From a virus, in the IMG/VR virus record IMGVR_UViG_3300022833_000025, positions 1 through 38,706 of that record: a stretch of 38,706 nt of DNA; one strand, given 5' to 3'. The notes below the pieces were generated by a model, which worked only from the letters and a program-made list of their open reading frames with translations, ran no database searches and was not told the DNA's origin. A program made the translations under genes and the position numbers. Position 1 is the first letter of the stretch; the number at the start of each line of letters is the position of its first letter. Below are positions 1 through 38,706 of the stretch, one piece after another.

Positions 1-118
1 AGGCAAAGGTGAATTGTTTGCCGTTGGTACTGATTTGCTATTACACCCAGGCGACCCAAACGGCAGCGGCAAAGAGATTATAAATTGCCGCTGTGTTGTT
101 GGATACAGTTTGGCTTAA
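1..118 (+). CDS. Minor head protein, C-terminal fragment (Mu F / SPP1 gp7-like)
   Basis: The reading frame begins at base 2 and ends with TAA at 116-118. It encodes the last 38 residues of the protein that is complete at 36922-37695, with one visible amino-acid difference (ELFAV here, ELFSV there) and several silent changes. It includes the family's typical end, LHPGDPNGSGKEIINCRC. The gene is cut by the window edge and is not a pseudogene. In the closed circle it is the variant copy of the head morphogenesis gene that follows the portal gene. Confidence 0.9.
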   Translation, partial: GKGELFAVGTDLLLHPGDPNGSGKEIINCRCVVGYSLA

Positions 119-120
119 GG

Positions 121-285
121 CTAAATATTATTATTAACTATTTGTATACCAATTAACATAATGCTTATAACTGCCATTGCAATTGTATATATAGAAATTG
201 CAACCCCGACCCCCTCACAATGCCAAATAGCTACAAATAAGACTATAAATGGTAGCGCTACTAAAAATAAGCCTAAGTAAATCAT
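121..285 (-). CDS. Small two-helix membrane protein (left copy)
   Basis: A 54-residue ORF starting MIYLGLFLVALPF and ending IQIVNNNI. It is almost wholly hydrophobic, with two predicted transmembrane stretches (about residues 3-22 and 29-48) separated by a short WHCEG turn. It starts 3 bases after the stop of the upstream leftward gene and uses the GGGGTAG sequence there as ribosome site. The right copy (37698-37862) differs by a synonymous change (GCG/GCT Ala), which supports real coding. It is the last gene of a leftward cassette set between head genes. Function unknown; holin-like or superinfection-exclusion roles are possible but unsupported. Confidence 0.75.
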   Translation of the reverse strand: MIYLGLFLVALPFIVLFVAIWHCEGVGVAISIYTIAMAVISIMLIGIQIVNNNI

Positions 286-288
286 AAT

Positions 289-531
289 CTACCCCAAATA
301 AATAACAAACGGTGGAACATCATCAAAGCCAACGTTGATAATTTCGTAGCCTTGATAATTTGCCCGATTAATCACGCTTCCAATAACATCAAACGACTCG
401 CACAAATACGCAAAGAAAGCATCGGATACATACACTATTTTAAATGTAGGTGCATTCCCTTGACTGTTTACATAGTTGTTAGCCGCAAGCATTAATTCCC
501 GTGTAAATGTTTTTTCTGTGATTCTAATCAT
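289..531 (-). CDS. Small phage protein of unknown function (left copy)
   Basis: An 80-residue protein starting MIRITEKTFTREL and ending VPPFVIYLG. The start at 531 has a GGAG ribosome site about 8 bases upstream, and its ATG overlaps the TGA of the preceding gene (ATGA), implying translational coupling. The right copy at 38174-38416 is nearly identical in protein (T/L and I/V type changes), so the frame is under selection. No signal peptide, TM segment or known motif is visible. It belongs to the leftward accessory cassette transcribed from about 815. Confidence 0.75.
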   Translation of the reverse strand: MIRITEKTFTRELMLAANNYVNSQGNAPTFKIVYVSDAFFAYLCESFDVIGSVINRANYQGYEIINVGFDDVPPFVIYLG

Positions 532-800
532 TTTATTCTCCACCAATACATTGCGTTAAATACCGCAAATTGAGTATTAATAACTTGCCTTGCTATAGCA
601 AGAGATTTATTAATTCGAAACATATCTTTTGTTATGTCTTTATTGTGGTTAACGCTTTTCAACATATCCGAAATGTTTTTTGCAGCAGCAGCCGATACTA
701 CAGCAGCCATCATTCTACCGATTAAAAGCCTTTGCTTTAATATCTTAAAATATCTAGTTTTACGCCAGCTTTTTTTATTTACTTTGAAGGCTTTATTCAT
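528..800 (-). CDS. Basic small protein, first gene of leftward cassette (left copy)
   Basis: A 90-residue protein with a strongly basic N-terminus (MNKAFKVNKKSWRKTRYF) followed by an Ala-rich middle (GRMMAAVVSAAAAK) and an aromatic end (AMYWW). The ATG at 800 follows an AAGGGGA ribosome site. The N-terminal 33 residues match the right copy (38416-38685) exactly while the rest diverges at many positions, so the basic part is the conserved one. It lies just downstream of the leftward promoter with the CTGGT palindrome. It may bind nucleic acid or membrane; no family is recognised. Confidence 0.75.
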   Translation of the reverse strand: MNKAFKVNKKSWRKTRYFKILKQRLLIGRMMAAVVSAAAAKNISDMLKSVNHNKDITKDMFRINKSLAIARQVINTQFAVFNAMYWWRIK

Positions 801-823
801 ACTATCCCCTTAATTAAAACCAC

Positions 824-861
824 ACAATAACACACTATATTTGACTATCTGGTCTTACCAG
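824..861 (-). promoter_or_regulatory. Leftward promoter with CTGGT palindrome (site A, minus)
   Basis: Read leftward, the palindrome CTGGTAAGACCAG (849-861) is followed after 19 bp by TATTGT (824-829), a plausible -10. This matches the geometry of the other leftward sites in the genome and would drive the 800-121 cassette. Confidence 0.6.
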
Positions 862-869
862 TTTAAAAT
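841..869 (+). promoter_or_regulatory. Rightward sigma70 promoter with operator in the spacer (site A, plus)
   Basis: TTGACT (841-846), a 17-bp spacer, then TAAAAT (864-869). The spacer holds the perfect inverted repeat CTGGT-CTT-ACCAG (849-861). A protein bound there would cover the polymerase site, so this looks like an operator for the capsid operon beginning with the protease gene. Confidence 0.65.
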
Positions 870-899
870 ACTAGTAATAAATAATTTAAGGTGTCACCA

Positions 900-1523
900 G
901 TGGATTTTAAGCCAGTAGATTTTAAAGCCGAAACGAGCGTGTCAGAGCGTACATTCGCGGGTTATGCGTCAACATTTGATGAGGACTTAGGCGGCGATAT
1001 AATTACTAGCAAGGCTTTCAATAAAACAATCCAAGAAAGAGCCGACCGAGTAAAGATACTTTTTGACCATACTACGCCAATTGGCAAGCCTTTGATTATG
1101 ACCCCAGATAAAAAAGGATTGTATGTTGAGGGTCGCATTAGCAAGACCAGGCTAGGTGATGAGGTTTTAGAGTTGATGGCTGATAAGGTTATTGACCAAA
1201 TGAGTATTGGCTTTAGTATCCCATTAGGTAAGAGCGCATACAATGACAAGGGCAATCGTGTAATCAGCGAAGTAAAGCTGTACGAGTTTAGCCCGGTAAC
1301 ATTCCCAATGAATGAAAAAGCATTTATCACCAGCGTAAAATCAATTAGTGAAAGACTAAAAAACGGCGATTGCACTCCGAACCAATTAAAAGAATTAGGC
1401 GAATTATTAGACGAATTAAAAGCACTGTTAAAAGTTGAGCCGTTGAAAGGCACTCAAATTATTACGCAGCCGCGAGATGAAGAAACCGCGTTATTATTAG
1501 CGGTCAAAAACTTTGGGCTGTAA
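900..1523 (+). CDS. Prohead protease, HK97 family (peptidase S78)
   Basis: Processes capsid and scaffold during prohead maturation. Visible family features are RTFAGYASTFDEDLGGDII near the N-terminus, the ILFDHTTPIGKP segment with the catalytic His, and the later QMSIGFSIP segment with the catalytic Ser, followed by EFSPVTFPMN. At about 207 residues it has normal length. I prefer the GTG at 900, which lies 8 bases after TAAGG; the in-frame GTG at 891 overlaps that site and has no room for a ribosome site. It directly precedes the major capsid gene and follows a promoter with an operator palindrome. Confidence 0.93.
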   Translation: MDFKPVDFKAETSVSERTFAGYASTFDEDLGGDIITSKAFNKTIQERADRVKILFDHTTPIGKPLIMTPDKKGLYVEGRISKTRLGDEVLELMADKVIDQMSIGFSIPLGKSAYNDKGNRVISEVKLYEFSPVTFPMNEKAFITSVKSISERLKNGDCTPNQLKELGELLDELKALLKVEPLKGTQIITQPRDEETALLLAVKNFGL

Positions 1524-1562
1524 GGCCAACTAAACATTAATCAATTATAGAGGGTTTCCAAA

Positions 1563-2777
1563 ATGGAACTTAAAGATTTAGCAGACAAGTTGAACACTGC
1601 ATCAACTGACATTAAAAATGCTCAGGTAGAAATGCAAAAAGAAATTAAAGCAAATGGCGATGTTAGCGCAGAAACCAAAGCCGCTTTTGAAAAGCACGAG
1701 GCAAACTTTGCAGAGTTAAAAACTTTGTTCGGTGCTGTTGATGCAAAGCTGATTGAGTTAGAACAGAAGTCTAAGAAGATGGAAAGCGGCTCAGAAATCC
1801 GTAAATCAATGGGTGAGTTGTTTACTGTATCAGATGCATTTACAGATATGAAATCAAACGGTCGCGGAAATAACGTCGCTGTTTCTTTCGAGCGTAAGGA
1901 CATTACTTCTGGCGGCTCAAGTGCAGGCGCTTTAATTCGTCCCGATCGTGATTCTCGCGTATTTCAAGACCCGAATAGACCAATCCGTATTCGTGACTTA
2001 ATCCCGACTGTGCCGACTAGCTCAAACGCTGTTGAGATTATGCGCGAAAACGTGTTTACAAATAACGCGGCTATACAAACTGCTGAGTTTGCAGCTAAAG
2101 CGGAATCCAATATAACTTATGAGTTGGTTACATATCCAATCCGCACTATTGCTCATTGGGTCCCAGCATCACGCCAGGTATTATCTGACGCACCAATGCT
2201 TCAAAACATGATTGACAATCGCTTAACTTATGGCCTTGATTTGGTATCTGACGCGCAATTGTTGTCGGGTTCTGGTACTGGTGTAAACTTAACTGGTTTA
2301 CTTGTAGATTCTGGCCTAAACGATGCCGGTGAGTTACCTTCTGGCACTGCTGCTGGTGATGTGCCTAGCGCTATGATTGACCATATACGCAAGGCTATCC
2401 GTATTGAGCAACAGTCTGACTATTACAATATGAACGGTTTAGTGCTTAATCCTGTTGACTGGGAAATCCTAGAAACAGCAAAAGCAACAGACGGACATTA
2501 CCTAATGGTTTCAATGCCCACTGTTCGCGCTGCTGATTCAGTATGGCGCATCCCTGTCATTGTAAGCAACGCAATGCCAGCCGATACATTCTTAATCGGT
2601 GATTGGACGCTGGGTGCTGTTATCTATGACAGAGAAAGTGTATCGGTTCGTGTTTCTGAGTCTCACGCTGATTACTTCGTCAAAAACGGTGTTGCAATCT
2701 TAGCAGAGGAGCGTTACACACTAGCAATTCCATTGCCTAAAGCATATTGCAAAGGTTCGTTTGTAGTAGCTACATAG
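1563..2777 (+). CDS. Major capsid protein, HK97 fold
   Basis: A 404-residue major capsid protein. Residues 1 to about 75 form a charged coiled-coil (delta/scaffold-like) segment (KDLADKLNTASTDIKNAQ), normally removed by the adjacent protease. The HK97-fold body follows, with typical segments such as RIRDLIPTVPTSSNAVEIMRE, THWVPASRQ-like IAHWVPASRQVL and GDWTLGAVIYDRESVSVRVS near the end. The ATG follows AGAGGG. A strong terminator lies just downstream, consistent with a highly expressed gene. Family assignment is confident from order and sequence. Confidence 0.95.
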   Translation: MELKDLADKLNTASTDIKNAQVEMQKEIKANGDVSAETKAAFEKHEANFAELKTLFGAVDAKLIELEQKSKKMESGSEIRKSMGELFTVSDAFTDMKSNGRGNNVAVSFERKDITSGGSSAGALIRPDRDSRVFQDPNRPIRIRDLIPTVPTSSNAVEIMRENVFTNNAAIQTAEFAAKAESNITYELVTYPIRTIAHWVPASRQVLSDAPMLQNMIDNRLTYGLDLVSDAQLLSGSGTGVNLTGLLVDSGLNDAGELPSGTAAGDVPSAMIDHIRKAIRIEQQSDYYNMNGLVLNPVDWEILETAKATDGHYLMVSMPTVRAADSVWRIPVIVSNAMPADTFLIGDWTLGAVIYDRESVSVRVSESHADYFVKNGVAILAEERYTLAIPLPKAYCKGSFVVAT

Positions 2778-2793
2778 TAAATATGTACACAGT

Positions 2794-2822
2794 AAAAAGC
2801 CGCTTTAATTAGCGGCTTTTTT
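2794..2822. terminator. Rho-independent terminator, probably bidirectional
   Basis: The stem AAAAAGCCGCT / AGCGGCTTTTT with a 6-base loop (TTAATT) is followed by T-rich sequence on the plus side and by T-rich sequence on the minus side as well. It sits between the ends of the rightward capsid gene and the leftward gene at 2840-3193 and can stop both. Confidence 0.93.
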
Positions 2823-2839
2823 ATTAGTATATTAATATC

Positions 2840-3193
2840 TTACGCATCCTTAACATTACTCTGCTTATAACAAATCAAATAGATCTCATTTGCAAACTCT
2901 TTAATTGAATTATCTTGCATCTCCTTGGTTGAGTATCTTGGTCGGTCGTATGCCTCAATTGTAATAACGCTCATTATCTGCTCAAACGCTGGTTGTTGTT
3001 TGGCTATGTCTAACAAAGTGGAGATTGAGGCATTAGCTTGTCTCATGCGCATGACTACGGTTGCGATATTACTCCATTCTTTGCATTGATTTTTTTCGAA
3101 CGCTAAAGCCTTGGGTGCGCTTGCTAGTGCTAATGTAATTACAAATCCAGTTAGCGCGGCCCATAGTGTTATATTTTTTACTGTAATTTTCAT
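2840..3193 (-). CDS. Secreted/periplasmic moron protein
   Basis: A 117-residue protein with a classical signal peptide: MKITVKN, a hydrophobic core (LWAALTGFVITLALASA) and a probable cleavage site after ALA (APKALA/FEKNQ). The mature part has two Cys (NQCKEW and YLICYK) that could form a disulfide, and is mostly helical. The chosen ATG at 3193 follows AAAGGTAAG; upstream in-frame starts would place charged residues before the signal. It is a lone leftward gene among rightward head genes with its own promoter and terminator, the typical arrangement of a moron. Function unknown; superinfection exclusion or envelope modification is a guess. Confidence 0.8.
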   Translation of the reverse strand: MKITVKNITLWAALTGFVITLALASAPKALAFEKNQCKEWSNIATVVMRMRQANASISTLLDIAKQQPAFEQIMSVITIEAYDRPRYSTKEMQDNSIKEFANEIYLICYKQSNVKDA

Positions 3194-3225
3194 TTTATTA
3201 CTTACCTTTAATCTATTGAATCTTA

Positions 3226-3263
3226 ATCCTAGCACACTTTATTTGTATATCTGGTCTTACCAG
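3226..3263 (-). promoter_or_regulatory. Leftward promoter with CTGGT palindrome (site B, minus)
   Basis: Read leftward, CTGGTAAGACCAG (3251-3263) is followed after 19 bp by TAGGAT (3226-3231), a possible -10 for the secreted moron gene. The downstream DNA resembles that at site A (AAGTGTG next to the -10). Confidence 0.55.
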
Positions 3264-3271
3264 TTTATAAT
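3243..3271 (+). promoter_or_regulatory. Rightward sigma70 promoter with operator in the spacer (site B, plus)
   Basis: TTGTAT (3243-3248), 17 bp, TATAAT (3266-3271, consensus). The spacer contains the perfect palindrome CTGGT-CTT-ACCAG (3251-3263). The layout is the same as at site A and would drive the connector and tail genes beginning at 3295. Confidence 0.7.
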
Positions 3272-3294
3272 AAGGTAATTTATTGAGGTATATA

Positions 3295-3468
3295 ATGACA
3301 ACATACGAAATATTGGTTAATTCACATTACGGCAGGGTAGGCAATACTATTCAATTTGCCGACTCAATGGAAGTTATGGAATTGCTTCAACGAGGATTTA
3401 TTGGGCATGTCAAAAAGAGCAAACCAGTAAAAAAGCAAACTTATAAGCCAAATGAGAAAAAAGCATAA
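3295..3468 (+). CDS. Small head-region protein
   Basis: A 57-residue protein beginning MTTYEILVNSHYGRVGNT. The pattern 'G..GNTIQFADSMEVMELLQRGFIG' followed by a Lys-rich tail (KKSKPVKKQTYKPNEKKA) is typical of small proteins encoded between the capsid and head-tail connector genes of HK97-like phages. The ATG at 3295 follows TTGAGG. It abuts the next gene (stop at 3468, where the next ATG begins). Role unknown; probably virion-associated or an assembly helper. Confidence 0.75.
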   Translation: MTTYEILVNSHYGRVGNTIQFADSMEVMELLQRGFIGHVKKSKPVKKQTYKPNEKKA

Positions 3469-4055
3469 TGAGCTTTAAAACTAATGATGGATTAATTGCG
3501 CCTGTGTCAATCTTAGAGCTATCAGAGTTCGCAAGGTTAGACATTGACGACCCTACATTGCAAGGCTCGTTATTAAGCGCGACACAGCTTGTTATTAGTT
3601 ATCTAAAGCAAGACCTAATCACGCGAGAGTATTTACTAAAGCTAGTCGAGTGGCCTATTGCATCAAAGACAAATTTTTATCATCTGTCACGGCCTAGTAG
3701 CATTTACAAGTTAGATATTGACCTACCGATGGCAAACATACAGCAAGTTATTGAAGTTAAAGTTTACGACGAAGTAGAAACAGAATTCACGCTGTACAAC
3801 GAAAAACAGGCGTTTATACGATTTGACACTGCATACTTAGATAATAATCTAAAGGTTAACGCAATAGAGGTTAAATACTTAGCGGGTTTCGGTTATTCGG
3901 TTAATGATATACCTGAGCCAATAAAGCAAGGCGTTCTAATGGTAGCTGGATACTTAAACTTGCACCGGGGCTGCAATGCCACTGATGCGCTTAAAATGTC
4001 TGGTGCATATCATTTATTAGTGCCATTCGCGGTAAATGCTGGGTTTGTAATTTAA
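3468..4055 (+). CDS. Head-tail connector protein (gp6-like)
   Basis: A 195-residue protein of the HK97 gp6 / SPP1 gp15-like connector type, which forms the ring under the portal. The helical N-terminus (ILELSEFARLDIDDPTLQGSLLSATQLVISYL) is followed by a beta-rich domain with 'VKYLAGFG', then 'IPEPIKQGVLMVAGYLNLHRG', both hallmarks of the family. It overlaps its neighbours by single bases, in the standard order capsid, gp6, adaptor, gp10. Confidence 0.85.
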   Translation: MSFKTNDGLIAPVSILELSEFARLDIDDPTLQGSLLSATQLVISYLKQDLITREYLLKLVEWPIASKTNFYHLSRPSSIYKLDIDLPMANIQQVIEVKVYDEVETEFTLYNEKQAFIRFDTAYLDNNLKVNAIEVKYLAGFGYSVNDIPEPIKQGVLMVAGYLNLHRGCNATDALKMSGAYHLLVPFAVNAGFVI

Positions 4056-4393
4056 TGAAATGCTGCGATATAACTCCCGCAAGCCTTAATCGTAAAATAA
4101 CGATTAATAGCTTAGTGGTTACAGCAACGGCAACAGGCGGACAATCCCAGTCGTTTGTTAAGCTTGCTGACGTTTGGGCAAAGATTAAGAATATGACTGG
4201 CTCAGAGTTGATGAGATATGACCAACTAGGCGCGGTTGCAATGAGCAAATTTACTATTCGCTATAGGTCAGATATAAAAGAAAGTATGACAATAATCTAT
4301 CGCGGTGATGAATACAATATTAAGCACATTGATAACATCGAAGAGGCTGATAGGTTTTTGACTATCACAGCTAGACGCGGGGTTAATTCATGA
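4055..4393 (+). CDS. Head-tail joining/adaptor protein
   Basis: A 112-residue protein of the phage head-tail joining family (SPP1 gp16-like stopper). Typical features are the start 'SLNRKITI', the central 'VWAKIKNMTGSELMRYDQLGA' and 'KFTIRYRSDIKESMTIIYRGDEYNIKHIDNIEE', ending 'LTITARRG'. It lies between gp6-like and gp10-like genes and overlaps the latter by 4 bases (ATGA). Confidence 0.87.
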   Translation: MKCCDITPASLNRKITINSLVVTATATGGQSQSFVKLADVWAKIKNMTGSELMRYDQLGAVAMSKFTIRYRSDIKESMTIIYRGDEYNIKHIDNIEEADRFLTITARRGVNS

Positions 4394-4827
4394 GTGTTAA
4401 AGTGACTGGTGTAAATAGTTTTAGGCGCAAGATGCAATTACTTGGCGACTCATTTGATGAAGCTGTTGACGAAGGTGTTTTCGGTGCAGCCTTAGAAATT
4501 CAAGGTTACGCAAGGGAAAGCATCCAAGAGGTTTCACCAGGCTCAACAGTTGTAAGGTACAGCCAAGATGGTAACCCATATTCTCACGTTGCCGCTGACA
4601 GAGGCCAAGCGCCCAACACTGACACTGGTAACTTAGTTAATGCGATACAAGTTGAAAAGATGGCAGACAGTATTTATCGCGTTGGTGCTACAGCAAAAGC
4701 CCCATATGCAACATATTTAGAATTTACGCATCCGTGGTTGCAGCCGTCACTAGAATCTAACCGCGGAGCAGTTCGCCGGAATATAATTAGGTCGGTTAAT
4801 AATGCAATTGACAGGTTGCCGGTATGA
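4390..4827 (+). CDS. HK97 gp10-like head-tail/tail completion protein
   Basis: A 145-residue protein of the HK97 gp10 family. It begins with the usual 'VTGVNSFRRKMQLLGDSF', has 'GAALEIQGYARESIQEVSPG', a 'DTGNLVNAI' turn and 'VGATAKAPYATYLEF', and ends with the 'HPWLQPSLESNRGAVRRNI' type helix. It overlaps the preceding and following genes by 4 bases each, indicating a coupled operon. Confidence 0.88.
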   Translation: MSVKVTGVNSFRRKMQLLGDSFDEAVDEGVFGAALEIQGYARESIQEVSPGSTVVRYSQDGNPYSHVAADRGQAPNTDTGNLVNAIQVEKMADSIYRVGATAKAPYATYLEFTHPWLQPSLESNRGAVRRNIIRSVNNAIDRLPV

Positions 4828-5243
4828 GCGAGCAAGTTCAAGTTGCTATAGGCATAATAACTAAGCTCAAATCAGATAGTAATGTAAATGCATTACTTGC
4901 AACATTTGGCGGATTACCTGCTGTTTTTACTCATACGCCGCAAGACTTTAGCGGATACCCGTACATTGTTGTCAAAGATATATTATTAAACGGTAATGAT
5001 AACGATGCAGACTTAGGGTTTGAGGGTGTAATAAACATACATACTTGGTCCGACAAAAGAGATTTACTATTTGTCGGCAACTTACAAAAAGCAATTTACG
5101 ATGCACTTCATCACTTTGACATGCCAATGACAGGCTATGACACTGTTGAAATGCATCAAGAGTACTCGAATATTCTGCTAGACCCCGACGGCATTACGAT
5201 GCACGGAATACAGCGGTATAGAATAATTTTACAAACCACTTAA
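4824..5243 (+). CDS. Tail terminator/completion protein (DUF3168 type)
   Basis: A 139-residue protein with the DUF3168 pattern: an N-terminal helix (QVAIGIITKLKSDSNVNALL), then 'FTHTPQDFSGYPYIVVKD', 'GVINIHTWSDKRDLLFVGNLQKAIYDAL' and a beta-rich end ('GIQRYRIILQ'). Proteins of this kind cap the head-proximal end of the tail tube. Position between gp10-like and tail tube genes fits. Confidence 0.85.
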   Translation: MSEQVQVAIGIITKLKSDSNVNALLATFGGLPAVFTHTPQDFSGYPYIVVKDILLNGNDNDADLGFEGVINIHTWSDKRDLLFVGNLQKAIYDALHHFDMPMTGYDTVEMHQEYSNILLDPDGITMHGIQRYRIILQTT

Positions 5244-5265
5244 ATACATTAATGAGGATATTACT

Positions 5266-5664
5266 ATGGCTGTTGGCGTAGGTTTTGCAGGAAGAAAGGT
5301 AACACTAACAATCGGCGGCGTTGGTAATATTGCTATTACTACCAAAGGCTTGTCTGTTAACAATGAGATGATTGACGTCACAAGCGATAAATCAGACGGA
5401 TGGGCGACTGCATTAGCCGAGCCTGGACAGCGTGCAATTGAGTTAACATTCTCAGGCGTGGTCGAAAATCTTAACTTGTTAATGTCAACTATTAACAATA
5501 CAAGCCAGATTTATGCTTGTGTATTGACTTACCCAGATGGATCAACTGTAGATGGTGACTTTGGTTTTGGTTCGTTCTCCGATACTGGTGAATATAACGG
5601 TAGTTATACATTCGAATCCTCACTTGCTTCAAGCGGCGAAGTAACATTTACGGCGGGTACTTAA
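5266..5664 (+). CDS. Major tail tube protein
   Basis: A 132-residue tail tube protein. 'KGLSVNNEMIDVTSDKSDGW' followed by 'GQRAIELTFSGVVE' is typical of the TP901-1/GTA-like tube family; the C-terminal part ('GFGSFSDTGEYNGSYTFESSL') is beta-rich. The ATG follows GAGGA. It precedes the frameshifted tail chaperone gene, the universal order. Confidence 0.88.
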   Translation: MAVGVGFAGRKVTLTIGGVGNIAITTKGLSVNNEMIDVTSDKSDGWATALAEPGQRAIELTFSGVVENLNLLMSTINNTSQIYACVLTYPDGSTVDGDFGFGSFSDTGEYNGSYTFESSLASSGEVTFTAGT

Positions 5665-5667
5665 TTT

Positions 5668-6021
5668 ATGGCTGGCATACAAAGAGAAATTACAATCACA
5701 TATCAAGGAAAGAAGTACGATATTCAGTTATCTATGGGTTTGATTAACAAGATAGAAATGAATGGTATAAACCTTTTAAGACTGCAATTGCTAGTCGATG
5801 AAGGTGGTATCCCTCCGACTAGCTTGCTATCCTCTTTCTATGCCTTGCTATTAAATTCTGCTGGCGTTGATGTTGATGCTGAGGATGTTTGGACTGAGTT
5901 AATTACTGCCGATCCAATCGGGCTTATTAATGCAACTAAGTCCGCTTTGTCTGCTATGTTTCCAAGCAGTAAAGAGGATGTAGCAACAAAAAAGCCAGCG
6001 CCGAAGGTGGCGAAAAAATAA
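5668..6021 (+). CDS. Tail assembly chaperone, short form (gpG-like)
   Basis: A 117-residue chaperone for the tape measure protein, beginning MAGIQREITITYQGKKYDI and containing 'LSMGLINKIEMNGINLLRL'. It ends in a Lys-rich stretch just at the frameshift site. The zero-frame stop TAA (6019-6021) immediately follows six A bases (GCG AAA AAA TAA). A fraction of ribosomes is expected to slip back one base there and continue into the 6018-6218 extension. It lies between tail tube and tape measure genes. Confidence 0.85.
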   Translation: MAGIQREITITYQGKKYDIQLSMGLINKIEMNGINLLRLQLLVDEGGIPPTSLLSSFYALLLNSAGVDVDAEDVWTELITADPIGLINATKSALSAMFPSSKEDVATKKPAPKVAKK

Positions 6022-6218
6022 CCGAGTACCCATATCATACGCTTTTTGCTTTGGCAGTTTCCGATTGGGGCATACAACCGAGTGAATACTGGTTGATGTC
6101 CCCTTGCGAGGTTGGCGAAATAATGAGGTTCAACACACCGCCTGAAATGCACAACGGCAGACGAGTTGAGTTTTATGATGATTTGATAGAGCGCTCAAAA
6201 GGCGAAGGATTTATTTAG
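6018..6218 (+). CDS. Tail assembly chaperone extension, made by -1 frameshift (gpT-like)
   Basis: In the -1 frame after the A6 run at 6013-6018, an open frame of 66 codons runs to TAG at 6216-6218, just before the tape measure ATG. It reads ITEYPYHTLFALAVSDWGI, then 'QPSEYWLMSPCEVGEIM', and later 'GRRVEFYDDLIERSK', which is characteristic of the T domain of tail chaperones. It has no start codon of its own near its beginning. The fusion (about 183 residues) would join the short chaperone to the tape measure, as lambda gpGT does. Confidence 0.82.
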   Translation: MTEYPYHTLFALAVSDWGIQPSEYWLMSPCEVGEIMRFNTPPEMHNGRRVEFYDDLIERSKGEGFI

Positions 6219-8219
6219 ATGGCTGAGAGAATTGATGGTGTATTTGTTGAGCTTAAAGCTGATGTGGATGCATCTGGCGTAATAAAGTCAGAGCAAGCAA
6301 TTACTAATTCTGCAAAGAAAATACAGAATGAATTTAAAAAAACAGATGCATCTTTAAATAGCACCGGTAAAGCACTAACCAGGCAGTCTAAACAGTCTCA
6401 AAAGTCGGCTGGCTCAATGGGTGGTATGGGTCGCTCTGCTGGTCAAGCATCTATTCAGTTACAGCAATTTACAGGACAGGTTTCCGGCGGTGTTAACCCT
6501 CTTATAGCATTCTCGCAGCAAGCGGCTGATTTGGGTATAGTGTTGGGCGCACCTTTACTTGGCTCTATTGTCGGTATCGGTGCGGCTATTGGTGTTGTTC
6601 TTCTGCCTGAGTTATTTAAATCTACCAGTGCAATAGAAGATTTAGAGAAGGCAATTGAAGCGCTAGAGGCGGTGGCAAAAAAAGGCGATGATGGAATACT
6701 TGAGTTTTCTGATAGCATAAAAGAGCTATCAAAAATAAGTAACGCATTGGTTTTGTCGCAACTAGAAGTATCAATTGATAACGCAAGAAAAGCAGTTTCA
6801 GTTGGCTTAACTGAGATACGCGACGAGTTTTCAAAGGAAATAGGCGCTGGTGTATTTGGTAGTGTTGGCGTTAGCCTTGATAGGCTTTCTCAAGCAACAA
6901 AAGATGGGGAGCAAGACCTCCTTGCTTTTAGCTCTGCATTTACCAAGATAGGCGAAAAGTTTGGGGCTACTGGTGCAAAGGCAAATGAGCTAGGAAAAGA
7001 AATATTAAATATATTCTTAGAGGCTGAAAAGGCTAAAACACCAGAAGCCATCAACGCGCTACAAATCAGACTTAACGAATTATCTTCAACCGCAAAAGAT
7101 GCGCCAAAAGAATTAAAATCTTTAGTTGTTGGGCTGAATACAATATTTGAAACAGCTAGAAAAGCGGCTGTTGGCGCTCAAGAATTAGAGGCAAGAATAA
7201 AAGATGCTGGTGTATCTGCATTAGATGTTGGGTTTGACAATGAAGCTATATTTAAAACGCAGGCTCTAGTAGAAACCTTAACGCAACAACTAGCAATTAC
7301 CAAGATTGAAACAGATGAGGGTGCAAACGCAGCGCGAAGAATGGCCTTAGCGTTTGAGTTAAGCGACGGAGCAAGCGCCAAACTACCAGAGAATGTAAGG
7401 CTATTAATTGCAGAGCTAGAGCGAGCAGAGGCGCAACAGAAAGACATGGCAAAGGCTGAGATGGATGATGCAAGCGCGTTTTCTAAGTTCAAAACAGACT
7501 TAGCGGCGGAAGAAGCAAAACAAAAAGGCGCGCGCGGCTCAAACCTAGAACAACTAAGAAATGAATTCAAGCTAGAAGGTGAGTTATTAGCAGAAAAAAA
7601 TGCTAATGAACTTATATTACTAGAACAGTCATTGATAAATGGCGAGCTTTTGCGTGATGAATATGACGAACTAAGAAAGCAGAAAGCCGACAAGTTAGCC
7701 ACTGATTTAATTGCTATCGCTGACAAGTCTAAAAAGAAAGAAACTGACTTGGAAGATAAAAAAGGCAAGGAAAAGCTGGGCGCATTATCAAAGTCAATGG
7801 GTGATTTATCGTCACTGATGAACACAGAAAGTCGCAAAATGTTTGAAATTGGCAAGGTTGCTGCATTGTCGGGAGCTATTATTGACGGTATTGCGGCGGT
7901 TCAAGGCGCTTATAAAGTCGGTAACAAATTAGGTGGTCCAATTGTAGGTGCTGCATTTGCGACGGCTGCTGGCATTGGTTCGGCTGTACAAGTTCAAAAC
8001 ATAGCAAAACAAAAGTTTGGTGGCGGCGGTGGTAATTCAAACTCATTTAGCGGTGGGTTACCGACAACTAGAACATCAGGCGGCGGCGGAGGCGGTCAAG
8101 ATAGAAATATATCAATTGCAGGAATAGACGCAAACAGCCTAATTAGCGGCGGTCAATTGATTGATACGCTTAACCAAGCGTTAGGCGATGGCTATACTGT
8201 AAACTTTGCAGGTGGTTAA
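6219..8219 (+). CDS. Tail tape measure protein
   Basis: A 666-residue tape measure protein. The N-terminal 'ELKADVDASGVIKSEQAI' and 'ITNSAKKIQNEFKKT' are typical, followed by an Ala/Gly-rich hydrophobic stretch around residues 105-135 (GIVLGAPLLGSIVGIGAAIG), long helical coiled-coil sequence and a C-terminal 'AALSGAIIDGIAAVQGAYKV' segment with Gly-rich tail. By the usual 1.5 angstrom per residue, the tail would be near 100 nm. It follows the chaperone without a gap. Confidence 0.93.
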   Translation: MAERIDGVFVELKADVDASGVIKSEQAITNSAKKIQNEFKKTDASLNSTGKALTRQSKQSQKSAGSMGGMGRSAGQASIQLQQFTGQVSGGVNPLIAFSQQAADLGIVLGAPLLGSIVGIGAAIGVVLLPELFKSTSAIEDLEKAIEALEAVAKKGDDGILEFSDSIKELSKISNALVLSQLEVSIDNARKAVSVGLTEIRDEFSKEIGAGVFGSVGVSLDRLSQATKDGEQDLLAFSSAFTKIGEKFGATGAKANELGKEILNIFLEAEKAKTPEAINALQIRLNELSSTAKDAPKELKSLVVGLNTIFETARKAAVGAQELEARIKDAGVSALDVGFDNEAIFKTQALVETLTQQLAITKIETDEGANAARRMALAFELSDGASAKLPENVRLLIAELERAEAQQKDMAKAEMDDASAFSKFKTDLAAEEAKQKGARGSNLEQLRNEFKLEGELLAEKNANELILLEQSLINGELLRDEYDELRKQKADKLATDLIAIADKSKKKETDLEDKKGKEKLGALSKSMGDLSSLMNTESRKMFEIGKVAALSGAIIDGIAAVQGAYKVGNKLGGPIVGAAFATAAGIGSAVQVQNIAKQKFGGGGGNSNSFSGGLPTTRTSGGGGGGQDRNISIAGIDANSLISGGQLIDTLNQALGDGYTVNFAGG

Positions 8220-8262
8220 CTTTTAGCATATAATCAAACAATACATATTAAGAGGTTTTACA

Positions 8263-10263
8263 ATGGCAACGCCAATCACCCCACCGGTAACAGACACACC
8301 TACAGCCAGAACGGCCGAGGGTGTTGGCACAACCGCTACACCTACAGCAAGAACAGCGGTTACTCCTGCTACAACAGCAGTTCCGACAGCTAGAGGCGCA
8401 ATAACACCTAGTACAACACCTGTTCCAACGGCTCGTACAAGTTTAACACCGGCTACAACCGCAATCCCAACTGCTAGAAGCGCTGTAACACCTAGCTCTA
8501 ACCCTACACCAACAGCGGTTGGTCCATTAAGCCCTGTTGCAGCATTAAGAACCGGCGGCGATGTTGTCAATCTTGACTTTTGCGGCGAGTCTTACAATGT
8601 CGACTTTGATTATAGTCGCGCAAGCTCAGGCAGTTATATTGGTCGTAATTTAAACCAATTTAACCAATACGATTATGTTTTAAAAAATAATTTTGTTGGC
8701 GATGTTGAAAACTTAGCCTTGTATAGCGAGCAGTTTAATAATGCGGCGTGGGTAAAAGATGATGTTACTGTTTTGGCTAATTCAATTGCAGCGCCCGATA
8801 AGACTAAAACAGCTGATAAAGTAATTGATAATACTGTAAGCAGTGGTCATACATTATCATTATCAAGTCAAACGGTTGTTTCTGGGTCTATTTATAATTT
8901 AAGTGTTTACGCAAAAGCAGGGACTTCAAGTAAAATTGGTCTTTATGATATTGATAGCTCAGATGGGTATATGTTCGATTTATTAAACGGGACAATATTA
9001 TCAATCTTTGAAACTCCTGTAAGCGCTTTTATGCAATACGTTGGTGATGGTTGGTATAGATGCTCTATTTCAATTACAGCAGCATCAACAGCATTAAAAT
9101 TTACAGTATATTTAGAGTCTTTTGCCGCTTATGTCGGCACAGGAAAGTTTTTATATTTACATGGCGCACAAGCTACTTTAGGTATTAAAACTTTACCCTA
9201 CGTCAAAACACTAGCAACAGCAGTAACAAAAGCATTTACAGCAAGTCCACGTATTGAATATGATGCGGCAACAGGTGAGTGTTTAGGGTATTTGGCAGAG
9301 GGGGCTAGTACTAATTTAGCGCAAAATAGCGAAAGCTTGGAGTTTTCAACTTGGACAAAAGCAAACTCCACAGTTATAAGTAACGAAGTAATTGCACCCG
9401 ATGGTACGTTATCAGGTGACAGCATAACCAGAGCCGGTTCTGCATCAAGAGTTACAGACTCAATTGTTGTTGGTACATTAACAGACTTTACTTTTTCAGT
9501 TTATACAAAAAATAAAACTAATAATGGGACTAGATTGCTAGTGTTTTGCTCAAGAACAGGGACTATATTGTCTAAAACTTATGCTGATATTGCCACGGGT
9601 CAAAATGTTGGCAATGGCTGGTATAGAATATTTATAACAGTTTCACCCTCTGATGGCACGGAATATATATCAACAGACACGTTAACTTTTTATATTTATA
9701 CAGATAGTTCAGCAGGTGAAACCGCGAATTCGAGCTTATATGTTTGGGGCGCACAAATCGAAGCTTTACCCTTTGCCACTAGCTATATAAGAACAGAAGG
9801 GTCGGCTGTTACTAGGGCGTCTGATTTTATGAGTGTTAATATTGCACCTCTTTCAAAATCTACATTGTTTATTAATGCAAAGTTTAAGAGCGATACTAAC
9901 ACAAGAACATCTTTATCGTTAACAGACGGTGCTTTAACAAATAGATTGCAATTATTACGGTCAAGCTCTAACTATACCGCTTCATTACTATCTAATTCCG
10001 TTCCTCAAGCTAGTATTTCTTTTGCATCAAGCGATTTTAGTCAAATAAAATTAGTAAGCTCTTTTGATACAAGCTTATTTTCTTTTTATCAAAACGGAAT
10101 ATTTGTAGGTCAAGATACAAGCGTCTCATTTATGAATAATGCAAATACGGTTATAATAGGCGATGTGCAAATATCAAGCGAGTTACAAAGATTTTTCGGC
10201 ACAATAAAAACAGTTAAAGTTTTCAATATTGCACTAACAGCAGACGAGGTTAAAGCACTATGA
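8263..10263 (+). CDS. Fibre-like protein with PTAR repeats and LamG-like end
   Basis: A 666-residue protein. Residues 1-90 are Pro/Thr/Ala-rich with about five imperfect 16-residue repeats around 'PTAR' (TPATTAVPTARGAITP). Two related beta-sandwich-like domains follow, each with the pattern 'NLA..SE....W.K' through 'VGDGWYR' or 'VGNGWYR' to 'LYLHGAQ' or 'LYVWGAQIEALPFATSYI', resembling carbohydrate-binding modules of phage tail proteins. The last 150 residues resemble a LamG/concanavalin domain (SFYQNGIFVGQD, FFGTIKTVKVFNIALTADEV). It is likely a surface-binding tail or fibre protein. Its stop overlaps the next start. Confidence 0.8.
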   Translation: MATPITPPVTDTPTARTAEGVGTTATPTARTAVTPATTAVPTARGAITPSTTPVPTARTSLTPATTAIPTARSAVTPSSNPTPTAVGPLSPVAALRTGGDVVNLDFCGESYNVDFDYSRASSGSYIGRNLNQFNQYDYVLKNNFVGDVENLALYSEQFNNAAWVKDDVTVLANSIAAPDKTKTADKVIDNTVSSGHTLSLSSQTVVSGSIYNLSVYAKAGTSSKIGLYDIDSSDGYMFDLLNGTILSIFETPVSAFMQYVGDGWYRCSISITAASTALKFTVYLESFAAYVGTGKFLYLHGAQATLGIKTLPYVKTLATAVTKAFTASPRIEYDAATGECLGYLAEGASTNLAQNSESLEFSTWTKANSTVISNEVIAPDGTLSGDSITRAGSASRVTDSIVVGTLTDFTFSVYTKNKTNNGTRLLVFCSRTGTILSKTYADIATGQNVGNGWYRIFITVSPSDGTEYISTDTLTFYIYTDSSAGETANSSLYVWGAQIEALPFATSYIRTEGSAVTRASDFMSVNIAPLSKSTLFINAKFKSDTNTRTSLSLTDGALTNRLQLLRSSSNYTASLLSNSVPQASISFASSDFSQIKLVSSFDTSLFSFYQNGIFVGQDTSVSFMNNANTVIIGDVQISSELQRFFGTIKTVKVFNIALTADEVKAL

Positions 10264-10667
10264 TGTTTATAATAGCAATACCCGAAGGTACAACGTTTGA
10301 CGCTATGCCGGAAGCCTTGCAAAAAACAATTGCAAAATATAAAGGTGTTTTTGCTGATGGTCGTTTGGTTGACACAGGTGTTTATCTTGGTAAAGAATTA
10401 CGTTTGATTAATGCTGATATTGATGCAACAACATTAAATGCAGTTACTAATAATGATTTATTTGACGAGGACGGCAACCAATACGGGTTTGATTTAGATT
10501 GGGATGTTTTAGCAGTTGAAAATGAAACCGTTGACCAGTCTGTATTGTTAAATTACTGGATAGACACCAACGTCTTTGACGATGAAGGCGATATTATAGG
10601 CACTGAGCCTGTAAGTGATTTAACCGGCAAGATACAAACTTGGGCTGGTAAGTCATGGGTTTATTGA
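10260..10667 (+). CDS. Tail-region protein, possible fibre partner
   Basis: A 135-residue acidic protein beginning MMFIIAIPEGTTFDAM and ending TGKIQTWAGKSWVY. It overlaps the stop of the fibre-like gene (ATGATG) and the start of the next tail gene, so it is translated in the same unit. Its position resembles that of small fibre-associated chaperones, but no conserved motif proves this. Function unknown. Confidence 0.7.
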   Translation: MMFIIAIPEGTTFDAMPEALQKTIAKYKGVFADGRLVDTGVYLGKELRLINADIDATTLNAVTNNDLFDEDGNQYGFDLDWDVLAVENETVDQSVLLNYWIDTNVFDDEGDIIGTEPVSDLTGKIQTWAGKSWVY

Positions 10668-11440
10668 TACCTGTACAGGATAACGCATCAGCGCCTTTCG
10701 CATTAAACCATGCGCGTATATTGCATAGCAATTTGTTAACCGGTGCAACGGCATCGGCTGGCAGTGGTTCAAACCCTGCATTTAGCTTGTTGCCTAACAC
10801 GTTTGAAAGGTTTGAATTTACCGCAACCGTTACGCTAACTTATGTATTGCCAAGCAACGTAACAATAGATACGGTTTGTTTAGGCGCTCACAATTTAGGT
10901 AATAAATATTCTGTATTGGTATCATACAAGTCGACAACTGGCGGCGCTATAGTGTCATTTGGCGCTAAAACTCCCACTACTAATGACGCTATAATGTTAC
11001 ATAGCGCATCAACCGCTAATATAAAAGAGTTAATAATTACATTTACGGGTAGCGGCTCTGGTTATGTCGGCGTTACTTCTGCCGGTGTTGCAATGCAAAT
11101 GCCAAGGCCGTTTTTCTCTGGTCACTCGCCTTTGCCATTGTCAGCCGTCACTCAGTATTCAAACTCAATAACAGAGACGGGGCAATTTGTAGGTCGTGAA
11201 ATTAAATCAAGGGGCTTCGAGACTTCGGTATCTTGGGATAATCTTCCGAGTAGCTTTATTCGCGGTGATTTTTTTGCATTTATTCAAGATGCTAAGTTGC
11301 TACCTTTTTTCTTTGCCTGGAACTTATTGCTTTATCCTGATGATGTTGGCTATGTTGCTGTTAACGAAGATATAACGCCGACACTAAACGGAAAGCGAAC
11401 ACTTATGAGTGTTGGGTTTAATCTGCAAGGACACGGTTAA
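10655..11440 (+). CDS. Minor/distal tail protein
   Basis: A 261-residue beta-rich protein. The N-terminal half resembles a galactose-binding-type jelly roll (ALNHARILHSNLLTG, 'TLTYVLPSNVTIDTVCLGAHN'). The C-terminal half contains 'FETSVSWDNLPSSFIRGDFFAF' and 'KRTLMSVGFNLQGHG'. Genes of this kind lie directly upstream of hub proteins in lambda-like tails, so a distal tail or tip role is likely. The stop overlaps the next start (TAATG). Confidence 0.72.
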   Translation: MGLLIPVQDNASAPFALNHARILHSNLLTGATASAGSGSNPAFSLLPNTFERFEFTATVTLTYVLPSNVTIDTVCLGAHNLGNKYSVLVSYKSTTGGAIVSFGAKTPTTNDAIMLHSASTANIKELIITFTGSGSGYVGVTSAGVAMQMPRPFFSGHSPLPLSAVTQYSNSITETGQFVGREIKSRGFETSVSWDNLPSSFIRGDFFAFIQDAKLLPFFFAWNLLLYPDDVGYVAVNEDITPTLNGKRTLMSVGFNLQGHG

Positions 11441-13572
11441 TGGCTTTTGATACATTGCGAAAACAGTACACTAAAGAACATTTTTGGTATTGTGAGGTTG
11501 AGGTTGATGGCAACACTTACCGGTTTTGCGAAGACAGATACACTCTACCTGTTGGATTCTCAGGCATTCCGACAATGACAAGTCAAACAATGTCACCGGC
11601 CAAAATAGATATGTCTGGCGGTTTAGGTGTGCGAGCTACATCGTCTGTGTCAATGAATGAGCATCAAGATTATACTATTTACGGTATTGCATCAGCCCCA
11701 GTAAGATTCTGGGCTAATTGGCGCGCGCGTAATGCCGGTTATCAAGGGGGCAGATTATCAATATTTAGCGGATACATTACTGATAATACATATGAGTTAA
11801 ACAATTTTCAGCGGCGCGATTACGTTATAGAGTCGTTTTCTATGAGTGAGAAGGGCGTATCAATAACGGCAAAAGATACATTAAAGTTAGCATCTAACGA
11901 CAGAGCAAAGGCTCCGCAAAAGTCGGGTGGTAGATTGTCTGCTGATTTACTGATAGGTGGAACATCAATTACATTGCTACCTACAGGCGTTGGTAATAGT
12001 GAATATCCTTCTAGCGGGTTTGGCCGCATGGGTGAAGAGGTTGTTTCATTTACTCGCTCAGGTGACACGGTTACTATTGTTCGCGGTCAATACAATACTG
12101 TAGCATCTGAACACTCAGAAGATGATGCTTTTCAATTATGCCTTCGCTATAACGCATCACTATCAGACATACTTTATGACTTACTAACCGAGTATGCCAG
12201 TGTGCCAGATTCACAAATAAATAAAGTGCAGTGGGACAATGAGAGTAGTGATTACTATCCAGGTTTGTATGACGCGCTAATCACCGAGCCTGTCGGCGTA
12301 TCAGCGCTACTAAAAGAATTAGGCGAAACAGCACCGCATTACTTGTTTTGGGATGAGCGAATTAACAGTATTGTTTTAAATGCTGTAAAAGCGCCTCCTA
12401 TTGGTAGTGATGTTATTTACACCCCGGAAGCTAACTTCTTAGGCGGAAGTGTATCAATAAAAGATAGAACAGATTTACGCGTTTCAACTGTAATTATTAA
12501 TTTTGGACAAAAAGACCCTACTCAAGACTTAGACCAAACAAACAATTATAAACAGGGGTACATACGAATAACGCCTGATAGCGTAGCAAAGTATAATAAT
12601 ATACAGGCGTATAAGGTAGTGAATAGCCGATGGATAACAGATTTAAACCGAGCGGCTGCTATTAGATTAGCGGCTAGATGGGGTCGTAGGTTTGAAGATA
12701 TACCAAGAGAATTTAGCTTTTCTATGGATTCAAAAGATGGCAACGTGTGGACCGGCGACTCGATATTTGTTAACAGTGATTTAATTCTTGATGATGCGAC
12801 TTATAATAGATATAACATGCCCGTGCAGATTATAAGCGCTGGAGAGTCTAAAGCCTATAAGTACACTGCTATTGAGCATACTTATGGCGTTGAGCTACCA
12901 GAGGATTTAGCGAGCGATGACGAAAATCAACGATTAATTGTTATTGCTGGTGGTCAAGAAAACCTAAACTTGCGTGCAATTTATGATCTGCAATTTCCTG
13001 ACGTACAAGATGATTATGACATTGTATTTGTGTTTGAATTATCATCTATTGTTGGGTCAAGCAGTTTAGCCGGTGCAATTGTTACCGGCTCTTGGCCTTC
13101 TTCGCTAGTTTTACCTATTAAGATTGATACTAGAAACTTAGTATCTGGCAAAGGCGGAAACGGCGCAAGTATTGGCGGAGCTGATGCTAGTAATGGAGGC
13201 ACAGGGATAACTATGGGTGCTAATATTAGGCTGTCTAATACCGGTATAATCGGTGGAGGTGGTGCTGGTGGAGATAGAGAAATTGCACTCAATGAGGAGC
13301 TAGCCGGTGGTGGTGGTGCTGGAACTAGAGTTGGATTAGCCGGTACAGGCTCAAACAATAACGGCGGGTTTGCTCAGCCAGCAAGCGATGGAACATCCTT
13401 ACTTGGTGGTTCTGGTGGTAGCATTGAAGGTGGCGCAAATGGTGAGTCTGGAGGTAATTTGGGGCAATCGACCAGTGTGGCAAGTGCCGGAAAAGCAATA
13501 TCTTTAAATGGATTTACAATAACTTACTTATCACCAGTTGACGGCGGCGACATTAGAGGGGCTGTATCATAA
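11440..13572 (+). CDS. Tail hub/tip protein with Gly-rich C-terminal adhesin-like tail
   Basis: A 710-residue protein. Residues 1 to about 500 are hub-like: 'YCEVEVDGNTYRFCEDRY', a domain with 'EEVVSFTRSGDTVTIVRGQY' typical of phage tip proteins, and 'SILYDLLTEYASVPDSQI'. From about residue 570 the sequence is Gly-rich with runs such as IIGGGGAGGDREI and ELAGGGGAGTR, plus many GG-N/S-G segments, resembling polyglycine-II-type receptor-binding tips such as T-even gp38. It is likely both baseplate hub and host-range determinant. Directly followed by lysis-region genes. Confidence 0.8.
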   Translation: MAFDTLRKQYTKEHFWYCEVEVDGNTYRFCEDRYTLPVGFSGIPTMTSQTMSPAKIDMSGGLGVRATSSVSMNEHQDYTIYGIASAPVRFWANWRARNAGYQGGRLSIFSGYITDNTYELNNFQRRDYVIESFSMSEKGVSITAKDTLKLASNDRAKAPQKSGGRLSADLLIGGTSITLLPTGVGNSEYPSSGFGRMGEEVVSFTRSGDTVTIVRGQYNTVASEHSEDDAFQLCLRYNASLSDILYDLLTEYASVPDSQINKVQWDNESSDYYPGLYDALITEPVGVSALLKELGETAPHYLFWDERINSIVLNAVKAPPIGSDVIYTPEANFLGGSVSIKDRTDLRVSTVIINFGQKDPTQDLDQTNNYKQGYIRITPDSVAKYNNIQAYKVVNSRWITDLNRAAAIRLAARWGRRFEDIPREFSFSMDSKDGNVWTGDSIFVNSDLILDDATYNRYNMPVQIISAGESKAYKYTAIEHTYGVELPEDLASDDENQRLIVIAGGQENLNLRAIYDLQFPDVQDDYDIVFVFELSSIVGSSSLAGAIVTGSWPSSLVLPIKIDTRNLVSGKGGNGASIGGADASNGGTGITMGANIRLSNTGIIGGGGAGGDREIALNEELAGGGGAGTRVGLAGTGSNNNGGFAQPASDGTSLLGGSGGSIEGGANGESGGNLGQSTSVASAGKAISLNGFTITYLSPVDGGDIRGAVS

Positions 13573-13949
13573 TGCTACTAATCAAACGAGACTACAAAAA
13601 ACTATTCACCGGCAGCGAATTAACTCTGCCGGATGGACAGGTAATGGCGGCGCTTGAGTTGCCATGGAATAGCAATAGGGTCAATATATCTTGCATTCCA
13701 GAGGGTGATTACTTCTTTATGCGCGATATAACAGGCAGACACACCTATTTTAAGGTTTTAGGCGTTGATTCACGAACAGGTATAGAGTTTCACCCTGCTA
13801 ACAATGTTAGTCAATTACTAGGTTGCATTGCACCATGTTTACGGTTAAATAGTAACGGAATTGCGGTTGCTTCTCGTACAGCTTGCGAAATAATGTTACA
13901 ATTCTACAGTGAGTTAAATGTTAAATATTTGATGAGGATTTATTCATAA
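13572..13949 (+). CDS. DUF5675-like protein, lysis-region candidate
   Basis: A 125-residue protein with the DUF5675 pattern: 'ALELPWNSNRVNISCIPEGDYFF', 'YFKVLGVDSRTGIEFHPANN' and 'LLGCIAPC'. The conserved His (FHPAN) and Cys (GCI) are arranged as in cysteine-type cell-wall enzymes, but the biochemical activity of the family is not established as far as I know. It lies between the tail hub and the holin, where an endolysin normally sits, and no other endolysin is visible in the genome. A peptidoglycan-related role is inferred from context only. Confidence 0.75.
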   Translation: MLLIKRDYKKLFTGSELTLPDGQVMAALELPWNSNRVNISCIPEGDYFFMRDITGRHTYFKVLGVDSRTGIEFHPANNVSQLLGCIAPCLRLNSNGIAVASRTACEIMLQFYSELNVKYLMRIYS

Positions 13950-14320
13950 TGTGGTCAGCCATAGTCACAGCAACATCAACTATATTCGGCGGATGGGTAG
14001 ACTTAAAGAAAAGCAAATATGAAGCAGCCGCAGCAAAAGAGTTACGCGTCATTAATGGCGAGTTTGATTATGACATTATGGCTATGGAAGCGGCTAAAAC
14101 ATCATGGAAGGATGAAATAATTATGATGATATGGTATAGCCCTTTAGTAATAGGTTGGTACGACAAAGATACTGGCGGTCTAATTGTGGCGGAAGAATGG
14201 GTTTCATTTGTAGGTCGGTTGCCTTACTGGTGGCAAGTAGGTGCGTTTGGTATTATGGCATCTTCATTTGGTTTGAGATGGTTTTTTAAACAGCAGAATT
14301 TCAAGGTCTTAAATAAATGA
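13949..14320 (+). CDS. Holin (three-TM type)
   Basis: A 123-residue membrane protein with the features of the 'holin of 3TMs' family: an N-terminal helix with 'GGWVDLKKSKYEA', the conserved 'AAKTSWKDEIIMMIWYSPLVIG' and a C-terminal hydrophobic stretch (WWQVGAFGIMASSFGLRWFF). It would form membrane lesions at lysis. It overlaps the flanking genes by 1 and 4 bases. Confidence 0.75.
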   Translation: MWSAIVTATSTIFGGWVDLKKSKYEAAAAKELRVINGEFDYDIMAMEAAKTSWKDEIIMMIWYSPLVIGWYDKDTGGLIVAEEWVSFVGRLPYWWQVGAFGIMASSFGLRWFFKQQNFKVLNK

Positions 14321-14565
14321 GCGCAGTACGAGAAAATTGGCATATTGAAAAATCAGTAAGCGTTGGACACTTGCTAACCACTCTTATATTAGTTATTGGC
14401 GGCTTTACATACGTTAACGACCAAGACAAACGTATATCAGCCAATGCTCAATCAATCGAATTTATAAAAATTCAGCGCCAAGAAGATATACGTAGGATAG
14501 AAAAACAACTTGAAAGCATTGACCAAAAGTTAGATAAAATTATTAGTGCAAATGTAATCAAGTGA
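14317..14565 (+). CDS. Small membrane-anchored coiled-coil protein, lysis region
   Basis: An 82-residue protein with one TM segment (about residues 17-33, VGHLLTTLILVIGGFTYV) followed by a charged coiled coil (RRIEKQLESIDQKLDKII). This shape fits an inner-membrane spanin-like or holin-accessory protein. No outer-membrane lipoprotein partner was found nested or downstream. It is the last rightward gene before the convergent early block, with only one base between the two stops. Confidence 0.7.
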   Translation: MSAVRENWHIEKSVSVGHLLTTLILVIGGFTYVNDQDKRISANAQSIEFIKIQRQEDIRRIEKQLESIDQKLDKIISANVIK

Positions 14566-14566
14566 T

Positions 14567-14854
14567 TTAGGGGTGCTGCCTTTCAAATTCCCAGTCGGAT
14601 TCTGCTTCATATATTTTCTTGGTTAGCCACTTTAGCGCTTCAAGTTTGATGTAACCGTCTGTGCGCTTACCTTCTAAGCCCATCGATACAAGTTTATCGG
14701 TAAATTTAATCTCTTCGCATAGGGCTTTGTAGGCAATGTCTAGGCTAAACACTCTACTGTCATTATCGCTTAAATACGAAACAATATCACCCTTCATTGC
14801 ACGTCTTATTTTTAAATCCGCTTCTCTCTTCACTTCTGCGCTGTATGTTTGCAT
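14567..14854 (-). CDS. Hypothetical protein
   Basis: A 95-residue charged, probably helical protein starting MQTYSAEVKREADLKIRRAM and ending ESDWEFERQHP. The ATG is preceded by AAAGGGGAAT, the strong ribosome site used by many early genes of this phage. It is the last gene of the leftward early operon. No family is recognised. Confidence 0.75.
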   Translation of the reverse strand: MQTYSAEVKREADLKIRRAMKGDIVSYLSDNDSRVFSLDIAYKALCEEIKFTDKLVSMGLEGKRTDGYIKLEALKWLTKKIYEAESDWEFERQHP

Positions 14855-14855
14855 T

Positions 14856-15026
14856 TTATTCCCCTTTGTAACTCTTCGGCATAAACTTCCGAGCTAATTT
14901 AATATCTAAATGACTGAGCATAGTTGGCTCAACATCATTACGCTTTAATAAATCAACTAAACCAGGTGAGCTTTTTTGTTGCTTAGTTGCATAAAAGTTA
15001 TCCCACTCATCCTGGTAATGACTCAT
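14856..15026 (-). CDS. Small hypothetical protein
   Basis: A 56-residue ORF beginning MSHYQDEWDNFYATKQQK and ending MPKSYKGE, whose last codons also form the ribosome site of the next gene. Its ATG overlaps the TGA of the upstream gene (ATGA), which supports coding by translational coupling. Mixed charge, no motif. Function unknown. Confidence 0.7.
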   Translation of the reverse strand: MSHYQDEWDNFYATKQQKSSPGLVDLLKRNDVEPTMLSHLDIKLARKFMPKSYKGE

Positions 15027-15187
15027 AGCAAGTCAAAGCTATTTTCTAGCCTATCCCTTTTTGCTTGCTCAATATCCTCTATGCGGCGACGTGCATCAGC
15101 TTTACTCGTTAAGACAACACGATGCTTATTGTCTGCGTAATAAGTCGGCTTGGTCTGCGTGAGTTCTTCCTGTGTGATGTTTTGCAT
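15023..15187 (-). CDS. Small hypothetical protein
   Basis: A 54-residue ORF starting MQNITQEELTQTKPTYYA, with a basic helical middle (SKADARRRIEDIEQAKRDR) and the end NSFDLL. It overlaps the upstream stop (TAATG) and the downstream start (ATGA), so it sits tightly in the operon. No known domain. Confidence 0.7.
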   Translation of the reverse strand: MQNITQEELTQTKPTYYADNKHRVVLTSKADARRRIEDIEQAKRDRLENSFDLL

Positions 15188-15432
15188 TACTTTTCTCTCC
15201 GGCTAATCTCTCTGTCAATATACCACCGCGCTTTCTTTAAATCTTGTATTGGATTAACCTTATCATCGCAACGCCATAAATATTTAACTGCATTACCAAT
15301 GCAGAAGTTCAAATGCTCGGTTACTTCTATACACTCGACTCCGCTTGGGTGCGATTTATAGTGTCTTGGGTTATTGACTGGGTCGCTTAATTCGCGTAAT
15401 TCATCAATTATTTTAATATCCTTTTTACTCAT
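15187..15432 (-). CDS. DUF3310 protein
   Basis: An 81-residue protein with the DUF3310 signature: 'NPRHYKSHPSGVECIEV' followed by 'LNFCIGNAVKYLWRCDDK' and 'QDLKKARWYIDREISRR'. The family is widespread in phages and often sits among nucleotide-metabolism and replication genes; its activity is not settled. The ATG at 15432 (MSKKD) follows AGGATTAAG. It follows a promoter with the CTGGT motif. Confidence 0.88.
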   Translation of the reverse strand: MSKKDIKIIDELRELSDPVNNPRHYKSHPSGVECIEVTEHLNFCIGNAVKYLWRCDDKVNPIQDLKKARWYIDREISRREK

Positions 15433-15464
15433 AATCTTAATCCTAAAATGTAAAACATGCACTC

Positions 15465-15501
15465 ATAATACATGGTTTTTGTTGTTATGTGGTATGACCA
15501 G
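15465..15501 (-). promoter_or_regulatory. Leftward promoter with CTGGT motif (site C)
   Basis: Read leftward, CTGGTCATACCAC (15489-15501) is followed after exactly 18 bp by TATTAT (15465-15470), a good -10. It lies between SSB and the DUF3310 gene. Confidence 0.65.
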
Positions 15502-15503
15502 TA

Positions 15504-15902
15504 TTAAAAAGGAATGTCGTCGTCAAAGTCAAAGTCTGGCTCTGCCATTTTGTCTTTTGGCGCTTGCTGTTGTGGTGCTGGTTTGCTTTGTTGCGGCGCA
15601 CTATCAGATTTACCGCCAACCAAGTCAACACTATTACAACGTAATTTTAAATACGTCTTTCCGTTGTCAGCTTCAAACGTTGATAGCTCACCACTTACCG
15701 CGACTTGTTGTCCTTTCTTTAAGTATTCAGGTAATTTACTTTCTGCTTGCTTTCCCCATAGCGCGCAATCAAACCAGATTGTCTGTTCTTTGTCGCCAAA
15801 TCCAACCTTATTTGCAATCGTAAAATTGCACACTGTTGACTGTCCGAATGACTTAACTTCTGAGTCTTTGCCAAGATTGCCGGTTATTGTTAGTACGTTC
15901 AT
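15504..15902 (-). CDS. ssb: Single-stranded DNA-binding protein
   Basis: A 132-residue SSB. The OB fold is visible (MNVLTITGNLGKDSEVKSF, 'TIWFDCALWGKQAESKLPEYLKKGQQVAVSGELS'), followed by a Gln/Pro-rich linker and the acidic C-terminal tip DFDFDDDIPF that recruits partner proteins. The ATG at 15902 overlaps the upstream TGA (TGATG). It acts in replication and recombination together with the adjacent exonuclease and helicase. Confidence 0.95.
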   Translation of the reverse strand: MNVLTITGNLGKDSEVKSFGQSTVCNFTIANKVGFGDKEQTIWFDCALWGKQAESKLPEYLKKGQQVAVSGELSTFEADNGKTYLKLRCNSVDLVGGKSDSAPQQSKPAPQQQAPKDKMAEPDFDFDDDIPF

Positions 15903-16525
15903 CACTTATCTTCCTTATCATTAAAAAAATCATTCACGCTTTCGTCAATTATTAAATCTGCATCACCTTTTTCGATGTCGCGGATTTGTTGTTTTTGTTC
16001 GTCGGATAAATTAGCTTTAGCATTGCATCCGTTAATTATCTGTTCTGCTGTCATCTTTTTGTTTTCAATTGCCTTTTCCCATTTAGGGAAATTAGTCATA
16101 AAGTTTGCGCCGGGGTATGCTTGCAATTCAACCAGCGTAAGTATATCAATAAGATGCTCGACTTTCTTGCCGCGCGTCTTTGATAAGCTAATCTTTAATC
16201 GCTTAGATATGTTAGACATTGCCTGAATGCGGATACCTCCAACCTCTTTACCACCATAAACTACAGTCGGGTCGCAATACAACACTAACGATTTACCAAC
16301 CCACTCGCCCGTCATATTTCCCCAACCCGCGCCAATTATTCTTAGCACTGTTTTACACGGTTTAAACGGTCTACCGTTATCGCCTTCGTAATGTACTATG
16401 ACGGGGTTTTCTGCATTACCCTGTGTAATGTCACTGATTTTTATAGTTCGCGGCGCTGTGACTAAATCATCAGCGTTTAACTGGTCTGATTTAGCTTGTA
16501 TTGAGTTTGTTATGTCGAAGTTCAT
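15902..16525 (-). CDS. Conserved phage protein between exonuclease and SSB
   Basis: A 207-residue protein. The conserved core reads 'RTIKISDITQG', 'GRPFKPCKTVLRIIGAGWG', 'WVGKSLVLYCDPTVVYGGKEVGGIRIQAMSNI' and is followed by a helical C-terminal region. I recognise this as a protein family common in phages beside recombination genes, but know no proven function. Its place in an operon with a RecE-like exonuclease and SSB makes a role in ssDNA handling or strand annealing plausible. It overlaps both neighbours. Confidence 0.8.
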   Translation of the reverse strand: MNFDITNSIQAKSDQLNADDLVTAPRTIKISDITQGNAENPVIVHYEGDNGRPFKPCKTVLRIIGAGWGNMTGEWVGKSLVLYCDPTVVYGGKEVGGIRIQAMSNISKRLKISLSKTRGKKVEHLIDILTLVELQAYPGANFMTNFPKWEKAIENKKMTAEQIINGCNAKANLSDEQKQQIRDIEKGDADLIIDESVNDFFNDKEDK

Positions 16526-17055
16526 TTATTTCCCCATTTACCGTTATCATATTCAAATGTTTTCTTGTAACGCGTCCTAGATAAGTGATTGTAAGATACA
16601 ATACCCTCTGCTTTATACCCTTCGGTTTCTGACATACTTAAAATAGTATCCATACAATCTTTGTAGACCCCTTCGTAAATTTCACCTTCGTAAACAACTC
16701 TTACTTTTCTTATGCAACTTGGCAAAGAGTCAATAGGCATAAATGTATTGAATATATAAAAGTACTTAGCATCTAAGTTATGAGGGTTCTTCTGTATACC
16801 TAGACCTACCCACTCACCAAAATGATGCCCATCACCAAGATTTATAATTTCCGGTGCGTTTTCCCAAACCCAGTTAGCAAATCCATAATTGTCATCTATG
16901 CATGTAATAAATCTTTTGCGAGATTGAATTCCTATTATTTTCGCATCTTTAATTATAATACAGGCGTTTGTTCCGTCCATTTTTTCACTTACAGTAATTT
17001 TTTCTTTAGATATTCTGGGCATCTTAGGCCATTCTTTAAACTCTATAGTGTCCAT
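16522..17055 (-). CDS. Minimal RNA/DNA ligase-like nucleotidyltransferase
   Basis: A 177-residue protein with the nucleotidyltransferase motifs of the RNA ligase family: motif I SEKMDGTNACI (KxDG, Lys forms the AMP adduct), then 'IQSRKRFI', motif III-like FGEWVG, motif IV EGIVSYN and a C-terminal 'YKKTFEYDNGKW' that may supply motif V. It is about half the length of T4 Rnl2 and lacks an obvious C-terminal domain. The ATG at 17055 lies one base after the upstream stop; upstream in-frame codons are overlap with the exonuclease gene. It may repair nicked RNA or DNA. Confidence 0.8.
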   Translation of the reverse strand: MDTIEFKEWPKMPRISKEKITVSEKMDGTNACIIIKDAKIIGIQSRKRFITCIDDNYGFANWVWENAPEIINLGDGHHFGEWVGLGIQKNPHNLDAKYFYIFNTFMPIDSLPSCIRKVRVVYEGEIYEGVYKDCMDTILSMSETEGYKAEGIVSYNHLSRTRYKKTFEYDNGKWGNK

Positions 17056-17056
17056 A

Positions 17057-17890
17057 CTAATCCACCTCACTAATACTAATCTGCTCACTCTCAAACACTG
17101 GAAACGCCGGAAACGACTCATAACCAATCCAATTATCATCCGCTTTACATTGCTTATAACGCGCCAAGTTTGCATAAACCTCATCAAAGAAACCGTATCG
17201 CTCGCATTCTTCACGCGTGATTGTAATTACTGCAACTGGGTATTTGCCTAGTGATATTGTTTTTTGTACAACTAGGAATGTGTATGAGTCAACCTGCATA
17301 TCAGATGCTTCATTTAAAACATCCATATAAAACGCCGCTGTATGTCCGTAGCCGTGCGTAAACAATGGGTTCTTCCACTTAGCAGAGTTGCGCCAATCGT
17401 CAATACTAGCTGTTGTTTTAACGTCACATAATAGACCGCCTTTAGTGATTAGGTCGGGTCTAATCTTTACTGCTACGCCTTCGAATAATGCAAATATTGA
17501 CTTTTCTAAGTATGCCGCATCACGCATTATTTTAGCAAACGTCGGGTGGGCATAGGCGCTATCAACCTGGAAACGAATCTTGCTGTATTCGTCCTCAAGT
17601 AAAATTAACTTACCTTCGCTCATGTGTGCATCGTAAAACGCTTTAAACTTAACGGTCTCACGCGATTTTGTATCAGTATAAACTAACACGCTATCGTTAA
17701 ACGTCTCAGGCTCAAGCAGTGCAGCATGTAAAGCCGTACCAAAGTCGAACGCGGCTGTTTTAGTGTTATCTACTGGTGCGTTTCTGGACCACTCTATTTC
17801 GCTTGGGCTGCGTGCGATTAGCTGTAACTCTGAGTTGCTGAGTGCATCAACTGCGCGGTATTCTTCTTGTGTTAGTTGTTGTATGTTCAT
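17057..17890 (-). CDS. RecE-like PD-(D/E)XK exonuclease
   Basis: A 277-residue exonuclease of the DUF3799 / exodeoxyribonuclease VIII type. It has the N-terminal 'ALSNSELQLIARSP', 'AFDFGTALHAALLEPE', and the nuclease core 'VKIRPDLI' and 'LLCDVKTT' (the D-xn-DxK motif), then 'HGYGHTAAFYMDVL'. It would resect double-strand ends in recombination. The ATG at 17890 overlaps the upstream TGA (ATGA). Confidence 0.9.
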   Translation of the reverse strand: MNIQQLTQEEYRAVDALSNSELQLIARSPSEIEWSRNAPVDNTKTAAFDFGTALHAALLEPETFNDSVLVYTDTKSRETVKFKAFYDAHMSEGKLILLEDEYSKIRFQVDSAYAHPTFAKIMRDAAYLEKSIFALFEGVAVKIRPDLITKGGLLCDVKTTASIDDWRNSAKWKNPLFTHGYGHTAAFYMDVLNEASDMQVDSYTFLVVQKTISLGKYPVAVITITREECERYGFFDEVYANLARYKQCKADDNWIGYESFPAFPVFESEQISISEVD

Positions 17891-18078
17891 TTTATTTCTT
17901 CCCATAGCTTATTGAATTCTATTGCTGTCTTATGCCATAAATTACAAACAAGTCCGCCATTTCTGTATAAAGTAGTTAAGTCCAACGCATTATCTATGTC
18001 AACGCTATCAAACCATATAGAAAAATCACCCGATGATATTTTGTAACCCTCTAAACCTTTTAACTTTGTAATTTCCAT
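17887..18078 (-). CDS. Small hypothetical protein
   Basis: A 63-residue protein starting MEITKLKGLEGYKISSGD and ending EFNKLWEEIK. The ATG at 18078 follows AAGGGGAAGAAAG, a strong ribosome site. It is the first gene after a CTGGT promoter, translationally coupled to the exonuclease. No known domain. Confidence 0.75.
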   Translation of the reverse strand: MEITKLKGLEGYKISSGDFSIWFDSVDIDNALDLTTLYRNGGLVCNLWHKTAIEFNKLWEEIK

Positions 18079-18105
18079 CTTTCTTCCCCTTATGAATTTA
18101 AAACC

Positions 18106-18142
18106 ACTATACACAATTATTTCGTTGATGTGGTCTTACCAG
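18106..18142 (-). promoter_or_regulatory. Leftward promoter with CTGGT motif (site D)
   Basis: Read leftward, CTGGTAAGACCAC (18130-18142) is followed after 18 bp by TATAGT (18106-18111). The motif lies inside the 3' end of the resolvase gene, and the promoter serves the recombination genes downstream. Confidence 0.68.
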
Positions 18143-18572
18143 TTGTTTGCATAAAATACCAACGTGCAATACAATAGGCATCCCGCATATCTTCATTGCT
18201 TGATTTAGTCCACCCGCTTAATTCGTTAAACAGCTTTGTATTATTCTTTACTGTTTTGCCTAATCCGACTGGGGCTAGTATTGGTGGGTTAATTGCATAG
18301 TGCGTAACAATATCGGTTATGATAGTGCCAGCGCCTTTACACATGCCCACGTTTTGCGCAATCGTTGTGTTGTTAGTCTTTGTGCCTCGGTTGTACATTG
18401 CTTTGATTTTGTTTACATCCTCGATTACGAAAGTGTCGTATGGGTTAGTCTCGATATGCACAATTAAACCTCTTATGCCAGTCGAGTATAAATCTATTAT
18501 TTCACCATTCGCATCTAATCTACACACACCGCTTTTGCGTAGGTCGGGGTCTATTGCTGTAATAAAGTTCAC
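18117..18572 (-). CDS. RuvC-like Holliday junction resolvase
   Basis: A 151-residue RNase H-fold nuclease. The acidic catalytic residues are visible in 'AIDPDLRKSGV' (first strand Asp), 'TFVIEDVN' (Glu) and 'SSNEDMRDAYCIARWY' (C-terminal Asp pair). It would resolve branched DNA before packaging. Translation begins with GTG at 18572, overlapping the TGA of the upstream gene (GTGA). Its last codons contain the regulatory site D. Confidence 0.85.
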   Translation of the reverse strand: MNFITAIDPDLRKSGVCRLDANGEIIDLYSTGIRGLIVHIETNPYDTFVIEDVNKIKAMYNRGTKTNNTTIAQNVGMCKGAGTIITDIVTHYAINPPILAPVGLGKTVKNNTKLFNELSGWTKSSNEDMRDAYCIARWYFMQTTGKTTSTK

Positions 18573-18739
18573 TTTGCGACCTCAACAGCAACCCAATGAT
18601 AATAATATGGCTCATCTTTTACTAATGTTAAAAAATTATAAGCATCTGCTACATCGCAAGATTCAAAAAGTAATTCTTTATTTTCCATGTAATAATCATA
18701 ATCTGCAAAAAGTTCATATACTTTATATTTGTATTTCAT
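18569..18739 (-). CDS. Small hypothetical protein
   Basis: A 56-residue ORF, Tyr-rich and acidic, starting MKYKYKVYELFADYDYYM and ending YYYHWVAVEVAK. It has an AAGGGGAATTT ribosome site and overlaps the resolvase start, which supports coding. It follows a CTGGT promoter. Function unknown. Confidence 0.7.
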   Translation of the reverse strand: MKYKYKVYELFADYDYYMENKELLFESCDVADAYNFLTLVKDEPYYYHWVAVEVAK

Positions 18740-18794
18740 AAATTCCCCTTAAATCTATACACATCAAAATTGACTTGTATATTAATTAGTATTA

Positions 18795-18831
18795 ACTATA
18801 CACAAAATACTCAACATAGTGGTCTTACCAG
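18795..18831 (-). promoter_or_regulatory. Leftward promoter with CTGGT motif (site E)
   Basis: Read leftward, CTGGTAAGACCAC (18819-18831) is followed after 18 bp by TATAGT (18795-18800). The sequence around the -10 (TTGTGTATAGT) is the same as at site D. Confidence 0.7.
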
Positions 18832-20700
18832 TCACCCTTCTTCACGGCCAGATAAAAACCGTCTACGATTAATTATCGAAAAACCTTTATCATTAACTCG
18901 ATGTGTAATATGCGACGGCATACAAAACATCGCTTTATTCTTTATGATGTCATTAATTGTCGTATTTTTTCGCATTATAGCCTGGAATCCGCGCCCGTTA
19001 ATGTGAGTGCTGACAAATGATTGCCATTTCTGGCGCTCGTGCGGTGCGGTGCTAAATGGTTTTAAATATTCTCTAGCAACTTCTTGCATTTCCTTTCCGT
19101 GAACCGTGTAAATACTGTTCAAACTGTACTCGACACAAACACCGTCTTTGTTTGCTGTTGGCTTCATACTCATACTGCCAAATACAACTTCTTTCCAGTT
19201 GGCATCCGTATACGCTTTATTCTTTAACGCCTTTGCAGGGTCAATCATAATCGCGTCACAGTTGCGGCAAGTGCGAGCGGTCGGAGCATTCATTGTATCG
19301 CAACGTAAGCACATCGAACCTTTAAAGTAGTAATCACAACGTCCGTCTGAATTAGTCGCTGCACCGATGCATCTGACCGCATGAATACTGTTTACCGCGT
19401 TACATGTCGGGCAATCTTGCGTCTCACTAATAAATTTACCTTTTGCGGCTCTTGCATTGTCGAGCATAGGGTCGTCGTATATGTCACCGAATGACTCAAA
19501 AGTATCGGTATAGTCAAGCACCAATCCATCTATCTTAGTAAATCCACGCTCTAAATCTTCATCTTCTAGCGTGCGCAATATGCGACCGATAAGTTGCGTT
19601 AACAATGTAAGCGACCCAATGCGGCGCAATATTACTGATGTAGATAACGGCGGGATATTTATACCAGTCGTTAAACACCCAATTTGTAATATGTATTTAA
19701 TCTTGCCCGTGCGTACATCTGTTAATGATTGAGATCGGGCTTTTGTGCTTGTAGAGTCAACAATAATGGCCCAGCTATCCTCTGGCAAAAACTCTGCAAC
19801 CTGTTCACAGTGCTTTTTACCGGCACAAGTAATCATTACACCACCGCTGCGAGCTTCGCATATTCCTACAACCTCTTCCATAATTATTTGCGTAAGCTGT
19901 TTGTCCTTTGTAATTTTACGCTGCATCGCTTGTAATTCTTTGGCGCCGTAATCACTCGCACCTTTGTCAGCATCCTTAGGCGTCCATTCTGCTAAATCAT
20001 ATTTGTGCGCATCATCACCAAAGCCAAACACTGGCGGCACTAGATAACCAAGACTAACTAAGTACATTGTTGGCACTTCATATAGTTTCTTTTGCCAAAA
20101 ATCGCCGATGATAGTTTCTTTTCCGCGGTAAGGTGAGCCAGTGTAGCCAATGATACGCAATTTAGGATTGAGTTTTAGTAGGTGCATTATGATTTTTGTG
20201 TATTGGGTTGGTTCGGTTTGCGTTATACATGAATCATCAGACTGTTTAGTGGTTCTTTTACGGCTATTATTTTTAATTGACAGCGTTGTATCCTGGTGGT
20301 CAACGTGGTGGCATTCATCAATTAGTAATAAATCATACTTAGTTGTCGCAAAATCACCATCTAACGCGCCCGCAATTGTTCCCTCAGTACCAAAAACAAC
20401 AGGATAAAATGTTGACTTACTGCCACATGATGCAGAATAAATACTGTTCTTTAATCCGCATTTCCATGCCATTTCACTATTTTGTTTAACTAGTTCGCCT
20501 TGCCTAGCTAAGATTAAAACACGGCCGCCTTTTTCTTGTGTGTGTTTAGCAATAGCCGCAATATTTAGGGTTTTACCAGCGCCAACAGACGCATCAATAA
20601 ACGCTGGTTTAGCATCTTTTGTGCGTAAGTGTTCGAGTGTCGCGTTGTGTATTGGTAATTGGTATTCTTCGCGGAGTTTGAATTTGTTTAGGTTAATCAT
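18832..20700 (-). CDS. SF2 DNA helicase (DECH box) with zinc ribbons
   Basis: A 622-residue helicase. Walker A is SVGAGKT (about residues 38-44), motif II is LLIDECHH, motif III is GYTGSPYRG, and motif VI is QLIGRILRT. After the helicase core, a Cys-rich part carries CPTC, CLRC and CRNC pairs, suggesting two zinc ribbons. The start at 20700 (MINLNKF) follows GGGGATAAAA and overlaps the upstream gene by 8 bases. Likely a replication or recombination helicase of the phage. Confidence 0.9.
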   Translation of the reverse strand: MINLNKFKLREEYQLPIHNATLEHLRTKDAKPAFIDASVGAGKTLNIAAIAKHTQEKGGRVLILARQGELVKQNSEMAWKCGLKNSIYSASCGSKSTFYPVVFGTEGTIAGALDGDFATTKYDLLLIDECHHVDHQDTTLSIKNNSRKRTTKQSDDSCITQTEPTQYTKIIMHLLKLNPKLRIIGYTGSPYRGKETIIGDFWQKKLYEVPTMYLVSLGYLVPPVFGFGDDAHKYDLAEWTPKDADKGASDYGAKELQAMQRKITKDKQLTQIIMEEVVGICEARSGGVMITCAGKKHCEQVAEFLPEDSWAIIVDSTSTKARSQSLTDVRTGKIKYILQIGCLTTGINIPPLSTSVILRRIGSLTLLTQLIGRILRTLEDEDLERGFTKIDGLVLDYTDTFESFGDIYDDPMLDNARAAKGKFISETQDCPTCNAVNSIHAVRCIGAATNSDGRCDYYFKGSMCLRCDTMNAPTARTCRNCDAIMIDPAKALKNKAYTDANWKEVVFGSMSMKPTANKDGVCVEYSLNSIYTVHGKEMQEVAREYLKPFSTAPHERQKWQSFVSTHINGRGFQAIMRKNTTINDIIKNKAMFCMPSHITHRVNDKGFSIINRRRFLSGREEG

Positions 20701-21595
20701 TTTTATCCCCATCAAACAAATCAAATTGAGCCTCACATGACTCCCCACATGAACCACTATCTAATGATTTTGTTTTGTGGATGCTGTTTTTAATTTCATT
20801 ATTAGAAAAGTCGCTAAACATTTGAATAATAGAACCTAAACTTTGACCGTTTCTGTAAATAACCCCTTTCGGGTATTTATTTGCCGGTAATACTCGCGTT
20901 TCTTTATCCGTAAAACACTCTTCCCACAACTTCGCTAGTTCTGGGTCTTCCCTTTGCGCCAGGGCAATCTTCTTAGCTGATTTTTTTACACAAAAAACAC
21001 AGTTACCTAAATGCTCTCCTATTTCTAAATCAAATGGCATTTTTAGCCAAAAATCCAAAATATCCTCTTTTATAAAATCACTGATTTGAGCTAAGTATCT
21101 AACGTTAGGATTAACATGTAGCTTTTTACCAAACATATCAGGCGTAACTTCCATATTTTTCAATCTTTTAGGTTCATCAATGCGCATACCTAGCCAATTC
21201 ACATAATTGCCTTTACCGAATTTATCGTTACAAAACTTATTTAAAGAGGTGGTTTTTAATCTTTCTGTGCAATAAGGGTTCATTATTGAAAATGTGCTGT
21301 ATTTTCTTATATTTTCCTTTATGGTTGTTAAATCAAAACCAATTCCATTTACGCCCACATCTTTGTAAGTATTGCCAACCCCTGACTCTTGATTTACCAA
21401 GGCTTTAATGCAATGTAAATTGATACCAAAATGCTCAACACACTTTCTTATAAACTCATAAGTCTTTGGATGCTCTGCGCCAGTATCACAAAAGACATAC
21501 TCAACATCCCACCCGTGATTTTTTCTTTTATCTTCCATCAAATAAACCATGTATGCTGAAGTTCTACCCCCGCTAAAGCTGACTATATTAATCAT
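20693..21595 (-). CDS. PAPS reductase-like protein 1
   Basis: A 300-residue protein of the PAPS reductase / ATP pyrophosphatase superfamily. The PP-loop is SFSGGRTSAYM at the N-terminus, followed by 'VEYVFCDTGAEHPKTYEFI' and later a CVFC pair (GNCVFCVKKSAKK). The C-terminus has 'CGESCEAQFDLF'. Such phage proteins often replace sulfate-assimilation activity with an unknown, possibly nucleic-acid modifying, role. It sits next to a primase and is paralogous in type to the gene at 22466-23242. The start at 21595 follows GGGGATGATTT. Confidence 0.85.
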   Translation of the reverse strand: MINIVSFSGGRTSAYMVYLMEDKRKNHGWDVEYVFCDTGAEHPKTYEFIRKCVEHFGINLHCIKALVNQESGVGNTYKDVGVNGIGFDLTTIKENIRKYSTFSIMNPYCTERLKTTSLNKFCNDKFGKGNYVNWLGMRIDEPKRLKNMEVTPDMFGKKLHVNPNVRYLAQISDFIKEDILDFWLKMPFDLEIGEHLGNCVFCVKKSAKKIALAQREDPELAKLWEECFTDKETRVLPANKYPKGVIYRNGQSLGSIIQMFSDFSNNEIKNSIHKTKSLDSGSCGESCEAQFDLFDGDKND

Positions 21596-22400
21596 AAAAA
21601 TCATCCCCACTCATTCGCTTACTTAACTTACCAGTCAATTTCCTATACTCAGACCACACACCTTTATCCATTAACGAATGCGCCAACGTATCGTCCTCAG
21701 TCAACACAGGAATGCGCGTAATAGGCATATCACACTCGGCTAATAGCTTTGTATTGTATGCTGAGTGACTAACTAAAATGTTGACGTTTTTATGCTTGTT
21801 AAATATTTTAATTGCATCATCGTATTCAGTGACTATTAGATAAGTGTCAATTTGTTCGTCTCGTATTAATGGTGTGTATGCTAAATGTGATACACTACCA
21901 ACAACAAAATGCCCTGTTACTATGTCGTATAAGTTTGCTATTAAGCCTTGCAAATCAATAACTGGTGCGTAAAAGTGCAAGCCAACATCAAATATTACAA
22001 CGCCGTTTATTGTTGTGACATTGTGATTCTGTAGCAATTCAACACACAAATCATGGTCGCGTCTATAATAACCATGCATCGTGCTAATTACCCTATTCAT
22101 ATTCTTCTTAAATTGTTCACTCGGTGTTGCTGCTACGTTTGCGCCTAGCATTTCACATGCCTTTCTAAACTCTACTTTCTCAAAGTTCATTACAAAACCA
22201 ATCGCATTTCCAGTTGCGCCGCAACCGAAACAATAATAAAACTGCTTGGCCTCATTAACTTTAAATGAAGGTGACTTTTCGGCATGAAAAGGGCAACACA
22301 TTACGTAATTACCACCCTCTTTCTTTAGCTTTAAACCAGTGTTATTGATTACGTCAACTATGTTTAGTTTTGCGAGTAGTGCGTCTGTGTCGATTTTCAT
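21588..22400 (-). CDS. DnaG-type primase (zinc finger plus core region)
   Basis: A 270-residue primase-like protein. The CHC2 zinc finger is clear (MCCPFHAEKSPSF, then FYYCFGCGATGNAIGFVM) near residues 30-65, followed by a region with 'YLIVTEYDDAIKIF' and 'VNILVSHSAYN' that could be a TOPRIM-like fold with an E..D..D set. It lacks a helicase domain. The ATG at 22400 follows AAAGGGGAAGA. It probably works with the DUF3987 ATPase and the helicase. Confidence 0.85.
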   Translation of the reverse strand: MKIDTDALLAKLNIVDVINNTGLKLKKEGGNYVMCCPFHAEKSPSFKVNEAKQFYYCFGCGATGNAIGFVMNFEKVEFRKACEMLGANVAATPSEQFKKNMNRVISTMHGYYRRDHDLCVELLQNHNVTTINGVVIFDVGLHFYAPVIDLQGLIANLYDIVTGHFVVGSVSHLAYTPLIRDEQIDTYLIVTEYDDAIKIFNKHKNVNILVSHSAYNTKLLAECDMPITRIPVLTEDDTLAHSLMDKGVWSEYRKLTGKLSKRMSGDDFYD

Positions 22401-22427
22401 ATATTCTTCCCCTTTAAATTTAAACCG

Positions 22428-22465
22428 ATTGTATTCTATTTTTTGTGTTGTACATATCCGACCAG
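22428..22465 (-). promoter_or_regulatory. Leftward promoter with CTGGT half-site (site F)
   Basis: Read leftward, CTGGTCGGATATG (22453-22465) keeps only the first half of the palindrome and is followed after 19 bp by TACAAT (22428-22433), a good -10. It precedes the primase gene. Confidence 0.55.
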
Positions 22466-23242
22466 TTAAATATCGCAAAACCTACAGCCCGAGCTAGAAT
22501 CATCAAACATATCAGTCTGGTCTGGGTTATTTCGCTGTAATGCTCCTTTGCTTGTAAATACAGATTTATTAATTGCTTCCTCTACAACTGCCACTTTTAT
22601 TCTTTGTTCTTGCCCAAACTTATCAAATGCAAATGCTTTTTCTTTCCATCTATCACCACCCGCCAAACAAGGAAAGCAACCAACACGGTCAAAGCCTGAA
22701 TCATATAAAGAATTATGCTCACCATTCAAGAAGTTAAATACCTGTTTGTTCGTCCACTCTATAATTGGAAGTTTAAATCTAACACCTAGTTTTCCTAGGT
22801 ATTTAGGATAATTAGATATTACCTCATGTGGTTCATATATTTCATCAGCCATTTTTAATTTGTATCGCTTGGCTCTTTCTGCTGATTCTTCTGAGCGCAT
22901 ACCATAATACACAATAAAACCTTCGCCTTGCTCTTCGGCTAGTGCTTTGTAAAACTTTTTACTTGGTATAATTTTTAATTCATTGGTGCAATGTCTAGCT
23001 GTGCCACTTGGAAATCTTTTATGATGCGTGCATTTATCTTCAACACTCCCAGCATTAACCGTTCTTATTTCTACACCATACATTTTAGATATGTCTTTAA
23101 CATGTTGATACGTTAAAGGATGCTCAAACTTAGTATCGCAAAATAAACCTATAATTTCAGATTTATCAAATTCAGTAATTGCTAATTTTAAACAGCTTTG
23201 GCTATCTTTGCCGCCGCTTATTGGAACTATGCATTTAATCAT
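22466..23242 (-). CDS. PAPS reductase-like protein 2
   Basis: A 258-residue PP-loop protein. The motif is PISGGKDSQSCLK, followed by 'GLFCDTKFEHPLTYQHV', 'CTHHKRFPSGTARHCTNELK', and a Cys pair in GCFPCLAGG; the C-terminus ends GCRFCDI. It differs strongly from the other PP-loop protein of this phage, so the two probably act on different substrates or as partners. The ATG at 23242 overlaps the upstream TGA (TGATG). Confidence 0.87.
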   Translation of the reverse strand: MIKCIVPISGGKDSQSCLKLAITEFDKSEIIGLFCDTKFEHPLTYQHVKDISKMYGVEIRTVNAGSVEDKCTHHKRFPSGTARHCTNELKIIPSKKFYKALAEEQGEGFIVYYGMRSEESAERAKRYKLKMADEIYEPHEVISNYPKYLGKLGVRFKLPIIEWTNKQVFNFLNGEHNSLYDSGFDRVGCFPCLAGGDRWKEKAFAFDKFGQEQRIKVAVVEEAINKSVFTSKGALQRNNPDQTDMFDDSSSGCRFCDI

Positions 23243-24792
23243 CACTTCAACCTAGGATTTATATAAACAGTATTATCAGCAATAACTACATAATTGCGTT
23301 CGACCAATATTGGTAATATTTTATTCTTAATTCTTGATGTTAGTTTTGGCGTTCCTTTGAATGGTTTTGAGCCAGACAAGTTGCTAACGAGTATAGGTAT
23401 TGTTATTTTTAATTTTCCCTTCTCTGCCTTTTCTGTAAAATAACTGATTAGCTTTTCGACTTCTGATGTTTCGCCGCTGTAACCGTGACTATCAACAGCA
23501 TGTAAAAACCGCTCGGCTAATTCCATAAATTGCGCAGTTGCACGCATTACCATTTGTATTTGCACCTCTTTACTGCGCGCGCCACCTTCGCGCCAATTCT
23601 CAATGCAATGCAGAACCGCTGCAATCTTTCTTATATGTTTGTCGGCTTTACCCATAAACCCGCCTACCAGGTCGTTACTATATTCGCCATCATCAGCCAT
23701 TTTCGGTTCAATATCGCGCTTTTTCATGCGTAAAAACTTTTCAGCATCACGGCTAAAATCAATTACAATATCTTCTTCTGCAATAATGTTATTTATTAGC
23801 GCGTCATATTCGGCAAGTATTTTAGGAAAAGCAACTTTGTCATAAACTGGGTCGCCCCGAGTGCCTAACATTGTTGGCTCAGACAATAACAAAAATCGTT
23901 CTGTTATGCCCGTGCCAGTCGCGCCCGCTGCCAATATTGTATCAACCGCGTCGCTTTGTGACAGTACTGCAATTGAAGCTCTTACATGGCAATCTATGCC
24001 TTCGCGCCCGATACGCGCAGTACTTACATGCTCGCCGTCCCACGCTGACAATAATAACCCTAAATTTTTCTTTGCCTTTGCGTCAGTATAAACACCGCCA
24101 GTAATTACGCTGATTGCATTTGCCTCTGCTGATATGACATTAAACAAACCACCTTGCGCCCCGGCAATACCCTCTGCTGCTTCAACCGTTGCATCGCTTA
24201 AATTGCATCGCCACAACGGTACTTTTGCTAACGCAGTTTTACAGTCAACTATCTTTTGTAGGTAATTGTCTATATTGCCTTGCTCAGTTTCTTTCGCCAT
24301 GTCTTTCTCATTAGTTGCCAATTCACGTTCTAACTTATTACGTAACGGCGCGGTCCTTTCTGATTCCTTTGCATATGCTTTTTGTACTGCTGTAAAAAAG
24401 AATTGATTGATACCAGACTTGCCCGTTGACGGTCTTTGCGCGGTAATCACATACAGGTTTAGCGGTATCGTTCCGTGATGATACTGGATACGAAACCCTT
24501 TATTTAATGCCGCGCTGATTACACCTAAACCATGCAGATATGCTGTTGACGGCGGGAACTGCACGACATCTGTAATTGCAATTGTAAAGCGACTCAGTAA
24601 GTCCGTTGACTCTCTTGATACTAGCGTAGCAAACTTGGCCGGTTGCGCTTCATCTATGCCTATGGGTAAGTCCCACATATCAACATGCGTTATCTTTGGC
24701 GACTTAAATACAGCGCACGCAAATGACATAGTTGTATTGTAATCGTGCGCGTAAATCTCTATCGCGTCACTGATGTTGACTACGTTATTCAT
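23242..24792 (-). CDS. DUF3987 (YfjI-like) ATPase, putative replication protein
   Basis: A 516-residue protein of the DUF3987 family, often found with a CHC2 primase in phages and satellites. Walker A is RPSTGKSG (about residue 120); 'DATVEAAEGIAGAQGGLFNVISAEAN' and 'KNLGLLLSAWDGEHVSTARIGRE' are typical. The C-terminal region resembles a winged helix (TIPILVSNLSGSKPF). Likely a replicative helicase-like or loader protein, since no DnaB or DNA polymerase is visible. Confidence 0.88.
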   Translation of the reverse strand: MNNVVNISDAIEIYAHDYNTTMSFACAVFKSPKITHVDMWDLPIGIDEAQPAKFATLVSRESTDLLSRFTIAITDVVQFPPSTAYLHGLGVISAALNKGFRIQYHHGTIPLNLYVITAQRPSTGKSGINQFFFTAVQKAYAKESERTAPLRNKLERELATNEKDMAKETEQGNIDNYLQKIVDCKTALAKVPLWRCNLSDATVEAAEGIAGAQGGLFNVISAEANAISVITGGVYTDAKAKKNLGLLLSAWDGEHVSTARIGREGIDCHVRASIAVLSQSDAVDTILAAGATGTGITERFLLLSEPTMLGTRGDPVYDKVAFPKILAEYDALINNIIAEEDIVIDFSRDAEKFLRMKKRDIEPKMADDGEYSNDLVGGFMGKADKHIRKIAAVLHCIENWREGGARSKEVQIQMVMRATAQFMELAERFLHAVDSHGYSGETSEVEKLISYFTEKAEKGKLKITIPILVSNLSGSKPFKGTPKLTSRIKNKILPILVERNYVVIADNTVYINPRLK

Positions 24793-25048
24793 TGGCTAAC
24801 CCCTTGCAATACATTTCTGCAATGGATATTAGACCGCGATTTTTTGAATTAACAGCTGTAATATAGAATGCAAACTCATTTACCGCGTCAATCTTTGCGG
24901 TTTTTAGTTGCTCAATTAACTCTTTAACTTTAGCCTCTAACACATAAACCTCTTTTGGTGTCCAATCAACACCGCAAGCGCATTCGCCCTCGCTTCTAGC
25001 ATAACATTTACAACCTTTGCCTTCGTAGTAATCTTCTAAATTATCCAT
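24785..25048 (-). CDS. Hypothetical protein with Cys-rich N-terminus
   Basis: An 87-residue protein. The N-terminus has closely spaced Cys residues (KGCKCYARSEGECACG) that may bind a metal, followed by a helical segment (VYVLEAKVKELIEQLKTAK). The ATG at 25048 follows TAGGTGG and the stop overlaps the next start by 8 bases. Function unknown. Confidence 0.75.
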   Translation of the reverse strand: MDNLEDYYEGKGCKCYARSEGECACGVDWTPKEVYVLEAKVKELIEQLKTAKIDAVNEFAFYITAVNSKNRGLISIAEMYCKGLANE

Positions 25049-25057
25049 AGCTTCCAC

Positions 25058-25288
25058 CTACTCAATAAACTCAATTATATCTGGTCTCAAATCAGCCGCC
25101 TTTACTAATCCGTTTGTGACTCGTTCAGCAGTTACCGCGCCTTGCTTGCTGATACGCTTACGTGAAAACCACATGTAGACGACTGATGCATCTACTCCTA
25201 GCTTTTCTGCCATGTCAGAGCGGTTATAGTCGAAGTATTTTGATAAGCGTCGTAGATTTCTGAGTTGTTTTGTTTGTAATTCAATCAT
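25058..25288 (-). CDS. Cro/YdaS-like transcription regulator
   Basis: A 76-residue HTH protein. The helix-turn-helix is in 'NRSDMAEKLGVDASVVYMWFSRKRIS', followed by 'QGAVTAERVTNGLVKAADLRPDI', the usual end of Cro/YdaS-like phage regulators. The ATG follows AAGGAAATAG and overlaps the upstream stop (ATGA). As the only recognisable Cro-type protein in the genome, it is the best candidate to bind the recurring CTGGT palindrome; that link is inferred. Confidence 0.85.
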   Translation of the reverse strand: MIELQTKQLRNLRRLSKYFDYNRSDMAEKLGVDASVVYMWFSRKRISKQGAVTAERVTNGLVKAADLRPDIIEFIE

Positions 25289-25455
25289 TCTATTTCCTTA
25301 AATTCAGACAATGGCAAGGGGCAAAGGTCAGTAACATATCTAGTCATATCATCACCTATAAAATCAGAAGGTTTTCTAGCGGCACAAAAAGGATAAAATT
25401 CCCCTCCAAACTCAACCCAAAATCTATTTCCTTTTTTATCTATCGCATATTTCAT
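25285..25455 (-). CDS. Small hypothetical protein, first leftward early gene
   Basis: A 56-residue ORF starting MKYAIDKKGNRFWVEFGG and ending PLPLSEFKEIE. Its TGA overlaps the ATG of the HTH gene (ATGA), and the last codons supply that gene's ribosome site. No strong ribosome site is visible before its own ATG. Function unknown; it could be a co-regulator. Confidence 0.65.
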   Translation of the reverse strand: MKYAIDKKGNRFWVEFGGEFYPFCAARKPSDFIGDDMTRYVTDLCPLPLSEFKEIE

Positions 25456-25485
25456 AAATCATCAACTCAATTAAACCGAACCGCA

Positions 25486-25514
25486 AATCTACCAAAAACA
25501 GTAAACAACGTCAA
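25486..25514 (-). promoter_or_regulatory. Leftward early promoter
   Basis: Read leftward, TTGACG (25509-25514), 17 bp, TAGATT (25486-25491). It would start the early operon about 30 bp before the first gene. An imperfect copy of the palindrome, CTGGTCTAAACAG, lies just upstream at 25537-25549. Confidence 0.6.
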
Positions 25515-25536
25515 ACACTATCTAACAACAATCTAA

Positions 25537-25549
25537 CTGTTTAGACCAG
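25537..25549 (-). promoter_or_regulatory. Imperfect CTGGT palindrome (site I)
   Basis: Reads CTGGTCTAAACAG leftward. The right half is degenerate and there is no clear -10 at 18-19 bp, so it is a weaker member of the family, near the early promoter. Confidence 0.4.
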
Positions 25550-25647
25550 TGTACAAAAAGTAAACACAAGCAATCGATAGGTTTACAAAAGGTTAACAAT
25601 TAGATTAACCAGTTGGCTACCAGTATTTAGCCAACAAAACTAAAAAA

Positions 25648-25986
25648 CTAGGGTAATAAAACAAAAATAGGGTAGTTCTGCGGAAAAACTACCCAAGACC
25701 TTAGCCCTTTATCCACGCGGATTTATGGCAAAACTGGGTAAAATGGGGTAGTACCTCTGTGAGTGTATATGTGTAAGAGTAAATATATAAAATTATATAT
25801 AATTAAAAATAGATAGAAAAATATAGTATATATATTACCTTATTACCCTATTTATATCTTAATCCCTTTATGCATAAGGGCTGTGGTCTGGGGTAATAAT
25901 TCCATAAACTACCCTATTTCTCCCAAGTTTTACCCAAGTTTTGCTTATTATGTATGCAAATCAAAGACTTATGGGTTACCCTATTT
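25648..25986. other. Probable replication origin: GGGTA/TACCC iterons and AT-rich tract
   Basis: The gene-free region 25456-26319 holds about ten short repeats of GGGTA(A/G)T or its complement: near 25650, 25670, 25688 (ACTACCC), 25736, 25745 (GGGGTAGTA), 25841 (TATTACCCTA), 25891 (GGGTAATAA), 25908 (ACTACCCTA), 25928 and 25976. Between them, about 25775-25860, is a tract of almost only A and T that could unwind easily. It divides the leftward and rightward early genes. Beyond it (25990-26230) I see no convincing gene. The initiator is unknown; the DUF3987 protein or helicase is a candidate. Confidence 0.6.
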
Positions 25987-26240
25987 TTAGCGGTGATAAC
26001 TAAGCGTATTACATTTTATTGATTACTATCCTTGCAACTCAAATAGGCAGCATTAAATCAATTACAACCTACCAAACAAGAACACACACAAACTATATGC
26101 GCGCATTCGACAAAACGTACAGGGTAAAAACAAGTGTCGTGAGGATTACGCACAAGCCCATTTACGGCGTATTTAACATAATGTGTGTTTTTATGCTGAA
26201 ATGGTTGCTTTGCCAGGTTGCAAACGATTAAGTTTTACCA

Positions 26241-26253
26241 CTGGCCCGACCAG
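26241..26253 (+). promoter_or_regulatory. CTGGT-type palindrome (site G)
   Basis: CTGGCCCGACCAG, 67 bp before the first rightward early gene. It keeps the inverted-repeat shape, but there is no good -10 at the usual 18-19 bp; TATATT at 26279 is 25 bp away. Confidence 0.45.
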
Positions 26254-26319
26254 TCAAATAGACGTTGCATAACATGGGTATATTGGTATGCTTATGGTTC
26301 AATTAATTAGGGGGATGAT

Positions 26320-26778
26320 ATGTACGGAATAGATTTAGAAGTTCAGGAAAAGAATTGGAATGGTGAAGGGTTGATAAAGGTTGGCAATATAATGGATGTT
26401 TTTGGACCTTCTGGACTCCATCGTGCAACCGTTAAGGTGAATTATGTAGGCGAAAAATTAATTATTGGAACAGATTTAAACAACGAAGAATCTTGTTTTA
26501 ATATAAAAGTCTGCACATTTAAACCAGTTAACCAAGCAGAAACCGCAAAGCAAAAAGCGATTGATGAAATTCAAAAGCTTGCTATTGCGCATTTCGGTGA
26601 AATACAGCAAGGCATGATTATCTTTTGTAAAATACTTTACGAAGCTGGCTATACAAAATCCAAAGTTAAGCCGTTGAGTTGTGAAGTTTTTCAGTGTTTA
26701 GCTGATGCCAATGATACTCATCAGGAAGATTATGAATCTCTTATCGAAAACGGCTATTGCATAGGGAGTGCAGACTGA
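26320..26778 (+). CDS. Hypothetical early protein
   Basis: A 152-residue protein starting MYGIDLEVQEKNWNGEGL. The N-terminal 75 residues look like a small beta-rich domain; the rest is helical (QKAIDEIQKLAIAHFGEIQQGMI). The ATG follows AGGGGGATGAT. It is the first gene right of the probable origin and its stop overlaps the next ATG (TGATG). No family recognised. Confidence 0.75.
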   Translation: MYGIDLEVQEKNWNGEGLIKVGNIMDVFGPSGLHRATVKVNYVGEKLIIGTDLNNEESCFNIKVCTFKPVNQAETAKQKAIDEIQKLAIAHFGEIQQGMIIFCKILYEAGYTKSKVKPLSCEVFQCLADANDTHQEDYESLIENGYCIGSAD

Positions 26779-27167
26779 TGACAACGGTAATCGTGGGTAA
26801 AGCTTCAGTTACGGATGAGTTATCTGGTGGCTATAGTTATGAAATAACAATTCCAAACACTGCGAGAGAAAGAAACAAGGCATTGCCGGAATCAATGAAG
26901 TTACTTCTTGAGAAAGAAAATGAAATTAAAAGATTACGTGACCAGTTAGACGCATGGGCACAGAAATACGCAGATTTAAAAATTAAATCAGACGCTAATC
27001 AATGGGCGCACGATAATATGCAAGATCAGTTAGCTAGTGCAAATTCTAAATTAAAAAGCTCAAATTGGTACTTAACACATTTATTAGAGCAAGATTGCAT
27101 TAGTGATTGTAGTTTGGTTCGTGAAGTCGAAACATTGTTAAGCAAGCAACTAGAGGGTAAAGGATAA
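26778..27167 (+). CDS. Hypothetical coiled-coil protein
   Basis: A 129-residue protein with a short N-terminal beta part (MTTVIVGKASVTDELSGGY) and a long coiled coil (LLEKENEIKRLRDQLDAWAQ onward). It ends SKQLEGKG, an ending shared in altered form by the next two genes. The start overlaps the upstream stop. Function unknown. Confidence 0.75.
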   Translation: MTTVIVGKASVTDELSGGYSYEITIPNTARERNKALPESMKLLLEKENEIKRLRDQLDAWAQKYADLKIKSDANQWAHDNMQDQLASANSKLKSSNWYLTHLLEQDCISDCSLVREVETLLSKQLEGKG

Positions 27168-27346
27168 TGAATTTTATCAAAAAACTATTTCACAGAAAAG
27201 CACATACAGGAATACCAACATATTTTGGTCTGTCAGTTGTTGGGTATGAATGCTTAGATTGCGGATATAAATATTATGTAAAAAAACATCAATTACACGC
27301 TGATACAGTACTTGATGTAGTTGAAAAACTAGAGGATAAAGACTAA
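27167..27346 (+). CDS. Small hypothetical protein with one CxxC
   Basis: A 59-residue ORF starting MNFIKKLFHRKAHTG, with 'GYECLDCGYKYYV' (a single CxxC knuckle), ending VEKLEDKD. It overlaps the TAA of the preceding gene (TAATG) and shares its last base with the next ATG. The ribosome site GAGGGTAAAGG lies in the previous gene's end. Confidence 0.7.
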   Translation: MNFIKKLFHRKAHTGIPTYFGLSVVGYECLDCGYKYYVKKHQLHADTVLDVVEKLEDKD

Positions 27347-27588
27347 TGAAAGACTCATTCACAAAAGAATTAATAGAACTAGCGGCACAATCCGCAACAA
27401 TAGAGCAGTTGAATGTAGTTATTAAGGCTAGAGACATGCGAATTTCAGAGCTTGAAGATGAATTAGCTAATGCACATGGATTGTTTAACGAGCTAAAAAG
27501 TATTGTTTCAAAGTGCCAACCTGACGAAGTATGTATAGATAATGCTTTACTATATCTGGAACAACTAGAGGGTAAGACCAGTGAATAA
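27346..27588 (+). CDS. Small coiled-coil hypothetical protein
   Basis: An 80-residue helical protein (MKDSFTKELIELAAQSAT onward, 'MRISELEDELANAHGLFNELK') ending LEQLEGKTSE. Two Cys residues flank 'QPDEV'. Its ribosome site is the GAGGATAAAG in the end of the preceding gene. It overlaps the following HTH gene by 8 bases. Function unknown. Confidence 0.72.
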   Translation: MKDSFTKELIELAAQSATIEQLNVVIKARDMRISELEDELANAHGLFNELKSIVSKCQPDEVCIDNALLYLEQLEGKTSE

Positions 27589-27739
27589 ACAACTCACAAC
27601 ACAACAACTAGCAGACAAATTCAAAGTAAAGCGCACCACAGTAAGCGACACATACTCAAAGTTTGGCAGCTTTAAAGGTTATGAGCAAGTTGGTAAGATT
27701 GCGCGTAATGTACGAATATGGGAATTTAAGGGTTTGTAA
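27581..27739 (+). CDS. Small HTH DNA-binding protein
   Basis: A 52-residue ORF with GTG start and GAGGGTAAG ribosome site. It reads VNKQLTTQQLADKFKVKRTT, then 'VSDTYSKFGSFKG' and 'GKIARNVRIWEF', the shape of a minimal excisionase or MerR-like winged helix for DNA binding. Its start overlaps the preceding gene and contains a partial CTGGT-type sequence (GGTAAGACCAG). It is a second candidate regulator of the phage promoters. Confidence 0.7.
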   Translation: MNKQLTTQQLADKFKVKRTTVSDTYSKFGSFKGYEQVGKIARNVRIWEFKGL

Positions 27740-27789
27740 TTACTACCGATGTAGTTTACAGTCTATTTTTTACACAAAGGGGAATAAGC

Positions 27790-29007
27790 ATGGCAGCACT
27801 TAAAATTACACACGAACAGTTACGCGATGAACTAGAATCTGGTAATACCAAGGAATCTATTGCTAAAAAGTTTGGCATGAGTGTCCGAGTGTTGCATCGA
27901 CGTGTTGCCAGGCTTAAAGCCACTGGATACGACCCAGATAATGAGCGATACCACAAAAACCCCGAAGAGCATAGTGTTAAGGGTTATTCTACACTCGTTA
28001 GACTTAAGAATAAAGAAGATGATTCAACAGGTAGAGTGCTTGAATGGGTTAAGACTAACACGACTATTGAACAGCTTTATTGCGCCTTAAGTGAAGCAAT
28101 TGAGTCACTATCTAAGCCTATTACTAAGGTATCCAAGCCTAAGCTAAACCAGAAAGCGGATGACTATACAGATATTATTCCGTGGTTTAACATTGGCGAC
28201 GGGCATTTCGGCATGCTTGCGTATGATAAAGAGGTGGGACAAAACTTTAACTTAGACATTGCAGAACGTGAACTATGCGCTGCAATGTGGTCGCTGATAG
28301 AATCTAATGGGGGTTATGAGCGGTGTGTTATTCAAGACATGGGTGACATGACGCATTACGAAAACTTGGCTGGTGTAACTGAGGGCCATGGACATAACTT
28401 GGATTGCGATAATCGATACAGTAAGATGATTAAAATGTATCTGCGCGTGATGCACTTCCTGATTGATAAAGCACTGGCACACTTTAAATATGTTGACGTT
28501 ATTATCAACCAGGGAAATCATTCGCGCAAAAATGACATGTGGATGAATGCGCACTTAAAGATTGCTTATGGGAAGATTAACCGGGTTAAAATACTCGACA
28601 ATGATAACGTGTTTATTCCGTATCGAATGGGTAATACATTTGTTATGTCTCATCACTCAGATAAATGTAGACCGCCTAAGTTGGGCCAAGTAATGATGCA
28701 TGATTATCGACAGGACTTTGGCGAAACTAAATATCATTATATTGACATCGGGCATATACATCATAATATGGTCCGTAAAGAGCATGAGAATATGACAATT
28801 GAATCATTTAATCAGTTGGCGACTTCCGATGCTTATGCTCACGATGGCGGTTGGCGCTCTCGTAGCTGTCTGATTGTGATTAAACGGTCAAAGACTTATG
28901 GAGAGAAGGGGCGCGAGACTTTAACGCTAGAAGAAGTGCGCGACAGGCTTGAAAGTGTTGAGCCTGGTACTAATGCGCAGAAACGAACTGAGGTTTATAC
29001 GGTTTAA
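27790..29007 (+). CDS. Calcineurin-like metallophosphoesterase with N-terminal HTH
   Basis: A 405-residue protein. Residues 1-50 form a likely HTH ('KESIAKKFGMSVRVLHRRVARLK'). From about residue 135 the metallophosphoesterase motifs appear in order: GDGHFG (DxH), DMGDMTHYE (GDxxH variant), NQGNHSR (GNH), SHHSD and DIGHIHH (GHxH). Such phage enzymes are nucleases or phosphodiesterases; the substrate is unknown. The ATG follows AAAGGGGAATAAGC. The DNA-binding N-terminus suggests action on DNA. Confidence 0.85.
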   Translation: MAALKITHEQLRDELESGNTKESIAKKFGMSVRVLHRRVARLKATGYDPDNERYHKNPEEHSVKGYSTLVRLKNKEDDSTGRVLEWVKTNTTIEQLYCALSEAIESLSKPITKVSKPKLNQKADDYTDIIPWFNIGDGHFGMLAYDKEVGQNFNLDIAERELCAAMWSLIESNGGYERCVIQDMGDMTHYENLAGVTEGHGHNLDCDNRYSKMIKMYLRVMHFLIDKALAHFKYVDVIINQGNHSRKNDMWMNAHLKIAYGKINRVKILDNDNVFIPYRMGNTFVMSHHSDKCRPPKLGQVMMHDYRQDFGETKYHYIDIGHIHHNMVRKEHENMTIESFNQLATSDAYAHDGGWRSRSCLIVIKRSKTYGEKGRETLTLEEVRDRLESVEPGTNAQKRTEVYTV

Positions 29008-29045
29008 CTGGTCGGAGCAGTCAACCCAGTATTATGGTGTAATAT
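29008..29045 (+). promoter_or_regulatory. Rightward promoter with CTGGT motif (site H)
   Basis: CTGGTCGGAGCAG (29008-29020) directly follows the stop of the phosphoesterase gene and is followed after 19 bp by TAATAT (29040-29045). It precedes the two small genes at 29075 and 29238. Confidence 0.6.
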
Positions 29046-29074
29046 TGGGTTAACTTAATAAGCGGATGAATAAT

Positions 29075-29245
29075 ATGAATAATGTAAAAGTAGGTTATTG
29101 GATTGTTAATTTGAGTGATGATGATAAGAATTTGACTATAGGTAAGGAGTATAAAGTAATTGAAGATGGTATTTTCGAGGGTAACTTTAACGTTATTGAT
29201 GACATTGGGCATAAAAATGTAATTTGTAAGGGTAATTATGAATAA
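29075..29245 (+). CDS. Small SH3-like hypothetical protein
   Basis: A 56-residue ORF starting MNNVKVGYWIVNLSDDDK, with 'LTIGKEYKVIEDGIFEGNFNV' and 'DDIGHKNVI', a pattern of small beta-barrel proteins common in phages. I chose the ATG at 29075, 8-9 bases after AGCGGA; the in-frame ATG at 29066 is too close. It overlaps the next gene by 8 bases. Confidence 0.72.
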   Translation: MNNVKVGYWIVNLSDDDKNLTIGKEYKVIEDGIFEGNFNVIDDIGHKNVICKGNYE

Positions 29246-29435
29246 CTACCCCGACAACATACGCCAATTCGACAACGACCCGCGCAGCCAATTTTATATC
29301 GAAGGTCCAATATGCCCAGACTGTGAAGAACACTTAGAATGTGACTCCCAAGATGAATTCGGTATACCAGAATCATATTGTCCTAAATGCATTGGTGATG
29401 AAAATTACCTTGACGATGACGACGAAGAGGAATAA
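29238..29435 (+). CDS. Small zinc-ribbon-like acidic protein
   Basis: A 65-residue protein starting MNNYPDNIRQFDNDPRSQ. Four Cys in two CxxC pairs (CPDC and CPKC) suggest a zinc ribbon; the tail is acidic (YLDDDDEEE). It is the last gene before a terminator. Function unknown. Confidence 0.75.
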   Translation: MNNYPDNIRQFDNDPRSQFYIEGPICPDCEEHLECDSQDEFGIPESYCPKCIGDENYLDDDDEEE

Positions 29436-29525
29436 GATAAACCTAATTACTCCGTAGACCAGGCAGTTAGTTGCCATTTAAGCCTAAAATGCACAGTTAC
29501 TTCCCTGACTGATGTATTTACCTTG

Positions 29526-29559
29526 AGCCACTTTGCATTTTGCTTAGTGGCTTTTTTTT
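29526..29559 (+). terminator. Rho-independent terminator
   Basis: The 7-bp stem AGCCACT / AGTGGCT with a 13-base loop is followed by eight T bases. It ends the rightward early operon before the structural genes at 29604. Confidence 0.9.
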
Positions 29560-29603
29560 GCCTAATGGTTTAAAATGTAGGAAATACTATAAGGCTGATA
29601 CAC

Positions 29604-30233
29604 ATGAGATTTATCGCGCGCATAATACTAATGCTTATCGGCATTCCTTTGCTTGTTATACCTACACTGTGGGCTACTTATAAAAACCTCAACGAATTAC
29701 CTTGGGGTCTCAATAAAATATGGGGTAATGCGGAGGATGGCTGGAATGGTAACGGCACACAACGCCGACACTGGAATATTGACGGCTCAATAAGTGTCAA
29801 CAAAGGTGATTATGGTTGGTGGCCTGATTATTTGCGCCAACAGGGTATTATCTGGCGTAACCTTTCTTTCACTAGTCTTTGGTGGCAATCATACAAATGG
29901 TGCGCACTAAGAAACCCCGCTTGGAATGCTCGTTATTTGCCATTCGTATCAACCAGTGTAGATGTAAAAGATATAACCGCATCGTATCACAAGGGCAATG
30001 CTACAAACGCCAATAAGGCCAGCACAGTCAACTTATGGTATGATTTCCAGTTTATAAATAAAGACGGATATTTCAGGGCAAAATACAGGCATACTAGACT
30101 ATTTAAAAATTACTTCTTGCATAGACGATGGGGTTGGAAAGTTTACCCTGATTTATTTAACAATAAGTCAACCCCAGCATTTAAAGATAGGTCTGTTTAT
30201 GTGTTTCAGATTAAATTAATTAAGGTGGATTGA
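29604..30233 (+). CDS. Membrane-anchored phage protein (DUF7338-like)
   Basis: A 209-residue protein with an N-terminal TM segment (RIILMLIGIPLLVIPTLW) followed by 'LPWGLNKIWGNAEDGWNGN', 'GWWPDYLRQQG' and 'WWQSYKWCALRNPAWNARY', rich in Trp. I recognise this pattern as a phage family of unknown function usually near head or packaging genes. The region between the terminator and the ATG is short and no strong promoter was identified. Confidence 0.78.
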   Translation: MRFIARIILMLIGIPLLVIPTLWATYKNLNELPWGLNKIWGNAEDGWNGNGTQRRHWNIDGSISVNKGDYGWWPDYLRQQGIIWRNLSFTSLWWQSYKWCALRNPAWNARYLPFVSTSVDVKDITASYHKGNATNANKASTVNLWYDFQFINKDGYFRAKYRHTRLFKNYFLHRRWGWKVYPDLFNNKSTPAFKDRSVYVFQIKLIKVD

Positions 30234-30236
30234 AAT

Positions 30237-30839
30237 ATGTTACTCAAAGACTTTGCAACACTAGCAGATGCAAGAAATCACACTGAGCCTCATGAGCGCA
30301 TGTTAAGCCCCGACATGGTCATTAACTTTCTTACTGTATACAACTCACTTGATATGTTGCTTGCAAGTACTGACGAGAAAGCTAAGGGTTTGGTATTTGC
30401 GTTACAATCTGGCGTTACTGAATTTAACTTGATGAACTCTCATCCTAACGGAATAGGCAGGATTCAACAGCAGCTTATAGGATACCTTGTTAGTATTGGA
30501 GCATTAACTCAAGAGTGCTTTAATGCTTGTGTAGGCTATGCAAACACAACACAAAAGCCTTACAAGTCTATAACTAAGCAAGATTTTAACAATGCAAAGG
30601 GCATAATAAGCTTAAAACCCGTAACCGTTGAGCAAGGATTTTGCACAATAGTATTAAGCGCAGACGCCGAAGAGAAACACAACCCACAGGTTTACCGCAA
30701 AGTTACTTTTAATGATGGGTCTTTCGAGTATGTCAGAGTTGCAGGGTTTCGTGATGTAGAACTAGCAAAGACTTACCGTATTCAATGCCCCAGCTTTCCT
30801 GATATGTATGTTGATAATGCGTATGGTGTGGTGAGCTAG
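30237..30839 (+). CDS. Hypothetical structural-region protein
   Basis: A 200-residue protein starting MLLKDFATLADARNHTEP, helical in the first 115 residues and beta-rich after 'ISLKPVTVEQGFCTIVLSAD'. The ATG follows TTAAGGTGG. It sits between the membrane protein and the repeat protein, in a run of genes upstream of the terminase. No family recognised. Confidence 0.72.
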   Translation: MLLKDFATLADARNHTEPHERMLSPDMVINFLTVYNSLDMLLASTDEKAKGLVFALQSGVTEFNLMNSHPNGIGRIQQQLIGYLVSIGALTQECFNACVGYANTTQKPYKSITKQDFNNAKGIISLKPVTVEQGFCTIVLSADAEEKHNPQVYRKVTFNDGSFEYVRVAGFRDVELAKTYRIQCPSFPDMYVDNAYGVVS

Positions 30840-30841
30840 TA

Positions 30842-32212
30842 ATGGCTTATTACCTACAGTTCCCTACAGCCAGAAGCAGCACTTTTGCAACCGTATACGG
30901 CGTAACTGGTAATGCAATTATAGAGCTAGAATTCAAGCAAGCTATTACAGCATCAAGTTCTGGCGACTCTTACTTGTTTGATGGTCGAGTTGGAGGGGGG
31001 GACGGTTATCTTTTAAAACGGAACTCGGGCACTTTAGACTTCAGGGTGGATACTTTTGAGAAAAACGGGACTACCGTTTCCGCTGTTGACCTATTTACTG
31101 CAAGTGTAGATGATGTGATTTCCTTTAGGAGTACAGATACAGGGAGTTCATTTGTTTTAGGTGCTAGATTTACAGGGCGTGATAGTTGGTCTGATTTTAA
31201 TTATTCTTACATTAAAGTTACTGACGACAACGGCGTACACATCATAGACATGTCAGATAGCGGTGGTACGGGAACTTCCGTAACTAGCGACACTGGCACG
31301 CTAACAATGACGCTTTCTAATTTTAACGGCACAACAAATAGCTGGTGGGTATTTTACGATGATGGCGGCTCAATATCCGCATCGGTAGCCCAAACAATAA
31401 GCAAGCCAGTATTCTCAATTGCATCTAGCTTTGTTGCGCCAGTAACAATAAGCGCAGATATTGCCTACACAATTGCAAAACCAATATTTGCAACGGCAGC
31501 ATCTAAAGTAGTACCAACATTTACATCTGATTTAGCTTTTAATGTAGCTAAACCATTATTTGCAACAGCCGCATCAACAACCGTGCCAGTATTTACATCG
31601 GCGTTAACTGTTGATATAAGCAAGCCAATATTTGCAGTAATCGCAGAGAATGGGCAGTTAGTAATAACATCTGCTGTTGCGACATCAATATCTAAACCAG
31701 TGTTCAGTGTTGCCGCAGATAATCAAGTATTAATTATTAATTCTGCAATTGCATTATCAGTATCTAAACCCGCGTTTAGTATTGCCTTATCAAATAGCGT
31801 GCCAATATTTACGGTTAACACTGCCTTTGATATTACTAAGCCAATATTTAGCATTGCAAGTACTACAACTGAGCCGGGTAATGCATCGGCATTAATAGCC
31901 GTTTTAGTTGATGCGCCAATATTTAGTGTAAGCACATCATTAATTAACCCGCTATTATCTACAATTGATTTTAGTATTGATGCACCTGTGTTTAGCGTAT
32001 TAAACAGCGCGACAAGACCTACACTAAGCGCAGAGATTACAGTTGACGTAACAGCACCGACATTCAGCGTTATTGCTAACAATGGCATACAGGTGTATTA
32101 TTATAGGTCTGGAACTCAGGTAATTACATACAGCCAAAATACACAAATTAAAATCCGTACTTTAAACACAAATCAGCCGCTATATACTAGCGCACGACAC
32201 AGGAAAATATAA
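30842..32212 (+). CDS. Structural protein with LamG-like domain and ten 24-residue repeats
   Basis: A 456-residue protein. Residues 1-165 resemble a concanavalin/LamG-like sandwich (AIIELEFKQAITASSSGDSY, 'GGGDGYLLKRNSGTLDFRVD'). Residues about 178-425 consist of ten imperfect 24-residue repeats centred on (S/A)KP-(I/V)FS, such as ISKPVFSVAADNQVLI. The end is 'YYYRSGTQVITYS'. It may be a head fibre or other virion surface protein, as it lies just upstream of the terminase and other likely virion genes. The start follows the upstream TAG by two bases. Confidence 0.8.
   Translation: MAYYLQFPTARSSTFATVYGVTGNAIIELEFKQAITASSSGDSYLFDGRVGGGDGYLLKRNSGTLDFRVDTFEKNGTTVSAVDLFTASVDDVISFRSTDTGSSFVLGARFTGRDSWSDFNYSYIKVTDDNGVHIIDMSDSGGTGTSVTSDTGTLTMTLSNFNGTTNSWWVFYDDGGSISASVAQTISKPVFSIASSFVAPVTISADIAYTIAKPIFATAASKVVPTFTSDLAFNVAKPLFATAASTTVPVFTSALTVDISKPIFAVIAENGQLVITSAVATSISKPVFSVAADNQVLIINSAIALSVSKPAFSIALSNSVPIFTVNTAFDITKPIFSIASTTTEPGNASALIAVLVDAPIFSVSTSLINPLLSTIDFSIDAPVFSVLNSATRPTLSAEITVDVTAPTFSVIANNGIQVYYYRSGTQVITYSQNTQIKIRTLNTNQPLYTSARHRKI
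31378..32095 (+). repeat. Ten diverged 72-bp coding repeats
   Basis: Period about 72 bp (24 codons), encoding units like SDLAFNVAKPLFATAAS plus TTVPVFT. The copies share the protein pattern more than the DNA, so they are old. The last three units replace SKP by DAP or TAP. Confidence 0.8.
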
Positions 32213-32213
32213 A

Positions 32214-32567
32214 ATGTCAACAGCAAACACAGCGGCAAGAAATGCAAGAGCATCAGACTTCTCTGCTGACTTTACTACAGCATCATTGGTTATTTTAGAT
32301 GGTGGAACTACAGTAGTCACTCATACATTAGCGGGGTTCGGCGCTCCATCTACCGGCGTTATTACAGGCAACGCTATTGCCGATGCAACCATAGCGGCAA
32401 CTGGAACAGTAGACGGCGCAACATTAACAGCAGGCGGCTTAGTTTATACGCTTACTGTCGGCTTGGGCGGTTCTGGTGCTGACGTTATCGTAAGCGGTGC
32501 AACACTTGATTATGTATCAGGCGGCACAAGCTCAATCGCATCACTTACAGTTACATTCCCTGCATGA
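32214..32567 (+). CDS. Small structural protein, Ala/Thr/Gly-rich
   Basis: A 117-residue protein. 'ASLVILDGGTTVVTHTLAGFGAP' and 'GNAIADATIAATGTVDGATL' are a pattern I associate with small phage virion proteins of unknown role, ending 'IASLTVTFPA'. It overlaps the next gene by 4 bases (ATGA). Beta-rich. Confidence 0.75.
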   Translation: MSTANTAARNARASDFSADFTTASLVILDGGTTVVTHTLAGFGAPSTGVITGNAIADATIAATGTVDGATLTAGGLVYTLTVGLGGSGADVIVSGATLDYVSGGTSSIASLTVTFPA

Positions 32568-32833
32568 TTACGTTTCAAGAGCCGCTTAATGTTGGCAAGG
32601 TGGAGAGGTACAGCATCGATGTATCTAGTTTCACTACTGGCCAAGCATTAATTAGCGGAACAGTTGCAAGCTCGAGCGGTTTAATTACCGTTGGCTCGAC
32701 TGTTATTGACGGCGATATAATTAGCGCATTAATTACGGGTGTTACTGTTGGTCGCGCGGTTGTTGAATTTAACTATGCAACAGCGACAAGGACAGAATGC
32801 TCAAAAGTTCAATTGCTAGTATCGGAGTGTTAA
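32564..32833 (+). CDS. Small structural protein
   Basis: An 89-residue beta-rich protein starting MITFQEPLNVGKVERYSI, with 'VDVSSF'-like and 'GRAVVEFNYATATRTE' strands, typical of small tail or fibre adaptor proteins. It overlaps the preceding gene and abuts the small terminase gene. Exact role unknown. Confidence 0.72.
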   Translation: MITFQEPLNVGKVERYSIDVSSFTTGQALISGTVASSSGLITVGSTVIDGDIISALITGVTVGRAVVEFNYATATRTECSKVQLLVSEC

Positions 32834-33238
32834 ATGGGTGTTCATGCAGTGTACAACTCTGGCTCGATTCTTTCTGAGTTTGATAAGTTTTTAGAGCATC
32901 ATCACGAACGCGGCTGCATAATTGAAAATAAGCCGCATGTCGTTAATGGTCAAATCGAATACTCAGAAGTGCTAAAACCTAGAGCAATGACATTTGAGTC
33001 TTTATATAACTTCCTTGGTATTGGAGCCACTACATTTAAACGCTACCAAGTAAGCAAAGACGAGGCTATGGTTAATGCAACCGAGTACATGCGTAATTAT
33101 ATATTTGCGCATAACTTTGAGTACGCAGCCGCTAACCAGACAAATTCAACATTGATGGCCCGGTATCTAGGTATTGTTGACAAACAACAACTTGAAGTCA
33201 CCGAGAAGATTGTTGATAGCGGCGAGGATGAGTGGTAG
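32834..33238 (+). CDS. terS: Terminase small subunit
   Basis: A 134-residue small terminase candidate. The central 'PRAMTFESLYNFLGIGATTFKRYQ' is an HTH-like DNA-binding segment and is followed by a helical region with 'YIFAHNFEYAAANQTNSTLMARYLGI', typical of small terminases. It overlaps the large terminase start by 7 bases. It would recognise phage DNA for packaging. Confidence 0.82.
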   Translation: MGVHAVYNSGSILSEFDKFLEHHHERGCIIENKPHVVNGQIEYSEVLKPRAMTFESLYNFLGIGATTFKRYQVSKDEAMVNATEYMRNYIFAHNFEYAAANQTNSTLMARYLGIVDKQQLEVTEKIVDSGEDEW

Positions 33239-35358
33239 ACCTTGCTAAGTTTAGGCGTCACGTACAAGATAAATCTCCCGCGTTTGTGCCTTTATTTCAA
33301 GACCAGTCGCGCTATCAGATAGCATGGGGCGGCGCGGGTTGTGTGCATCCAGAAACAAAGATACACACAGAACACGGGGTTATGCGTATTTGTGATATAG
33401 ACCGTCCAATGCGAGTGTTAAGCTGGAGCGAGAAAAGTCAACAATTCCAGCTTTCGTTAAGTGGTGGTGCGTTCCCAAAAGGTAAGGACTATCTATACCA
33501 AGTTTCAACGCCGAACGGAGTATTTCAATCAAGCGGGCATCACCTTGTCTTACTTTCAACAGGTGAGTATCAACGGGTTGATATGCTAGTGAGCGGCGAC
33601 GAGTTAAGTCAAGCGCAACCTTGCCAGAATCAGACCATTTCGGAATACTGCCAGACAGCGTTAAACGAAGATGCTCAGCATTACTCGGAAACAAACGAAG
33701 ATTTAATGGGTCGTTATGCAGACGAATGCCGTCGATATGATCCACTACCTCAAGAGTTAGGAGATTACGCTTTATTTTCTGAGCAACAACAAGACGATGT
33801 TCAAGTATTCGACCGTTTAAATTTGCCATTAAAATCCACTTTTTCGGACAAATTACAGACGCATAACCATCCTTATTTATGTGACGACCAACTTTATAAA
33901 AACCATTTCGATGAGATGGGACAGCAGATTGAACTCGACGAGGGAGGTCAAACTTTAGCATCATCTTTTGTACATATTTCGCATTCTCATTTAGTGCCTC
34001 AGCAATCTCAGTTGAGGAGCGAATACCGTCGCACATCGGGACTATCTTTTGAAATCGAGCAAGAGCCGTCGGATTATTTGGTTGATTCATATATACCTCC
34101 AAGCATTGTTAAATCAACCGTATTATTCAGCGCCTCCCCTGTATTGTCAATAGTTAAATCTGAGGTTTCAAAGTATTGGTGTATGCAAGTACTAGACACT
34201 AATAATTACGTATCTGAGGACGGTACAATACATCATAATAGCGGCAAATCGCACATAGTCGCACGTAAAATGTTATACCGAATACTCAAAGAAAGCGACC
34301 AAAAGCATAACTTCCTAATCATCCGAAAAGTTGACCGAACTATAAAACGCTCGGTCTTTACGCTTATACGCAACATCATTTCAGTGTGGGGATTAAATGA
34401 AGAGTTCAATGTAAACCTTACAGACAAGACTATTGTATACAAAAAGAATGGCTCACAGTTTATGTTTAGCGGCCTTGATGATGTTGAGAAGATGAAGTCA
34501 ATTGAGGGCGTAAGCTCAATATGGATAGAAGAGGCTACCGAGCTAACACAAGAGGATTTTGAGCAACTTGATTTACGATTACGTGGGCAAACTAAATACA
34601 TTAAACAGATAATAATGACGTTTAACCCAATTAGTGAGCAACATTGGACCAAGCGAGTTTTCTTTGACGACCCAATAAAAGACGTCTTTACGCTTAAAAC
34701 TACTTACCTAGATAATTATTTTATTGATTCAGCATACAAAATGGTTATGGAAAACAAGAAGAAAACAAACCCGCGTTATTATACTATTTATGCGCTTGGC
34801 AATTGGGGTACTGCTGACGGACTGGTATTTAACAATGTATCTACTAGGCTAATTAGGCAAGAAGAAATAGACGGGCTTGAGTATGTTCAAGGGCTAGACT
34901 TCGGATATACTAACGACCCCAGCGCATTCAATCAAACATACATTGATGTTAAGAATAAAAAGATATTTGTTTATGATGGATTTTATGAAAAGGGTTTAAG
35001 TAACTCAGACATAGCCGTCAACATTAAAAAGCTGTTAGCGCATAGACATATGACAACAGCGGATAGCTCAGAGCCTAAGTCAATTGACTACCTAAAGACA
35101 AAGGGTGTAATTGTTAGAGGTGCAATGAAAGGTGCTGGGTCAATCAGCACCGGATTAGACTTCTTGCTTGAGTTTGACATTGTGGTAAACGCTCACCTAG
35201 TCGAGTTTATGGTCGAATTTGACAACTATTGCTGGGCTGTAGATAAGAATAATAAGCAACTAAATAAACCGGTCGATGATTTTAACCACTTCATTGATTC
35301 ACTTCGTTATGCGTGCGAGCATCACACAAGAAACAAGAGTTTTGTTTTTGCTTGCTAA
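33232..35358 (+). CDS. terL: Terminase large subunit with in-frame intein
   Basis: A 708-residue precursor. The packaging ATPase/nuclease is residues 1-36 plus 337-708 (408 residues after splicing). Splicing joins WGGAG to SGKSHIV and restores Walker A (GGAGSGKS). Walker B is SIWIEEA (about 429-435); the C-terminal nuclease has GLDFGY (Asp556), TTADSSEPK (Asp611) and DDFNHFIDSLRY (Asp682-683), the pattern of PBSX-type terminases. Without splicing the ATPase site is destroyed, so the intein must splice. The start is GTG at 33232 after GGCGAGG; the nearby ATG at 33228 is out of frame. Confidence 0.95.
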   Translation: MVDLAKFRRHVQDKSPAFVPLFQDQSRYQIAWGGAGCVHPETKIHTEHGVMRICDIDRPMRVLSWSEKSQQFQLSLSGGAFPKGKDYLYQVSTPNGVFQSSGHHLVLLSTGEYQRVDMLVSGDELSQAQPCQNQTISEYCQTALNEDAQHYSETNEDLMGRYADECRRYDPLPQELGDYALFSEQQQDDVQVFDRLNLPLKSTFSDKLQTHNHPYLCDDQLYKNHFDEMGQQIELDEGGQTLASSFVHISHSHLVPQQSQLRSEYRRTSGLSFEIEQEPSDYLVDSYIPPSIVKSTVLFSASPVLSIVKSEVSKYWCMQVLDTNNYVSEDGTIHHNSGKSHIVARKMLYRILKESDQKHNFLIIRKVDRTIKRSVFTLIRNIISVWGLNEEFNVNLTDKTIVYKKNGSQFMFSGLDDVEKMKSIEGVSSIWIEEATELTQEDFEQLDLRLRGQTKYIKQIIMTFNPISEQHWTKRVFFDDPIKDVFTLKTTYLDNYFIDSAYKMVMENKKKTNPRYYTIYALGNWGTADGLVFNNVSTRLIRQEEIDGLEYVQGLDFGYTNDPSAFNQTYIDVKNKKIFVYDGFYEKGLSNSDIAVNIKKLLAHRHMTTADSSEPKSIDYLKTKGVIVRGAMKGAGSISTGLDFLLEFDIVVNAHLVEFMVEFDNYCWAVDKNNKQLNKPVDDFNHFIDSLRYACEHHTRNKSFVFAC
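33380..34090 (-). CDS. HNH homing endonuclease encoded antisense within the intein
   Basis: A 236-residue protein. Residues about 20-50 form an HTH (RSSTEIAEALNENAKYVQKM); 'GFYKVGRHINKDGYASVI' and then the HNH core 'LEHRLVVAQ', EVVDHIDGIRLHNDPLNLRL and SNAEH (His98, Asp117-His118, Asn126, Asn130, His140) follow the standard phage HNH order. The ATG at 34090 has a GGAGG ribosome site 5 bases upstream. Residues after about 145 lie opposite the N-terminal splicing blocks and match nothing known. It would cut intein-free terminase genes and spread the intein. The HNH motif is clear; that it is expressed is inferred. Confidence 0.85.
   Translation of the reverse strand: MNQPNNPTALARFQKIVPMCDGIRSSTEIAEALNENAKYVQKMMLKFDLPRRVQSAVPSHRNGFYKVGRHINKDGYASVICPKKWILMANLNGRILEHRLVVAQKIKRNLLTLEVVDHIDGIRLHNDPLNLRLFPSNAEHLRLTLSGSIPKWSDSGKVALDLTRRRSLAYQPVDTHLLKVRQGDARLIEILRSALKLGIDSPYLLGTHHHLTKAGIVDFSRSSLTLALDGLYHKYA
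34122..34150 (-). promoter_or_regulatory. Antisense promoter for the HNH endonuclease
   Basis: Read leftward, TTGACA (34145-34150, consensus), 17 bp, AATAAT (34122-34127, 5 of 6 consensus). It lies inside the intein, just before the region coding the C-terminal splicing blocks, and would give a leader of about 25 bases before the HNH start. Confidence 0.7.
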
Positions 35359-35397
35359 TCAGTATATAATTAAACTAATTAAATAAGAGTATTAAAA

Positions 35398-36690
35398 ATG
35401 TGGCCGTTTAAAGACAAACTAATACAGCATCCTAAAACGAATATAGGTCGGCAAGTTGCGGCGGTCATAAAGTCGGTTTCACTGCCGGAGGTTTCTGCTA
35501 CATGGAGACTATTTGCAAAGCACGACCACAACTGGGATGCAGAAGTAGCTATTAATGAGGGCTATAATGCATCTGCTGTTGTTTATGCGTGTGTTGAAAA
35601 GAGGGCCAAGTTAATATCATCAGTGCCTTTTAAGGCATACAGAAAGTTATCAGACGGCACGACAGAGTATGCACCCGGCACACCATTACAAATGTTACTT
35701 GATAACCCCAATCCAGAACAATCAATGCTTGAATTGTTGTATTATATCAGTCAAATGATGGATTTGTCTGGCAGTGCTTTTGTATCAGAGGTTAAAGCGG
35801 GTGCTCGTAACTTACCAACTCAACTTTGGGTGCTACCTAGTCAGTTTATGAAAATAAAGCCCGGCAAGGTAAAATTGATTGACCAGTTTGAATACCAAGA
35901 GTATAGCGCGCAAAAATACACTATTGAATCTGACGACATGATCCAATTGAAAAATCCTAATCCAAATAGTCGTTATTTTGGTATGCCTGTTCTAATGTCA
36001 GCGGGTCGAGCAACCGACATTGACCGCGAGGCTGGCGAATGGCAAAAGCGCTCCTTTGAGAATAGGGGCGTTACAGACTTACACGTTGAAGTACCAGCAG
36101 AAACAAGCTCAGAAGATGCGGCGGCAATTCAACAGGCTATTATAGACCGAAACGGCGGGAATGATAACGCACGCAAGCCATTAGTAACAAGTGGCAAGGT
36201 CAACATATTAAACACAACTGCTGTTGAGATGGATTTTGCAAATAGTAAAAGCAAGATATGGTCAGAAATAACAGCCGCGTTTGGTATGTCACTAAGCGAC
36301 TTGGGGTTAACTGAAAATGTCAATCTGTCGAACGCAGAGACAATGCTCAAGCAATTGTGGACAAACACTATAATTCCGCAACTAGACTTAATATGTGCGC
36401 AGTTAAACAAGCAACTAGCGGGTGAGTTTGGCCCAGAGTTTTGCATTGAATACGACCTTTCAAACATTAGGGCATTACAAGAAAACTACGGCGAAAAGCT
36501 AGACAATGCGGTTAAATTAAAGGCAATTGGGTTTGATGCCAAATCAATAAACGACAGGCTTAAACTAGGCTTTGATGATGACCAGTTGCCAGAAATTCAA
36601 CAGGAAGAACAGACCGATGTTGTTACTGAGGACGAGGTTGTTAATAACGCGGTTAAAAAGTTAATGGGTACGATTACATATGGAAATTAA
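35398..36690 (+). CDS. Portal protein, HK97 family
   Basis: A 430-residue portal. Typical segments are 'NEGYNASAVVYACVEKRAKLISSVPFKAY', 'TPLQMLLDNPNPEQSMLELLYYI', 'LWVLPSQFMKI', 'AGEWQKRSFENRG', 'SGKVNILNTTAVEMDF', and a C-terminal 'FGMSLSDLGL' with 'NLSNAETMLKQLW'. The ring of portal proteins forms the DNA entry channel with the terminase encoded just upstream. The ATG is 40 bases after the terminase stop. Confidence 0.95.
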   Translation: MWPFKDKLIQHPKTNIGRQVAAVIKSVSLPEVSATWRLFAKHDHNWDAEVAINEGYNASAVVYACVEKRAKLISSVPFKAYRKLSDGTTEYAPGTPLQMLLDNPNPEQSMLELLYYISQMMDLSGSAFVSEVKAGARNLPTQLWVLPSQFMKIKPGKVKLIDQFEYQEYSAQKYTIESDDMIQLKNPNPNSRYFGMPVLMSAGRATDIDREAGEWQKRSFENRGVTDLHVEVPAETSSEDAAAIQQAIIDRNGGNDNARKPLVTSGKVNILNTTAVEMDFANSKSKIWSEITAAFGMSLSDLGLTENVNLSNAETMLKQLWTNTIIPQLDLICAQLNKQLAGEFGPEFCIEYDLSNIRALQENYGEKLDNAVKLKAIGFDAKSINDRLKLGFDDDQLPEIQQEEQTDVVTEDEVVNNAVKKLMGTITYGN

Positions 36691-36693
36691 ATT

Positions 36694-36921
36694 GTGAATA
36701 AACCAAATCAATACTACGGTACAAATGGCAATGGGTATCAACCATTACCTTTACCAATAAAACGGCATTACAAAGACAGAAAAAGCATACCATTGCCGCC
36801 TCCGCCGCCGCCATGCAGGGTAATTACCGACTCAAAAACTGAAACAATCTGTATTTATTTTATTTTTAATGTTGTGGTTTTATTGATTTTTTGTAGCGGC
36901 TACATTTTAGGTGGTATATAA
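36694..36921 (+). CDS. Small membrane protein with polyproline
   Basis: A 75-residue ORF with GTG start, a polar N-terminus (MNKPNQYYGTNGNGYQPLP), a polyproline run (SIPLPPPPPPC) and one C-terminal TM segment (YFIFNVVVLLIFCSGYILG). It fills the gap between portal and minor head protein genes exactly, ending where the next ATG begins. Role unknown. Confidence 0.65.
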   Translation: MNKPNQYYGTNGNGYQPLPLPIKRHYKDRKSIPLPPPPPPCRVITDSKTETICIYFIFNVVVLLIFCSGYILGGI

Positions 36922-37695
36922 ATGGACCGTAAACTAATTACGGGATATACCCCAATACAAGAACAGCGTATTTTAGAAGCTGGAATACTTGACCTAGCTA
37001 ACAAAAGCGAAACCGCATTTAGTCGTGAAATATTGCGAGCAATGAAATCAATTGCAAATACTAACGATGAAGACTTACCGCAAATGATGGAAATACATCA
37101 AACCAGATTGCACAAGCTGTTAATTAAGTTATATACAGTATCGTACAATATATTTGGTCAACGAATGCTTGATGCACTGGCAGAGAATGAAATTAAAAAA
37201 GTGCCTATGACTCCCTATTTTGACACGCAAATGGCATTGTGGTTGCGATGGGTTGCCGGGTTAAGAGTTACGCAAATATCAAATACAACTAGTGTCCAAG
37301 CGCTTGAAATAATCAGGATTGCACTGCAGGACTCAGTTAAAGAAGGATTAGACGAGCGAGGAACTGGCATACTAATACAACAAAGAATAGCCGAGCAAGG
37401 CGGCAATCTGTCACGCTTTAGGGGTCGAATGATTGCACGCACAGAATCGCACAGCGCGGCAAATGCAAGCGCTGAAAAGGCTGTCAGTACTGTTAGGAGT
37501 AATATAAAGAAAGAGTGGATTAGTGCGCTAACCGAGCGCACAAGGTTAACGCATTTAGCATCTAACGGTCAGAAGGTAGGCAAGGGTGAATTGTTTTCCG
37601 TTGGTACTGATTTACTATTGCATCCAGGCGACCCAAACGGCAGCGGCAAAGAGATTATAAATTGCCGCTGTGTTGTTGGATACAGTTTGGCTTAA
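36922..37695 (+). CDS. Minor head protein (Mu F / SPP1 gp7-like)
   Basis: A 257-residue head morphogenesis protein. The C-terminal domain is typical: 'RGRMIARTESHSAANASAEKA', 'KEWISALTERTRLTHLASNGQKV', 'LHPGDPNGSGKEIINCRC'. It is encoded right after portal and would be a few-copy component injected with or attached to the portal. The final 38 residues recur at the window start as the diverged left copy. Confidence 0.9.
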   Translation: MDRKLITGYTPIQEQRILEAGILDLANKSETAFSREILRAMKSIANTNDEDLPQMMEIHQTRLHKLLIKLYTVSYNIFGQRMLDALAENEIKKVPMTPYFDTQMALWLRWVAGLRVTQISNTTSVQALEIIRIALQDSVKEGLDERGTGILIQQRIAEQGGNLSRFRGRMIARTESHSAANASAEKAVSTVRSNIKKEWISALTERTRLTHLASNGQKVGKGELFSVGTDLLLHPGDPNGSGKEIINCRCVVGYSLA

Positions 37696-37697
37696 GG

Positions 37698-37862
37698 CTA
37701 AATATTATTATTAACTATTTGTATACCAATTAACATAATGCTTATAACTGCCATTGCAATTGTATATATAGAAATTGCAACCCCGACCCCCTCACAATGC
37801 CAAATAGCTACAAATAAGACTATAAATGGTAGAGCTACTAAAAATAAGCCTAAGTAAATCAT
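37698..37862 (-). CDS. Small two-helix membrane protein (right copy)
   Basis: The 54-residue counterpart of 121-285, with the same protein sequence as far as I can read it and at least one silent base change. Here its ATG overlaps the TGA of the extra gene upstream (ATGA), whereas in the left copy it directly follows the 80-residue gene. Confidence 0.75.
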   Translation of the reverse strand: MIYLGLFLVALPFIVLFVAIWHCEGVGVAISIYTIAMAVISIMLIGIQIVNNNI

Positions 37863-38171
37863 AGCAAATTCCCTTCAATTAAAAATGAACAATCACGTTG
37901 TTTCTTTATAATTGCATCGCTTATAGAGTACCTAGTAAAAACTTTAACGTAACGCGGTTGCTTACTTTTAGTTTTTACTATTCTTTCATAAACTATTTCA
38001 ATGTCATTTGTAGGGTTAAATGACACCTTGTTAGCATTAGAAGATGCCATATCAATACTAACTGGGTTGTTACCTGCAATGCCAGAAAAATACTTACTAT
38101 CATCAATAAAACCCGAGTGAATAGTTTTCCCGCCAACGCTAAAATCTAAATTTTTCATAGTATAAATCATA
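37855..38171. repeat. 9-bp direct repeats bounding a 308-bp insertion
   Basis: TAAATCATA occurs at 37855-37863 and at 38163-38171, exactly 308 bp apart. The left copy of the region has it once (278-286) with no gene between. On the minus strand the repeat includes the start codon (TATGATTTA) of both the extra gene and the membrane-protein gene. Confidence 0.85.
37859..38170 (-). CDS. Extra small protein present in only one variant
   Basis: A 103-residue protein starting MIYTMKNLDFSVGGKTIH and ending RDCSFLIEGNLL; 'VSIDMASSNANKVSF' and 'RYVKVFTRYSISDAI' suggest a beta-rich fold. The ATG at 38170 uses the GGGGTAG ribosome site 6 bases upstream; an alternative ATG at 38158 has none. It is absent from the left copy of this cassette. 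Function unknown. Confidence 0.72.
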   Translation of the reverse strand: MIYTMKNLDFSVGGKTIHSGFIDDSKYFSGIAGNNPVSIDMASSNANKVSFNPTNDIEIVYERIVKTKSKQPRYVKVFTRYSISDAIIKKQRDCSFLIEGNLL

Positions 38172-38173
38172 AT

Positions 38174-38416
38174 CTACCCCAAATAAATAACAAACGGTGG
38201 AACATCATCAAAGCCAACATTTATGACTTCGTAGCCTTGATAATTTGCCCGATTAATCACGCTTCCAATAACATCAAACGACTCGCACAAATACGCAAAG
38301 AAAGCATCGGATACATACACTATCTTAAGCACAGGTGCATTCCCTTGACTGTTTACATAGTTGTTAGCCGCAAGCATTAGCTCCCGCGTAAATGTTTTTT
38401 CTGTGATTCTAATCAT
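38174..38416 (-). CDS. Small phage protein of unknown function (right copy)
   Basis: The 80-residue counterpart of 289-531, with a few substitutions (for example APVLKIV for APTFKIV, YEVINV for YEIINV). The ATG at 38416 overlaps the TAA of the upstream gene (TAATG). Confidence 0.75.
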   Translation of the reverse strand: MIRITEKTFTRELMLAANNYVNSQGNAPVLKIVYVSDAFFAYLCESFDVIGSVINRANYQGYEVINVGFDDVPPFVIYLG

Positions 38417-38685
38417 TATTCTTTCCACCAATACATTGCTTTAATTATCGCCGCTTGAGTGTCAATAACATGCCTTGCTATAGAAAGAGATTTATTAACT
38501 GTAAACATCTTTTTTGTTATGTCTTTGTTGCGGTTAACGCTTTTCGATATATCCGAAATGTTTTTTGCAGAGTTAGCCGCCAATCCAGCAGCCATCATTC
38601 TACCGATTAAAAGCCTTTGCTTTAATATCTTAAAATATCTAGTTTTACGCCAGCTTTTTTTATTTACTTTGAAGGCTTTATTCAT
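38416..38685 (-). CDS. Basic small protein, first gene of leftward cassette (right copy)
   Basis: The 89-residue counterpart of 528-800. The first 33 residues are the same; after GRMMAA the copies diverge (GLAANSAKNISDI here, VVSAAAAKNISDM there), and this copy ends WWKE one residue earlier. Same AAGGGGA ribosome site. The promoter region before it is cut off by the window end. Confidence 0.75.
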   Translation of the reverse strand: MNKAFKVNKKSWRKTRYFKILKQRLLIGRMMAAGLAANSAKNISDISKSVNRNKDITKKMFTVNKSLSIARHVIDTQAAIIKAMYWWKE

Positions 38686-38706
38686 ACTATCCCCTTAATT
38701 AAAACC

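Follow-up and report, generated by a model that had tools for sequence, protein, structure and literature searches.

The gene encoding the large subunit of terminase (TerL) in the virus described here is interrupted by an intein, and a predicted homing-type endonuclease is encoded on the complementary strand of that same intein. The question raised by this locus is whether one piece of DNA can serve as a mobile intein by encoding protein splicing on one strand and homing on the other. The window, by which we mean the whole stretch of 38,706 nucleotides that was analysed, is an IMG/VR virus record. The reading that we favour, with a probability of roughly 0.87, is that of a mobile intein that divides splicing and homing between the two strands of a single stretch.

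The TerL gene, of the PBSX type (33232..35358, + strand), was recognized by TIGR01547 (E=3.4e-64) and Terminase_3 (E=2.1e-52), and its neighbour encodes the small subunit of terminase (32834..33238, + strand; phrog_606, E=1.1e-15). TerL and a class 1 intein of 300 codons (33340..34239, + strand) form a single continuous ORF of 708 codons. The intein is placed in the Walker A motif (G|C...HHN|SGKS), and the sense reading WGGAG|CVHPET...TIHHN|SGKSH puts its borders exactly at 33340-34239, with Cys1 at residue 37 of the TerL ORF, an SSGHH block B and an HHN/Ser+1 end. The exact insertion point is given by an empty allele, L126, in which the junction reads GGAG|SGKS. Across the intein family C1, the S/T..H of block B, HHN (H299/N300) and a Ser/Thr at +1 are conserved. 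For the +1 serine codon, AGY stands at 40:22 in the intein-bearing genes and at 15:32 in intein-free relatives, two sets that also differ in phylogeny.

The AF2 model of the intein is of high confidence across residues 1-95 and 263-300, reaching a pLDDT of 86-97 for residues 1-90. The first of these regions is predicted by AF2 and Foldseek to be the N-terminal splicing half of a HINT fold (33340..33624, + strand) and the second, with a pLDDT of ~93 and sense-wobble substitutions, its C-terminal splicing half (34126..34239, + strand). Foldseek returned 32 matches to this model at E<=0.001 with solved inteins on top, Ssp DnaB (1mi8) being aligned with an rmsd of 2.1. When searched on its own against Pfam and NCBIfam and with phmmer, the intein of the window gave sub-threshold matches only, including one to Intein_splicing. 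These weak single-sequence matches were resolved by family alignments and structure, since the Intein_splicing family of Pfam matches 33 of the 45 family members and the family profile matches the solved mini-inteins Spl DnaX and Ssp DnaB. The borders, the catalytic residues and the HINT fold prediction all agree with the class 1 intein in the TerL Walker A motif that an earlier note on this DNA had described.

These observations bear on the possibility that nothing is spliced here, the sense frame being open only for a tolerated loop around an antisense HNH gene inserted in terL. Out-of-frame HNH insertions without splicing domains do exist, as in the same-strand ShiLan case, for which such a tolerated loop has been proposed (PMC11855218). 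For the present locus we regard this as highly improbable, as the HINT fold is complete with conserved catalytic residues at both ends, an insert left in Walker A should abolish the function of an essential ATPase, and a mini-intein without endonuclease (L112, see below) retains the splicing halves only.

Between the two halves lies a sense-frame linker (residues 96-262; 33625..34125, + strand) that is predicted to be mostly disordered, residues 137-260 having a pLDDT below 50. Its frame is open but weakly conserved (sense amino acid divergence of 0.32-0.50). Searches of this middle region against Pfam and PHROG gave no endonuclease match, which bears out the absence of an endonuclease from the sense frame claimed in the earlier note; the HNH is on the minus strand. 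A candidate sense motif in the linker, near residues 115-135 (Y126, R131), was rejected: it is opposite the HNH active site and is best read as its shadow.

The complementary strand carries a gene predicted to encode an HTH+HNH homing endonuclease of 236 amino acids plus stop (33380..34090, - strand). It runs from an ATG at 34090 to the stop at 33380, thus covering 711 nt of the intein as previously claimed, and an alternative TTG start at 34102 would add four amino acids. The protein matches phrog_10730 (HNH endonuclease) over its whole length (E = 7.6e-105); alone it is just under the HNH_3 cut-off, and HNH_3 was found in 49 of 50 HNH family members, with HTH families in many of them. A helix-turn-helix domain is predicted at the N-terminus (residues 1-56; 33923..34090, - strand) from HTH Pfam matches in relatives and from winged-HTH structures. 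The HNH nuclease domain (residues 53-147; 33650..33934, - strand; EVVDHIDG...HN...NLRLF..N..H) was delimited by invariant columns and by a VIA match to residues 10-104 of I-HmuI. This enzyme gave the top structural alignment (VIA Z 6.6, rmsd 3.6, 84 residues; residues 53-147 only) and ranked second in Foldseek, with a probability of 0.82 and a weak E-value. The single HNH sequence had no match in the PDB, and the family profile gave weak matches only.

The last part of the protein is a C-terminal extension (residues 157-236; 33383..33622, - strand), read opposite the N-splicing domain and supported by the AF2 model and by suppressed sense wobble. The AF2 model of the HNH protein has a mean pLDDT of 85, and of 81-97 over the last 66 residues (171-236). 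A search of phage genomes for relatives of the extension beyond the family itself gave none at E<=1, and the structural aligners listed no strong match for it, which says little. Because the HINT fold is ancient and the extension lacks homologues outside the family, the latter most likely arose by overprinting.

The same layout was found in the isolated Pseudoalteromonas phage PHS3 (HNH 73% and intein 56% amino acid identity to the window), and in seven Pectobacterium phages and Dickeya phage Setonix (51-53% and 38-39%, respectively). A profile scan of IMG/VR gave 268 relatives, and in all 76 loci examined the HNH was fully antisense, in the same phase, to a stop-free ORF that reads as TerL plus intein. 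A second scan, in which a shorter HNH was used as seed, brought in a second clade as well as groups further removed; the HNH was antisense, in the same phase and opposite a P-loop intein in 60/60 loci examined. The conservation of the antisense HNH frame among homologues, which the earlier note had put forward as a check, therefore extends to all loci examined of both scans, and considerably more than a hundred related sequences of viruses share the layout. Some loci are duplicated under different ids, and the statistics given below refer to 66 distinct inteins and to 22 non-overlapping pairs.

The host genes are terminases of several Pfam families, with one SNF2-type helicase (L275) among them; the layout therefore extends beyond terminases. 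In the L275 record (IMGVR_UViG_3300044977_000070) the sense ORF is found at 1972-4473 on the - strand, and the intein with its antisense HNH is in the P-loop of the SNF2/DEAD-type helicase. Prophage-like copies were found in Enterobacter cloacae DSM 26481 (L118) and in an Acinetobacter strain (L119).

The extent of the HNH gene varies among loci. In L120, L121 and the second clade (L201-L256) the HNH is shorter, has no C-terminal extension and ends close to the border of the N-splicing domain; this short form is an ancestor-like arrangement. In L070 and L089 the antisense HNH ORF continues past the intein start into N-extein codons, for 44 and 23 nt respectively. In L214, from the second scan, the opposite sense ORF spans 82% of the HNH, which may reflect a frameshift, a sequencing error or a dead copy.

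Annotation practice explains why such elements go unnoticed. In the PHS3 record (L001 4153-6131) the annotators took the antisense HNH for the gene, and their TerL is therefore cut short and starts within the intein. The Pectobacterium phage records favour the other strand: a hypothetical protein is kept and the HNH is missed. Elsewhere in the window, a 456-amino acid repeat protein (units like ISKPIFSxA...) without PHROG match is encoded upstream of the terminase genes (30842-32212, + strand). An auxiliary gene resembling phosphoadenosine phosphosulfate reductase (20693-21610, - strand; phrog_33262, 6.4e-87) is also annotated in PHS3.

An antisense ORF may of course follow from composition or from the sense frame, and be no gene at all. 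Long antisense ORFs are common, and the window has others, at 31723-32088 and 34233-34652. In the present case the HNH family match, the confident fold and the Shine-Dalgarno site argue against this explanation, as does the identity to PHS3, which is higher for the HNH (73%) than for the sense frame (56%). The substitution pattern has already refuted it, and we give it next to no credence. Antisense codon position 3 is opposite sense position 2, and antisense position 2 is opposite sense position 3; therefore the two frames can be distinguished by where substitutions fall. Between the window and PHS3, the substitutions at sense positions 1, 2 and 3 numbered 34/67/24 in the HNH core, 4/3/15 in the first 90 nt of the intein and 9/3/12 in its last 90 nt. 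Over the 22 non-overlapping pairs they amounted to 419/942/306 in the core versus 139/68/320 in the C-domain (chi2 = 417, p = 2e-91), and every one of the 22 pairs preferred the antisense wobble in the HNH core and the sense wobble in the C-domain.

Moreover, no sense stop was found across the HNH core in any of the 66 distinct family inteins (66/66), while permutation of synonymous HNH codons gave a mean of 4.8 sense stops (8.7 for the window, with P(0) < 1/300). The openness of the sense frame across the HNH itself is under selection. The check for selection on both strands proposed in the earlier note thus has its answer in the sense wobble of the splicing domains and the antisense wobble of the HNH core: the overlapping sense and antisense genes are both under selection.

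The overlap between the HNH and the N-splicing domain shows a pattern of its own. The sense-wobble rate per site is 0.45-0.47 in codons 1-13, to which the HNH ORF does not reach; it drops to 0.11-0.16 in codons 14-80, over which the HNH overlaps the N-splicing domain and all three positions are slow. In the second clade, whose HNH ends at about intein codon 70, the rate is 0.47-0.59 throughout codons 20-72. Because this short-HNH clade is unslowed, the slowing of the N-splicing codons in the clade of the window is due to the HNH extension. Judging by the predicted folds, about 80 codons in the clade of the window serve two folded proteins simultaneously, encoding a portion of each. The suggestion that the two proteins may evolve separately does not survive this result, as ~80 C-terminal residues of the HNH and most of the N-splicing domain share codons and are mutually constrained.

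Signals for expression of the HNH gene were also identified. A predicted sigma-70-type promoter, TTGACA-17-AATAAT (34122..34150, - strand; 11/12 consensus match), faces the gene, and a Shine-Dalgarno sequence, GGAGG (34096..34100, - strand), is placed 5 nt upstream of its ATG, both inside the intein and near or within the C-splicing half. The promoter-like site is the best in 2.6 kb; it was recognized by its fit to the consensus, and sense codons (LSI) account for part of it. At the equivalent position PHS3 reads TTGACA-17-GATAAT. In 46/66 inteins of the clade of the window the best site has a 17-bp spacer and sits at either of two fixed offsets, against a same-offset expectation of 0.13 from shuffles, a count inflated by the kinship of the sequences and by the sense codons. 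At least 10/12 positions match in 24 of the 66 (2.0 expected), and some members, such as L066 and L074, match perfectly (12/12). The sigma-70-like site is absent in the Pectobacterium phages and in much of the second clade; an SD-like motif precedes a start codon in 38 of 57 second-clade and distant loci, mostly at a similar place. From these motifs we suggest that the HNH is probably transcribed from its own sigma-70-type promoter and translated from its own ribosome-binding site within the intein. Separate timing of endonuclease and terminase, as the earlier note had imagined, would fit a promoter facing the HNH.

Empty (L126), full (the window), decayed (L010, L097) and endonuclease-less (L112) alleles were all found at one insertion site. 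L126 and the intein-bearing L125 come from one metagenome; the TerL of L126 is 99% identical to that of the window after the site and has no intein, and exactly this site is intein-free in 59 of the 64 close TerL relatives checked. In L097 a stop interrupts the HNH, the sense frame and the intein being intact, and in L010 and L011 the N-terminal half of the HNH is lost with the sense frame kept. L112 has a 135-amino acid mini-intein, reduced to the splicing halves, in a TerL close to that of its HNH-bearing sister L110. The empty, decayed and endonuclease-less alleles are consistent with a homing cycle, as is the spread of the element over unrelated TerLs and an SNF2 helicase. HNH identity exceeds 50% between TerLs that barely align. 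Overall, however, HNH and TerL divergence are correlated (Spearman 0.75), and much of the inheritance is therefore vertical. The flanks of L125 and the window compared with those of L126 gave no clear co-conversion tract or gradient beside the insertion.

The decayed relatives L010 and L097 could be taken to mean that in this phage too splicing works and the HNH is inactive and decaying. We think this unlikely, as the HNH of the window is intact, has its catalytic motif, Shine-Dalgarno sequence and promoter, and shows antisense-synonymous bias in its core. A different role for the HNH would be in DNA packaging instead of homing. HNH proteins act beside some terminases, as gp74 does in HK97, a 2014 study by Kala and colleagues, cited in PMC10448857, is said to have dealt with HNH proteins in packaging, and the HNH described here is nearly always within terL. 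This role seems to us a shade less likely again than a dead element: L126 is a near-identical TerL allele without the HNH, the HNH is lost or broken elsewhere while the TerL frame stays open, it is also found in an SNF2 helicase, and its nearest structure is that of the homing enzyme I-HmuI.

In the mobile two-strand intein that we prefer, the sense frame would be translated as part of terminase, giving a HINT splicing domain with a long disordered linker, and the intein would self-excise and restore Walker A, as predicted from its residues and fold. The antisense frame would give a separate HTH+HNH homing endonuclease, probably through the promoter and ribosome-binding site inside the intein. 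Intein-free terL genes, such as that of L126, would be cleaved by this enzyme at their Walker A codons, and the element would be copied in when the break is repaired. In the clade of the window the HNH appears to have gained a C-terminal extension read opposite the N-splicing domain. A broader reading, towards which we lean with limited confidence, is that of a widespread superfamily of inteins that use both strands, housed in the P-loop ATPases of phages and derived from a single antisense HNH capture at the position of an intein endonuclease; within one clade, a new folded DNA-binding domain would have been overprinted opposite the catalytic HINT half, and the HNH would have its own promoter and homing a separate expression.

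The family represents a rare, well-replicated natural case in which both strands encode folded domains, with the sister clade as a built-in control. The layout suggests a route to endonuclease expression apart from the host gene, and offers a template for the engineering of overlapping genes that is carried by cultured phages.

According to published work, the endonuclease of an intein sits inside it at a single conserved position (PMC6801210); here, splicing and homing are served by two proteins from complementary strands. In a full-text search of an open-access library, no intein with an antisense endonuclease was found described, in agreement with the earlier note, whose author was aware of no family with this layout. 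Among the nearest known systems are the TerL P-loop inteins of mycobacteriophages, which are class 1 and have in-frame endonucleases (PMC5050341). They share the HINT halves, the C1...HHN/S residues, the TerL P-loop, the patchy presence and the mini-intein derivatives; however, their endonuclease is in frame within the spliced protein, whereas here it is encoded separately, on the other strand, and in part overprints the splicing domain. Antisense homing endonuclease genes are found in nuclear group I introns such as L2066 of D. squamulosum, and cleavage of the intron-less site by I-DsqI has been proven (PMC9548176). L2066 also has the splicing element on one strand and the homing endonuclease gene on the other, but it is spliced as RNA, lies in eukaryotic rDNA and encodes an enzyme of the His-Cys type; neither protein splicing nor a doubly protein-coding stretch is involved.

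The ShiLan domain is a same-strand, out-of-frame HNH in a stop-free insertion of a phage gene (PMC11855218). It resembles our element in that an HNH is hidden in another frame and has a homing-like distribution; in ShiLan, however, both frames are on the same strand, splicing domains were undetected and no ribosome-binding site was found, whereas the window has HINT halves and an antisense HNH. Homing endonucleases of the I-HmuI type share the HNH core but are intron-encoded, and the match to them excludes the C-terminal extension of the family of the window. Fractured genes, in which a free-standing endonuclease is found between the halves of a split intein, were reportedly described by Dassa and colleagues in 2009. 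There, too, splicing and endonuclease are separate proteins, but the host gene and intein are split, while here the intein is continuous and the endonuclease is antisense inside it. By function the element is a mobile intein, of an already known kind; its two-strand architecture and doubly coding stretch had no description in the library searched.
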